Source of the DNA: Actinomycetes bacterium
GTDB taxonomy: Bacteria; Actinomycetota; Humimicrobiia; Humimicrobiales; Humimicrobiaceae
Direction: 5' to 3'
Assembly (NCBI GenBank): GCA_022396035.1
Contig: JAIOXO010000012.1
Coordinates: forward strand, 1-51,675
DNA length: 51,675 nt
Position 1 is the stretch's first letter; every line of letters begins with the position of its first letter. Both the position numbers and the translations under genes were made by a program. Below are positions 1 to 51,675 of this stretch, piece after piece. Under the pieces are notes generated by a model that saw nothing but the letters and a program-made list of their open reading frames with translations, did not search any database and was not told where the DNA came from.

Positions 1-2
1 GA

Positions 3-98
3 AGAATTACGCCTGAATATTTGATTTCTGCTTTTGGTATACATCCGTGGAACGCACACAGGTCTAAAAAAACAAAGTATAATCGGAAATATTATTAG
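3..98 (+). pseudogene. TatD-like hydrolase fragment, cut by left edge
   Basis: An open frame enters from the left edge and stops at 96-98. It contains the run AFGIHPWNA, which resembles the GIHP metal-site segment of TatD-family metal-dependent hydrolases. In that family roughly 200 further residues follow this motif, but here a stop comes after about 15. The gene therefore looks frameshifted or truncated. A neighbouring frame stays open to 132 (ending NEIIEEIKS) and may be the tail after a frameshift and deletion. The identification rests on one short motif. Confidence 0.35.
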
Positions 99-128
99 TG
101 ATAATGAAATTATCGAGGAAATAAAATC

Positions 129-286
129 TTAACGTTTTCTTATACCTACTATTAACACAAGGCCACCTATCACTATTTCCAGTATAGCACGCCATAATGG
201 CACATTAGCCCAGTCTAATTGAGGAAAAAGGCCTAAAATCCCACTGCTAGCAAGATAATTGCTGCAATTATTAATATCATTCCCAT
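129..286 (-). pseudogene. Small two-helix membrane protein broken by a frameshift
   Basis: Reading leftward from an ATG at 286, with AAAGGGG as a good ribosome binding site, the frame gives MGMILIIAAIILLAVGF and then a stop. Shifting by one base restores a frame that continues as GILGLFPQLDW..., through a second hydrophobic helix, and ends in GIRKR at 129. Together they would make a protein of about 55 residues with two membrane helices and a basic C-terminus. A one-base indel, real or from assembly, explains the break. The family and function are unknown to me. Confidence 0.5.
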
Positions 287-760
287 GATTTCCCCTTTAT
301 TATTTTTTATGTATTTACTTAAGTGCATATAATAAGATGCATATAATATTAGGATATTTCAATTCATAGATATAATATATTTTTAAAAATTACCTTGGCA
401 AATATATCTGAGATGGCTGAGCAGTATGGTCAGGATTAAAATGAGACAAATGAGTCCTATAAAAAAGGGCTTTTTTTAAATTAATATAAATTTAGCTAAA
501 TGACAAAAAGTGCTATCATCCTTTGGTGTCCCGTCTTCTCAATACTGGTCAGTAAATGACTCCAGATAAATAGATAATCCTGTATTATGGCCAACTTCTT
601 TCTCTGTATTCTCAGCGATGATAAAAGAAGTACCCTTAAAACCGGTGTGGGTTGTAAGTAATTATATTTCCCTAAACATATCATATATCATAACCATTGG
701 ACATTTTGATTTAAAGTTTTATAATACAAAAAATTTTATAAAGTATTTGAAGTTTTAAAT
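287..760. other. AT-rich stretch without a supportable gene
   Basis: No reading frame here has a ribosome binding site plus recognisable protein character. Open stretches on the minus strand around 496-684 lack any family motif I recognise. A weak hairpin is possible at 433-458 (AGGATT pairing with AGTCCT), followed by an A-run, GGGC and T-run at 460-477. This could be a degraded terminator or gene remnant. Confidence 0.4.
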
Positions 761-1252
761 ATGCATTTAAGTGTAACGCTTCTTATCTTATTATTAGCAA
801 TAATAGGTTTTTTAGGCTCACTTACCGGACTTGGCGAGACTAGCATTCTAGTTTCAATCCTTGTTTTTTTGGTCATTCCTATAAAAGAAACAATAGCAGC
901 AGGAATGATTGCCATTATTGGAAGTTCAAGCAGCTCAGCTTTATCATATATAAGAAATCAGATGGCCAATATCAGACTTGCGATGTTTCTTGAAATCTTT
1001 ACTGTAATTGGTGGAATTGCGGGAGCAACACTTACAGTATTAATTAATCCCGTTTTTCTTTATTTCTTTTTTGCATTATTTCTTGCCACTTCCTTTATTA
1101 AAATAAGATCAGGATCTCAAGATATCGCAAATGCCAAAGATAAAAGAGACTTTTTAACAAGGTGGCTTGCCTGCAATGGTTCATATTGTGACAAGTCATG
1201 CGATAAAGAAATAGAGTATTATTCAAAAAATACCTTACTGGGTGGGATATAG
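761..1252 (+). pseudogene. Truncated TSUP (TauE/SafE) permease, N-terminal half only
   Basis: The 163-residue product has the hydrophobic N-terminal half of a sulfite/organosulfonate-type TSUP permease: GFLGSLTGLGE near residue 16, then helices to about residue 125. The usual GGG of the first motif reads GET. A soluble linker with GSYCDKSCDKEIEYY matches the loop that normally joins the two halves. It stops at LLGGI, exactly where the second transmembrane half should begin. No continuation is visible in other frames after 1252. It lacks a clear ribosome binding site. A family member with an intact GGG motif lies at the right end of the window. I infer a dead or half-size gene, perhaps in AT-rich transferred DNA. 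Confidence 0.65.
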
Positions 1253-1342
1253 ATCAGTTAAAAATTCTTTTTCAGATATTTGTTTTTAATATACAATGTA
1301 TTCAAGTGAATGGGCTCAACCCAACACAATTTTTGGATAGTT

Positions 1343-1360
1343 CAGTTTATATATAAACTG
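1343..1360. promoter_or_regulatory. Perfect 18-bp palindrome upstream of the cation ATPase
   Basis: CAGTTTATATATAAACTG is a perfect inverted repeat 54 bp upstream of the ATPase start. A TATAAT hexamer follows at 1372-1377, so the palindrome would overlap or touch its -35 region, as expected for a repressor or activator operator. No regulator gene is adjacent. Confidence 0.45.
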
Positions 1361-1414
1361 TAAAATTTGAATATAATTTCTCTCTTATGTTCGAATTAAT
1401 AGAATGGTTTTATT

Positions 1415-4207
1415 ATGAATTATTATGAATTAGACAAAGAACAGTTATTTAAGGAATTAAAAGTAGAACAACATGGGCTTTCTAAGGAAGAAGCATCAAA
1501 AAGACTTGAAGTTTATGGTCCTAACTTAATAAAGGAAAAGAAAAAAAGGCCCCTTATTTTAAGATTTTTAAGTAATTTCATTCACTTACTTGCTCTTATA
1601 CTCTGGGTTGCAGCATTTTTGTGTTTTATACCAAGATTAAATATGCCCCAGCTTGGATATGCAATAATAATTGTAATAGTTATCAATGCAGTTTTTAGTT
1701 TTTTGCAGGAATACAGAGCCGAAAAAGCTCTTGAGGCCTTAAAAAAAATGCTACCATCATATTCAAAAGTATTAAGAGGTGGTGAGGTAATGGAAGTTTT
1801 TTCAAAGGAACTTGTACCAGGAGACATATTAGTTCTCAGTGAAGGTGATAATGTTTCAGCTGATGCCAGGATAATTGAGGCATTTGATATAAGAACCAAT
1901 AATTCTGTCCTTACAGGAGAATCTGATCCGCAAAGAAAAAGTACTACAGCAATCATAGGAAGTAATGTTGATCCATTAAGATTAACAAATGTCGTTTATG
2001 CTGGCACAAGCATTTCTTCTGGAAGCGGTCAGGCAATAGTATATGCTACAGGAATGAGTACAGAATTTGGAAAAATCGCAAACCTTACCCAGAACGTAAA
2101 GGAAGATTTAAGCCCTCTGCAAAAGGAAATAAATAAGGCAAGCCAATTACTGATTTATATTGCAGTTGGGGTGGGTGTTTTCTTTTTCATATTATCGCTT
2201 ACGGTTCTTAAGCTTGGATTTCTTACTTCTTTTATATTTGCAATTGGAATCCTTGTAGCTTTTATACCGGAAGGTCTTCTTCCTACTGTAACTCTGGCAC
2301 TTGCAATGGGTGTGCAGCGAATGGCAAAAAGACATGCCCTTATAAAAAAGCTATCTTCGGTGGAAACACTTGGCAGCACTACAGTTATCTGCACTGATAA
2401 AACGGGGACACTTACACAGAATGAAATGACAGTAAGGGAAATCTGGACAAATGAATCAAGTTATGAGGTTTCAGGAGTAGGTTATAATCCTTCCGGGGAT
2501 TTTATTTATAATAGTAAATCTCTGTCAGAAAATGAAGTTTTTAAAGAAATGAAATTGCTGTCCCGTTCGATGTCTTACTGCAATAATGCAAGACTTTATC
2601 TTGATAAGAATACAAATCAATGGGTAATTAAAGGCGATCCCACCGAAGGAGCATTACTTGTTGTTGCCAAGAAGGCAGGATTTTATTATGAAACTGAACT
2701 CAATAATGAACCAAGAGTACATCTTTTGCCTTTTGATTCAAACCGTAAAAGAATGAGCTCTATACACGATACATCTGAAGGCATGCTTGCATTTGTAAAA
2801 GGAGCACCCAAAGAAATGCTTGCACTGTGCAGCCGGATAAATATTAATGGCGAAGTTAAAAATTTAACAAAAGACATTCTTAACGATATTTTAAAATATA
2901 ATGATGATTACGCAAGAAGGGCATTGCGTGTACTTGCGCTAGCATATACGGATGTAAGCAACATTAAAGAAGATTTTACCATTCAAAATGTTGAAAAAGA
3001 TCTTATTTTTCTTGGTCTTGTTGCCATGATAGATCCTCCAAGACCCGAGGTGGAAGCTGCAGTAAAGGACTGCTTTAGGGCAGGGATTAAAATAATAATG
3101 ATTACAGGAGACTATGGCTTAACTGCTGAAGCAATCGCAAGAAGAATTGGCATAGTGAAAGGTAAATCACGAATATATCTCGGAATGGATATAGAGGAAA
3201 TGGATGATAAATATTTAAAGGAAGTTTTGAAACAGGAGAATATAATATTTGCGAGAGTTTCACCTGAAAATAAAATGAAGATTGCGCTGGCTTTAAAGAA
3301 GAACGGCCACATTGTTGCAATGACTGGAGATGGTGTAAATGATGCGCCTGCATTAAAAGCTGCAGATATAGGAATAGCAATGGGTATAGCTGGCACAGAT
3401 GTAGCACGTGAAGCTGCTGATATTATTTTAACCGATGATAATTTTGCAAGCATTGTAAACGCAATTGAAGAAGGTCGTGCAGTATTTGAAAATCTTCGAA
3501 AATTTATTCATTACATCCTTACGAGCAATATTCCTGAAGTGGTACCTTTTATAATGATGGTGCTTTTTAAAATTCCATTGCCACTTACAATTATGCAAAT
3601 TCTTGCAATAGATTTGGGCACTGATTTATTGCCCTCACTTGCTCTTGCAGCAGAACCGCCGGAACCGGGTATAATGGCAAAACCTCCCAGGCCTCGCAAT
3701 GAAAGACTTTTAACCGGTAAAAACCTGGCAAGAGCTTATTTTTTCCTGGGACCGGTTGAAGCAGCAGTTTCGCTGATTGCTTATTTTATAATTTTTCATG
3801 ATAATGGATATACCTTTGCAAAACTTAGAGAACTTGGGGCAAATCCCGAAATTTATAAAAATAATATTATTTACCAGCAGGCTACTTCAGCAAGTCTTGC
3901 TGCAATAATAATGGCACAAATTGGCAATGCATTTGCATGGAGATCAAATTATAATTCAGTATTCAAAATTGGATTTTTTAAAAACAAGTTATTATTCTGG
4001 GGTATTTTAGGAGAAGTAATAATTATTAATGCACTTATTTATATTCCAAAATTAAACACAGTATTTAACCTTTATCCATTTAGCTGGCATTACTGGTTTA
4101 TTTTAATAGCATTTATTCCATCGGTACTGATATTTGAAGAATTAAGAAAATTAAATATAAGAGTTGTAAATAAGAAGACATCCAGGTCATCAAATGTTGC
4201 AGCTTAA
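1415..4207 (+). CDS. P-type cation-transporting ATPase, type IIC-like
   Basis: This 930-residue protein pumps cations across the membrane using ATP. Visible motifs are TGES (167-170, actuator), PEGLLP in helix M4 (285-290), the phosphorylated Asp328 in DKTGTLT, KGDPTEG near 407, KGAPKEM near 462 (nucleotide domain) and MTGDGVNDAP (636-645). Helix M5 reads SNIPEVVPF and M6 AIDLGTDLLP with Asp733 and Asp737. Those two segments match Na+,K+-ATPase-type (IIC) pumps better than the Ca2+ SERCA type; the actual ion is my inference. An N-terminal cation_ATPase_N domain spans about 1-70. No strong ribosome binding site precedes the ATG. An 18-bp palindrome upstream may control it. Two RCK proteins follow 155 bp downstream, fitting Na+/K+ homeostasis. 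Confidence 0.9.
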   Translation: MNYYELDKEQLFKELKVEQHGLSKEEASKRLEVYGPNLIKEKKKRPLILRFLSNFIHLLALILWVAAFLCFIPRLNMPQLGYAIIIVIVINAVFSFLQEYRAEKALEALKKMLPSYSKVLRGGEVMEVFSKELVPGDILVLSEGDNVSADARIIEAFDIRTNNSVLTGESDPQRKSTTAIIGSNVDPLRLTNVVYAGTSISSGSGQAIVYATGMSTEFGKIANLTQNVKEDLSPLQKEINKASQLLIYIAVGVGVFFFILSLTVLKLGFLTSFIFAIGILVAFIPEGLLPTVTLALAMGVQRMAKRHALIKKLSSVETLGSTTVICTDKTGTLTQNEMTVREIWTNESSYEVSGVGYNPSGDFIYNSKSLSENEVFKEMKLLSRSMSYCNNARLYLDKNTNQWVIKGDPTEGALLVVAKKAGFYYETELNNEPRVHLLPFDSNRKRMSSIHDTSEGMLAFVKGAPKEMLALCSRININGEVKNLTKDILNDILKYNDDYARRALRVLALAYTDVSNIKEDFTIQNVEKDLIFLGLVAMIDPPRPEVEAAVKDCFRAGIKIIMITGDYGLTAEAIARRIGIVKGKSRIYLGMDIEEMDDKYLKEVLKQENIIFARVSPENKMKIALALKKNGHIVAMTGDGVNDAPALKAADIGIAMGIAGTDVAREAADIILTDDNFASIVNAIEEGRAVFENLRKFIHYILTSNIPEVVPFIMMVLFKIPLPLTIMQILAIDLGTDLLPSLALAAEPPEPGIMAKPPRPRNERLLTGKNLARAYFFLGPVEAAVSLIAYFIIFHDNGYTFAKLRELGANPEIYKNNIIYQQATSASLAAIIMAQIGNAFAWRSNYNSVFKIGFFKNKLLFWGILGEVIIINALIYIPKLNTVFNLYPFSWHYWFILIAFIPSVLIFEELRKLNIRVVNKKTSRSSNVAA

Positions 4208-4361
4208 TACCTTTTATTTAATTGGTATAAATAATACATAATTTAAAAAAATAAGTTAAAATGTGATTATTAAAATAAAATTAATCTGGAATGGTTCCAA
4301 TTTAGAAAAAATTCTAAAGCAAAATAAGTAAAGATTTAATCCTTAAGAAAAAAGGTGAAAA

Positions 4362-5009
4362 ATGCAAATAGTAATAATGGGCTGTGGAAGAGTAGGTGCC
4401 CAGTTGGCAAACCTTCTCTCAGTTGATGGGCATAAGGTAAGTATCATAGATCGGGACCCCAAATCATTTAAAAGGCTTGGAAAGAGTTTCAAGGGAGAAA
4501 AAATAACAGGCTTTGGATATGATAAGGGGGTACTTGAAAAAGCAGGAATTGAACATGCAGATGCTTTTGCTTCGGTTACGCAGGGAGATAATAGGAATAT
4601 AGTTGGTGCACTGATTGCAAAAAGGGAATATCAGGTTCCTATAGTAGTTGCAAGGATTTATGATCCTATAAGAGCAATTGCTTATAATAGATTGGGCATC
4701 ACTACTATTTCACCTACAAGATGGGGCGCTAATAAGATAAAGGAGCTTATCTGCTATTCAAACATTTCAACGCAATTGAGTCTGGGCAATGGCGAAGTAG
4801 AGTTAATAGAAATAGAAGTTTCACCAAGTCTTACAGGTCATAGAAGTGAAGAAATTAATGTTCCTGGTGAAATAATGGTTGCTGCAATAACAAGACTCGG
4901 TAGAGCATTTGTACCTGTTGCCGGGACTGTAATGAATGATGGTGACCTGCTTCTTGTCGCGGTAGCTTCAAGTGCTATTCCGCAATTTAAGAGAATTTTA
5001 GGAATTTAG
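4362..5009 (+). CDS. TrkA/KtrA-like RCK potassium-channel regulator
   Basis: This cytoplasmic 215-residue protein gates a K+ transporter in response to bound nucleotide. It has a Rossmann RCK_N domain (about 1-120) with GCGRVG at residues 7-12 and an acidic strand end (IIDRD), followed by an RCK_C (TrkA_C) domain from about 135 to the end. AAAGGTG lies just before the ATG. The second RCK protein starts 7 bp after its stop, so they form one operon like the ceoB/ceoC pairs of some bacteria. No TrkH/KtrB membrane subunit is in the window. Co-location with a IIC-like ATPase suggests a monovalent-cation module. Confidence 0.85.
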   Translation: MQIVIMGCGRVGAQLANLLSVDGHKVSIIDRDPKSFKRLGKSFKGEKITGFGYDKGVLEKAGIEHADAFASVTQGDNRNIVGALIAKREYQVPIVVARIYDPIRAIAYNRLGITTISPTRWGANKIKELICYSNISTQLSLGNGEVELIEIEVSPSLTGHRSEEINVPGEIMVAAITRLGRAFVPVAGTVMNDGDLLLVAVASSAIPQFKRILGI

Positions 5010-5016
5010 GGGGAAT

Positions 5017-5436
5017 ATGAATATTTTAATCATAGGAGCCGGCAAAATAGGAACAAGCCTTTCAAAAGATATGTCAGATAGAGGGCATAAGGTAAAAATA
5101 ATTGAAAAAAGTGAAAAAGTTTGCAATGGTTTTGAAAAAATTACCAATGTTGAAATAATATGTGGTGATGGTTGTGACCTTCAGATTCTTGAAGCTGCCG
5201 GTATTAAAATTGCTGATGTGATAGCGACAGTGACTGGTGATGATGAAGATAACCTGGTAGTAGCCCAGCTTGCTAAATTGCAGCCAAACAGGCCAAAAGT
5301 GGTTGCAATAATAAATGACCCCAGGAATGCATGGCTTTATAAAAAAAGCTGGGGAATTGATGCAGCTGAGAGTCCTACTTCTCTTATATCCAAATTGATT
5401 GAGGAAGATATTGACAAAAAAAGTACTTCTATCTGA
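5017..5436 (+). CDS. Short RCK_N-only TrkA-like protein
   Basis: The 139 residues form a single nucleotide-binding RCK_N domain with GAGKIGTSL near residue 7, IIEKSEKV at the second strand and GDGCDLQ near 54. Family partners usually carry an additional RCK_C domain of about 80 residues, absent here. The C-terminus (SLISKLIEEDIDKKS) resembles a natural helix end rather than a frameshift. GGGG precedes the ATG. It is translated directly after the full-length RCK gene and probably forms a mixed RCK ring with it. Confidence 0.8.
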   Translation: MNILIIGAGKIGTSLSKDMSDRGHKVKIIEKSEKVCNGFEKITNVEIICGDGCDLQILEAAGIKIADVIATVTGDDEDNLVVAQLAKLQPNRPKVVAIINDPRNAWLYKKSWGIDAAESPTSLISKLIEEDIDKKSTSI

Positions 5437-5536
5437 TGATCATTAAAATTTTACAGAACTTCCTACCTTTATGGTATCGTCTTATCTTTTGAAAGGGCTA
5501 ATATATTTTAGATACCTTTAACATACATGTCCGAAG

Positions 5537-5567
5537 TGGCTGCCCCGAGTTACAAAATTTCGAACCA
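5537..5567. repeat. 31-bp element, copy A
   Basis: Begins TGGCTGCCCC and ends TTTCGAACCA. It matches copy D (7154-7184) at 28 of 31 positions. The core can fold as GTT-CGAAA / TTTTG-AAC. It lies 39 bp beyond the mazF stop. Confidence 0.6.
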
Positions 5568-5606
5568 GGTTTTTAATTTATTATTTGAAATAAAAAAACT
5601 TTTTTA

Positions 5607-5930
5607 TTAATCAACTAGCATTTCTTTTAAAACTCTCTTAATCTCTACAATCTCTCTGTCATTTAATTGACCAGCTTTTTCCTTCAGTCTTATCTTATCT
5701 ACTGTCCTAATTTGATCAAGTACTATCCAGCCTGTCTTTTTTTTAAAATTAATTTTAATTCTTGTAGGATACTGCCTTGATTTTGTGGTCATAGGTGCAA
5801 TAATAATGGTACTTATATTTAAATTCATCTCGTTAGGCGATAAAATAACACAAGGTCTAACCTTTTTTATTTCATGGCCTTTGGTTGGATTGAGGTCTAT
5901 CCAAAAAATATCATATTGGTAAATTACCAT
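5607..5930 (-). CDS. mazF: MazF/PemK-type endoribonuclease toxin
   Basis: At 107 residues this matches the length of MazF/PemK toxins, which cut mRNA at short sequence motifs. Hallmarks are YDIFWIDLNPTKGHEIKKVRPC (residues 6-27, with the conserved GxExxxxRP pattern), VILSP, the TKSRQYPTRI stretch and GWIVLDQIRTVDK near residue 67. It overlaps the antitoxin gene by 7 bp, the normal antitoxin-first arrangement. Expression should be governed by the MazE promoter upstream. Nothing suggests inactivation. The target sequence of the RNase cannot be predicted. Confidence 0.9.
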   Translation of the reverse strand: MVIYQYDIFWIDLNPTKGHEIKKVRPCVILSPNEMNLNISTIIIAPMTTKSRQYPTRIKINFKKKTGWIVLDQIRTVDKIRLKEKAGQLNDREIVEIKRVLKEMLVD

Positions 5931-6166
5931 TCCCAGTCCTTATCAAAATCATTTCCTTCATTAATTAGCAGATCATCTTCACTTGCTTTGTGCATTTTCT
6001 TAAAACTGGCTCCCCATCCTTTTCTTTTTTCCTTAACAGCTTCAATAATTAATTTTTTATTTACTACTTTTATTTCTATCTCATTGTCAAGCTTGCACTC
6101 CTTAATTATATGAGAGTTTATCCTTATCCCTCTAGAATTGCCTATCTTAATTAATTTTGACTTCAT
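5924..6166 (-). CDS. mazE: MazE-type AbrB-fold antitoxin
   Basis: This 80-residue protein begins with an AbrB/SpoVT DNA-binding domain (KLIKIGNSRGIRI near residue 4, EIKVVNKKLII near 31), followed by a charged tail rich in Asp, Glu and Trp that would wrap the toxin. It would neutralise MazF and repress its own promoter. GGAGAAAC precedes the ATG. The product overlaps mazF by 7 bp, so both are made from one message. Confidence 0.88.
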   Translation of the reverse strand: MKSKLIKIGNSRGIRINSHIIKECKLDNEIEIKVVNKKLIIEAVKEKRKGWGASFKKMHKASEDDLLINEGNDFDKDWEW

Positions 6167-6181
6167 AGTTTCTCCATTTTT

Positions 6182-6231
6182 TTGTAATTATATTGTAATT
6201 ACATTATAGATTTAACCATATGAAATTGCAA
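6182..6231 (-). promoter_or_regulatory. mazEF promoter with tandem operator half-turn repeats
   Basis: On the minus strand TTGCAA (6226-6231) and TATAAT (6203-6208) are separated by 17 bp, a near-consensus vegetative promoter. Immediately downstream lie the palindrome TGTAATTACA (6194-6203) and a near copy (6183-6192). Their centres are 11 bp apart, one helical turn, which suits cooperative AbrB-fold repressor binding and autoregulation. Confidence 0.65.
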
Positions 6232-6249
6232 GTTGTTATCGGTCTAAAA

Positions 6250-6280
6250 TGGCTGGGGACTGTGAACAGAGTTAGAACCA
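6250..6280. repeat. 31-bp element, copy B (divergent)
   Basis: Same length and ends as copies A and D (TGGCTG... and ...GAACCA) but only 19 of 31 positions match copy A. It sits 46 bp beyond the stop of the ICMT-like gene and just upstream of the mazEF promoter. Taken alone it would not be convincing. Confidence 0.35.
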
Positions 6281-6326
6281 GGATGATTGGTTTAAATGAG
6301 GATATTTCTATACCAGAATTGAGTTT

Positions 6327-6905
6327 TTAATATCTCATTTTCCTGTTTCTGAATATTCCCAAAAAGAAATTCCACATAGGAACCTTCTTCATATATTCAA
6401 TATATTCACTACCAAACTTTTCGATATTATATCTGTCTTCAACTCCTGAGGCTATATAAAATAATATAACTGTAACAATACCAATTATTATTAGAGCAAT
6501 TGCTTGATAGGCAAATAAAAATCCTATAGTAATTAATGAAAGTCCCACATATAGAGGGTGCCTCAATATTTTAAATATTCCTTTATGTATCATTCTGGTA
6601 GTATCTTCCAGACCTGATGTTGGTTTACCAATACGCTTTAAACTTACAAATGAAGATGCTATAAGAAATGTGCCAGCTATAAAAAAGATTATGAATATAT
6701 ACTGTAGATAAGTAATATCAGCTCTTTTGAACATAAAATTATCAAAGCTGGTCAACCCCAAGACAATTACAGAAATGAAAAGCCCTATACCAATTTCAGC
6801 AAATATTTCAAATCTTTTACGCTTTTTTGTACCTCTGGGCAAACATCTTATCAGAATTGCTATTCCTACTACACAGATTATTATATATGAAATAAAAGGC
6901 TTCAT
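6327..6905 (-). CDS. ICMT/PEMT-like integral membrane methyltransferase
   Basis: The 192-residue protein has about five membrane helices and the C-terminal signature of isoprenylcysteine carboxyl methyltransferase / phospholipid methyltransferase families: ILRHPLYVGLSL near residue 114, then VEDRYNIEKFGSEYIEYMKKVP near 154. In these families the RHPxYxG and E-E pair bind S-adenosylmethionine. The natural substrate is unknown; bacteria lack prenylated proteins of the eukaryotic kind, so a lipid or small hydrophobic thiol/acid is possible. It stands alone on the minus strand between 31-bp elements B and C. No good ribosome binding site is visible. Confidence 0.8.
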   Translation of the reverse strand: MKPFISYIIICVVGIAILIRCLPRGTKKRKRFEIFAEIGIGLFISVIVLGLTSFDNFMFKRADITYLQYIFIIFFIAGTFLIASSFVSLKRIGKPTSGLEDTTRMIHKGIFKILRHPLYVGLSLITIGFLFAYQAIALIIIGIVTVILFYIASGVEDRYNIEKFGSEYIEYMKKVPMWNFFLGIFRNRKMRY

Positions 6906-7017
6906 TATCGTTAAAAATAATCAATATATATTTCTAAATTATTATCATATAACCATAACCATTATATTTCAATTTAATGAATTTTTTAAAATAACGGTTT
7001 AAAAGTCTTTGATAGTC

Positions 7018-7048
7018 TGGCTTGGGATATTGAACACATTTCGAACTA
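7018..7048. repeat. 31-bp element, copy C (divergent)
   Basis: Begins TGGCTTGGGA and ends TTTCGAACTA. It matches copy D at 17 of 31 positions, mostly at the two ends. It lies upstream of the ICMT-like gene; between it and copy D is a 105-bp stretch with no gene. Confidence 0.4.
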
Positions 7049-7153
7049 AATATTACTAGGATATTATAGGGTTATCCTTAAAAGTAAGCTCACTAAATAC
7101 TTCACTTGGAATAGAATCATAATAAAAGATATATTTGTTTTATTTGTACATGC

Positions 7154-7184
7154 TGGCTGCCCCGGGTTGCGAAATTTCGAACCA
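7154..7184. repeat. 31-bp element, copy D
   Basis: Begins TGGCTGCCCC and ends TTTCGAACCA. The core GGTTGCGAAATTTCGAACC is a near-perfect palindrome with one unpaired G. It lies 23 bp beyond the stop of the HEPN/Abi-like gene, and similarity to copy A extends to a nearby ACATG on its outer side. Confidence 0.6.
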
Positions 7185-7207
7185 ATTTTTGAAAGAAATC
7201 AATAAAA

Positions 7208-8269
7208 TTAGGAGCCTGATTTTTTAATCTCTAAAAGTCTGATTAAATATAAAGAAAATTCAATTGTCATATTTCTACTTAATCTCGCATCTTCCCGTTT
7301 TGATTTTAATCGGTGTGATCCCTTATTTGACAGAAAATGTCTAAGGCTAGAAAGTAACTTTGCCTGATCATCTGAAATTAATCCCGATTCTTTAAATAAA
7401 GTTGCTACCTTATCAGAGTTCTTTTCATCTCCGCTTCTCCATTTATTTATATTTATTGTTTTTGCTATTTGTTCATAAAGCCTCTCTGTAAAGCTTCTTA
7501 ATAAATCAATACAATTTTTATGGTCAAAGTCATCTCTCGCAACAGTCAATTTTTTATCAATCTTTTCTAGAGTTTCTTCTAGGTCATCAGGAAAACTAAA
7601 TCTTCTAAACTCTTTTGTAAGCTCCTTTTTATCTAAATTTATCTCTAAATCTATCCCGCTTTCTAAATGAGAATCTAAATCCTTAATTAATAATTCATTA
7701 GACTGATTGAATAATTTACTCCATATTTTAATATGATCTTCATACAAGCTTGGGTATTTTCTATATTTACTTCCTATTTTATTATTAGCATCAAGAGCAT
7801 CATTAAACCAGTTATATATTCTTTCAATTTGCAATGTTGAAAAAATGTTCCATTCATTTTTGAGTATATGAATAAGTAATTCAAATTGCTTTAACGCTAA
7901 TTTGTTATTATAGTCTTCATAACCATCTATTATAAGGTTAAAAGCTTCATCAAATGACCCGATATGTATCAAGGTATTAAATATTGTTGGACCAATAACA
8001 AAATTTGATTTTGTTAATCTTTCTAATAATATATTTTTAAAATATGTTTTATCAGAGATTGATAAATTCAAAAAAAGTTTTCTAAGAAGAATTACCTGTT
8101 TATTTGCAAAATCAAAATCTTCGGGATACTGTTCTATATTGACTTCACTTCCCTGATCTGCGTATATGTATCTTTTGTGATTTCCAGTAATAATATAATT
8201 ATTAGAATCTTCGACATAGACATTATTCAAGATAAGGTCTATTTTTTGCACAATTAATTCTTTTTTCAT
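7208..8269 (-). CDS. Orphan protein with HEPN/Abi-like C-terminal domain
   Basis: I do not recognise the first 230 residues of this 353-aa protein: they are helical, AT-rich-codon, charged and contain no membrane segment. The last 110 residues look like the helical HEPN/Abi_C type: DHKNCIDLLRSFTERLYEQI (249-268), then SSLRHFLSNKGSHRL (307-321) with Arg310 and His319, then a final amphipathic helix. HEPN proteins are often RNases in phage defence or toxin systems, with an R-x4-6-H motif; here the R-to-H spacing is larger, so catalysis is uncertain. The gene stands alone, without a ribosome binding site, beside mazEF in the AT-rich island. A defence role is inference from domain shape and context. 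Confidence 0.6.
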   Translation of the reverse strand: MKKELIVQKIDLILNNVYVEDSNNYIITGNHKRYIYADQGSEVNIEQYPEDFDFANKQVILLRKLFLNLSISDKTYFKNILLERLTKSNFVIGPTIFNTLIHIGSFDEAFNLIIDGYEDYNNKLALKQFELLIHILKNEWNIFSTLQIERIYNWFNDALDANNKIGSKYRKYPSLYEDHIKIWSKLFNQSNELLIKDLDSHLESGIDLEINLDKKELTKEFRRFSFPDDLEETLEKIDKKLTVARDDFDHKNCIDLLRSFTERLYEQIAKTININKWRSGDEKNSDKVATLFKESGLISDDQAKLLSSLRHFLSNKGSHRLKSKREDARLSRNMTIEFSLYLIRLLEIKKSGS

Positions 8270-8352
8270 ATTTTATTATTAAATTTAAATGTAAATTCAT
8301 ATTATAATAATACAGTAAAACATAAAAGTATTTGTTTATTTTAGAATTGTAA

Positions 8353-8478
8353 TTTTTCACTTTCTATGTACCGCTTCTAACCAGTTATTTTCACTAACTA
8401 TGTACCACTAAGAAAGGATTTTTTTCAGGTGCTTTGTACCACTTGGGAGAAGTTTTGGTTCTCCATCATTGTGCCACC
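8353..8478. repeat. Four-copy 34-bp-period repeat, possible IS21-type terminus
   Basis: TGTACC occurs at 8367, 8401 and 8435, and TGTGCC at 8470, giving spacings of 34, 34 and 35 bp. The units share a T-run plus CAC or CAG before the hexamer and CACT or CGCT after it. Multiple spaced repeats of this kind are typical of the transposase-binding ends of IS21-family elements. No istA/istB genes are present, so this would be a solo remnant. It could alternatively be a regulator-binding array. Confidence 0.5.
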
Positions 8479-8541
8479 CCATATTAACAAAGCTGTATAA
8501 TGCTTCCAAAAAATAGGAGATTATGTTGCTAGGGATGTTAC

Positions 8542-8567
8542 TGGCTGGGGAGGGAGGATTCGAACCA
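8542..8567 (-). repeat. tRNA 3'-end fragment (possible attachment-site remnant)
   Basis: Read on the minus strand, GGTTCGAATCC followed by TCCCTCCCCAGCCA is a T-loop, acceptor 3' strand, discriminator and CCA of a tRNA. The 5' half is missing: the T-stem pairs for only two base pairs. Its sequence differs from the adjacent tRNA-Arg, so it comes from another tRNA. It ends only 10 bp from the tRNA-Arg CCA. It also shares its ends (TGGCT...GAACCA) with the 31-bp elements. Confidence 0.55.
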
Positions 8568-8577
8568 TACATAAAAG

Positions 8578-8654
8578 TGGTGTCCCTGGGCAGATTCGAA
8601 CTGCCGACACCAGGATTAGGAATCCTGTGCTCTATCCATCTGAGCTACAGGGAC
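8578..8654 (-). tRNA. tRNA-Arg (CCU)
   Basis: The minus strand folds as a full cloverleaf: acceptor GTCCCTG/CAGGGAC, D-arm with AGCTCAGATGGATAGAGC, anticodon stem CAGGA/TCCTG with loop TTCCTAA (anticodon CCT), and T-arm loop TTCGAAT. Discriminator A and CCA are encoded. It lies 34 bp after ddl in the same direction. Its 3' end faces the AT-rich island, the usual side for integration. Confidence 0.96.
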
Positions 8655-8688
8655 GCGCCAAAAATACTACCAGAGCCATAAAATTCTG

Positions 8689-9624
8689 TCAAAGAGACAT
8701 CTTAACAATCCTATCTACCAGTTGTTCAAAGCTCATTCCTGCTTCTAATGCTGCCATGGGCAGTAAGCTGGTATCAGTCATTCCCGGGGAAGTATTCAGC
8801 TCGAGTACATACGGTATTTTGTTTTCTTTGTCAAAAATTATGTCTACCCTGGAAAGCTTATTACAGTCCAGTGCCTGATGTACCTTTAGAGCGGTTTCTT
8901 CTACCAGTTTAAGCTGGCCTTTATCTAATCTCGCAGGAACAAAATATTCGGTCTCATCTACAGAGAACCTGGAATCAAAGTCAAAATAGTCCTTTTTGGG
9001 AACTATCTCCACACTGGGCAGTACCTGTGGTTTGCCTTCACCAATTATACTTATGGCCAGCTCGCATCCCTTAATATATTTCTCAATTAAGATCTTTTTG
9101 CTGTAACCGAGGGCAGAAATAATTGCCTCAGAAAATTCCTCTTTTTTCTGAACCATCTTAATCCCCAGAGCAGAACCCTGGGCAGAAGGTTTGACTATCA
9201 GCGGAAGGCCCAGCTTATTTATTATTAAAGGTAACAGTTTGTTTGCCCCCAGCTCCCTGAAAGAACTATCGTTTAAAAAATAATAGGGCGGAGTAGGTAT
9301 ATTGTGCTTGGAGAATATTTGCTTGGATATTATTTTATCAAAACTTAGTATATTGGGGTATACTCCGGGCCCGGTATAAGGAATATCCAGGGTTTCCAAT
9401 ATCTCCTGTATAGTTCCATCTTCTCCGTCCTTGCCGTGCAGGGCTATATAGGCGGCATCAATATCTTCTTTCCTTAAATTTTCAATTATGTTCTGGTCTA
9501 TATCCAGTTTTATTACATTGTAGCCTAACTTTCTTAAGGCATTGGATACCCTCTGGCCGCTTTTTATGGATACCTCTCTTTCCAGAGATCTTCCACCCAT
9601 GAGTACTGCAATGTTTTTTTTCAT
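8689..9624 (-). CDS. ddl: D-alanine--D-alanine ligase
   Basis: This ATP-grasp enzyme joins two D-alanines for peptidoglycan precursors in the cytoplasm. Motifs include GGRSLEREVSIKSG near the N-terminus, HGKDGEDGTIQ, KPSAQGSALGIK (ATP-grasp loop), EKYIKGCELA and the metal-binding VLELNTSPGMT near the end. Length (311 residues from this start) is normal. I chose the ATG at 9624 because AAAAGAG lies about 10 bp upstream; a GTG at 9633 in frame leaves no room for a ribosome binding site. It is 15 bp or so after the aminotransferase stop, so the two are likely cotranscribed, followed by tRNA-Arg. Confidence 0.96.
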   Translation of the reverse strand: MKKNIAVLMGGRSLEREVSIKSGQRVSNALRKLGYNVIKLDIDQNIIENLRKEDIDAAYIALHGKDGEDGTIQEILETLDIPYTGPGVYPNILSFDKIISKQIFSKHNIPTPPYYFLNDSSFRELGANKLLPLIINKLGLPLIVKPSAQGSALGIKMVQKKEEFSEAIISALGYSKKILIEKYIKGCELAISIIGEGKPQVLPSVEIVPKKDYFDFDSRFSVDETEYFVPARLDKGQLKLVEETALKVHQALDCNKLSRVDIIFDKENKIPYVLELNTSPGMTDTSLLPMAALEAGMSFEQLVDRIVKMSL

Positions 9625-9639
9625 TTTAATCACACTCTT

Positions 9640-10899
9640 TTAGTTAAAGCTTTTATATAATTTAATCTTATCTTTGATAATATTAGCCAGTATTTTGATT
9701 CCCTTGACAATGTTTTCAGGGTTTTCCGAACAGAAAGCAAGCCTTGCCTCGTTTTTGCCCCGGCCATCTGCATAAAACCCGCTTCCGGGCACATAAGCTA
9801 CTTTACCTCTAACCGCGTCAGCCAGAAGTTCTTTTGTATTCAGGTAGGAAGGGAGCTTAAGCCAGATAAAGAAACCTCCTTCCGGCTTGGACCAGCTGCA
9901 GCCGGGAGGGAAAGTTTCGGAAAGGGTATCAAGCATAGCATTCCTGCGCTCCGAATAAATTATTTTAAACCTGTCAATATTATCAATCCATCCTGGATCA
10001 GAGAAATATTCAAAGGCTATCCTCTGGGAAAAGGTACTGGTACACAGGTCTGCAGCCTGAACCCCCAGGGTTAGTTTCTGTATTATAAGATGGGGGGCAA
10101 CCACCCAGCCTATCCTGAAACCGGGAGCTAAAAGCTTGGACAGTGTACTCATGTATATAACATGCATATCGTCTTGCTCCTGGTCCAGATGCTTAATGCA
10201 GGGAACAGGCTTTCCTTCATAACGCAGCATGCCATAAGGATTATCCTCAATTATTACTGTATTGTATTGCTGGGCCAGTGACAGTATTTTTTTTCTCCTG
10301 GCCAGGCTGAGAGTTACTCCGCTGGGATTGGAAAAATTTGGAACCAGGTATATAAACTTAACTGCTTTATTGTCTTTTTGCAGCTGCTGTAGTTTTTGCT
10401 CTACCAGATCAGCTTTTATGCCCTTGCTATCTACGGGAATACCAATTATCTGGGGCTGATAGGATTTAAAGGAGTTAATTGCCCCGGCATAGCTGGGAGC
10501 TTCTACAATAATCAGGTCTCCCGGGTTTATAAATACCTTGGCCAGAAGGTCCAGCGCCTGCTGTCCGCCGGTAGTTATAACCATATCTTCTTCGTCAGCT
10601 TCAATATTTTCCAGCTTCATTACTTCTCTCAGTTTGGTTTTAAAAGGGTAATAGCCCTCAGAACTACTGTATTGCAGGCTGATATCTCCATCTATGGTCA
10701 GGGCTCTTTTTATATATTTTTCCAGTTTCTGGAAGTTAAGTGACTTGACCTCAGGATTGCCGCCGGCAAAAGAAATAATATCCGGCCGGGCAGATAAGGC
10801 CAACAGGTCCCTGATTTCAGAAGAGTACATATTGGCAATTCTATCTGCATAAAGATGTTTCCAGTAGTCAAATGTTATTTTTTTACTCATATGGTCCAA
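9640..10899 (-). CDS. PLP-dependent class I/II aminotransferase (LysN-like)
   Basis: The protein resembles 2-aminoadipate/aromatic-type aminotransferases of fold type I. It shows ISFAGGNPE near residue 41, the TTGGQQALDLLAK cofactor-phosphate segment, PNFSNPSGVTLS, the IEDNPYGMLRY aspartate site and STLSKLLAPGFRIGW with the Schiff-base lysine. The amino donor cannot be fixed from sequence; 2-oxoglutarate/2-aminoadipate, branched-chain or aromatic substrates are all seen in the family. Reported start is TTG; an ATG three codons later (10890) is equally possible, and neither has a convincing ribosome binding site. ddl follows closely, so it may feed cell-wall or amino-acid metabolism. Confidence 0.85.
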   Translation of the reverse strand: MDHMSKKITFDYWKHLYADRIANMYSSEIRDLLALSARPDIISFAGGNPEVKSLNFQKLEKYIKRALTIDGDISLQYSSSEGYYPFKTKLREVMKLENIEADEEDMVITTGGQQALDLLAKVFINPGDLIIVEAPSYAGAINSFKSYQPQIIGIPVDSKGIKADLVEQKLQQLQKDNKAVKFIYLVPNFSNPSGVTLSLARRKKILSLAQQYNTVIIEDNPYGMLRYEGKPVPCIKHLDQEQDDMHVIYMSTLSKLLAPGFRIGWVVAPHLIIQKLTLGVQAADLCTSTFSQRIAFEYFSDPGWIDNIDRFKIIYSERRNAMLDTLSETFPPGCSWSKPEGGFFIWLKLPSYLNTKELLADAVRGKVAYVPGSGFYADGRGKNEARLAFCSENPENIVKGIKILANIIKDKIKLYKSFN

Positions 10900-11011
10900 T
10901 TAGAATAATGAAACTTGTTTTAGTAATATATATTAAAAGTTATAAAACTTCAAAAACCACTGTCTGGGTTATAAATGTTATAATAAAAGGAAATTATAAT
11001 ATAATTTAGAT

Positions 11012-11671
11012 ATGAAAACTACCATAAGAAATATCGGACTTAAAGAGTTTGGAGACCTGGACATAGAGTGTGCCAGCTGCAATTTCTGGTTCGATCACCA
11101 GGTACAAGGCGGCTTTAGCGCCAAGAATATATTTGATTATCTGAAAGGCAAACTTTACCAGTGGTCCAGTTCCCGTAAAGAAAAAGGTAGTGTAGACAGT
11201 TTTTTCCGTTATGGAGGAAAAGTTAAAGCATTATTTATAGAGGATGAGTGCGGCGGCATAATTATCTATGGTAAACCATACTTGTTTCCTAAAATAAAAT
11301 CTTTTAATGTATATCCGCCTGATAACGATTCTATATTTATAGGCTGTATATTTGTAAAGCCTGATTACCGAAATATGGCTGTAGGGCAGAGGCTTCTTTT
11401 GTCTTTGGAAAAAGATATGGTAAAAAAGAGGGTCATGGCTCTGGAAATAATAGGGCAGCGAGATACATCCCTGAAAGAGCCAAGATCTCTGGTACCGGTT
11501 AAGTATCTGATTAAAAATGGGTTTTACATCAAGAAAAACGACAGCTGCTGGCCTCTTTTGAGGATGGATATAAACAGCCTGGTTCCTGATTCAAGATTGG
11601 AAAAAATATTAAGGCGGAATGTGGTCATTAATAAGAGGGTTGAAGCACCGGGCAGGCTGTATAACGGGTAG
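11012..11671 (+). CDS. GNAT-family N-acetyltransferase
   Basis: This 219-residue protein has the GNAT acetyl-CoA site: IFIGCIFVKPDYRNMAVGQRLL (about residues 108-130, a variant of the Q/RxxGxG/A loop), then helix and strand VMALEIIGQ and a C-terminal LIKNGFYIKKND. The first 90 residues contain an FWFDHQ segment and may form a substrate-specific lid. Substrate is unknown. It is transcribed divergently from the aminotransferase and upstream of the initiator tRNA. Confidence 0.75.
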   Translation: MKTTIRNIGLKEFGDLDIECASCNFWFDHQVQGGFSAKNIFDYLKGKLYQWSSSRKEKGSVDSFFRYGGKVKALFIEDECGGIIIYGKPYLFPKIKSFNVYPPDNDSIFIGCIFVKPDYRNMAVGQRLLLSLEKDMVKKRVMALEIIGQRDTSLKEPRSLVPVKYLIKNGFYIKKNDSCWPLLRMDINSLVPDSRLEKILRRNVVINKRVEAPGRLYNG

Positions 11672-11685
11672 CCATAAATTAGCAT

Positions 11686-11713
11686 TTGAAATATAAGTAA
11701 AATTGTTTATAAT
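11686..11713 (+). promoter_or_regulatory. Promoter of initiator tRNA gene
   Basis: TTGAAA (11686-11691) and TATAAT (11708-11713) are separated by 16 bp and lie 22 bp before the tRNA 5' end. Confidence 0.6.
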
Positions 11714-11735
11714 ATACAAGCGGTGAAAGTTTTAA

Positions 11736-11812
<77 letters not shown>

Positions 11813-11819
11813 ATTTTTA

Positions 11820-12203
11820 CTACAGCTCCGCAAAGGTTATTATAAATCCATTACAATCCCTTATTAAGAATTCTTTTGCCTGGTACGGGGTTGGATGCAG
11901 TTTTCGGACTATGGTGACTCTTTGTTTTACCCAATCATAGAAACTGTCGATATTATCAATCTCGATATAGATAATTATGTTACCGCCACGATTCTCATTC
12001 ATAAAATCTGGAATAAAATCCTTGAGGCTCTTTTTGGACTGAAACATTATTTCAACATCTTCACATCTCATAAGCGCCCAGTCCAAGTCGCCCTTTACCG
12101 GATCTCTAGAAATTAGTTCGAAGCAGCCCAGCATATTCTGGTAAAAATCTATGGTTTCCTGTACATTATCTACGATAAGGTTTGGTGTAAGCTTTTTAAG
12201 CAT
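11820..12203 (-). CDS. VOC/glyoxalase-fold protein
   Basis: A 127-residue single VOC domain: LTPNLIVDNVQETIDFYQNM at the start, LMRCEDVEIMFQ in the middle, then IYIEIDNIDSFYDWV and a C-terminal EFLIRDCNGFIITFAEL with the family's metal-type glutamate. Such proteins include bleomycin/fosfomycin resistance proteins, lyases and dioxygenases; function here is open. I start it at 12203 because AAGGGGGAA sits 9 bp upstream; a longer in-frame start at 12251 adds 16 unlike residues. It ends 7 bp from tRNA-fMet, facing it. Confidence 0.8.
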   Translation of the reverse strand: MLKKLTPNLIVDNVQETIDFYQNMLGCFELISRDPVKGDLDWALMRCEDVEIMFQSKKSLKDFIPDFMNENRGGNIIIYIEIDNIDSFYDWVKQRVTIVRKLHPTPYQAKEFLIRDCNGFIITFAEL

Positions 12204-12299
12204 GGAATATATTTCCCCCTTATTAATGCTTATGTTAAAATCATACTCCAACCCTTACCTTTTGTATATATAAGTAAGGCAAAAACTATGTAAATATCA

Positions 12300-12328
12300 T
12301 TACAATAATAGGCTTTATTTGCTATAAT
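12300..12328 (+). promoter_or_regulatory. Promoter of the formate dehydrogenase operon
   Basis: TTACAA (12300-12305) and TATAAT (12323-12328) with a 17-bp spacer, 34 bp before the start codon of the first gene; TTAAGGAG (12351-12358) gives a strong ribosome binding site. Confidence 0.65.
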
Positions 12329-12362
12329 TTTTTAAAATTACCTAATTCTTTTAAGGAGCCAG

Positions 12363-12857
12363 ATGCGAATTGCTGATTTGCCTAAATACAAATTGTTGCC
12401 CCGGGAGGAAGATAGGGTTAACCATATAATCGAAAGCCACCAGGGTGACCGGGGTATGGTTATACCGGTTCTGCAGAAAATACAGAAGGCAGTTGGCTTT
12501 ATCCCTATTGATGTCCAGAAAAAAGTAGCTCACGAACTGGGCGTTCCTGAGAAAGAGGTTTACGGAGTAGCTACATTCTATTCTTTTTTTTCACTGATAC
12601 CCAGGGGGAAAAACAATATCAGGGTATGCATGGGAACAGCATGTTTTGTTAAAGGGGGCAAAATCATTGCAGACCGGATACAGAAAGAGCTAAAAATCAA
12701 ACCGGGCCAGACCACTCCTGACAGGAAATATTCTATTCAGGTAAACAGGTGCCTCGGTGCCTGTGGGCTGGCGCCAATAATAGTTATCAATGACCATCTA
12801 TACCAGAAGGTAAACCCGGACGAGGTCATGGATATAATTTATTCTCATAAGGATTAG
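12363..12857 (+). CDS. NuoE-like [2Fe-2S] subunit of NAD-linked formate dehydrogenase
   Basis: A 164-residue thioredoxin-fold ferredoxin subunit (NuoE/FdsG/HydC type) that passes electrons between the flavin subunit and the rest of the complex. The cluster ligands are Cys89 and Cys94 (RVCMGTAC) and Cys130 and Cys134 (NRCLGAC). The helical N-terminal region with ATFYSFF near residue 70 is standard. It is first of three genes with 15- and 9-bp gaps, followed by the NuoF-like and formate dehydrogenase subunits, so it belongs to a soluble NAD-dependent enzyme rather than complex I: no membrane Nuo subunits are present. Confidence 0.92.
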   Translation: MRIADLPKYKLLPREEDRVNHIIESHQGDRGMVIPVLQKIQKAVGFIPIDVQKKVAHELGVPEKEVYGVATFYSFFSLIPRGKNNIRVCMGTACFVKGGKIIADRIQKELKIKPGQTTPDRKYSIQVNRCLGACGLAPIIVINDHLYQKVNPDEVMDIIYSHKD

Positions 12858-12872
12858 AAAGCAGAAAGGTGA

Positions 12873-14588
12873 ATGGGATTGGTAAAAAAAGCAGATAAAA
12901 TTACCTCCTTAAAGCAGCTGCAAAAAATCAAGCAGGATGTAATAGAGCAGAACCTCCTAACTGAACATGGACCCAGGTTTAAGATAACTGTGCATCTGGG
13001 AACCTGCGGTATAGCTTCCGGAGCAGAGCAGGTAAAAAAAGAGGTGCTGAAAAATATAGAAGACAGAAAACATAAGGATATCATATTTTCTACCTCAGGT
13101 TGCGTGGGCTTTTGTGCTCTGGAGCCAATGCTGACCGTTGAGTCCTATTTTGGAAAACCGGTAACCTATTATCAGCTGGATGCAGAAAAAATAGAACAGA
13201 TTTTTAAAATACACCTGGGCCAGAATAAAATTGTAGAAGAGCTAGAACCCATTACTGAAGGTTCAGAGGTTAATGACTTCTATCGCTATCAGTATTCCCG
13301 GGTGCTCAGGAACAGGGGCCAAATTGATCCTTTAAATATCCACCATTATATCGCCCGTGACGGCTATTTTGCCCTGGCCAAGGCTTTAAGTCAGGGGGAT
13401 GGTACCCAGATTATAGAGGCGGTTACCAAGTCAGGGTTAAGAGGAAGGGGAGGAGCAGGATTTCCTACCGGAGTTAAATGGAATTTATGCCGGCAGGCAG
13501 AATCAGCTGACGGGGTAAAATACATTGTATGCAATGGAGATGAAGGGGACCCTGGAGCTTTTATGGACCGTAATCTTCTGGAATCAGATCCTCATTCCAT
13601 ACTGGAAGGAATGCTTATAGCTGGCCTGGCAATAGGGTCACCTAAAGGCTATATTTATGTCCGGGCGGAATATCCCCTGGCGGTACAGACCCTAACTGCT
13701 GCGATTTCCCAGGCAAAACAGTATGGTTTAATTGGTAAGGGCATTATGAACAGTGATTTTGATTTTGATATCCAGATATATGAAGGAGCGGGAGCCTTTG
13801 TATGCGGTGAAGAAACTGCTTTGCTGAAGTCCATTGAGGGTAAAAGGGGTATGCCCCGCCCCAAGCCGCCTTTTCCTTCTGATGAGGGATTATACGGAAA
13901 GCCAACCTGTATCAATAATGTGGAAACCCTGGCCAATGTAAGCCAGATAATCCTTAACGGCCCCCAGTGGTTCAACAGCCTGGGGACAGAAACCAGCAAG
14001 GGCACTAAAATATTTGCCCTGGCAGGAGCGGTAAAAAATGTAGGTCTGGTAGAAGTACCCATGGGCATGACCTTAAGGGATATAGTATATAAAATAGGGG
14101 GCGGAATAGTGGGGGATAAAGCTTTCAAAGCGGTACAGATGGGAGGCCCTTCCGGAGGATGTATACCGGAGAAATTTTTGGATATACCGGTTGATTACGA
14201 GAAGGTAAAACAGGCCGGCTCTATTATGGGTTCAGGCGGGATGATTGTTATTGACGAGGATACCTGCATGGCCAATCTGGCCAGGTATTTTATGGATTTT
14301 ATACAGGACGAATCCTGTGGCCAATGTGTTCCCTGCAGGATCGGCACCCGGAGGATGCTGGAGATACTGGAGAGGATAACCAAGGGCAAGGGGGAGGAAG
14401 AAGATCTGGAAAAACTGGAGAAGCTGGGCCAGGTTATCAAGGAAACTTCATTATGCGGTCTGGGCAAAACTGCTCCCAATCCGGTACTTAGCAGCTTAAA
14501 ATATTTCAGGAATGAGTTTGAAGAGCATATCTCTACCAGAAAATCATGTGAGAGGTTACATATAAAGGCAAAGGTTAAGAAAGTTTAG
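12873..14588 (+). CDS. NuoF-like NAD(H)/FMN subunit of formate dehydrogenase
   Basis: This 571-residue subunit binds NAD(H), FMN and Fe-S clusters. An N-terminal thioredoxin-like [2Fe-2S] domain (about 1-120) has HLGTCGIASGA and TSGCVGFCALEP. The NuoF core follows with GLRGRGGAGFPTGVKW (NADH glycine-rich loop), NGDEGDPGAFMDR (FMN) and the [4Fe-4S] motif ESCGQCVPCRIGT plus the later cysteine in SLCGLGKTAPNP. The C-terminal 2x[4Fe-4S] ferredoxin domain found in HydB-type bifurcating hydrogenase subunits is missing, so this resembles FdsB. Whether the complex bifurcates electrons to ferredoxin is unknown. GAAAGGTGA precedes the ATG. Confidence 0.93.
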   Translation: MGLVKKADKITSLKQLQKIKQDVIEQNLLTEHGPRFKITVHLGTCGIASGAEQVKKEVLKNIEDRKHKDIIFSTSGCVGFCALEPMLTVESYFGKPVTYYQLDAEKIEQIFKIHLGQNKIVEELEPITEGSEVNDFYRYQYSRVLRNRGQIDPLNIHHYIARDGYFALAKALSQGDGTQIIEAVTKSGLRGRGGAGFPTGVKWNLCRQAESADGVKYIVCNGDEGDPGAFMDRNLLESDPHSILEGMLIAGLAIGSPKGYIYVRAEYPLAVQTLTAAISQAKQYGLIGKGIMNSDFDFDIQIYEGAGAFVCGEETALLKSIEGKRGMPRPKPPFPSDEGLYGKPTCINNVETLANVSQIILNGPQWFNSLGTETSKGTKIFALAGAVKNVGLVEVPMGMTLRDIVYKIGGGIVGDKAFKAVQMGGPSGGCIPEKFLDIPVDYEKVKQAGSIMGSGGMIVIDEDTCMANLARYFMDFIQDESCGQCVPCRIGTRRMLEILERITKGKGEEEDLEKLEKLGQVIKETSLCGLGKTAPNPVLSSLKYFRNEFEEHISTRKSCERLHIKAKVKKV

Positions 14589-14597
14589 GGAGAGCAA

Positions 14598-17321
14598 TTG
14601 GCAAAGACACAATCACAGCAAACCAGTGAAAAAACTATGATCAAGGTGAATATAGACGGCAGGGCCCTGTATGCAGAACCCGGGTCCACCATACTGGAGA
14701 CATGTCTGGCCCAAGGTATTTTTATTCCCCATTTATGTTATGATTCCCGGCTCCAGCCACAGGGAGCCTGCAGACTGTGCCTGGTGGAAGTAGAGTCCAT
14801 GCCGGAAGCGGCGGCTTCCTGCGTAACCAGGCTGCAGGAAGGTATGAACATAAAGACCGATACCCCTCATATACGGGAACTAGTAAAAACCAATCTTCAG
14901 CTTATCATATCTGATCACCCCATGGATTGTATGACCTGTGAATCCTGCGGAAACTGTGCTTTACAGGACCTGGCGTACATGTATGATATTAAGGATGTGC
15001 ACTATGAGGGGAAGATGCATGAAAAAAAAGTGTTTGCCGACACCCCCTTTATATACAGGGATAACCAGAAGTGCATATTATGCGGCAGGTGCGTAAGGAT
15101 GTGTGATAATGTGGTAGGGGCTAATGCCATTGGATATGCGGGCCGGGGTTTTGAATGTGAGGTACTTTCTGCTTTTGAACAGTCACTGAAACAGACCGAT
15201 TGTGTATTTTGCGGCAACTGTATCTCTACCTGTCCGGTGGGGGCACTGGCCAGCAAGCCCTATATGAGGTCGGCAAGGGTTTGGGAGGTATCCAGGGTGA
15301 ATACCACCTGTCCTTATTGCGGGGTGGGCTGCAGTTTAACTCTACATGTTAAAAATAATAAGATAATCAATGTTTTTTCTGATACCGGAAAAAATTTACA
15401 TCAGGGCAATCTTTGCGTTAAAGGAAGATTTGGCCTTGATTTTGTGGGCAGCAAGCACCGGCTCACCAGTCCCCTGGTGCGGACCAGCAGGGGCAGTTAC
15501 CGGAAGACTGACTGGGATAAGGCCATAAAGAAAGTAGCAGACAGCTTAAACCAGATTAAAGAAAAATATGGTCCCGATTCCATAGCCTGTTTAAGCTCTG
15601 CAAAATGCACCAATGAGGAAAACTTTTTGATGTCCAAACTGGCCCGGGCAGCAATTGGCACCAATAATATTGATCACTGTGCAAGGTTGTGCCATGCTTC
15701 TACGGTAAGCGGGCTGATACCTACATTCGGAAGCGGGGCTATGACCAATTCAATAGATGACATAAAGGATGCCGATGTGGCTATCCTTATCGGCACCAAT
15801 ACCACAGAGGCGCATCCGGTTATAGGGTATGAGCTCATAAGATGTGTCCAGGAGGAAGGCTTAAAACTTATAGTTATTGACCCCAGGGACATACCCATAA
15901 CCAAATATGTCCATTTACACCTGAGACAGAAACCGGGTACAGATATTGCGGTACTGCTGGCAATGATGAAAGTAATACATGAAAACAATCTCTGCGACAC
16001 CCAGTTTATAGCCGGGAGGACAGAAGGCTTTGATGATTTCAGTCAGTGTTTTAAACATTTTTCAGTAGACCAGGCTGTAAACATATCAGGAGTGGACCGG
16101 AAAGATCTGATAGCAGCGGCCAAGCTTTACGGCTCAGTAAAAAATGCCCTAATATTTTATGCCATGGGGATTACCCAGCATACCTGTGGAACAGATAATG
16201 TCATAGCGATTGCCGATCTGGCCATGATGACCGGAAATGTGGGCAGGAAAGGGGCAGGCGTAAATCCCCTCAGGGGCCAGAACAATGTGCAGGGAGCCTG
16301 TGATATGGGGGCCTTACCGGATCTTTTAAGCGGATATCAGGGAGTAAGCCAGGATAATATAAGGTGGAGGTTTGAAAAGATGTGGCAGAGACCGCTTCCG
16401 GTTTCGAAGGGGCTTACGGTAACCGAAATAATAGATGGTGCCAATACCGGAAAGATAAAAGCTTTATACATAATGGGGGAGAACCCCATGTTAAGCGATC
16501 CGGATATCTTACATGTAGCCCAGGCTTTAAAGAAATTGGAATTTCTGGTGGTACAGGATATATTTTTTACTGAGACCACAGAGTTTGCCCATGTGGTACT
16601 TCCCGGAGTTTGTTTTGCAGAAAAAGATGGAACCTTTACTAATACCGAGAGGAGGGTCCAGAGAGTAAGGAAAGCAGTCCAGGCTCCCGGCCTGGCTATG
16701 GATGATTATAAAATCATAACCAAAATTTCTACCGCCCTGGGGTATCCCATGGAATACAGTCATCCTTCCCAGATAATGGAGGAAATTGCCAGCCTTACTC
16801 CCATCTATGGGGGGATAAGCTTTAGCCGGCTGGATGAAGGCTCTCTTCAATGGCCCTGCAGGCAGCAAGAGGATGCTGGGACCAGCATCCTGCATACCAA
16901 TGGTTTCAGCAAGGGAAAAGGCAGTTTTATACCGGTAAAGCATCTGCCTCCAGCGGAAGTGCCGGATAAGGATTTCCCCTTTATTTTAACTACCGGCAGG
17001 TTGTTGTATCAGTTTCATACCAGGACCATGACCGGCAAGGTGAAGGGCTTAAATGAGCTGGCGCCTTTTAACCTGGTGCACATAAATGATGAGGATGCTC
17101 GGAAGATGGGTCTGGCTGAAGGAGACAGGGTTATAGTAAAGTCACGGAGGGGCCAGATAAAGGCCAGAGCGCTGATAAATTCAAAGATAAAGCCGGGAGT
17201 GGTATTTATACCTTTCCATTATTCAGATTCTCCTGCCAACCGGCTTACCAATCCGGCAGTGGACCCCAAGGCCAAGATACCGGAATACAAAGCCTGTGCA
17301 GCGATCATAGAAAAAGCGTAA
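14598..17321 (+). CDS. fdhA: Formate dehydrogenase catalytic subunit, Cys type, with NuoG-like N-terminus
   Basis: This 907-residue subunit oxidises formate or reduces CO2 at a Mo/W bis-MGD centre. The N-terminus is a [2Fe-2S] ferredoxin (Cys47, 58, 61, 75), then a His107/Cys111-114-117-120 NuoG-type motif, then two [4Fe-4S] motifs (Cys159-169 and Cys202-212). The FDH proper begins near 235 with its own [4Fe-4S] (CPYCGVGC, Cys273). The metal ligand is Cys365 in CARLCHASTV, the position that is selenocysteine in many homologues, followed by the family's adjacent His. MoCo-contact segments such as GENPMLSDPD and the C-terminal dinucleotide-binding domain (TTGRLLYQFHTRTMTG) are intact. Start is TTG. 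Its stop overlaps the fdhD remnant ATG (TAATG). Confidence 0.95.
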   Translation: MAKTQSQQTSEKTMIKVNIDGRALYAEPGSTILETCLAQGIFIPHLCYDSRLQPQGACRLCLVEVESMPEAAASCVTRLQEGMNIKTDTPHIRELVKTNLQLIISDHPMDCMTCESCGNCALQDLAYMYDIKDVHYEGKMHEKKVFADTPFIYRDNQKCILCGRCVRMCDNVVGANAIGYAGRGFECEVLSAFEQSLKQTDCVFCGNCISTCPVGALASKPYMRSARVWEVSRVNTTCPYCGVGCSLTLHVKNNKIINVFSDTGKNLHQGNLCVKGRFGLDFVGSKHRLTSPLVRTSRGSYRKTDWDKAIKKVADSLNQIKEKYGPDSIACLSSAKCTNEENFLMSKLARAAIGTNNIDHCARLCHASTVSGLIPTFGSGAMTNSIDDIKDADVAILIGTNTTEAHPVIGYELIRCVQEEGLKLIVIDPRDIPITKYVHLHLRQKPGTDIAVLLAMMKVIHENNLCDTQFIAGRTEGFDDFSQCFKHFSVDQAVNISGVDRKDLIAAAKLYGSVKNALIFYAMGITQHTCGTDNVIAIADLAMMTGNVGRKGAGVNPLRGQNNVQGACDMGALPDLLSGYQGVSQDNIRWRFEKMWQRPLPVSKGLTVTEIIDGANTGKIKALYIMGENPMLSDPDILHVAQALKKLEFLVVQDIFFTETTEFAHVVLPGVCFAEKDGTFTNTERRVQRVRKAVQAPGLAMDDYKIITKISTALGYPMEYSHPSQIMEEIASLTPIYGGISFSRLDEGSLQWPCRQQEDAGTSILHTNGFSKGKGSFIPVKHLPPAEVPDKDFPFILTTGRLLYQFHTRTMTGKVKGLNELAPFNLVHINDEDARKMGLAEGDRVIVKSRRGQIKARALINSKIKPGVVFIPFHYSDSPANRLTNPAVDPKAKIPEYKACAAIIEKA

Positions 17322-17580
17322 TGGAAGATATTATTGAATTTGGCCGGCAGATAGATATACAGAAAGTAAACAAAGACAGTAGACACAATGAAATAGATTA
17401 TATACCGGTAGAAGCTGCACTGAAAATAATTCTAAACGGGCGCTCTGTTCTAAGCAAAGGGAAAAATATTATTTTTTACTGAAGATATTTCCAGGTATAA
17501 TTGCCTGGACAAGGTTATAGGCTACATGGCCAGGGCAGGGAAGATTCAATATCTATTCAGGCAGCGAGCGGGTAAAATAA
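17321..17580 (+). pseudogene. fdhD: fdhD remnant with large internal deletion and frameshift
   Basis: FdhD delivers sulfur to the formate dehydrogenase cofactor and is normally about 260 residues. Here an ATG coupled to the fdhA stop opens a frame with NKDSRHNEIDYIPVEAALKI and LKIILNGRS, typical of the FdhD N-terminus, but stops at 17482 after 53 residues. In the next frame, from about 17454, the sequence reads LFFTEDISRYNCLDKVIGYM, which is the conserved FdhD C-terminal EDxxRHNAxDKVIG motif. About 150 residues between them, including the CxxC sulfurtransferase loop, are gone. The second frame runs on to 17639, overlapping mobA. I infer a deletion that joined the two ends out of frame. Confidence 0.75.
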
Positions 17581-18327
17581 ATGGAAGTTTCAGGGATAAT
17601 ACTGTGCGGGGGTCAAAGCAGGAGGTTTGGACCCAATAAGCTAAAACTTAAAATTGGAAGACTCCCCCTGATAATAAATCAGATATTTAAATTAAGCTTT
17701 TTCTGCACCCGTATTATCTTAAGCACCTCTACTGAAAATAAGGCTGTTTTAACCGGTTACCTGCATAAAATAGACCGCTATGTTAAACCATTTGCTTCCT
17801 GTATGCATAAATTAAAGGGAGAAGAATTTTTTTTGCCCCCCGTTGATTTAGTGGAAGACAACCCCATGTTTACCTTCCGGGGCCATTCTGGCCCCATGAT
17901 TGGCCTGTATTCGGGGCTGCAGAAAGCCAGGTGCAAATACAGTCTGGTGGCTGCTGCTGACATGCCCCTTATAGGGTACAAACTGTTAAAAATGATGAAA
18001 TCGGAAGCGGTTAAGGGAAAAAAGGATGCATATATAATAAGGACCGACCGGGGCTATGAATCCTTATGTGGAATTTATTCCAGGAATTGTTTAAAGGTGA
18101 TGGAAAAGAATATCCTGAATTCAGAACTGAAGATATCTGATTGTTATCCCCTGCTTGAGGTTAAGATCTTAGAGTTTGAACAATGGCGCCGGCAGGGCAT
18201 TGATGAATTAAATTTTATAAATATAAACAGAAAAGCAGACTACCATAAATTTAAACAGGTCTGGGGACCTGATTACAGCAGCTATACGGATTTTATCAGC
18301 AGGTGGTCTGAATTATTCTTTAGGTAA
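17581..18327 (+). CDS. mobA: Molybdenum cofactor guanylyltransferase-like protein
   Basis: MobA adds GMP to molybdopterin to make the MGD cofactor used by formate dehydrogenase. The nucleotide-binding signature GIILCGGQSRRFGPNK opens the protein, GPMIGLYSGL lies near residue 101 and AAADMPLIG (metal-binding Asp) near 122. It is 248 residues, longer than the usual 190-200, with an insert around residues 60-95 and a longer C-terminus. It begins directly after the fdhD remnant. Some bacteria fuse FdhD and MobA, so the neighbouring arrangement is natural. Confidence 0.85.
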   Translation: MEVSGIILCGGQSRRFGPNKLKLKIGRLPLIINQIFKLSFFCTRIILSTSTENKAVLTGYLHKIDRYVKPFASCMHKLKGEEFFLPPVDLVEDNPMFTFRGHSGPMIGLYSGLQKARCKYSLVAAADMPLIGYKLLKMMKSEAVKGKKDAYIIRTDRGYESLCGIYSRNCLKVMEKNILNSELKISDCYPLLEVKILEFEQWRRQGIDELNFININRKADYHKFKQVWGPDYSSYTDFISRWSELFFR

Positions 18328-18376
18328 ACTGACAGCTGGCTAAATTTTTTTTCATTTTTCCATTATAATCTAGCTT

Positions 18377-18829
18377 ATGTATTTAGAATCAGCGAAAAAA
18401 TTTTTATATGGGGTTACAGCGGCGGCAGCTATAATTTTGCTGAGTATTTCTCTTCTATCCTGTTCTGCTGTAGAAGATCTGGAAAGAAAGATAATTAACC
18501 GGTTTACCAGTGAAGAGAGCCTGGACAGGGCAGTTGAGACCACCCAGGATTTTTTCGATGCACTGATGGCCAAAGACTATCAGCAGGCGTATCAGATGAT
18601 AAGCAGCCAGGATAAACAGGAACACAGCTATGATCAGTTTGTCCAGGAGTTTGATGATGTTACCGATATAATATTTTTTGAAATAAACTGGGTTGAGGTA
18701 AAAAATAATATAGCGGTGATAGGTATAGATTTTATGGATTCATATGATGGCGAGGAAAAGCTGTATAAAGACCAGGAAGTATCTCTGGTAAAAGAAGATG
18801 AAGAATGGAAAATAAATTTTTGGAAGTAA
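18377..18829 (+). CDS. Predicted lipoprotein, NTF2-like/DUF4878-type
   Basis: A 150-residue secreted lipoprotein: basic start, hydrophobic stretch AAAAIILLSISLL, lipobox LLSC at residues 26-29, so Cys29 would be lipidated. The mature part has AVETTQDFFDALMAKDYQQAYQM and a C-terminal strand pattern ending DEEWKINFW, typical of the NTF2-like fold of DUF4878/DUF4864 lipoproteins. Function unknown. It lies between mobA and ymdB without clear link to either. Confidence 0.75.
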   Translation: MYLESAKKFLYGVTAAAAIILLSISLLSCSAVEDLERKIINRFTSEESLDRAVETTQDFFDALMAKDYQQAYQMISSQDKQEHSYDQFVQEFDDVTDIIFFEINWVEVKNNIAVIGIDFMDSYDGEEKLYKDQEVSLVKEDEEWKINFWK

Positions 18830-18859
18830 AGTAAAATCAAAATATAGAAAGGCATACAG

Positions 18860-19648
18860 TTGAAATTACTATTTTTAGGCGATATTTTCGGGAAGCCGGG
18901 AAGAGATGCAATAAAGAATAATCTGGCCCAGCTGGTAAGCAAACAGGAAATCGATGTGGTAATTGCCAATGGAGAAAATGCTGCAGGAGGCCTGGGCATT
19001 ACTCCCAGAATAAGTGATAATCTTCTGGGAATGGGCATTGATGTATTAACCAGCGGAAACCATATCTATAAGAAAAAGGAGATATACGAGTATCTGGAGC
19101 AGCAGCCGAGACTGCTTAAACCGGCAAACTATCCCCCCTCCACCCCGGGCAGGGGGTTCCATATATTTTCCAATCAGAATACAGGACAGAAGAATATTGC
19201 GGTAGTAAATATTTGCGGCCGGGTATTTGTGGAAAACCTGGATTGTCCTTTCAGGCGGATAGAGGATATTCTGAGGAAAATAAAAAAAGAAACCAATGTA
19301 ATTATTGTTGATTTTCATGGTGAAGTTACTTCGGAGAAGGTAGCCATGGGCTGGTTTCTTGATGGCAGGGTGAGTGCGGTTATAGGAACCCATACCCATG
19401 TTCAAACTGCGGATGAAAGGATCCTGCCCAATGGAACCGCTTATATCACCGATGCCGGTATGGTAGGTCCCCGGGATTCGGTTATAGGAGTAAAAAAAGA
19501 GATAATAATTGAAAGATTTATAAAGGCAATGCCCCATAAGTTTGAAGTGTCAAACTCTGATGTGTGGATAAATGGAGTGGTTTTAGATATCGATATGGCT
19601 ACCGGGCATGCCAATAGTATAGAGCGTATAAATATGGCTGCAGACTGA
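18860..19648 (+). CDS. ymdB: YmdB-family metallophosphoesterase
   Basis: This 262-residue protein belongs to the YmdB/TIGR00282 group, dinuclear-metal phosphoesterases with cyclic-nucleotide phosphodiesterase activity in Bacillus. Ligand motifs are LFLGDIFGKPGRD at the start, ANGENAAGG near 35, TSGNHIYKK near 64, VDFHGEVTSEK near 148 and GTHTHVQTAD near 177. Start is TTG with AGAAAGG about 8 bp upstream. Its stop codon is immediately adjacent to the converging malQ stop, with no terminator between them. Confidence 0.9.
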   Translation: MKLLFLGDIFGKPGRDAIKNNLAQLVSKQEIDVVIANGENAAGGLGITPRISDNLLGMGIDVLTSGNHIYKKKEIYEYLEQQPRLLKPANYPPSTPGRGFHIFSNQNTGQKNIAVVNICGRVFVENLDCPFRRIEDILRKIKKETNVIIVDFHGEVTSEKVAMGWFLDGRVSAVIGTHTHVQTADERILPNGTAYITDAGMVGPRDSVIGVKKEIIIERFIKAMPHKFEVSNSDVWINGVVLDIDMATGHANSIERINMAAD

Positions 19649-21136
19649 CTACAGCCTTCCGTAGATCCTGGTAAAATCTGTCAGTCTCTGGGCTGATGTG
19701 TGGTCCAGCCGGTATTGGGGGCAAAGAGCCCATTTCCAGTTATGGCCTACAGTAGCCGGAAGGTTCATCCGGGCGCTGCTATCCAGGCCCAGTACATCCT
19801 GCATGGGTGTAATACAGGCTTCTGCTACAGACTGCATGGCCAGCCTTATAAGTTCGAAGTGTACATTATCTTTATCTATATGTTTGCCGGTGTACTGGTC
19901 CAGCCGTTCTTTTTGTTGGGCTGTAGCTTCGTTAATATACCAGCCAATGGCAGTATTATTATCATGGGTGCCGGTGTAGGCAAAACAGTTGCAGTCATAG
20001 TTATGGGGCATGTAGGCATGGTCATCCTGCCCAAAGGCAAACAACAATACTTTCATGGTGGGGAGCCGGTAGTGGTTCAATACCTCCCTTACATCATCAG
20101 TAATGTATCCCAGGTCCTCTGCTATTATGGGCAGCTGCTTGTACTGTGACTCAAGATGGTCAAAAAAATCATATACCGGAACCTTCACCCAGCTTCCATT
20201 TATGGCATCCTTTTCTGTGGCGGGAATCTCCCAGTAAGCAACCAATCCCCTGAAATGGTCTATCCGGGTAAGGTCAAACAGGCTAAAGTTATGGGCCAGC
20301 CGGTTTGACCACCAGCTGTACCGGTCGGCCTTTATCCGGTCCCAGTTATAAACCGGGTTTCCCCATAGCTGTCCCTGGGAACAAAAATAATCGGGAGGGA
20401 CTCCGGAAACAGCCAGCGGCTGGCCTTCATTATCTAATTTAAATATATGGGGGTTTGCCCATACCTCAGCGCTGTCCATAGATGGGTATATGGGCATATC
20501 ACCTATTATTTTAATATTTTTATGGTTACAGTAGTTCTTTAAATCCATCCATTGCCTGTAAAGGCTGTATTGTATAAATTTTTCTTTTTGAATCTGGCTG
20601 CTGTACTGTTTTTGTATCTGGTTTAATGAGTCAGGGTCTCTGTTTTTTAATTCCGGTGGCCATTGATTCCAGGGCCGGGAACAAATATTAGATTTTATGA
20701 TAGTAAACAGGCAGAAATCATCCAGCCACCAGCCATAGTTTTGGCAAAAAGGGTTAAAATCTTCAGGCGGCTGCTGGCTAAAATTTATCATTGCTTCATT
20801 TATTAAGTTTTTCTTTAAATCCCAGGCAGACTGGTAATCAACTCCTGTTTCTTGTGGTTTAATTGGTGGAGGTATGTTTGCAGGATTAACCAGCTGCCTA
20901 TCAGCTAATTCTTCGATGCTGATAAACAGGGGGTTTAAGGCAAAAGCCGAACTGCTGCTATAGGGGGAATGAAAATCCCCGGCAGAGGTAGGGTTTAGAG
21001 GCAATATCTGCCAGTATTTCTGACCGGCCCGGGCAAGGTAGTCGGCAAAATGATAGGCACCGCTGCCAAAATCCCCCAGGCCATAAGCAGCAGGGAGTGA
21101 GGTTATATGCAGCAGAATTCCGCTACCCCTTTCCAT
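19649..21136 (-). CDS. malQ: 4-alpha-glucanotransferase (GH77)
   Basis: MalQ transfers maltooligosaccharide segments between alpha-1,4-glucans. Seen are GSGILLHITSLPAAYGLGDFG at the start, GDMPIYPSMDSAEVWANP, the nucleophile in TRIDHFRG, the acid/base in IIAEDLG and TGTHDNNT near residue 383. Length (495) fits GH77 bacterial enzymes. I chose the ATG at 21136 because AAGGAGG lies 5 bp upstream; an ATG at 21154 would start inside treY without such a site. It overlaps treY by 14 bp and is the last gene of the glucan/trehalose operon. Confidence 0.93.
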   Translation of the reverse strand: MERGSGILLHITSLPAAYGLGDFGSGAYHFADYLARAGQKYWQILPLNPTSAGDFHSPYSSSSAFALNPLFISIEELADRQLVNPANIPPPIKPQETGVDYQSAWDLKKNLINEAMINFSQQPPEDFNPFCQNYGWWLDDFCLFTIIKSNICSRPWNQWPPELKNRDPDSLNQIQKQYSSQIQKEKFIQYSLYRQWMDLKNYCNHKNIKIIGDMPIYPSMDSAEVWANPHIFKLDNEGQPLAVSGVPPDYFCSQGQLWGNPVYNWDRIKADRYSWWSNRLAHNFSLFDLTRIDHFRGLVAYWEIPATEKDAINGSWVKVPVYDFFDHLESQYKQLPIIAEDLGYITDDVREVLNHYRLPTMKVLLFAFGQDDHAYMPHNYDCNCFAYTGTHDNNTAIGWYINEATAQQKERLDQYTGKHIDKDNVHFELIRLAMQSVAEACITPMQDVLGLDSSARMNLPATVGHNWKWALCPQYRLDHTSAQRLTDFTRIYGRL

Positions 21137-23747
21137 ATGGCCCTCCTTCTGCATGTAGCATGGCTAGGGGGAAAACTTTTAGTATATCCCCAATGAATAT
21201 ATTACCGCTTTCTATTTTCTCTCCGGTTAGCAAATTGTATAAATTAGTATAAGGAATGGTGGTGCGGGTATTCTGGTATACTGCTTTTCCCAGAGGTTTT
21301 TGGTTAAAACTAACCAGTTGGGTAAAAAACCGGGGGGCAATGGTTATTATACTCTGGGAGCCCAGATTTCTGGAAAAAGCTACGATATTGTATTTAAATC
21401 TGCCTTTAATTGGCAGGGGCTTAAAATCTCCCTTAATAAACAGGTTTTGGTATTTAGTTCTTGCCTGCAGGGCTTTATAAATTAAAAATAGCTTGGCCAG
21501 GTCGGATTGCCGGTCATCTAAAATTTGGCCGGCCAGATTATTAGAATCTCTTTTTCCCTTTATATCCTGCAGCATTTTTATCCTCCGGCCATAGTTTACA
21601 GGCCTCCGGTTATCAGGGTCAACCAGGCTGAAATCTTCCAGCTCGCTTCCCTGGTAGAAGTCAGGTATTCCCGGACTGGTAATCTTTATCAGGACCTGGG
21701 ACAGGGAACTAAATGACTGAAAATAACTTATCTCGGTTACCCAATGGCTAAAATCATCCATAAACCGGCTGTCTTCGGTGAGCCGGTCAAAAAAGAGAAT
21801 GAATGCCTTTTCATATCTGTTATCCGGCCTGATCCAGGCAGTATGCACCTTGGCTTCCCTTACTGCCTTAATAATATAGGACTGCATTCTTGATTTGAAC
21901 TGTTTCTGATGGTCAGAAGTCCAGGCTCCAACCATAGCCTGGTAAAGAAAATATTCATCATTGCGGTCAGGATAAAAACTGTTGCCAATCCTGGTTCTCT
22001 TGGATTGATTTAATTTTTTCCAGAGCTTTAATTTTTGCTGCCATCGCCCGGGTATTTCAGATAAAACATTTAACCGTAACCGGGCATCCTCGCCTCTTTT
22101 GGTATCATGGGTGGAGGTAGCATTCAAGCTGCGGGGCCAATCTGATTGCCGGTTCTGGCAAAAATGATAAAAATCAGCTAGTTTTATGCCGAATTTATCC
22201 GGGGATGAGCCTACCTCATTTAAACTTAACAGGCGATTATATTTATATAGAAGGGTATCTTCAAAACCCTTGGCCATCAGGGGACCTGTAAGCTGTTGAA
22301 ATCTTGCTTTAAATTTTTTATGGCCTGCTTTTTTAAAAAGACGGGCTATAAATTTTATCTCCCCCACCAGGTGAGGCTGGCTGGCTGCAGCCTGCCTCAC
22401 TGCCTGATTTAAAAATTTCTGATCCTGCCGGCTGGCTTTGGTGTTAATATAAGTGCGGTACACAGGGAATGCGGCTAGAAGTGCGGTCAGGGCTGCAGTC
22501 AGGCTGCGGGGGCTGAAATCTTGGGCATCCGGTAGGCTGGGAGCAGTTTTTAAGAGCTGGCGGGCAAGATTGTCCAGGTCTCCCTGCATATGCTTTTCCA
22601 AGATCATTTTTTTTGCCTGGTAGGCCATGGAGCTGAAATCATTATGGTTTCCGGTAAAGCTTTTATATATCCGGTCAAAAGCTGCCTGGTTCCGGGTGTT
22701 GCAGAAGATGCCGTTTAGCTGGTTTAAATAATCATAGCCGGTAGTCCCGTAAACCGGCCACTCTGCAGGCAGATTTTCCTTCTGCCCCAGTATCTTTTCC
22801 ACTAATATAAACCGTAACCCCAGATATGACTTCAGTCTTTTTAGATACTGGAGAGGGTTATAAAGGCCATCTATGTGGTCAACCCTTACCCCCTGTATAA
22901 TTTTTTTACGGGCTAATTCTTTCAGGGCCTGGTGCATATAATTAAAAACTTCTTTTCTCTCGGTAGCCGCAGAGATAAGGTGGTTGATGGTAAAAAAACG
23001 GCGGTAGTTTATAAGCTCATTGGCCATTTTATAATAACTCAGCCTGAAATTTTGCTTATGGGCCAGGCTGAAATAAAGAGAGGAATCCTGATTTATTTTT
23101 CCCAGTAGCTGATCTATATAGTTCTTTATTTTACTGTCATTATTATAAAGCTGGTATAGCCTGGCAGTATCAGGTTCCGGCAGTAAATCATTTAGTTGCG
23201 GTGGAGCGCTGTCATTAAAAATTGCTGAATAAGTATTCAGGCTCAAGGGGAAAAGATGCTGATAATATTTAAAGCATAATCCTTCCGGCGCCAGTACCAC
23301 CTTTATCTTCCCCTGGCTGAAAGCCTTACGGTGAGCCTGACCCAGAAAGGGAGCCAGCAGCCTGCTTTTGAGCTGGGGCGAAGGGTGGTTCCAGTCAATA
23401 TCAAAATATTTAGAATATTCAGATTTTTTACCCCGGTAAAATATATCCAGTATCAGGGGGTTGTCTTTAACATAAGCCATATGATTGGGAACAATATCCT
23501 GCAGCCAGTCTATGTTTAATTCCTTGAGTTCGGCCGAAAGTTTTAATAACTGGCTGTAGCCTCCCAGCTGCCTGCTTACCCGGCCGCAGTCTATGGTGTC
23601 ATAACTGCTGCCTTGAGAGCGGTACTCTAAAACCGGGGAGGCATACAGGGTATCTATTCCCAGCTGGCTGAGATAGCCGGCAATTTTTTGTGCTTGGGAG
23701 AAATTAAAATCGGATGAGAACTGAATCCTGTAAGTAGCAACAGCCAT
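21123..23747 (-). CDS. treY: Malto-oligosyltrehalose synthase
   Basis: TreY isomerises the reducing-end alpha-1,4 bond of maltodextrins to alpha,alpha-1,1, making maltooligosyltrehalose. Evidence is the N-terminal TYRIQFSSDFNFSQAQK, LGIDTLYASPVLEYRSQGSSYD, DIVPNHMAY, the catalytic GVRVDHIDGLYNP (nucleophile Asp), LVEKILG and STHDTKRGEDAR. 874 residues is typical or slightly long. Its start overlaps the stop of the GH57 gene by one base. With TreZ it forms the complete TreYZ trehalose pathway. Confidence 0.94.
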   Translation of the reverse strand: MAVATYRIQFSSDFNFSQAQKIAGYLSQLGIDTLYASPVLEYRSQGSSYDTIDCGRVSRQLGGYSQLLKLSAELKELNIDWLQDIVPNHMAYVKDNPLILDIFYRGKKSEYSKYFDIDWNHPSPQLKSRLLAPFLGQAHRKAFSQGKIKVVLAPEGLCFKYYQHLFPLSLNTYSAIFNDSAPPQLNDLLPEPDTARLYQLYNNDSKIKNYIDQLLGKINQDSSLYFSLAHKQNFRLSYYKMANELINYRRFFTINHLISAATERKEVFNYMHQALKELARKKIIQGVRVDHIDGLYNPLQYLKRLKSYLGLRFILVEKILGQKENLPAEWPVYGTTGYDYLNQLNGIFCNTRNQAAFDRIYKSFTGNHNDFSSMAYQAKKMILEKHMQGDLDNLARQLLKTAPSLPDAQDFSPRSLTAALTALLAAFPVYRTYINTKASRQDQKFLNQAVRQAAASQPHLVGEIKFIARLFKKAGHKKFKARFQQLTGPLMAKGFEDTLLYKYNRLLSLNEVGSSPDKFGIKLADFYHFCQNRQSDWPRSLNATSTHDTKRGEDARLRLNVLSEIPGRWQQKLKLWKKLNQSKRTRIGNSFYPDRNDEYFLYQAMVGAWTSDHQKQFKSRMQSYIIKAVREAKVHTAWIRPDNRYEKAFILFFDRLTEDSRFMDDFSHWVTEISYFQSFSSLSQVLIKITSPGIPDFYQGSELEDFSLVDPDNRRPVNYGRRIKMLQDIKGKRDSNNLAGQILDDRQSDLAKLFLIYKALQARTKYQNLFIKGDFKPLPIKGRFKYNIVAFSRNLGSQSIITIAPRFFTQLVSFNQKPLGKAVYQNTRTTIPYTNLYNLLTGEKIESGNIFIGDILKVFPLAMLHAEGGPYGKG

Positions 23748-26170
23748 TACAGGCTCCTTGAGGGCATATACTGGTCCAGCTGTTTAAAATTCTGAACCCA
23801 TTGCCGGGCATTGGAATCACCGCTTTCTGCAGTTTCAGCCATCTGGGGGTATATATCTCTGCTGATATAGAAATAAAGAGTCTGGGCTTCCCACAGGTCA
23901 TAATCCAGGTTTAGCGGCTCCATAATCTGCAGCAGGTTCTTGATGGTGAACAGCAGAAGCTTGTCCCGGGGAGTTTCATATAGTTTCCTGATCATCTGTT
24001 TTATGGTCTTGCTGGCAACGTATCCTATAACCTGCTGGTCTGGCTTTATGGGCCAGCGCCCTATTTCTTCTACCAGCTGGCGCAGCTTTTTGGTTTTAGC
24101 CTTGCGGTCTGCAAGAATTACCTGAAGATCGGTATTGAAAATAAATTTGAGGACATTGAAAAAAGTTTCCGGCAGGGGAATGTTCATCTGGTTCATAGCC
24201 TGCATAACCGGATAATTATGATCATAAATCTGACGGTATTGCTGTTCTATCTCTTTTAAGGCTGGCCTGGTAACCATGGAAATTATCTCTCTCTGTTTAT
24301 CCTTAAACAGGTGCCACAGAGAGTAGTTGTGGGATCCAAAGTACTCGTCCATCAAGGACATGGTCTGGGGGATGTCGCTTCTTAAAAAAGTTTCCTTTAT
24401 ATGTTTATGTATGGGTTCAAAAGGCTGTTCCTGTCCGTTATGGTGTATGCCCCCGATAAGATTGTGGTCTCCCAAGTGCAGAACCGCAAACTTTAATCCG
24501 GTTTTTTCCAGGGTAATGGTAGAAGTAAGGCTGCAGCGGCCTATGGCCATCTTCTGCCTTCCCAGTTTTATCCTTTCATATATGTGGCTGTCTATCCGGT
24601 AACAGTATAAAGCGGTATGTTCGGGGTATTTTTCAAATATCGATGACAGGGCATAATTGGCTCCCACCCTCAGCAGGTCTAAAACTGAAGGCGCTACCAG
24701 TTTCCGGTAGACCTGTTGCCCATTTTCAAACCGGGTCAGATTACTGGGGGCCTGGGCCAGTATTTGAGTAAATTCCTGATGGAGGTCGCGGGAAGTAAGC
24801 TGCTGTATAAGCTGCAGAGCCCTGGCTGCATACATAAGCACCTGTACAGTTTCTATTCCCGATATCTCGTCAAAGAACCAGCCGCAGCTGGTAAATATTA
24901 GCATGGCATGCCGCTGTAGTTCACATAATTTTAGTACAGTTACCTGCTCCGAATGGTTTAGTTCCCTGATCTGGTATTTGGAAAAAAATTTTTCTAGGTT
25001 ATCCTGTTTTCTATTCAGGATAACTTCAATATACCCGTTTCTGGCCTCCCAGGGGTCGGATAAGTAACTGGAGGCTTGTTGCTGGTAAACTTCTGCGCTG
25101 CGCTCAGAAAGCCAGTTCATAGCCTGGCGGAGAGGTTTTCTCCACTGCTGGTTCCATTCCGGATGGGCACCAGTGTTGCAGCCGCAGTCCTCCTGCCACC
25201 TTCCCACCCCATGTACGCAGCTCCAGGAAGAATTTTCAAATATTTCAACTTCATTCTGGGGAGGGTGGTTTTCCAGGTACTGGCCGTAATTGGTAATCCG
25301 GGCCAGGTTATTGGCCTGGATATGATGCAGGCAATAGGAGAGGGCCATTTCGCCAAACCGGTGATGGTGCCCGTAGGTTTCCCCGTCAGTGGCAATATTT
25401 ACCAGTTGGGGGTTGTCATCATCACTGAAGGCAGATACCAGGCGCTGGGCAAACTGCTGGCCATTGTCCAGAAGGTTTCCAAAACCTACATCATGGGATA
25501 TGGGGCCGTCATAAAAAAATATGGTTATGCTGCTGCCGGAAGGAAGGCTTATGCGATAGGGCAGCCTGGTATCAATTTTCCCTCCATCTACTTCTACCCA
25601 TTGCCGGCTGCCGGCTTCCTTTACCCTACGGGCCTGACCGGGAGCCAGTATGACAAATTTTATTCCTTCCTGGGCCATAAGGTCTAAAGTGGCCAGATCC
25701 ACTGCTGTTTCCGGAAGCCACATGCCTTCCGGGAACCGAAAAAAATGGTGCTCAAAATCTTTAATTCCCCAGATGACCTGGGTTCTTTTGTCCTTCTGGC
25801 TGGCCAGGGGCATTATCATATGGCTGTAGCACTGGGCCAGGGCAGAGCCGTGTCCGGAAAAGTTCTTCTGACTGATGCGGTCTGCTTCCAATATAGCTTC
25901 ATAAATTGGCCTGCGGTTGGTCAGCAGCCAGGACAGCAGGGTGGGACCAAAATTAAAGCTGATTTTAGAGTAGTTATTTACTATATCTATGATTTTAGCT
26001 TCCTGGGAAATTATCCTGGAAGCAGTATTAGGACCATAACATTCAGAGGTTATACGATCATTCCAGTCATGGTAAGGGTATGCTGAATCCTGTAGTTCTA
26101 CAAACTCCAGCCAGGGATTTTCCCTGGGCGGCTGGTAAAAGTGCCCATGTATGCAGATAAATCTATTCAT
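23747..26170 (-). CDS. GH57-family glycosidase with DUF3536
   Basis: An 807-residue GH57 alpha-glucan enzyme. Motif 1 is CIHGHFYQPPREN at residues 6-18. The conserved DGETYGHHHRFGE lies near residue 263 and HPEWNQQWR near 340. A C-terminal helical DUF3536 region covers about 500-807. Proteins of this architecture are often found with treY/treZ or glycogen genes; a debranching, amylase or branching activity has not been settled, so I leave the reaction open. It sits between treZ (44-bp gap) and treY (1-bp overlap). Confidence 0.85.
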   Translation of the reverse strand: MNRFICIHGHFYQPPRENPWLEFVELQDSAYPYHDWNDRITSECYGPNTASRIISQEAKIIDIVNNYSKISFNFGPTLLSWLLTNRRPIYEAILEADRISQKNFSGHGSALAQCYSHMIMPLASQKDKRTQVIWGIKDFEHHFFRFPEGMWLPETAVDLATLDLMAQEGIKFVILAPGQARRVKEAGSRQWVEVDGGKIDTRLPYRISLPSGSSITIFFYDGPISHDVGFGNLLDNGQQFAQRLVSAFSDDDNPQLVNIATDGETYGHHHRFGEMALSYCLHHIQANNLARITNYGQYLENHPPQNEVEIFENSSWSCVHGVGRWQEDCGCNTGAHPEWNQQWRKPLRQAMNWLSERSAEVYQQQASSYLSDPWEARNGYIEVILNRKQDNLEKFFSKYQIRELNHSEQVTVLKLCELQRHAMLIFTSCGWFFDEISGIETVQVLMYAARALQLIQQLTSRDLHQEFTQILAQAPSNLTRFENGQQVYRKLVAPSVLDLLRVGANYALSSIFEKYPEHTALYCYRIDSHIYERIKLGRQKMAIGRCSLTSTITLEKTGLKFAVLHLGDHNLIGGIHHNGQEQPFEPIHKHIKETFLRSDIPQTMSLMDEYFGSHNYSLWHLFKDKQREIISMVTRPALKEIEQQYRQIYDHNYPVMQAMNQMNIPLPETFFNVLKFIFNTDLQVILADRKAKTKKLRQLVEEIGRWPIKPDQQVIGYVASKTIKQMIRKLYETPRDKLLLFTIKNLLQIMEPLNLDYDLWEAQTLYFYISRDIYPQMAETAESGDSNARQWVQNFKQLDQYMPSRSL

Positions 26171-26214
26171 AGTTAAATTTTATTTTATTCACAGCTTTTA
26201 ATCAATATCGCCAG

Positions 26215-28041
26215 TTATATCTTTTTATACAGATTAAAACTGTTGCCCTGCAGGGTTAAGTCTTTACCCGGTGAGATTTCTTTATCCGCGGCAGGGCCGG
26301 GACCCAGCCAGGCGGTATCTGCTGAAGAGAGGACCCTTGAATAACGGCCGGAAGGTATGTCCAGGCTTATGTTGGTGGGGTTTGGATTAAAGGAAGCTAT
26401 GGAATAAAAGCTTAAATCTTGCTTCTTTTTTACTATCATCATGACATTTTTTTTCTCATCGGCACTAACCCTTATGTGGGATTGGTTAATGCAGCCCAGG
26501 GCTGGATATTTTTTGCGCAAAGATATAAGGGTGCTGTAGTAGGAAAAGAGCGCCTGCTGTCTTTTATTATCCAGTTTGGACCAATCCAGTATGGACCGGG
26601 CAAAGGTATCCACGCTCTGGGGATCAGGAGGTTCTCCTTCTTGCATGAATTGCGAAAATTCCTCTTTTCTTCCCTGCCTTACTGCCCGGGCCAGCTGCTG
26701 GTCTTTATGGCTGGTAAAATACAGGAACGGATTGTCTTCCCCATATTCTTCGCCCATAAACAGCAGGGGTATATAGGGGGAGAATATGACCAGGGCGGCA
26801 GCCAGCTTAAGGGCTTCAAAGCTTACCAGTGCAGATAGTCTCTGCCCCTTCATCCGGTTGCCTATCTGGTCATGGTTCTGTATGAAGGCAATAAATTTAT
26901 GGCCGGCCAGTCCCCGGGCGCTGTTTCCATGCTTTCTTTTCCTGTATACCGAGTAGTTTCCATCAAATACATAGCCGCAGGTTAATGCTTTTTTTAGATG
27001 ACTTAGGCGGCCAAAATCAATATAGTAGCCTTCCCTTTCCCCGGTAAGCAGTGAATGCAGGGCGTGATGAAAATCATCATTCCACTGAGAATCCAGCCCA
27101 TAACCGCCCTCTTCTTTCCCCTTTATTATCCTGGTGTCGTTGAGGTCGCTTTCTGCTATAAGCCAGTGGGGCTTACCAGAAACAGCAGAAAATTTCTTTA
27201 CTGCTTGTCCCAGCTGGGATAAAAAATGCCGGGCGCTAAAGTCAAATATACCATGCACTGCATCCAGTCTCAGGGCATCGATATGGTAGCGGTCCAGCCA
27301 GAAAAGCGCGTTTTGAATCCAGTAATTTCTTACCTGGTCGCTGTATTGTTGATCAAAATTTACAGCCTGGCCCCAGTTGCTTTGATACCTGGAGGTAAAG
27401 TAAGGGGCAAAATCAGTCAGGCAATTTCCTTCCGGGCCCAGGTGATTGTAAACTACATCCAGTATCACTGCTATTTTTCTGCTGTGGGCTGCGGTTATAA
27501 GCCGGGCCAGCTGCTGCGGCCCACCATAGGAATTTTGCACCGCAAAGGTAAAAACCCCGTCGTAGCCCCAGTTACGTTCACCGGAAAACTGGGCTACAGG
27601 CATCAGCTCAATGGCATTAATTCCCAGATTTTTTAAATAATCTAATTTGTCTATTACTCCCTCAAAGGTTCCTTTCCGGCTGAAAGTCCCTACATGCAGC
27701 TCATAGATGATCCATTGGTCCAATGGAGGAGGCTTCCAGGTATCAGATTCAGGCATCAGGGATTCTATATCCAGGACGGCAGAGGGGCCAAATACCCCTT
27801 CAGGCTGCCAGAAGGAGGCAGGGTCCGGTCTTTTTTTGCCATCTTCCAGTATATAGTAGTAGAAGTCGCCCGGCTGTGCATCTACTATGGCCTGCCAGTA
27901 GCCATGAAGGCTTCTGGCCATAGGGTACAGGGAGGTAGAGCGGCCATCATTTATGTGCAGGCTTACCTGTCTGGATAAGGGAGCCCAGAGCTTGAAACGG
28001 CAGGTGCCGTTTTTTAATAATTTATGTCCTATAGGGGTCAT
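26215..28041 (-). CDS. treZ: Malto-oligosyltrehalose trehalohydrolase
   Basis: TreZ (GH13) releases trehalose from the TreY product. A CBM48-like N-terminal domain (CRFKLWAPLSRQVSLHI) precedes the catalytic barrel: YELHVGTFSRKGTF, DVVYNHLGPEGN, LRLDAVHGI (nucleophile), LIAESDLND (acid/base) and QNHDQIGNR. 608 residues is the usual length. Its ATG overlaps the glgB stop by 4 bp (ATGA), showing translational coupling. Confidence 0.94.
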   Translation of the reverse strand: MTPIGHKLLKNGTCRFKLWAPLSRQVSLHINDGRSTSLYPMARSLHGYWQAIVDAQPGDFYYYILEDGKKRPDPASFWQPEGVFGPSAVLDIESLMPESDTWKPPPLDQWIIYELHVGTFSRKGTFEGVIDKLDYLKNLGINAIELMPVAQFSGERNWGYDGVFTFAVQNSYGGPQQLARLITAAHSRKIAVILDVVYNHLGPEGNCLTDFAPYFTSRYQSNWGQAVNFDQQYSDQVRNYWIQNALFWLDRYHIDALRLDAVHGIFDFSARHFLSQLGQAVKKFSAVSGKPHWLIAESDLNDTRIIKGKEEGGYGLDSQWNDDFHHALHSLLTGEREGYYIDFGRLSHLKKALTCGYVFDGNYSVYRKRKHGNSARGLAGHKFIAFIQNHDQIGNRMKGQRLSALVSFEALKLAAALVIFSPYIPLLFMGEEYGEDNPFLYFTSHKDQQLARAVRQGRKEEFSQFMQEGEPPDPQSVDTFARSILDWSKLDNKRQQALFSYYSTLISLRKKYPALGCINQSHIRVSADEKKNVMMIVKKKQDLSFYSIASFNPNPTNISLDIPSGRYSRVLSSADTAWLGPGPAADKEISPGKDLTLQGNSFNLYKKI

Positions 28042-29984
28042 GGCACATATTTTAAAACTACCAGAGCCAGAGGCGGCAGGGTCAGGCTTAATGAATAGGG
28101 CTGGCCGTGGCAGGCAATACCCTGGCTATACTGGCCGCCCAGATTTCCGGTATTGCTGCCGCCATAGGTCTGGGAGTCAGTATTTATTATTTCCTGCCAG
28201 AATCCTTTTTGCGGTACCCCCAGGCGGTAACCGGTTCTGGGAACTGGCGTAAAATTGGCTGCTATCAGTAACACCTGCTGGCTGTCTTTTGCTTTTCTCA
28301 GATAAGATATTATGCTGGATTTGTAATCATTGCAGTCTACCCAGCTGAATCCCTGGCCGGAAAAATCCAGCTGGTGCAGGGCGGGCTCATTTCTGTATAA
28401 TTGGTTAAGGTCACTTACCAGCTGTTTAATTTTTTGATGGGGCTCAAAGTCCAGCAGATGCCAATCCAGGCTGCGTTGATGACTCCATTCAGAAAACTGG
28501 CCCAGCTCAATTCCCATAAACAGCATTTTTTTTCCGGGCTGGGTAAACATATAGGCTAAAAGAAGCCTCAGGTTGGCAAACTTCTGCCAGTTATCGCCGG
28601 GCATCTTTCCCATCATGGATCCTTTTCCATGGACCACTTCGTCATGGGATAAAGCCAGCATAAAGTTCTCCTGGAAGGCATAAATTAAGCGGAAAGTTAA
28701 CAGGTCATGGTGGTGTTTCCTGTAAATTGGGTCTTTTTTCATATATTCCAGGGTATCGTGCATCCAGCCCATGTCCCACTTCATGCCAAACCCCAGCCCC
28801 CCAACATAAGTGGGCCTGGAAACCATGGGCCAGGAGGTTGACTCTTCGGCTATGGTCTGTACATGAGGAAAATGCTGGTAAATCTGCAGGTTAAGTTTTC
28901 GTAAAAAATCTATAGCTTCAATATTTTCATTTCCCCCGTATTTATTGGGGATCCACTGGCCATCTTTTCGTGAATAATCCAGATACAGCATGGATGCCAC
29001 CGCATCCAGCCTCAACCCGTCAATATGGTATTTATCCAGCCAGAAAAAAGCATTGCTTATCAGAAAAGACTGTATTTCTTTCCTGCCGTAATTAAATATC
29101 AATGAGTCCCAGTCAGGGTGAAGGCCTTTTCGGGTATCTGCATGCTCATAGAGATGGGTTCCGTCAAAAAAGCCCAGGCCATGTTCGTCCTTGGGAAAAT
29201 GCGAGGGAACCCAGTCCAGTATTACTCCTATACCCTGCTGGTGTAAATAGTCTATAAGGTACATGAAATCCTGGGGGCTGCCGTATCTGGAAGTTGGGCC
29301 AAAATAGCCGGTAATCTGGTAGCCCCAGGAACCGTAAAAAGGGTGTTCCATTATCGGCATAAATTCCACATGGGTAAAATAGGTCTGCTTAATATATTTG
29401 GCCAGCCGGGGAGCAAGCTCCCTGTAGGTTAACCTTTTGCCATCTTCCTTTCTGGCCCAGGAACCTATATGCATTTCGTATACCGAGATTGGGCCATCCA
29501 GCCTGTTTATTTCTTTCCTGCCCTTAATCCACTGTTCATCTTTCCAATGATAATCAAGGTTGGAGACAACGGATGCGGTCCGGGGAGGCTTTTCAAAATA
29601 AAAGCCGTAAGGATCCGGCTTGTCCACACTGTAGTGATTGTATCTGGATATCAGGTGATATTTGTACTTGGTACCCTCGGTTATGCCTTCCAGGTACCCT
29701 TCCCAGATACCCGAGCTTCCCCTGGGTCTCAGGGGGCAGCTTTCCTTGTCCCACCCATTGAACTCACCAAATACCGATACTTTTTTAGCATTGGGCGCCC
29801 ACAGGGCAAAATAATAGCCGTGTTCTAAAGGGTGGACTCCCATCTTTTCATATAACTTAAAATGGTTGCCTTCATTGAAAAGGTATATATCTTCTTCAGT
29901 TAGCAGGGTTGGTGTTTTTTTTCCCATAGGTTGCAAATAATTACCATTTTTATTAAAGCTATCAAAGTTGGCAGGCAAAAGCAA
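28038..29984 (-). CDS. glgB: 1,4-alpha-glucan branching enzyme
   Basis: GlgB (GH13) introduces alpha-1,6 branches into glycogen. Seen are the CBM48 segment YFALWAPNAKKVSVFGEFNGWD, DWVPSHFPKDEHGLG, the nucleophile in LRLDAVASMLYLDY, the acid/base in TIAEESTSW and LSHDEVVHGKGSM. First gene of the minus-strand operon glgB-treZ-GH57-treY-malQ. The listed start is a TTG with no ribosome binding site; the ATG at 29927 (MGKKTPTLL) agrees better with family alignments and may be the true start. Confidence 0.94.
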   Translation of the reverse strand: MLLPANFDSFNKNGNYLQPMGKKTPTLLTEEDIYLFNEGNHFKLYEKMGVHPLEHGYYFALWAPNAKKVSVFGEFNGWDKESCPLRPRGSSGIWEGYLEGITEGTKYKYHLISRYNHYSVDKPDPYGFYFEKPPRTASVVSNLDYHWKDEQWIKGRKEINRLDGPISVYEMHIGSWARKEDGKRLTYRELAPRLAKYIKQTYFTHVEFMPIMEHPFYGSWGYQITGYFGPTSRYGSPQDFMYLIDYLHQQGIGVILDWVPSHFPKDEHGLGFFDGTHLYEHADTRKGLHPDWDSLIFNYGRKEIQSFLISNAFFWLDKYHIDGLRLDAVASMLYLDYSRKDGQWIPNKYGGNENIEAIDFLRKLNLQIYQHFPHVQTIAEESTSWPMVSRPTYVGGLGFGMKWDMGWMHDTLEYMKKDPIYRKHHHDLLTFRLIYAFQENFMLALSHDEVVHGKGSMMGKMPGDNWQKFANLRLLLAYMFTQPGKKMLFMGIELGQFSEWSHQRSLDWHLLDFEPHQKIKQLVSDLNQLYRNEPALHQLDFSGQGFSWVDCNDYKSSIISYLRKAKDSQQVLLIAANFTPVPRTGYRLGVPQKGFWQEIINTDSQTYGGSNTGNLGGQYSQGIACHGQPYSLSLTLPPLALVVLKYVP

Positions 29985-30001
29985 TTAAACTTTTTTTATG
30001 T

Positions 30002-30030
30002 TTCACATTTATACCGGTTAGAGTGATAAT
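30002..30030 (+). promoter_or_regulatory. glgA promoter in the divergent glgB/glgA gap
   Basis: TTCACA (30002-30007) and GATAAT (30025-30030) with a 17-bp spacer, 32 bp before the glgA start; AGAAGGGGG gives the ribosome binding site. Confidence 0.45.
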
Positions 30031-30062
30031 ATAATTAACTTAAGCAAGAAGGGGGAAATTTT

Positions 30063-31529
30063 ATGCAGGTGGCTTTGTGCTCTACAGAAGCGGTTCCTTT
30101 TGCCAAAACCGGCGGTATGGCAGACGTGGTAGGTGCTCTGCCCCGGGCATTAAAGACTCAGGGCGTAGAATGTATGGTGATTATGCCTTTTTACAGCTCA
30201 CTGTTGGAGAAAGGCTATGATTTTAAGCTGGTAAAAGGCGGTCTGAATGTGCCCATGAATGATTACCAGGAAGAATTCTATGACCTTCTGGAGTGTAATC
30301 ACCAGGGCATAAGATTTTTATTTATAAAAAACGATAATTTTTTTAACCGCAATCACATATACGGTACCCCCAGGGGCGATTACCGGGATAATCCCATAAG
30401 ATTCGGCTTTTTCTGTAAAGCTATTTTAGCTGCTTTGGAAGAATTGAACCTGGCCCCGGACATAATTCATTTAAATGATTACCACTGCGCTTTAGTCAGC
30501 CTGTATCTGCATCAGATAAGAAGCCTAAATTTGCCGGGAAAAGAATTTTTTGACCAGACTGCTACTGTATTTACCATTCATAATCTTGCCTACCAGGGTA
30601 TTTACGGCCGGCAGGTGCTGGATATGATAGGGGTGGGTCAGCAGTATTTTTCCATGGACAGGCTGGAGTTTTATGGCAGTGTAAATTTTATGAAAGGGGG
30701 CATAATTTTTTCTGATAAAATAACTACGGTAAGCCCCACCTATTCCCGGGAGATACTGACCCCCCGGTACGGAGAAAAACTGGAAGGCATACTGAAGTCC
30801 AGAAAAAAAGATTTAACCGGTATAGTAAATGGAATTGACTATAGCCTGTGGGATCCTGAAAATGATAACAGCCTGTGCACCAACTATGGCCGGGATGATC
30901 TTAAAGGCAAAGACCAGTGCAAGAAGCATTTGCTTAACAATTATTTTAACCACGGCAGCTCCCGGGCCCCCCTGGTGGGAGTGGTATCCAGGCTTTCTGC
31001 CCAGAAAGGTATGGACCTGATAGGCCAGTCCCTGGACAAGATTATAGGTATGGGATTTTTTATGGTGGTGCTGGGGACCGGAGATCATAGCTACCAGAAG
31101 CTGCTGCAGGATTACCAGGCAAAATATAAGGGAAATCTGAGTGTAAATATAACCTACAGCGACAATTTGGCCCGGCTTATATATTCAGGCTGCGATATGT
31201 TTTTGATGCCCTCCAAATATGAGCCATGCGGGTTAGGCCAGCTTATAAGTCTGCGTTACGGTACGGTGCCGGTGGTAAGGGATACAGGAGGGCTGTCTGA
31301 TACCATAAAGGCCGTAGGGAACCAGCAGGATGTGGCGGATGGGGGAACCGGGTTCAAATTTGGTGAGTATAGCAGCTCCCATATGCTTAAAGCATTGAAA
31401 ACCGCCCTTTCCTTTTACGGTAATAAAAGCCTGTGGAAGAAAATCATGGCAAACGGCATGAAGTGTGACTTTTCCTGGAAAGCATCGGCCCTAAGTTACA
31501 AAAAACTGTATATTAGTATAAAAAAATGA
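30063..31529 (+). CDS. glgA: Glycogen synthase (GT5)
   Basis: GlgA extends alpha-1,4-glucan using ADP- or UDP-glucose. The donor-binding loop reads FAKTGGMADVVGALP (usual KTGGL), TVFTIHNLAYQG lies near residue 168, VSRLSAQKGMDL near 302 and the catalytic SKYEPCGLGQL near 387. 488 residues is standard. It diverges from the glgB-treZ operon, and its stop overlaps the start of a sensor kinase by 4 bp, an unusual coupling. No glgC is nearby. Confidence 0.95.
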   Translation: MQVALCSTEAVPFAKTGGMADVVGALPRALKTQGVECMVIMPFYSSLLEKGYDFKLVKGGLNVPMNDYQEEFYDLLECNHQGIRFLFIKNDNFFNRNHIYGTPRGDYRDNPIRFGFFCKAILAALEELNLAPDIIHLNDYHCALVSLYLHQIRSLNLPGKEFFDQTATVFTIHNLAYQGIYGRQVLDMIGVGQQYFSMDRLEFYGSVNFMKGGIIFSDKITTVSPTYSREILTPRYGEKLEGILKSRKKDLTGIVNGIDYSLWDPENDNSLCTNYGRDDLKGKDQCKKHLLNNYFNHGSSRAPLVGVVSRLSAQKGMDLIGQSLDKIIGMGFFMVVLGTGDHSYQKLLQDYQAKYKGNLSVNITYSDNLARLIYSGCDMFLMPSKYEPCGLGQLISLRYGTVPVVRDTGGLSDTIKAVGNQQDVADGGTGFKFGEYSSSHMLKALKTALSFYGNKSLWKKIMANGMKCDFSWKASALSYKKLYISIKK

Positions 31530-33304
31530 ATATAAGGGAAAATACAGATAGCCCTACCTTCAGAAAGTTAAACATCCTATATCAGATATCCAAGTATGTA
31601 TCTTCCACCCTGGACCTTTCCAAGATATTAAAGACTATTCTTACCGGCGTAACTTTTGGCAATGGGTTTGGTTATAACCGGGCCTATCTGTTTCTTGCCG
31701 AGAAGAGTGACCAGTACCTGGCGGGTAGGCTGGCAGTAGGACCGGACAATGCCCAGGATGCAGCTAATATCTGGCAGCAGATACAGGAAAAGAATTTTTC
31801 TCTTGAAGATTTCCTGACCAGAAACAGCAAACATCAATATGACCATTATTACTCCCAGCTGGACCAGAGGGTTAGAAACATAAAGATTCCGGTTGACTCC
31901 CGGAAGCTGGTAGCCAAATCTTATCAGGACAATGAGATAATCAATGTAGATTTAACCGCTCCCGGATTTGATCGGGAACAGATAGAGAGTGAAATACTGA
32001 CCTTGATTGATTATGAAAAGTTCTGCCTGATACCCCTGGCTTCGTTCAACCGCCGGCTGGGAGTGATGATAGTGGATAATAAATATAATCACAGGGAGAT
32101 TACCGCTGATGATATAAGTTTTTTATATATGCTCAGCCAGCAGGCTGCCCAGGCCATTGAAAATGCCAGTGCCTACAGGGATCTTAAAGATATAGTAAGC
32201 CGGCTGGTTAAAGTCAATGAAAAGATCAACTACCTTAAGGAATATAATGAAAATATACTGGAAAATATACCCATAGGTATATGTGTGGTTGATAATAAGT
32301 TTGATATTAATGCCTGCAATTCCAGTTTCTGCCTGATGGCAGGCAAAGAAAAGCAGCAATTGATGGGCATGCACATTTCCTGGGTTCACTTACAAATCAG
32401 GGGCAGGAACATAAAAAGGATTTTAAAAAAAGTGAAAAATGCAGCCAAAAATCGCTCTCTTAGCCGGGCTGCCATGGATTTCGGACAAGGAGGGAGGATC
32501 TGTAATCTGAACCTGTCCATGCTAAAGGATATGAAGGGAAGAATTGATGGAATAATTATAATAATTGACGATATAACCGAACAGGTAAACATGGAAGAAA
32601 CCATGGAAGAACTGAAGAGGCTGGCCCAACTGGGAGAGTTTGCGGCCCATGTGGCCCATGAAATAAGGAATCCCCTGGCAGCCATAGGAGGGTATGCCCG
32701 CAGGCTAAAAAAGGGGCATCTGGCAGGCCGGGGTGCTGATATGGAGAGCATGGATATAATTATCCAGGAAGTAGAGAGGCTGGAAAATATAGTTAACAGT
32801 ACCCTTCAGTACAGCCAGGATAAAAGAGAAGTTCTAGCTGAAGATATAAGTTTGGAGCAGGTTTTAGGAGAATGTATACAGGTAATAGAGGCTTATGCTG
32901 AAGACAGACAGATAACCATAAACCAGTCTCTGGTTGAAAGTGGGGTACGGGTAAGAGGGTCCAGAGAAAAGCTCAAACAGGCTTTTATCAATCTGGTAAA
33001 GAATTCCATAGAAGCCTCTTATATTGGAGAAAAAATCAATATCCGCCTGGAAAAAGCAGCAGACAAGGCTGTTATAAGGATTGATAACCGGGGTTCCATA
33101 ATAGAGAAAGAAGATATTGAAAAAATATTTTTACCCTTTTATTCAACTAAAAAAGGAGGAACCGGACTGGGTTTGGCCATAACCAAAAAGATAATTACCG
33201 AACATCAGGGCCAGATTGACGTCTGCAGCAAAAAGGATAATACTATTTTTACTATAAAATTACCGGTAGCCGGAGGTGAAAATGAAAACCATACTGATCG
33301 TTGA
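31526..33304 (+). CDS. Sensor histidine kinase (GAF-PAS-HisKA-HATPase), apparently cytoplasmic
   Basis: The 592 residues contain a GAF-like domain (about 20-215), a PAS domain (240-350, ILENIPIGICVVDNKF), a HisKA helix with His378 in HVAHEIRNPLAAIGGYA, and a HATPase_c domain (about 470-585) with the N box LVKNSIEAS and G box GGTGLGLAI. No membrane helix is seen, so it senses a cytoplasmic signal. It starts inside the glgA stop (ATGA) and its end overlaps the receiver gene, so synthase, kinase and receiver should be made together. Signal and targets are unknown; a carbon-storage input is inference. Confidence 0.92.
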   Translation: MNIRENTDSPTFRKLNILYQISKYVSSTLDLSKILKTILTGVTFGNGFGYNRAYLFLAEKSDQYLAGRLAVGPDNAQDAANIWQQIQEKNFSLEDFLTRNSKHQYDHYYSQLDQRVRNIKIPVDSRKLVAKSYQDNEIINVDLTAPGFDREQIESEILTLIDYEKFCLIPLASFNRRLGVMIVDNKYNHREITADDISFLYMLSQQAAQAIENASAYRDLKDIVSRLVKVNEKINYLKEYNENILENIPIGICVVDNKFDINACNSSFCLMAGKEKQQLMGMHISWVHLQIRGRNIKRILKKVKNAAKNRSLSRAAMDFGQGGRICNLNLSMLKDMKGRIDGIIIIIDDITEQVNMEETMEELKRLAQLGEFAAHVAHEIRNPLAAIGGYARRLKKGHLAGRGADMESMDIIIQEVERLENIVNSTLQYSQDKREVLAEDISLEQVLGECIQVIEAYAEDRQITINQSLVESGVRVRGSREKLKQAFINLVKNSIEASYIGEKINIRLEKAADKAVIRIDNRGSIIEKEDIEKIFLPFYSTKKGGTGLGLAITKKIITEHQGQIDVCSKKDNTIFTIKLPVAGGENENHTDR

Positions 33305-33638
33305 GGATGAAGAACATTTACGAAAACTGTATCGGGATGAGCTTATAGATGAGGGTTACAGGGTAATTGTTGCCGGCGATGGAGACCAGGGTTTTGAGTA
33401 TTACCAGGATCAAAGGCCGGATCTGGTAACTATTGACATAAAAATGCAGGGGACAGACGGCATAAGCCTTATGCATAAGATAAGGAAACTGGACAAGAAA
33501 ATACCCATAATCCTTTATACTGCCTATGGTGAGTATTCCCAGGATTTTTTAACCTGGGCTGCTAATGAATACCTGGTTAAATCTTCTGACCTGGAGCAGC
33601 TTAAAAGAAAAATTAGAAAACTGCTTTCTGATTCATAA
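33282..33638 (+). CDS. Single-domain response regulator
   Basis: A 118-residue receiver domain without output domain. The acidic pocket is EDEE (8-11), the phosphoacceptor Asp52 in TIDIKM, Thr at LYTAYG and Lys in EYLVKSSD. I start at the ATG at 33282 because GGAGG lies 5 bp upstream; a GTG at 33276 is closer to that site and less likely. It overlaps the kinase gene by 23 bp. As a receiver alone it must act through protein contact, perhaps phosphorelay or direct effect on an enzyme. Confidence 0.9.
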   Translation: MKTILIVEDEEHLRKLYRDELIDEGYRVIVAGDGDQGFEYYQDQRPDLVTIDIKMQGTDGISLMHKIRKLDKKIPIILYTAYGEYSQDFLTWAANEYLVKSSDLEQLKRKIRKLLSDS

Positions 33639-33639
33639 A

Positions 33640-33667
33640 TTGCAAATATTATTAAAACAGGTATAAT
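33640..33667 (+). promoter_or_regulatory. Promoter upstream of galT
   Basis: TTGCAA (33640-33645), 16-bp spacer, TATAAT (33662-33667), then GAAAGGAG as ribosome binding site before a TTG start. It separates galT-tilS from the glgA cluster. Confidence 0.6.
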
Positions 33668-33695
33668 GGCAGTTTTTTGAAAGGAGTGTTTAAAA

Positions 33696-34715
33696 TTGCC
33701 CCAGCTTAGGAAAGATTTGATTACCGGTGACTGGGTAATAATTGCTACCGAGAGGGCCAAACGGCCGGATAAATTCAAGGGACAATCACAGGTAAGGCCA
33801 CCGGAAACCAATAACGCTACCTGCCCTTTTTGCGCCGGGAATGAAGACATGACTCCGCAGGAAGTTTTTACTATAGATAAGGTAATCAACAGAAAGCCAA
33901 ACCAGGAGGGCTGGCAGGTAAGAGTAGTGCCCAATAAATTTCCAGCCCTTATTTCCAAAGTAGGCCTCGATAGCTCTAAAATAGGTATTTATGATGTTAT
34001 GAGCGGCTTTGGTGTCCACGAAGTAATTATACTTACCCCCCAGCATATACGTGATATAGGTGATTTATCCCACCAGGAACTGGTATCCATGGTGACCGCT
34101 TACAAAAGCAGGATAGATGAGCTTAAAAAGGATGACCGTATAAAGTCTGTTATAATAATGCACAACCAGGGCAAGGAAGCAGGGGCATCGCTGGATCATA
34201 CCCATTCACAGCTGTTCGGGCTTCCCTTTATACCCCCAGTACTGGGCAAGGAATTAAGGGGGACCATTGCTTATTTTAATGACCATGACCGTTGTGCAAT
34301 GTGCGATATACTGGAATATGAGCAGCAGCAGCAGAAAAGAATAGTGTATATGGATCAGTATTTTATGGTGCTGCAGCCTTTTGCTTCCGGTTCCCCTTAT
34401 GAGACCTGGGTAGTGCCCCGGCAACATTCTCCAAATTTTGAAGATATTGATAAGCAGCAGATGCAGTCTTTCTGCAGATGTCTTAAGCTGGTGCTGGATT
34501 TTTTCTATCACCAGCTGGATAATCCTGCTTTTAATTATTATATCCATACCAGCCCTACTCTTATTGACACCGGTAAATATTATCACTGGCATCTTGAGCT
34601 GATTCCCAAACTTACCATAAAGGCAGGGTTTGAAATGGGAACCGGTGTAAACATAAATATTACTACTCCTGAATTTACCGCAGAATACATTAAGGAAAGG
34701 ATCAGCATACCCTGA
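33696..34715 (+). CDS. galT: GalT-type hexose-1-phosphate nucleotidylyltransferase
   Basis: This 339-residue HIT-superfamily enzyme transfers a nucleotidyl group to a sugar phosphate, as in the Leloir pathway. It shows DLITGDWVIIATERAKRP, zinc-type CPFCAG, GAEAGASLDHTHSQ-like KEAGASLDHTHSQLFG (variant of the HPHxQ nucleophile motif) and YHWHLELIP. The second zinc-type motif is CAMCD near residue 203. Homologues include galactose-1-phosphate uridylyltransferase and ADP-glucose phosphorylase; with glgA next door and no galK/galE, the second is worth considering. Start is TTG. Confidence 0.82.
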   Translation: MPQLRKDLITGDWVIIATERAKRPDKFKGQSQVRPPETNNATCPFCAGNEDMTPQEVFTIDKVINRKPNQEGWQVRVVPNKFPALISKVGLDSSKIGIYDVMSGFGVHEVIILTPQHIRDIGDLSHQELVSMVTAYKSRIDELKKDDRIKSVIIMHNQGKEAGASLDHTHSQLFGLPFIPPVLGKELRGTIAYFNDHDRCAMCDILEYEQQQQKRIVYMDQYFMVLQPFASGSPYETWVVPRQHSPNFEDIDKQQMQSFCRCLKLVLDFFYHQLDNPAFNYYIHTSPTLIDTGKYYHWHLELIPKLTIKAGFEMGTGVNINITTPEFTAEYIKERISIP

Positions 34716-34717
34716 TT

Positions 34718-36163
34718 ATGGCTGGAGATTTAATATCAGCAGTAAAACATACCATAACCAAATACAGGATGCTGGAAAAAGGAGACCGGGTTCTGGTTTC
34801 TGTTTCGGGAGGGCCGGATTCGGTGTTTCTGCTCCATGCCCTGGCCAGGATTGCTCCTGAATACCATCTGGGGATTGAAGTTTTTCATCTGGATCATGTT
34901 ACCCGGAGAGGTCAGTCTAAAAAAGATGCTTTATTTGTAAAAGAATTATGCACCAGGCTGGGTCTTGGTTTTACCCTCCGCCGGGAGGAAGCATCAAAGC
35001 TGGCCCAAGAAAGATCTGTATCTTTTCAGCAGGCAGCAAGAGATCTCAGGCTTAAATTTTTAGAGGAAACTGCTCTTTCTAAAGGCTGCAGCCGGATTGC
35101 GGTTGGTCATAATGCTGACGATAGCGTGGAGACAGTTTTTTTAAATCTGGTAAGGGGCTGCGGAGTAAGAGGGCTGGGCGGCATAAAGCCGGTTTGGGGT
35201 AATATAATAAGGCCGCTTATCTATACCTGGCGTAAAGATATTCTAAATTTTTTGGATTCTGAAGGTATTAGCTATTGCCTGGATAAAACCAATGTGGAAA
35301 ATGAGTATTTCCGAAACAGAATAAGGAATAGGCTGATTCCTTATATGGAAGAAAATATTTCACCAAACATAAAAAACAATATATCCCGTATGGCGGAAGT
35401 GGCAAGGCTGGAGGATGATTTTATGGGCCGACAGGCCAAAGAGATCATAGAAAAACAGGCAGAGATAATAACCAAAGACTCCCAAGAACTGGTGATTATT
35501 TTAGAAGCGGATAATTTCAATAACCTGCATACCGCTTTACAGAGAAGGGTTATTATAGAAGCTATTGGGTTGCTGAGGGGGCATGTGCAGGATATCAGTT
35601 TTAAAAATATTGAACAGATACTGGCCCTGGCCTGTCAGCAGGGAGAGTCCAGGCGGTTGCAGCCCTGCCAGAAAGTACTCATCTCCAGACAGAAGGACAG
35701 GATTCTTTTTATCAATCTGGCTTATGCAGACAGTCTTCCCCGCAAGTACAGAGCAATTTTTGAACACAAGCCTTTGCGGTATCGGCTGGATAAAGTCGAT
35801 GGCAGCATTAAATGCCTGGAAGGTTTTGGGGTAAACATTAAAGCCAGAATAATGGATAAGCCGGAGAAGAAACTTTACCGGTCTGCCAAAGGTTTTGAAG
35901 CATTCATGGATTATGATAAAATAAGGTTTCCTGTTAAAATAAGAAGCTGGGAGAGGGGTGACCGTTTTTTCCCACTGGGCCGAGTGCATGAGAGAAAATT
36001 ACAGGATTTTTTTACCGACCTTAAAATCCCCGGATATCTGAGAAGTATGGTTCCAATTTTTGAAGACAGGGAAAAAATTATATGGGTGGGCGGATACAGG
36101 ATCGATGAAAGGGTAAAAATTGGCTCCGGGACCAGCAAGGTCCTATATATAAGAATATTATAA
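34718..36163 (+). CDS. tilS: tRNA(Ile)-lysidine synthetase
   Basis: TilS converts C34 of the AUA-reading tRNA-Ile to lysidine using ATP, an essential step. The PP-loop SVSGGPDSVFLLHAL is near residue 27, VFHLDHVTR near 56, GHNADDSVETVFLNL near 131 and RNRIRNRLIP near 205; C-terminal TilS domains reach residue 481. It follows galT after 2 bp and is followed by hpt, the common tilS-hpt-ftsH order of many bacteria. Confidence 0.95.
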   Translation: MAGDLISAVKHTITKYRMLEKGDRVLVSVSGGPDSVFLLHALARIAPEYHLGIEVFHLDHVTRRGQSKKDALFVKELCTRLGLGFTLRREEASKLAQERSVSFQQAARDLRLKFLEETALSKGCSRIAVGHNADDSVETVFLNLVRGCGVRGLGGIKPVWGNIIRPLIYTWRKDILNFLDSEGISYCLDKTNVENEYFRNRIRNRLIPYMEENISPNIKNNISRMAEVARLEDDFMGRQAKEIIEKQAEIITKDSQELVIILEADNFNNLHTALQRRVIIEAIGLLRGHVQDISFKNIEQILALACQQGESRRLQPCQKVLISRQKDRILFINLAYADSLPRKYRAIFEHKPLRYRLDKVDGSIKCLEGFGVNIKARIMDKPEKKLYRSAKGFEAFMDYDKIRFPVKIRSWERGDRFFPLGRVHERKLQDFFTDLKIPGYLRSMVPIFEDREKIIWVGGYRIDERVKIGSGTSKVLYIRIL

Positions 36164-36186
36164 GGATAATTTAAGAAGAGGTATTT

Positions 36187-36762
36187 ATGAGCTGCTACGA
36201 ATATCAAAGAGACAAAGATGGCCAGCTGATAGTAGAGGGAAAAACCAGGATTAAAGTGCTTATCAGCGAACAGGAGCTGCAGGAAAAAATCACGAAGCTG
36301 GGCCAGAGGATAACCAAGGATTATTCCGGGAAAAACCCGGTATTAATTTCTATATTAAGGGGTTCCTTTATTTTTGTAGCTGATATTTGCCGGCATATAG
36401 AGATACCGGTAGTTTTTGATTTTATGGCGGTGTCCAGTTATGGTAATTCCAAGGTCAGTTCGGGGATAGTAAGGATAACCAAGGACCTGGAATTCAATAT
36501 TGAAAACAAGGAAGTTCTTATAATTGAGGATATAGTGGATTCCGGGCGGACCCTTAATTATCTGGTTAAGAACCTGGGGGCCAGAAATCCAAAATCTATA
36601 GAAGTATGTGCCCTTCTGGATAAGAAGGTGCCCAGAAAACAGGAGAATAAAATAAAGTATAAAGGTTTTGACATTCCCAATAAATTTGTAGTGGGTTACG
36701 GGCTTGATTTTGCCGAGAAATACCGCAACCTTCCTTTTATCGGGTATATTGAAAATGAGTAG
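36187..36762 (+). CDS. hpt: Hypoxanthine phosphoribosyltransferase
   Basis: This purine-salvage enzyme makes IMP/GMP from hypoxanthine or guanine and PRPP. The PRPP-binding loop VLIIEDIVDSGRTLNYL lies near residue 112, PVLISILRGSFIF near 55 and VGYGLDFAEKYRNLPFIG at the end. At 191 residues it carries about a 10-residue N-terminal extension. AGAAGAGG precedes the ATG. It lies between tilS and ftsH in the standard order. Confidence 0.94.
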   Translation: MSCYEYQRDKDGQLIVEGKTRIKVLISEQELQEKITKLGQRITKDYSGKNPVLISILRGSFIFVADICRHIEIPVVFDFMAVSSYGNSKVSSGIVRITKDLEFNIENKEVLIIEDIVDSGRTLNYLVKNLGARNPKSIEVCALLDKKVPRKQENKIKYKGFDIPNKFVVGYGLDFAEKYRNLPFIGYIENE

Positions 36763-36794
36763 TAATTATATTATTATCTAATGGGCAATTTACA

Positions 36795-36818
36795 AGGCAG
36801 GAAAGTTGCCTAATTTTT
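36795..36818 (+). terminator. Weak hairpin with T-run between hpt and ftsH
   Basis: AGGCA (36795-36799) can pair with TGCCT (36807-36811) around a 7-base loop, followed by AATTTTT. The 5-bp stem is short, so it may only attenuate. Confidence 0.3.
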
Positions 36819-36838
36819 AAAAGAGGAGTTGTTTTAAT

Positions 36839-38719
36839 TTGAAAAAAGAACCTGACAATAAGGGTTTTAAAAATAGAAGTTTTAAGAATATAGCTCTGCT
36901 TATACTGCTTATAGTAGTAATGTTTTTAATATTTAGAAATCCCCTGTTTATGACCCAGCAAACCGAAGAGCTGACCATGAACGAGTTTGTGCAATTGATA
37001 AGGGACGGGGGTATAAGTACAGAAGAGCCCATGGTAGTAATGGGGGAGGATAATTCTGTCGAAGGTACGCTTGCTGACGGTACTCCTTTTACCGTGTCTT
37101 TTCTGGAAAACTATGATGTAAGCCAGCTGCTGTTAGAGGAAGGAATCCCCTTCAGGGTAGATAACCAGCAGCAATCCATATGGCTTCAAATTATTATAAG
37201 CGCCCTCCCCTTCATTATTATGTTCGGCCTTATATTCTTTATGATGAATCAGCTGCAGGGCGGAGGTTCCAAAGTTATGCAGTTTGGTAAAAGCAAGGCC
37301 AGGCTTTCCAACAAGGGAAAACAAAGGGTTACCTTCAAGGATGTGGCTGGTGTAGATGAAGCAGTGGAAGAGCTAAGAGAAATAGAGGAATTCTTGGAGA
37401 ACCCCAAGAAGTTTAAGGAAATCGGAGCCAAGATACCCAAGGGAGTTTTATTGTTTGGTCCTCCGGGAACAGGAAAAACTTTGCTGGCCAGAGCTGTAGC
37501 CGGTGAAGCCGGAGTTCCGTTTTTTAGTATCAGCGGTTCTGAATTTGTAGAGATGTTTGTGGGTGTAGGTGCATCCAGGGTAAGAGATTTATTTGCACAG
37601 GCTAAAGCCAGCCAGCCTTCCATTATTTTTATGGATGAAATTGATGCAGTGGGAAGGCACAGAGGCGCTGGGCTGGGAGGCGGACATGATGAAAGAGAGC
37701 AGACCCTTAACCAGTTACTGGTAGAAATGGATGGTTTTGACGTTGACAGCACGGTAATACTTATAGCCGCTACCAACCGGCCGGACATACTGGATCCTGC
37801 ACTGCTTAGGCCGGGAAGATTTGACCGGCAGATAGTGGTAGACCGTCCAGACCTTAACGGCAGGGAACAGATACTGAAGATACATTCCAAGGATAAGCCC
37901 CTGAATAAGGATATAAATTTAAAGACTATTGCCAAACAAACCCCCGGGTTTACAGGAGCGGACCTGGCCAACCTGTTTAATGAGGCTTCACTTCTGGCTG
38001 CCAGGAGAAATAAGAAGAAGATAACCATGCTGGAAATTGAAGAAGCGGTAGAAAGGGTTATTGCCGGACCGGAAAAGAAAAACAGGGTGATAAGTGAAAA
38101 AGAAAAGAAAATAATTGCTTACCATGAATCAGGCCACGCAATGCTTTCTTATGTTCTGCCCAATACTGATCCTATACATAAAATATCCATTATTTCTAGA
38201 GGAAGGGCTCTGGGCTATGTGATGTCTTTGCCCGAAGAAGATAGATTCTTGAAATCCAAGAGAGAGCTTATGGATAATATTACCCAGCTTCTGGGAGGCA
38301 GAGTAAGCGAGGAGCTTAACTTTGATGATATCACTTCTGGTGCCCAGAACGATCTAGAAAGGGCAACCAGACTGGCCAGAAAAATGATTACCGAGTTTGG
38401 GATGAGTGAAAAGCTGGGGCCCATAACCTTTAAGGGTGAGTCCGAGGACGAGGTATTTTTAGGCAGGGACATAACCAGCAAGCCCCATTACAGTGACAAG
38501 GTGGCTTCACTTATTGATGAAGAAGTACATGACCTGATTATCGGTTGCTACAACCAGGCCAAGAAGATAATTACTGAAAACAGTGAAGCCCTGTCTAAAT
38601 TGGCCCAGGAACTGGTAGATAAGGAAACCCTGCACCGGAAGGATGTACTGAAACTTCTTTCTGATGTTAAAAGCCATAAAAAATCCAAACAGGATAGTAC
38701 CAGCACCCGGAAGTCATGA
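36839..38719 (+). CDS. ftsH: ATP-dependent zinc metalloprotease FtsH
   Basis: FtsH degrades misfolded membrane and regulatory proteins. Two membrane helices (about 17-35 and 118-138) flank a periplasmic segment; the AAA domain has Walker A GPPGTGKT, Walker [12 protein letters not shown] and the second region of homology [18 protein letters not shown]; the zinc protease site is HESGH. 626 residues is standard. Start is TTG with AGAGGAG upstream. The stop overlaps the next gene by 4 bp. Confidence 0.97.
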
Positions 38720-39750
38720 GGTACAAGATACTGGGCAGGACCAATCTTAGAGTATCTGAAATTGGTTTTGGGGCTATCCAGTTTGCCAGAATTCCCTTGA
38801 AAGAATCAATTGACCTGGTCAGACAGGCATATGAAGAAGGTATAAATTTTATAGATACCGCCCATATGTACCCTGACAGTGAGCACATACTGGGGAAAGC
38901 TATCCAGGGCATAAGGGACTCCCTTATAATTTCTTCCAAATCTTTAAGCACTGATAAAAAAGAGTTTCTGTCCCAGCTGAATACCAGCCTGTCCAGACTG
39001 GGCACAGACTATATTGATATCTTCATGTTTCATGATGCTTCCAAAAAGGAAAAGCTGGATGAGCTGGCTGACCATGGAGTAATTGAAGCGCTAATAGAGC
39101 AGAAGAAGCAGGGAAAAATAAGACACATCGGTTTTTCCTGCCATAATCCGGAAATAATTGAAAATTATTACAGCCTGAGAGATTTCTCGGTAATAATGAT
39201 GCCCACCAATTTTGTGGCGCTAGAATTTTTGCAGGACAGTATATACCGGAGACTGGTGGATAATAATATTGGAATCCTGGGCATGAAGCCTCTGGGGGGA
39301 GGTAGACTGGATGATGCCGGGTTATGCCTGAGGTTTTTGAAACAATATGATCATATAATACCGGTAGTGGGCATGGAATCCTTGCTGCAGATAAAACAGA
39401 ACATTGCCCATATGGGAAATGAACAAACCCTGAACAAGCAGGATCTGGAAAAGATATCCAGTATCAGAAAAGAGCTGGGAGACAGGTTCTGCAGGGGATG
39501 CAGATACTGTATGCCCTGTCCCCAGGGAATTGATATTTATGAGCTTAATTTTTTAAAGGTAGTCTATGATCAGTTTCCTATCCATGAATACTTAACCAGG
39601 AAAAGGACAGAAGCGGTAAAGCAGCTGGATGACTGCACCCAGTGTGGACAATGCGAAGAGCAGTGTCCATACGGCCTGGATATAGTGGATATGATGTCTG
39701 AAAACAGGGATTTTTATTTTAAAAAACTCAAGCAATACGGCAAATGCTAA
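38716..39750 (+). CDS. Aldo/keto reductase with C-terminal Fe-S domain
   Basis: 344 residues: an aldo/keto reductase barrel (about 1-260; [34 protein letters not shown]) followed by a ferredoxin-like tail with [13 protein letters not shown] near 255 and [14 protein letters not shown] near 306, enough cysteines for two [4Fe-4S] clusters. This architecture is widespread in anaerobes; its substrate is not established. In canonical reductases a Tyr and Lys form the active site; Tyr in AHMY is visible and a Lys in SSKS follows. Its start overlaps the ftsH stop (ATGA). Confidence 0.9.
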
Positions 39751-39871
39751 CTGTAGTTAATTACTGGTTGAAATAAAGTTTAGACTGCCCCATCTCTTAT
39801 TTTACTACCAATTAAGATATAATCTTTTATAATATTTATTATATTTACCATTTAAGGCTGGGAGTAGGCCA

Positions 39872-40441
39872 GTGGATAAAAAAATGATAGAGGAAGGTGT
39901 GGCCCTTATACTAAAGGGTATTGGGGAAGACCCTTGCAGGGAAGGGCTGGTGGGCACACCCAAAAGAGTCGCGGATATGTACGAAGAAATATTTTCTGGA
40001 ATAGGCACCGATCCTGCCCGGGAGCTGGGATCCATGTTTGATGAAAATCATGATGAGATAATACTGGTAAAAGACATCCCTTTCTATTCTGTATGTGAGC
40101 ATCACCTGGTTCCATTTATCGGTAAGGCCCATATTGCTTATGTTCCCAATAAAAGCGGTAAGATTGTGGGGCTGAGCAAGCTTACCCGGGTACTGGAAGT
40201 AGTGGCCAAAAGGCCCCAGGTTCAGGAGAGGCTTACCAGCATAGTGGCGGATACCATTATGGGTACCATTGAACCCCGGGGAGTAATGGTGGTGGTAGAA
40301 GCTGAACACCTGTGCATGAGCATGAGGGGGGTAAAAAAACCAAATACTAAAACAGTTACCTCTGCGGTAAGGGGCATCTTCAGAAATAACCATGCTACCC
40401 GGGCCGAAGTCATGTCTTTGATAAGCAACAGGGACCGGTAG
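39872..40441 (+). CDS. folE: GTP cyclohydrolase I
   Basis: FolE converts GTP to dihydroneopterin triphosphate, the first folate step. Zinc and substrate motifs are [16 protein letters not shown] (near residue 73), [22 protein letters not shown] and [12 protein letters not shown]. 189 residues is normal. Start is GTG with GGGAG upstream. It heads a tight folE-folP-folBK cluster with 3-bp and overlapping junctions. Confidence 0.96.
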
Positions 40442-40444
40442 GTT

Positions 40445-41653
40445 ATGACTGCCAGGATAAATATAAGGGGATTAAATTTTAAAAATGAACAGGAAGCTAT
40501 GGAGGAATTTGCCAGGATCGGCTCTACCCCGCCGGGCAGCAAGATAATGGCATCCAAGGCTTTGCCTCTGGCCTTAAAAGTAAGCGGCATCGGCCATGTA
40601 GCAGCAAATATTTTAAAGCAGGAGGCTCTGGCCAGGGGAGGCGATGTGGTAACTTCCCGGGACAGTCTGCTGGCTAAAGAGGGCGCTACCCAGGTAATAA
40701 TTATCGGAACTGAAAATATGATGAAGAACCTGGCCCAGAAGATAAGGCTGCAGCTTTTTGGATTAAAGGAATTGGCCCGGGAACTGGATAGGTACCTGAA
40801 GGGCTTAAACCAGGAGACTTATTTTACGGTTAACCATAAACGCTATAATCTGGATACAGACTATCTGATTATGGGAATACTTAATGCCACTCCCGATTCT
40901 TTCTATGACGGTGGCTATTATTACCATCCAGAAGATGCTGAAAAAAGGGTTAACCAGATGATAGATGAAGGTGCCGATATCATTGATATTGGCGGCATGT
41001 CCACCCGGCCCGGTTCAGATCCGGTAAGTATAGACCAGGAGATTGAAAGAACGGTTCCCCTGATTAAAAACATAAGAGCAACTAGCGATATCCTTATTTC
41101 CATAGACACCTACCGCAAAGAAGTAGCGGAACAGGCAGCTGCCGCAGGGGCAGATATAGTAAATGATATAAGCGCTTTAAGCTTTGACCGGCAGATGGCC
41201 GGGTTTTTGGGGGACAGCGGCTTAAGTGTGGTAATGATGCATATGAAGGGAACCCCCAAAGATATGCAGAAAAATCCTGTTTACGAAGATGTGGTAAGCG
41301 AGGTTTATGCTTACCTTGATGCTGCTGCCGGCAGGGCAGTAGCTGCAGGTATAGAGCGGGATAAAATAGTAGTTGATCCGGGGATAGGTTTTGGCAAGAC
41401 TGCCGGGCATAACTTGGCAATATTAAAAAAACTGGCTGAGTTCAGATACCTGGGTTACCCTGTTCTTCTGGGGGCTTCCAGGAAGTCCTTTATGGGCAAG
41501 ACCCTGGATCTTGAAGTGGAGCAGAGGATGTTACCCAGCTTGGCAGTAGCGGCACATGCCTACCTTAACGGTGCCAGAATATTCAGGGTCCATGATGTGG
41601 AGCAGACCAGAATGGCGCTGGATATGGTAAAGAATATAGAGGCGGTTAGCTGA
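40445..41653 (+). CDS. folP: Dihydropteroate synthase with N-terminal extension
   Basis: FolP joins pABA to hydroxymethyl-dihydropterin pyrophosphate. The synthase barrel is about residues 135-402: IMGILNATPDSFYDGG (loop 1), IIDIGGMSTRPGSDPV, DIVNDISAL, VVDPGIGFGK and GASRKSFMG. The first 130 residues are an extra domain (MTARINIRGLNF..., ASKALPLALKVSGIG) also known from some Firmicutes and archaeal enzymes; its role is unclear to me. The stop overlaps the next ATG (TGATG). Confidence 0.94.
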   Translation: MTARINIRGLNFKNEQEAMEEFARIGSTPPGSKIMASKALPLALKVSGIGHVAANILKQEALARGGDVVTSRDSLLAKEGATQVIIIGTENMMKNLAQKIRLQLFGLKELARELDRYLKGLNQETYFTVNHKRYNLDTDYLIMGILNATPDSFYDGGYYYHPEDAEKRVNQMIDEGADIIDIGGMSTRPGSDPVSIDQEIERTVPLIKNIRATSDILISIDTYRKEVAEQAAAAGADIVNDISALSFDRQMAGFLGDSGLSVVMMHMKGTPKDMQKNPVYEDVVSEVYAYLDAAAGRAVAAGIERDKIVVDPGIGFGKTAGHNLAILKKLAEFRYLGYPVLLGASRKSFMGKTLDLEVEQRMLPSLAVAAHAYLNGARIFRVHDVEQTRMALDMVKNIEAVS

Positions 41654-42525
41654 TGCACAGGATAGCTATAAATGGTTTAAAACTGTATGGTTTTCACGGG
41701 GTAAACCCTGAAGAAAAAACAGAGGGCCAGCCTTTTGTCTATGACATAACTATAATTACCCCGGCACAGGATTTCATTGGCAATGATAGTATTGAAAATA
41801 CTATAAACTATTCACAGGTTATAGAGGTAGTAAAGAAAATAAATGACAGTCAGAAGTTTGATCTTCTGGAGACATTGTCCCAGGTGGTAGCACATAAAAT
41901 AATGGACCGGTTCAGCCGGGCAGAAGAGGTGCGGGTTTCGGTTAAAAAAACTCAGCCGCCCATAGCAGAAGATATGGATAGTGTGGGGGTAGAATACAGG
42001 GTGAAAAGAGACGCTGGTACCTGCAGGGTTATGCTGTCACTGGGCAGCAATATGGGAGATAGCCTCCGGTTGATGAAGCAGGCAGTAGAATTAATAAGTT
42101 TATATCCTGGATTAAAAATAAATAAACTGTCCTCGGTTTACAGAACCCAGCCCATGTATGAGCGGGACCAGAAGGATTTTTTAAATATGACAGCAGAAGT
42201 ATTGGTTCAAAAGGGGGTTGACCCTTTTGAGTTTCTTGGATTCTTAAAAGGTGTAGAGTTTAAGCTGGGAAGAAAAGAAAAAAAATCCAGGTATGGACCT
42301 CGGTCCATAGATATAGACATTGTCTGGTGGGATAATGTTGAAATTAATTCTCCTTTTCTGACCTTGCCCCATCCGGGATTAAAACAAAGAAATTTTGTAT
42401 TGGTTCCCCTGATGGAAATAAAACCGGATTTTAAAATTGAGGGAAAACCGGTAGGAAGCTATCTGGAAGAAAAAAAATTTGAGGAAAAGGTAACCAGGAT
42501 AGAGAATGCAAAAATTACCTTATAA
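41653..42525 (+). CDS. folBK: Bifunctional dihydroneopterin aldolase / HPPK
   Basis: One 290-residue polypeptide carries two successive folate enzymes. Residues 1-118 are the FolB aldolase (RIAINGLKLYGFHGV, conserved ETLSQVVA helix, VRVSVKKTQPPI). Residues 125-290 are FolK (MLSLGSNMGDS, SSVYRTQPMYERDQKDFLNM, YGPRSIDIDIVWW, LPHPGLKQRNFVLVPL). Fusion of FolB and FolK is known in several lineages. It overlaps folP by one base. No pabA/pabB or folC gene is in the window. Confidence 0.94.
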   Translation: MHRIAINGLKLYGFHGVNPEEKTEGQPFVYDITIITPAQDFIGNDSIENTINYSQVIEVVKKINDSQKFDLLETLSQVVAHKIMDRFSRAEEVRVSVKKTQPPIAEDMDSVGVEYRVKRDAGTCRVMLSLGSNMGDSLRLMKQAVELISLYPGLKINKLSSVYRTQPMYERDQKDFLNMTAEVLVQKGVDPFEFLGFLKGVEFKLGRKEKKSRYGPRSIDIDIVWWDNVEINSPFLTLPHPGLKQRNFVLVPLMEIKPDFKIEGKPVGSYLEEKKFEEKVTRIENAKITL

Positions 42526-42533
42526 GCAGGATT

Positions 42534-43718
42534 ATGTTAGGTTCTAAAGAAGCACAGGATAAGATATTAGAATTTAATTATAAAGTCAGGAAGGGCAGTA
42601 TTGATTTACTGGACAGCCTGGGGCTGGTGCTAAGTAGAGACATAATAGCGGGGTCAGATATTCCTTTCAGCAACCGTTTCAGGGTAGAGGGGTTTGCGGT
42701 AAGGGCAATAGATATAAAAGGGGCTGACCGCAGCTACCCGGTAAGGCTTAAGATAGCAAAACAGGCACCGGCCAGGGATACTGTTCTGGAACCAGGTTTC
42801 TGTATTCCGGTAAGGGCAGGAGATCCGGTACCTGAAGGCAGTGACTGTGTGGTAGGTAAAGACACAGCTGAAACCGGCCAGAAGGATGTGCTGGTATATC
42901 AGGAATGTGAACCTGGCCGCAATGTGGTTTGCAGGGGCCAGGATATAAAAAAAGGCCAGGCTGCTTTTAGTTGCGGACATAAGATAGAAGCCAGCCATGT
43001 AGGTTTGCTGGCCTGGCTGGGATTTAAACAGGTAGAAGTTTTCCTGCCGCCCCGGCTGGCCATATTGGGGATTAATAGAAAAGGGGTTGACGTCCAGGAT
43101 TCACCTGGCCTAACTGTCGGATCGCTGTCCAGGGCTATGGGAATAGAGAGCAGATTGCAGCAGGCAGTGTACGGAGAAGATAATTTACAGAAAGCTATAG
43201 ATAGTTCATTATCTGAAAATGATGCCCTGATTATAACTGGAGACGGTACTGTAGGTGAATACGGTTTTATAAATGATCTGATGTCGGGTGCCGGTACCGA
43301 ACTAATTTTCTGGAAGGTTAACCAGCAGCCGGGCAAAAACCTGGCTTTTGTAAGCAGGCAAGAAAAACCTGTTTTCTGTATGGGCGGCAGCATACCCTCA
43401 TTGCTAATTTGTTTCAGATACTATGTTTATCCTTTTTTAGCCAGAGCCATGGGGAGGACTGATATCGGGGGTCCGGTAGTTCAGGCCCGAGCCCTGCAGA
43501 AGGTTGTCCACCGGAGGGGCAGAACCGATTTTATGCTGGTTAGGGCTGACAGGCAGAAAGGTTATGTTTTTTCTCCTGCCTGCACAGACAGGCAGGGGCT
43601 GTTTGATTGTCTCAGGGATGCGGCGGGGATGGTCTCGATGGCTGAAGATACCGGTGATATTATGGCCGGGGACACAATAGAGGTAATGCTATTTAGTAAA
43701 AATGAAAAGACTGTTTAA
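42534..43718 (+). CDS. Divergent MoeA-like protein
   Basis: MoeA inserts molybdenum into adenylated molybdopterin. This 394-residue protein has the MoeA domain order but altered motifs: RVEGFAV replaces SxMDGYAV, VRAGDPVPEGSD replaces TGAplPegaD, ITGDGTVGEYGF replaces TGGxSxGxyD, and MGGSIPS replaces the LPGNPxS loop. The C-terminal domain IV (AGDTIEVMLF) is kept. Loss of the substrate-facing Asp and Gly-rich loops suggests changed chemistry or decay of function, not a canonical insertase. It sits between folBK and a membrane protein (17-bp overlap). It may relate to the formate dehydrogenase cofactor, which would need a functional MoeA. Confidence 0.72.
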   Translation: MLGSKEAQDKILEFNYKVRKGSIDLLDSLGLVLSRDIIAGSDIPFSNRFRVEGFAVRAIDIKGADRSYPVRLKIAKQAPARDTVLEPGFCIPVRAGDPVPEGSDCVVGKDTAETGQKDVLVYQECEPGRNVVCRGQDIKKGQAAFSCGHKIEASHVGLLAWLGFKQVEVFLPPRLAILGINRKGVDVQDSPGLTVGSLSRAMGIESRLQQAVYGEDNLQKAIDSSLSENDALIITGDGTVGEYGFINDLMSGAGTELIFWKVNQQPGKNLAFVSRQEKPVFCMGGSIPSLLICFRYYVYPFLARAMGRTDIGGPVVQARALQKVVHRRGRTDFMLVRADRQKGYVFSPACTDRQGLFDCLRDAAGMVSMAEDTGDIMAGDTIEVMLFSKNEKTV

Positions 43719-44160
43719 AATAAGACTCTGGCTTCTGTTAATTATTTATATAATCCTGGATATTATTTTTACAGGTATGGGCATGGGCGTTCCAATTTTT
43801 AATATCCTCCTGGGGTTTCTGGCAGGCTTCTATATTACCCGGAGAAACCTGCTCTATTTTGAGCTTCGGCAGGCCATGTTCAAATCTATTGTATACAGCC
43901 TTTATTTTAGCCTGATTACTTTAGTCATAATGGCAGTGATCTGGGGGCCGGCGGTAAAAATGCTATTTGCAAGCAATGCTGATTTTAAGAATTTTGGAAT
44001 ACCCATGATACTGTATCAACCGAGAGCAAGTTTTATCGGCTGGTTGGTACTGATGATAATAATATCTCCTATACTGCAATTTATAGTTTCTTTATCTGCT
44101 TCATATATAACCATTACTGTTTATCTTGGTCGTAACCGGAAACAAACAAGCATATTTTAA
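43702..44160 (+). CDS. Hypothetical four-helix membrane protein
   Basis: A 152-residue protein with about four membrane helices (near 8-24, 30-46, 64-85, 108-140) and a basic C-terminus. I recognise no family. It starts inside the moeA-like gene and probably is translated with it. The GPAVKMLFASNADFKNFGIP loop is the only long soluble part. Confidence 0.65.
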   Translation: MKRLFKIRLWLLLIIYIILDIIFTGMGMGVPIFNILLGFLAGFYITRRNLLYFELRQAMFKSIVYSLYFSLITLVIMAVIWGPAVKMLFASNADFKNFGIPMILYQPRASFIGWLVLMIIISPILQFIVSLSASYITITVYLGRNRKQTSIF

Positions 44161-44207
44161 AATTTTAGACTTAAATATATAATAGGGATAAACATAAGGA
44201 GGAATTA

Positions 44208-44990
44208 TTGCTTTTAGCCATAGATGTAGGTAATACCCAGACGGTAATTGGCTTGTTTGATAATAGCACCCTTATAAATTCATGGAGAATGGTAACTCCA
44301 CGGCATGAAACTTCTGATGAGATAGGTTCTTCTATAATGGGGTTTATAAATAATTGTGGTTATGATCCTGCCGGCATAGATCATATTGTGGTTTCCTGTG
44401 TGGTTCCTATGATCAATGAGGAAATAAAGAGAATGGGTCAGAGATATTTTAAATCAGAAGTTTTTTTAGTGGATTCAAGCATAAACAATATGGGCATAAG
44501 CATAAATTATGATTACCCCCGGGAAATAGGCGCAGACCGTATTGCTAATTCAGTTGCCGCTGTCCATATTTATGGTTTTCCTGCAGTGGTGGTGGATTTT
44601 GGTACTGCCACTACTTTTGACATCATATCTTCTGACGGGGAATATACAGGGGGAGTTATAGCTCCCGGAATTGAAATATCTTCAGAAGCCTTATTTAACT
44701 ATGCAGCCAAGCTTTCCAAAGTGGATCTTAGCTGGCCGGACCGGGTAATAGCCAAAAACACTTATGACGGCATAAGGTCGGGAATATTGTATGGCTTTCT
44801 GGGCCAGGTGGATTATCTGCTGGACAGGATTCTAGAAGAGCAAAAAAGTTCGGATAATGATTTTGAGCCCAGGATCATCTTTACCGGAGGCCTTGCTTAT
44901 CTGATGAAAGACAGAAGCAGGTATAACTGCCGGTTTGACCCGGACCTTACCTTAAAGGGGCTCCAGATAATTATGGCCAAGAATCTTTAG
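44208..44990 (+). CDS. coaX: Type III pantothenate kinase
   Basis: CoaX phosphorylates pantothenate in the first step of CoA synthesis. It has LAIDVGNTQTVIGLFD (phosphate-binding loop), GADRIANSVAAV near residue 105 and VVDFGTATTFDI near 128, then GGVIAPGIEIS and FTGGLAYLM. 260 residues is normal. Start is TTG after AAGGAGGA. Its stop overlaps the converging C_GCAxxG gene by 4 bp. Confidence 0.95.
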   Translation: MLLAIDVGNTQTVIGLFDNSTLINSWRMVTPRHETSDEIGSSIMGFINNCGYDPAGIDHIVVSCVVPMINEEIKRMGQRYFKSEVFLVDSSINNMGISINYDYPREIGADRIANSVAAVHIYGFPAVVVDFGTATTFDIISSDGEYTGGVIAPGIEISSEALFNYAAKLSKVDLSWPDRVIAKNTYDGIRSGILYGFLGQVDYLLDRILEEQKSSDNDFEPRIIFTGGLAYLMKDRSRYNCRFDPDLTLKGLQIIMAKNL

Positions 44991-45514
44991 CCCTTTTCTA
45001 GGAAATTATCTATTTCCTCTACTGCCCACCTGGCGGCATTACCACAGACGCCGGGGCCACCTTTTTCACTGTGGCCTCCCTGGGCCAGAAATTTATCAAT
45101 CTCATCTGAATCCCTTAGATAAAAGGCTCTTCCATATAGTTTACGGTGTATATCAGAACAGTTTATGCTTCCATAGGTATCTATAAATTTCTGGTACAGC
45201 TTATCGGTCAGGGCAAACAGTTGATCCCTTTGAACATGTCCCAGAGGATCCCGGGGATTGGCATCAAGATGGTCATAATTTCTGCCGGTAAACAGGCCCA
45301 TAAAAAAAATTGCGGCACAATAGGCCCCACAGCTGCCGTCACACCTGGCGCCCCCTCCTCCGGCCAGAGCCCCTATAGCCCTGAACATATCATCATCTTC
45401 TTTTCCATATACTGTCTGTAATGCCTTCAAGGTGGCCTGAGAGCATTCCCCATATTTCTGATCAAAATCAAAGGCCAGGCGGTAAGCCTTATTGGCTCTG
45501 GTTTCGCTGTCCAT
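44987..45514 (-). CDS. C_GCAxxG_C_C family redox protein
   Basis: This 175-residue protein carries the spaced cysteine signature of the C_GCAxxG_C_C family (GECSQA near residue 22; CDGSCGAYCAA near 58; NCSDIHRK near 118; VCGNAARWAV near the C-terminus). Such proteins are common in anaerobes and thought to bind metal or flavin, but function is not established. The short region upstream has two nested inverted repeats shared with dus. Confidence 0.88.
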   Translation of the reverse strand: MDSETRANKAYRLAFDFDQKYGECSQATLKALQTVYGKEDDDMFRAIGALAGGGGARCDGSCGAYCAAIFFMGLFTGRNYDHLDANPRDPLGHVQRDQLFALTDKLYQKFIDTYGSINCSDIHRKLYGRAFYLRDSDEIDKFLAQGGHSEKGGPGVCGNAARWAVEEIDNFLEKG

Positions 45515-45528
45515 CTTTTCTCCCGTCT

Positions 45529-45580
45529 TAATTTAATTTAATTTGATTATAGCTTAACCAAAGGTTAAATTAAATTATAA
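45529..45580. promoter_or_regulatory. Nested inverted repeats between divergent genes
   Basis: TTAACC-AAA-GGTTAA (45554-45568) is a perfect inverted repeat. Outside it, TAATTTAATTT (45529-45539) faces AAATTAAATTA, with the overlap at 45567-45577 in a near-perfect longer inverted pair. They sit between the C_GCAxxG gene and dus, so a regulator could act on either direction. Confidence 0.45.
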
Positions 45581-45659
45581 TTGCATAATCAAAGGCCCTT
45601 CCTTTAAAATGTTTATGTTTTGGACCGGTAAATAAGATTAATAGATAAGGAAACCTGGT

Positions 45660-46778
45660 ATGGATTTAGAACATCTGGTTCTTGAAGCCAGACAGCTAGT
45701 TATAGATTATATAAGCCAAAGGCCGGATACCGGCCAGAGAGCCCTAGATTTATGGACCCAACAGCTGGAACGCAGGTGTAACAGTCTTTCCGGGGGGCTA
45801 AAGATTCCCGTCCGGCAATTTAGTATCGGGGATGTGACTATTGGCAATCCGGTGGTATCTGCACCCCTGGCGGGGATAAGTGATAATACTTACCGGATCT
45901 TTGCTGCTTTTTTTGGCTGCGGACTCACCTATAGCGAGATGATCACCAGCTACGGATTGCATTATAACCATAAAAAAAGTATTGCTCTGGCCGGCATAAC
46001 TGATATGGAGCGGCCCTGCGCTGTACAGATTTTTGGCTCAGAACCAGAAATAATGGCAGAAGCTGCTATAAAACTTGAGAACATTGCAGATATTATTGAC
46101 ATAAACATGGGCTGTCCGGTAGCCAAGATACTGAAAGCAAAAAGCGGGGGGTGGCTGTTAAAGGAACCGGGAAGGTCGGCAGATATTATAAAGGCAGTTG
46201 CTTCGGCGATAAAAATACCGGTGACCGTAAAGATAAGGTTGGGATGGGATAGCAGCAGTATTAATGTGATTGAATTTGCCAGAAGGTGCCAGGATAGTGG
46301 AGCCAGCGCAATAGCCATACACGGCAGGACGGTAAAACAGGGTTTCAGAGGACAGGCAGACTATTTACATATAAGGAAAGTAAAGCAAGAGTTAGACATA
46401 CCAGTAATAGTAAGTGGAGATATTAATGATGCAAATAAGGCCGGGGAAGTGTTACAATATACAGACTGTGATGCTGTCATGATCGGCAGAAGCTCAAAAG
46501 GCAGTATGTGGGTGTTTGCTGATATTGTTCTGGGACTTCTGGGATACGGGCCGGGCCCTAAGCCGGATATAGAATGGCTGAAGCGGTTTGCTGTCTGCTA
46601 TCTTAAATTTATGGTTTTTTTTAAGGGTGAACAGAAAGCGGTAAAAGAATTCAGGAAATATTTAAGCTGGATATTCAAGGGCATGCGGGGAATAAGCACA
46701 GTAAAAAAGGATTTTTTTACTATCAACAGCATAGATGAAGCCACCAAGGTTATTGACAGTTTGGACAACGGGATGTAG
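45660..46778 (+). CDS. dus: tRNA-dihydrouridine synthase
   Basis: Dus reduces uridines in tRNA D-loops using FMN and NADPH. Seen are VVSAPLAGISDNTYR, the catalytic region DINMGCPVAKI (Cys), KIRLGWD, AIHGRTVKQGF and VMIGRSSKGSMW. An extra 45-residue N-terminal segment precedes the barrel (372 residues total). Its last codons (NGM, then TAG) are the first bases of tRNA-Pro, an overlapping arrangement. AAGGAAA precedes the ATG. Confidence 0.93.
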   Translation: MDLEHLVLEARQLVIDYISQRPDTGQRALDLWTQQLERRCNSLSGGLKIPVRQFSIGDVTIGNPVVSAPLAGISDNTYRIFAAFFGCGLTYSEMITSYGLHYNHKKSIALAGITDMERPCAVQIFGSEPEIMAEAAIKLENIADIIDINMGCPVAKILKAKSGGWLLKEPGRSADIIKAVASAIKIPVTVKIRLGWDSSSINVIEFARRCQDSGASAIAIHGRTVKQGFRGQADYLHIRKVKQELDIPVIVSGDINDANKAGEVLQYTDCDAVMIGRSSKGSMWVFADIVLGLLGYGPGPKPDIEWLKRFAVCYLKFMVFFKGEQKAVKEFRKYLSWIFKGMRGISTVKKDFFTINSIDEATKVIDSLDNGM

Positions 46779-46846
46779 CGCAGCCTGGTTAGCGCGCAGC
46801 GTTCGGGACGCTGAGGTCGGGGGTTCAAATCCCCCCATCCCGACCA
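46769..46846 (+). tRNA. tRNA-Pro (CGG)
   Basis: Cloverleaf with acceptor CGGGATG/CATCCCG, anticodon stem CAGCG/CGCTG and loop TTCGGGA (anticodon CGG), T-arm loop TTCAAAT, discriminator A and CCA encoded. The first 10 bases lie inside the dus coding sequence, including its stop codon. Confidence 0.96.
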
Positions 46847-46865
46847 GTTCCACTTTTTTTATATT

Positions 46866-46894
46866 TTAACTAAATATATTATATACTGTATAAT
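46866..46894 (+). promoter_or_regulatory. Possible promoter of the ferritin-like gene
   Basis: TTAACT (46866-46871), 17-bp spacer, TATAAT (46889-46894), 36 bp before the ATG. The -35 match is only fair. Confidence 0.4.
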
Positions 46895-46930
46895 TAAACA
46901 CAATATTTATTTTTTAAAAAAGGGGTAGAA

Positions 46931-47215
46931 ATGTTATCTAATATACCTATTGATTTAAGCAAAGTTAAACAGGAAGATATGGACAAAGAAATACTGAGGG
47001 CAGCCATAATAGCAGAGCTGGATGCCATAAATCTTTATGAGCAGATGGCTAATATGACTAATAATAATGACATGAAAAAAATACTTCTGGATGTAGCCAA
47101 AGAAGAAAAAACCCACGTAGGAGAATTCCAGGAACTGCTCCTGAGGCAGGATGAAGAGCAGCAGGGAGAACTGGAAGCAGGCAAAGAAGAGGTAGAGCAA
47201 GAGCTGGCTGAGTAA
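46931..47215 (+). CDS. EncFtn-like small ferritin
   Basis: A 94-residue helical protein resembling encapsulated ferritins. Glu29 (AELDAINLYEQM), Glu59 and His62 (EEKTHVGEF) have the same spacing as the ferroxidase residues Glu32, Glu62 and His65 of Rhodospirillum EncFtn. The C-terminal 20 residues are strongly acidic and contain no obvious hydrophobic cargo-loading peptide. No encapsulin shell gene is adjacent. AAAGGGG is the ribosome binding site. An alternative is a general rubrerythrin-like small ferritin. Confidence 0.75.
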   Translation: MLSNIPIDLSKVKQEDMDKEILRAAIIAELDAINLYEQMANMTNNNDMKKILLDVAKEEKTHVGEFQELLLRQDEEQQGELEAGKEEVEQELAE

Positions 47216-47238
47216 AACACAATCGGAAAGGAATAGAT

Positions 47239-48753
47239 ATGAGTATATTAGGTATAGATGTAGGGACTACTGGCGCCAAGGCTATAGCCTTTAATGAAGA
47301 CGGCCAGGCTTTAGCCAGTTCCTATTATGATTATAACCTGATATTCCCTAAACCAAACTGGGTGGAGTTTGAGGTAAAACCCATGTGGGATCGAGTTTTT
47401 AATGTTATAAGGGAAGTAAATTCAAACCCGGCGGTTAAAAATGATCCGGTAACAGCGCTGGCGGTTTCTACCATAGGGGAAAGTTTTACCCCCATAGATA
47501 AGGATGGCAGGGTGCTGTACAATACCATTTATTCTACCGACTCCAGGAGCGTGGAAGAGCTGGAAGAGATTTTAGAAATTATTCCGGCCAAGGAGCTGTA
47601 CAATATTACCGGCCTTCCCCCCCAGTACGTTACTGCTCTTAACAAGATTTATTGGGTTAAAAAACATATGCCCGAGGTCTATTCCAAAACTAAGAAATTT
47701 TTATTTACCGAGGACCTGTTTCATCATTTACTGGGATTGGAAGACACCAGGATGAATCATCCCCTCTGTTCCACTTCCTTATTCTTTGATGTAAGGAAAA
47801 AGGAATGGTCAAAATATATACTGGATAAATGCGGTATTGACATAGGCTTATTTTCCAAGCCCTGTCCTTCGGGCGAGGAGATTGGTTGTGTACGGGATGA
47901 TATAGCCCGGGACCTTGGATTTAGCAGGAAGGTATCCATAGTTACCGGAGCCCATGACCAGCAGTCGGCAGCCCTGGGAGTAGGGGCTATAAAAGGGGGA
48001 ATAGCTGCTGATGGAATGGGTACCGTAGAATGTGTTACTCCTGCTATCGATGAGCTGATATTAAAGGATGAGCTTTTTGAAAACGACTATTCCACCCGTG
48101 CCCATGCAGTGGATGGAAAATATGTAAGTTTTGTCTATAATTTTACTTCTGGAAGCGTTCTAAAGTGGTACCGGGATGTCATTTGCAATGAGGAAAAAAA
48201 GGAAGCCAAGGCCAGGGGGACCAGCATTTTTAAGGAATATTTCTCCCAGCTGGATTATACTCCTTCCACTATGTACACCCTACCTTACTTTTCAGGGTCA
48301 GGAACCCCTTATCATGATCCTATTCCCAAGGGATCCATAATTGGGCTGAATCTTTCTACCGGAAAAGTAGACATTTTTAAGGCTCTGGTGGAGGGCTTGA
48401 TATTTGAGATTGCTTTCAACATTGAGCTGGCTGAAAAATGCGGCTTGCAGATAAATGAGCTCAGGGCTGTAGGCGGGGGTTCCAAATCAGATTATGAATT
48501 GAAGCTGAAGTCCTCAGTTACCGGCAAGCCCATAAAGCAAATGGGAACCAGTGAAGCAGGATGCCTGGCTACCATGATGATGGCGGGCAAGGGAACCGGT
48601 AAATTCAGCCTGGAAGAAGCGGTTACTAAATTTGTTAAGATAAATAAAGAGTTTGAACCGGACCAGGAGCTCAGGAAAAAATACCAGGATAAGTTTGAAA
48701 ATTACAAAAAGATATATGGATTAGTAAGCGAATTGTATTCTGATGGAAAATAA
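47239..48753 (+). CDS. FGGY-family carbohydrate kinase (xylulokinase-like)
   Basis: A 504-residue two-domain sugar kinase. N-terminal phosphate loop GIDVGTTGAKAIAFN, then VSTIGESFTPID, GLPPQYVTALNKIYW, a VTGAHDQQSAALG with the catalytic Asp-type motif near residue 237 and C-terminal GGGSKSDYELKLKSSVTG. The sugar (xylulose, ribulose, gluconate or other) cannot be told from sequence. GGAAAGG lies before the ATG; its end overlaps the next gene by 11 bp. Confidence 0.88.
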   Translation: MSILGIDVGTTGAKAIAFNEDGQALASSYYDYNLIFPKPNWVEFEVKPMWDRVFNVIREVNSNPAVKNDPVTALAVSTIGESFTPIDKDGRVLYNTIYSTDSRSVEELEEILEIIPAKELYNITGLPPQYVTALNKIYWVKKHMPEVYSKTKKFLFTEDLFHHLLGLEDTRMNHPLCSTSLFFDVRKKEWSKYILDKCGIDIGLFSKPCPSGEEIGCVRDDIARDLGFSRKVSIVTGAHDQQSAALGVGAIKGGIAADGMGTVECVTPAIDELILKDELFENDYSTRAHAVDGKYVSFVYNFTSGSVLKWYRDVICNEEKKEAKARGTSIFKEYFSQLDYTPSTMYTLPYFSGSGTPYHDPIPKGSIIGLNLSTGKVDIFKALVEGLIFEIAFNIELAEKCGLQINELRAVGGGSKSDYELKLKSSVTGKPIKQMGTSEAGCLATMMMAGKGTGKFSLEEAVTKFVKINKEFEPDQELRKKYQDKFENYKKIYGLVSELYSDGK

Positions 48754-49207
48754 ATTATCTCCAAATATTGAGGATTACCTGGAGGCAATCTACGAGATAG
48801 ATACTGCAGAAGACCAGGTAAGGGTAAAAGATATTGCCCATAAATTGGATATTAACCCGGCCAGCGTTACTGAAATATTGTATAAGATGCAGGATCTGGA
48901 TCTGACCGATCACCAGAGGTATGGTAAAGTTACCCTTACTTCCAAGGGTTATGCTATTGCAAAAAAAATCTATGCCCGTCACCGGGTGCTGGTAGAGTTC
49001 TTTACCGATATCCTGGGGGTAGATCGCAATCAGGCTGAAACTGATTCATGCAAAATAGAACATACCATAAGCGATGCTACCATGAAGAGGCTGGTTAAAT
49101 TTATTGAGTTCATTCAGAGGAATCCTCATGGCAAGCCGGTTTGGCTTAAACACTTTGCTTATTATCTAAAAGAGAATAAATATCCCCCGGAGTGCCTGGA
49201 TAAGTAG
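48743..49207 (+). CDS. DtxR/MntR-family metal-dependent regulator
   Basis: A 154-residue transcriptional repressor. Winged helix-turn-helix (about 1-70, VRVKDIAHKLDINPASVTEI) is followed by the metal-binding dimerisation domain with DSCKIEHTIS near 105-114, the typical Cys/Glu/His ligands. It lacks a C-terminal SH3 domain, as in MntR. It would sense Mn2+ or Fe2+. The neighbouring ferritin-like gene is a plausible target, but no operator match is demonstrated. It overlaps the kinase gene by 11 bp. Confidence 0.88.
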   Translation: MENKLSPNIEDYLEAIYEIDTAEDQVRVKDIAHKLDINPASVTEILYKMQDLDLTDHQRYGKVTLTSKGYAIAKKIYARHRVLVEFFTDILGVDRNQAETDSCKIEHTISDATMKRLVKFIEFIQRNPHGKPVWLKHFAYYLKENKYPPECLDK

Positions 49208-49549
49208 ATGAAGCTGGTCAGGCAGGGGGACGGCAAGGTTATTTCAAAAAATGTTGTTTTAGCCGGTTCATGGTTTAAGAAAACTTTTGGCCTGCTGGTT
49301 GGTCCGGCTCTGGTTGGTGATGAATGTTTGATGATTACCGGCTGCAGGAGCATTCATACCCTGGGGATGAGCTATAGTATAGATGCGGTGTTTATAGATA
49401 CCCAGGGCAGGATAGTAAAGATATACAGAGGGCTTAAGCCCTGCCGGGTTACAGGGTTTGTATCAGGGGCAGAGGCGGTTATTGAGTTTAAGGCAGGTGT
49501 GGCCGGCAGTAAGCAATTGGCCAGTAACCAGGTTTTAAATATTCAATAA
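49208..49549 (+). CDS. DUF192 protein
   Basis: 113 residues with the DUF192 signature CRSIHTLGMSYSIDAVFID near residue 47 and PCRVTGFVSGAEAVIEFKAG toward the end. In this family no enzymatic function is established. It has no signal peptide, starting right after the DtxR stop with no gap, so it is co-expressed with it. Confidence 0.85.
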   Translation: MKLVRQGDGKVISKNVVLAGSWFKKTFGLLVGPALVGDECLMITGCRSIHTLGMSYSIDAVFIDTQGRIVKIYRGLKPCRVTGFVSGAEAVIEFKAGVAGSKQLASNQVLNIQ

Positions 49550-49553
49550 AAAA

Positions 49554-49599
49554 TGTCAATAAAAGGTAATTGACACCCTATAATAGTGTGTGTTAATAT
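49554..49599 (+). promoter_or_regulatory. Inverted repeat and promoter ahead of rplU
   Basis: TGTCAAT (49554-49560), 8 bp, ATTGACA (49569-49575) is a perfect inverted repeat. Its right arm contains the consensus -35 TTGACA (49570-49575), followed after 18 bp by TAATAT (49594-49599). A protein bound to the repeat would block or assist this promoter. It could also be a short transcript hairpin. Confidence 0.45.
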
Positions 49600-49622
49600 T
49601 TCAGTCTGTGATTTAAGCTTTT

Positions 49623-49958
49623 ATGAATACTAAGGAGGCCAAAATTTACGCTATAATTACCAGTGGCGGTAAACAATATAAGATAGAAGAGAACCAGGAT
49701 ATAGTGGTTGACTATATACAGGGCAAAGAAGGCGACAAGATAAGTATTAAGGATGTCAACCTGATTTCCGATGGAAAAAAGGTGCAGGTGGGTAATCCTT
49801 TAGTCAGTAGCGCGCAGGTGGAAGCAACCATTAAAGAACACATAAGGGCAGATAAAGTAATTGCTTTCAAGATGAAGGCCAAGAAGAGATATAAGAGAAA
49901 GATTGGTCATAGGCAATCGCTTACCGTGATTCATACTGAGAAGATAAAAGTTAAGTAA
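49623..49958 (+). CDS. rplU: 50S ribosomal protein bL21
   Basis: bL21 binds 23S rRNA in the large subunit. It contains [21 protein letters not shown] at the start and [18 protein letters not shown] near the C-terminus, both typical. From the listed ATG it has 111 residues, with a seven-residue N-terminal extension before the usual start position (MYAII in most bacteria). A perfect ribosome binding site lies inside that extension, 5 bp before an ATT codon, so translation may really start at 49644 with AUU. rpmA follows after 13 bp. Confidence 0.95.
49631..49638 (+). promoter_or_regulatory. Ribosome binding site pointing to an AUU start for rplU
   Basis: TAAGGAGG lies 5 bases before ATT at 49644-49646, the codon at the family's normal first position. 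The upstream ATG at 49623 has no ribosome binding site. The feature decides between a canonical but unsupported start and a rare AUU start. Confidence 0.55.
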
Positions 49959-49971
49959 TTGAGGTGATTTT

Positions 49972-50211
49972 ATGTCTACCAAAAAAGGTGTTGGCAGCAG
50001 CAGGAATGGGAGAGACAGTAATCCTAAATTTTTAGGGATAAAAAGTTCCAGCGGCCAGTTTGTTAAAGCTGGAAGCATCATAGTGAGGCAAAGGGGGACC
50101 AAGTTTAAGCCGGGCAGAAATGTTGGGCTGGGCAGGGACTATACCCTGTTTGCCAAAGCAGACGGAACGGTAGAGTTCTCCAACAAAAAGGTTATAAATA
50201 TTGTATCTTAA
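49972..50211 (+). CDS. rpmA: 50S ribosomal protein bL27
   Basis: bL27 sits near the peptidyl-transferase centre. The N-terminus [19 protein letters not shown] is nearly identical to the family, and the rest ([35 protein letters not shown]) is standard. There is no cleavable leader of the Firmicutes/Staphylococcus type. GAGGTGA precedes the ATG. A strong terminator follows directly; the obg gene usually next is absent. Confidence 0.97.
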
Positions 50212-50216
50212 CCCAT

Positions 50217-50240
50217 AAGGCCCCCTACGGGGCCTTTTTT
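50217..50240 (+). terminator. Rho-independent terminator of rplU-rpmA
   Basis: AAGGCCCC, loop CTAC, GGGGCC followed by TTTTTT: a 6-bp GC stem extendable to 8 with A-T pairs, and a T-run, 5 bp after the rpmA stop. Confidence 0.92.
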
Positions 50241-50320
50241 ATTACCCAGATTTTTAGTTTATTATCCAGGTCTGCTGGGTAAATTAAGGCGGCCGGTTTT
50301 AATAAAAAAAAGGAGGGGTT

Positions 50321-50761
50321 ATGACCACACTTGTAGTTTATGATACCACCTATGGCAATACCAAAACCATTGCTGAAGCTGTAGCCCGGGGTTTGGGTGC
50401 CGGAGCCAGCTCAGTGTCTGTTTCCGATTTTAAGCCGGGTATGCTTTCGGGAGTAGACGTGCTGGTGACAGGGGCGCCCATTATTGCCTGGCGGCCTTCT
50501 GGTGGGATGAAAAAGTTCCTGTCAAAATTAAGTCCGGGACAACTTTCAGGAGTAAAAGCTGCCTGTTTTGATACCAGAATAAAGACCAAGCTTTCTGGTG
50601 ACGCTGCTCATAAAATGGCTAAGGTACTAAAAAAGGCAGGAGCAGACTTAATTGTAGATCCTGAAGCTTTTATAGTTAGAGGCAAAGAAGGACCTCTTGC
50701 TGAGGGAGAAGAGGAAAGAGCCAGGAAATGGGCAGATCAAATAAAAGAGCAGCTAGAATAA
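50321..50761 (+). CDS. Flavodoxin-family protein
   Basis: 146 residues with the FMN phosphate loop TTYGNTKTIAEAVARGL at residues 9-25, a GAPIIAWRPSG flavin-contact segment near 51 and FDTRIKTKLSGDAAHKM near 87. This variant is often annotated as a flavodoxin/nitric oxide synthase-like family protein. It acts as a low-potential electron carrier or a flavin reductase; partner unknown. Strong AGGAGGGG ribosome binding site. It starts a new transcription unit after the rpmA terminator. Confidence 0.85.
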   Translation: MTTLVVYDTTYGNTKTIAEAVARGLGAGASSVSVSDFKPGMLSGVDVLVTGAPIIAWRPSGGMKKFLSKLSPGQLSGVKAACFDTRIKTKLSGDAAHKMAKVLKKAGADLIVDPEAFIVRGKEGPLAEGEEERARKWADQIKEQLE

Positions 50762-50768
50762 TTTAAGT

Positions 50769-51113
50769 TCAGATTGTAAACCCGATTATTATTCCTGCAG
50801 CTAAAACCAGCAGTATAGCAGCAGCAGCTGTCATAAAACGGTACTGCCGGTGGGATAGAAAATAAAACAGGGCATAAATGACACCCGCTACCGGAGTAAG
50901 GCTTAGAACCATCAATCCTGTATTTAGCAACAGGTAAGAAGAAACCTGCTTTTCATTAAAAGCCTGTATAAAAGAATGGGAATCAGGGATAAAGTTGTTT
51001 AGGTTCTGTTCCAGGTCCTGGTTTACGGTAAGAGCATAGATGTATCCGGCCAGCATTAAGATTATGCTGAGCAAAAGCCCTATAGTAAAAATCCAATAGA
51101 TGGTTTTGTTCAT
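50769..51113 (-). CDS. DUF1634 membrane protein
   Basis: 114 residues with three predicted membrane helices (about 6-28, 59-85, 92-112). DUF1634 proteins accompany TSUP permeases and this one follows such a permease after 1 bp, so they are probably partners. Nothing more specific is known. It converges on the flavodoxin gene. Confidence 0.82.
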   Translation of the reverse strand: MNKTIYWIFTIGLLLSIILMLAGYIYALTVNQDLEQNLNNFIPDSHSFIQAFNEKQVSSYLLLNTGLMVLSLTPVAGVIYALFYFLSHRQYRFMTAAAAILLVLAAGIIIGFTI

Positions 51114-51114
51114 G

Positions 51115-51675
51115 TCAGTAAAACCTCACTCCCAGTGCCCTTAGCAGCATATTTATTCCAATCAAGGCAAATATTACTATGATTACCCTTATTATTACCA
51201 GGCTTTTGACCCTAGATGCGGCATGGGATCCCAGGGTCCCTCCTGCCAGAACACCTATTACTACTGCTGAGGTTATAAAAGGGTTTACATACCCCTGGGC
51301 TATATAAATTATGGAGGAGGCGGCAGCAGTAAGCCCAATCATATAGTTGCTGGTAGCAGCTGCTGCTTTAATGGGGAGTCCCAGCAGTAGATTTAAGGTA
51401 GGGACCTTAATAACTCCACCCCCTATGCCCAAGAGGCCCGAGGCAATGCCTGCAAAAAAAGAAGCTCCAAAACCATAGGGTGTGTTTCTGGTGTCATAGT
51501 TTATATGTCTCCCCAGGCCGGGATCATAATAAGTGGAGCCAAACAATGAGTCACCGGTTACTGGAACTGGTTCCCGGGTACTGATTTTTTTGTTTCTTTT
51601 ATAAATTATATAGGCCATTGCCAGCACGAAGCATCCGAAGATTCCCAGAAGGATGTTACTCTGCAGCCTTGATGC
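51115..51675 (-). CDS. TSUP (TauE/SafE) permease, C-terminal part, cut by right edge
   Basis: The frame is open to the window edge, so the N-terminus lies outside; 187 codons are visible. It shows two hydrophobic segments at the start, a soluble linker (YYDPGLGRHINYDTRN) and the second TSUP repeat beginning GLLGIGGGVIKVPTLNLLLG, then three to four helices. Members export or import sulfite, sulfoacetate or other organic anions. A GTG at 51627 is an internal codon, not necessarily the start. DUF1634 follows immediately. The left-end pseudogene is the N-terminal half of a related permease. Confidence 0.88.
   Translation of the reverse strand, partial: ASRLQSNILLGIFGCFVLAMAYIIYKRNKKISTREPVPVTGDSLFGSTYYDPGLGRHINYDTRNTPYGFGASFFAGIASGLLGIGGGVIKVPTLNLLLGLPIKAAAATSNYMIGLTAAASSIIYIAQGYVNPFITSAVVIGVLAGGTLGSHAASRVKSLVIIRVIIVIFALIGINMLLRALGVRFY

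Follow-up and report, generated by a model that had tools for sequence, protein, structure and literature searches.

The rplU gene of this Actinomycetes bacterium, encoding ribosomal protein bL21, is well supported by sequence comparison as starting at an AUU codon, and we consider it probable (roughly 0.65) that this is an IF3-discriminated start, offset by a strong Shine-Dalgarno (SD) sequence, which ties bL21 synthesis to IF3 and initiation fidelity. The gene lies in a window of 51,675 nt (the whole stretch of DNA analysed) from a draft genome of 40 contigs and 98% completeness (G000). Coordinates of the features discussed are collected in Table 1.

In the window, the SD sequence TAAGGAGG is followed by five bases, CCAAA, and then by ATT; the next codons, TAC GCT ATA ATT, encode YAII. 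The ATT occupies the position of the Met in other bL21 proteins, and the matches to TIGR00061 (NCBIfam) and PF00829 (Pfam) begin at residue 9 of the frame extended to an upstream ATG, just past the ATT. An SD 5 nt ahead of ATT, and the alignment of ATT with the usual first residue of bL21, had been put forward in an earlier note on this DNA, and both are exact in the sequence.

Table 1. Features at the rplU locus and other genes considered (columns: feature, position, strand, remarks; positions refer to the window unless preceded by G000 and a contig handle)
rplU (ribosomal protein bL21, 104 aa)	49644..49958	+	TIGR00061 E=1.6e-28; PF00829 E=1e-30
Shine-Dalgarno of rplU, TAAGGAGG	49631..49638	+	
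AUU start codon of rplU	49644..49646	+	codon-level conservation
In-frame ATG seven codons upstream of ATT	49623..49625	+	rejected as rplU start
Promoter-like element (TTGACA, 18 nt, TAATAT, TG before second hexamer)	49570..49599	+	10/12 matches
rpmA (bL27)	49972..50211	+	ATG start; same-operon control; TIGR00062 E=1.3e-32
Terminator-like hairpin and T tail after rplU-rpmA	50217..50236	+	
Initiator-type tRNA-Met(CAU)	11736..11812	+	normal CGGG-CTCATAA-CCCG anticodon arm, GGG/CCC type
rsmD (16S m2G966 methyltransferase)	G000 C2 17285-17836	+	TIGR00095
ruvB	G000 C2 90829-91857	+	AUU/AUA/AUC starts after AAGGAGG
infB (IF2)	G000 C2 near 45409	+	ATT start
etfB	G000 C4 36318	+	ATT at Met position, GTG three codons upstream; ambiguous
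Sugar epimerase	G000 C11 50426	+	candidate ATA start, seen in G000
nadE	G000 C5 34911	-	candidate ATA/ATT start, seen in G000

The 5' ends of rplU were aligned across 32 genomes from 13 genera of the same family (f1), whose members are uncultured; the relatives found by contig search are Actinomycetota metagenome assemblies, some of them from sediment. The start codon is ATT in 31 genomes and ATA in one, with neither ATG nor GTG at this position in any of the 32. An SD is kept in all 32, with a match length of 5-8 nt and a spacing of 5-7 nt from the GGAGG register to the start. Recurring in 32 of 32 relatives, this arrangement is, on the aligned sequences, far from chance, and the AUU start that the note had proposed is strongly supported.

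The conservation extends to the codon itself. Across the family, the internal Ile positions of rplU are coded by ATA 159 times, by ATT 132 times and by ATC 30 times. Were codon 1 a plain Ile codon, the chance of ATT in 12 or more of 13 genera would be about 2e-4, an approximate value computed as if genera were independent. Among 30 other conserved, degenerately coded columns of rplU, codon 2 alone is codon-invariant (TAC, 31/31). Judged by these counts, codon 1 of rplU is under selection as a codon, beyond synonymous use. The AUU start is also selective: in the ribosomal protein neighbours of rplU and infC taken as controls, the family start is ATG in 30/30 genomes for rpmA, 30/30 for rpmI and 16/16 for rplT (76/76 in total). 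As a separate observation, the bases TACGC after the rplU start (window 49647-49651, including the TAC of codon 2) are nearly invariant across several phyla, and they are kept although the low-GC family prefers TAT for Tyr elsewhere in rplU (TAT 74 versus TAC 24).

Beyond the family, rplU also starts with ATT in 4/4 genomes of family f3 of the same class, whereas family f2, also of this class, uses an ATG three codons upstream, showing that the AUU is dispensable. In a tree of IF3 plus bL21, f3 falls outside f1 and f2, so either AUU dates from the class ancestor and was lost in f2, or it had two origins. Outside the class the position holds ATG or GTG, except in two families with CTG after a strong SD: f7 (5/5 genomes, from 4 genera) and f55 (2/2 genomes). 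A pattern search of 397 genomes of the phylum found CTG at the rplU start in exactly these seven genomes, and the pattern NUH-Tyr-Ala...GGKQY, searched in the same phylum sample, occurred in 24 genomes, all of them in the family. On this sequence distribution, rplU is a gene that has acquired starts outside ATG/GTG/TTG at least twice, independently.

Upstream of rplU, the promoter-like element carries little weight by itself (2 such sites found versus 1.9 expected by chance); a TTGACA...TTAATAT...CTGTGATT-like block also precedes rplU in genera g1, g3, g5, g7 and g12. The promoter-like element and the hairpin past rpmA suggest that rplU and rpmA probably form one transcription unit, and the predicted leader ahead of the ATT is about 40 nt. 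A structured leader of the L21 leader type was considered as the basis of the AUU and rejected: the Rfam covariance-model search gave sub-threshold chance matches only, none of them in 49500-49650 upstream of the rplU start, and no consistent fold was found around the start. Autogenous control through leader RNA, as represented by the Rfam L21 leader, thus resembles the present case in acting on a ribosomal protein operon at translation initiation and differs from it in both the Rfam match and the fold.

A general relaxation of start codon use was rejected as the main explanation. In a survey covering 1.51 of 1.60 Mb of G000 and 1424 predicted genes, ATT followed strong SDs in 7 of the genes lacking an SD-supported canonical start, against 5.9 expected; ATA in the same gene set showed a mild excess (14 found, 8.5 expected). 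Comparison of 252 orthologue pairs between G000 and G026, from a second genus, gave aligned canonical starts in 227, and of the remaining 25 only rplU and infC looked non-canonical in both genomes. Both analyses show canonical starts to predominate, with few exceptions. The initiation machinery, too, looks normal in G000, and an altered initiator tRNA or anti-SD was rejected as the cause of the AUU. No altered anticodon was seen in the initiator-type tRNA-Met, the 16S 3' end has the usual sequence GGATCACCTCCTTT, and IF3 is ordinary, matching Thermus and E. coli IF3 over its full length.

The genes that share this class of start include two with a role in translation initiation. infC, encoding IF3, has in this family no canonical start linked to an SD; in most examined families of the phylum it starts with AUC, AUA or AUU. 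rsmD has AUU, AUC or AUA at the exact Met position in 29/29 family genomes, never ATG, behind a conserved SD of the GGTGAT type, and in 27 of the 29 a canonical codon is absent back to the upstream stop; outside the family, rsmD starts with ATG in f3 and TTG in f2. Other cases are less uniform. The infB start is ATT within g1 and g5 and ATG in most of the remaining family genera. ruvB begins with AUH in around half the family, other genera having ATG, and larE was ambiguous in the survey. The apparent AUH starts of ruvB, nadE and the epimerase indicate that such starts are not confined to translation genes.

Several further candidates were discarded: prfB (G000 C1 about 168690, minus strand), seemingly start-less, contains the well-known CTTTGA site for programmed +1 frameshifting, which G026 has too; pfkA has a TTG available; and in an rpoD-like gene and folD a GTG overlaps the SD. 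The infC of genus g7 is unusual in another way. At start distance after AGGAGGTG, the frame offers AAU/AAA, UUU/UUC and AAC/AAU/GAA and neither AUH nor NUG, leaving an apparent UUU/UUC start or no recognisable start; a terminator-like hairpin and T run, resembling an attenuator, lie directly upstream.

IF3 destabilizes 30S complexes on, and represses, starts other than AUG, GUG and UUG (PMC5472188). On the rplU mRNA, ordinary fMet-tRNA would read the AUU with the first two bases paired and the third mismatched, and the destabilization by IF3 would make this an intrinsically poor start, offset by the strong, well-spaced SD. A shortage of IF3 compared with 30S subunits, or a loss of P-site fidelity, would be expected to raise bL21 output, as for infC. 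The strict conservation of AUU suggests that the poor start has been retained as a means of control, and the argument is made firmer by the IF3-discriminated starts of infC and rsmD in the family and by the CUG starts of rplU in two other families. It is striking that rsmD belongs to this codon class, since G966 is stacked against C34 of initiator tRNA and the fidelity of initiation is affected by methylation of this base, as stated in PMC7949028 where it cites Burakovsky 2012 and Arora 2013. rplU, infC and rsmD may make up a small group of translation genes reading out initiation fidelity, two of which would also set it.

The closest precedent is infC, whose AUU is under autocontrol by IF3 and which has an ATC start in Streptomyces (PMC5472188). 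Like rplU, it is a widely conserved translation gene with an IF3-discriminated AUH start and a strong, extended SD, and the case recurs in this family. By this analogy, bL21 is probably under start-codon control of the same kind as IF3 itself, with the difference that the rplU product is a 50S protein, so that control by IF3 would form no direct feedback loop. Streptomyces sigR, with a GTC start for which repression by IF3 was shown experimentally (PMC5472188), parallels rplU in being an Actinomycetota gene with a lineage-conserved non-canonical start, an extended SD and misannotation to an upstream canonical codon. It differs in encoding a sigma factor, in using GTC rather than ATT, and in having experimental proof where rplU is known from sequence. 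With extended SDs, an AUU or AUA start in S. aureus yields about 10% of what AUG does (PMC13009471). The AUU of S. aureus cvfC1 and E. coli pcnB and the AUA of S. aureus ccpN lower initiation, as would that of rplU, and the S. aureus genes share its strong SD, although none of the three encodes a ribosomal protein.

From these parallels we infer that rplU is IF3-sensitive in this organism and that its start serves regulation. The AUU is most plausibly conserved for control through IF3 and initiation fidelity; the main rival is a fixed weak start, and drift is a minor one. A fixed weak start would mean that the AUU is real but merely sets a constant low rate, for instance to balance bL21 against bL27 or to offset a strong SD or promoter, with no conditional control by IF3. 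This reading is unlikely overall but deserves weight: S. aureus cvfC1, with its AUU, showed no effect of media (PMC13009471), and E. coli pcnB is described as simply limited by its weak AUU in a work cited as reference 73 of PMC13009471. There is also no clear physiological reason why bL21 should be linked to IF3 and its neighbour bL27 should not, which counts against IF3 control. However, a weaker SD or a UUG would suffice to fix a low rate, yet the SD is strong and the AUU almost invariant, and infC and rsmD fall in the same codon class.

Nearly neutral drift of rplU to AUU, in a lineage tolerant of AUH starts and with the SD compensating, is improbable. The scattered apparent AUH starts of G000 (ruvB, nadE, epimerase), the infB starts of g1 and g5, and the mixture of AUH and ATG that ruvB shows within the family are what such tolerance would produce. 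rplU itself behaves otherwise: ATG is one mutation away but was regained in 0/36 genomes of f1 and f3, and the gene was altered again, with CUG, in other families. The absence of ATT enrichment at strong SDs and the uniform ATG of the control ribosomal protein genes likewise argue against drift.

A start at the upstream ATG, giving an N-terminal extension of bL21, is the choice of a standard gene caller and lies in an open frame in G000 and in its nearest relative, G002, but is very improbable. The earlier note had held this ATG to be without a ribosome binding site, which is borne out: it is preceded by TTTAAGCTTTT, with no SD-like stretch. The minus-seven ATG is common to G000 and G002 only, and no upstream extension is conserved in the family. 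In 21 of the 32 family genomes the stretch from the preceding in-frame stop to the ATT holds no ATG, GTG or TTG at all, and where other genomes have canonical codons there, these are without a fitting SD or conservation. The upstream ATGs of genus g7 are in frame in some species and out of frame or interrupted by a stop in others, and this difference between species excludes them as the general rplU start. Misreading of an ATG as ATT in a draft assembly is refuted by the same codon in 35 genomes from two families and independent assemblies.

To our knowledge, no ribosomal protein gene with a conserved AUU start has been known, and none was found in the open-access papers searched. Gene callers limited to ATG, GTG and TTG misplace or drop the starts of rplU, infC, rsmD and ruvB throughout the family. 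If IF3 controls these genes, initiation fidelity would be a sensed variable acting on more genes than infC, and comparative genomics could test how far the IF3-controlled gene set extends, a point left open by PMC5472188. We tentatively suggest, as a possibility that we do not yet favor, an initiation-fidelity regulon of infC, rsmD and rplU, with infB in one clade, all translated from starts that IF3 rejects. In such a regulon, loss of fidelity would itself raise the fidelity factors together with a 50S protein, and rplU would be a recurrent target, through AUU here and through CUG in two other families.
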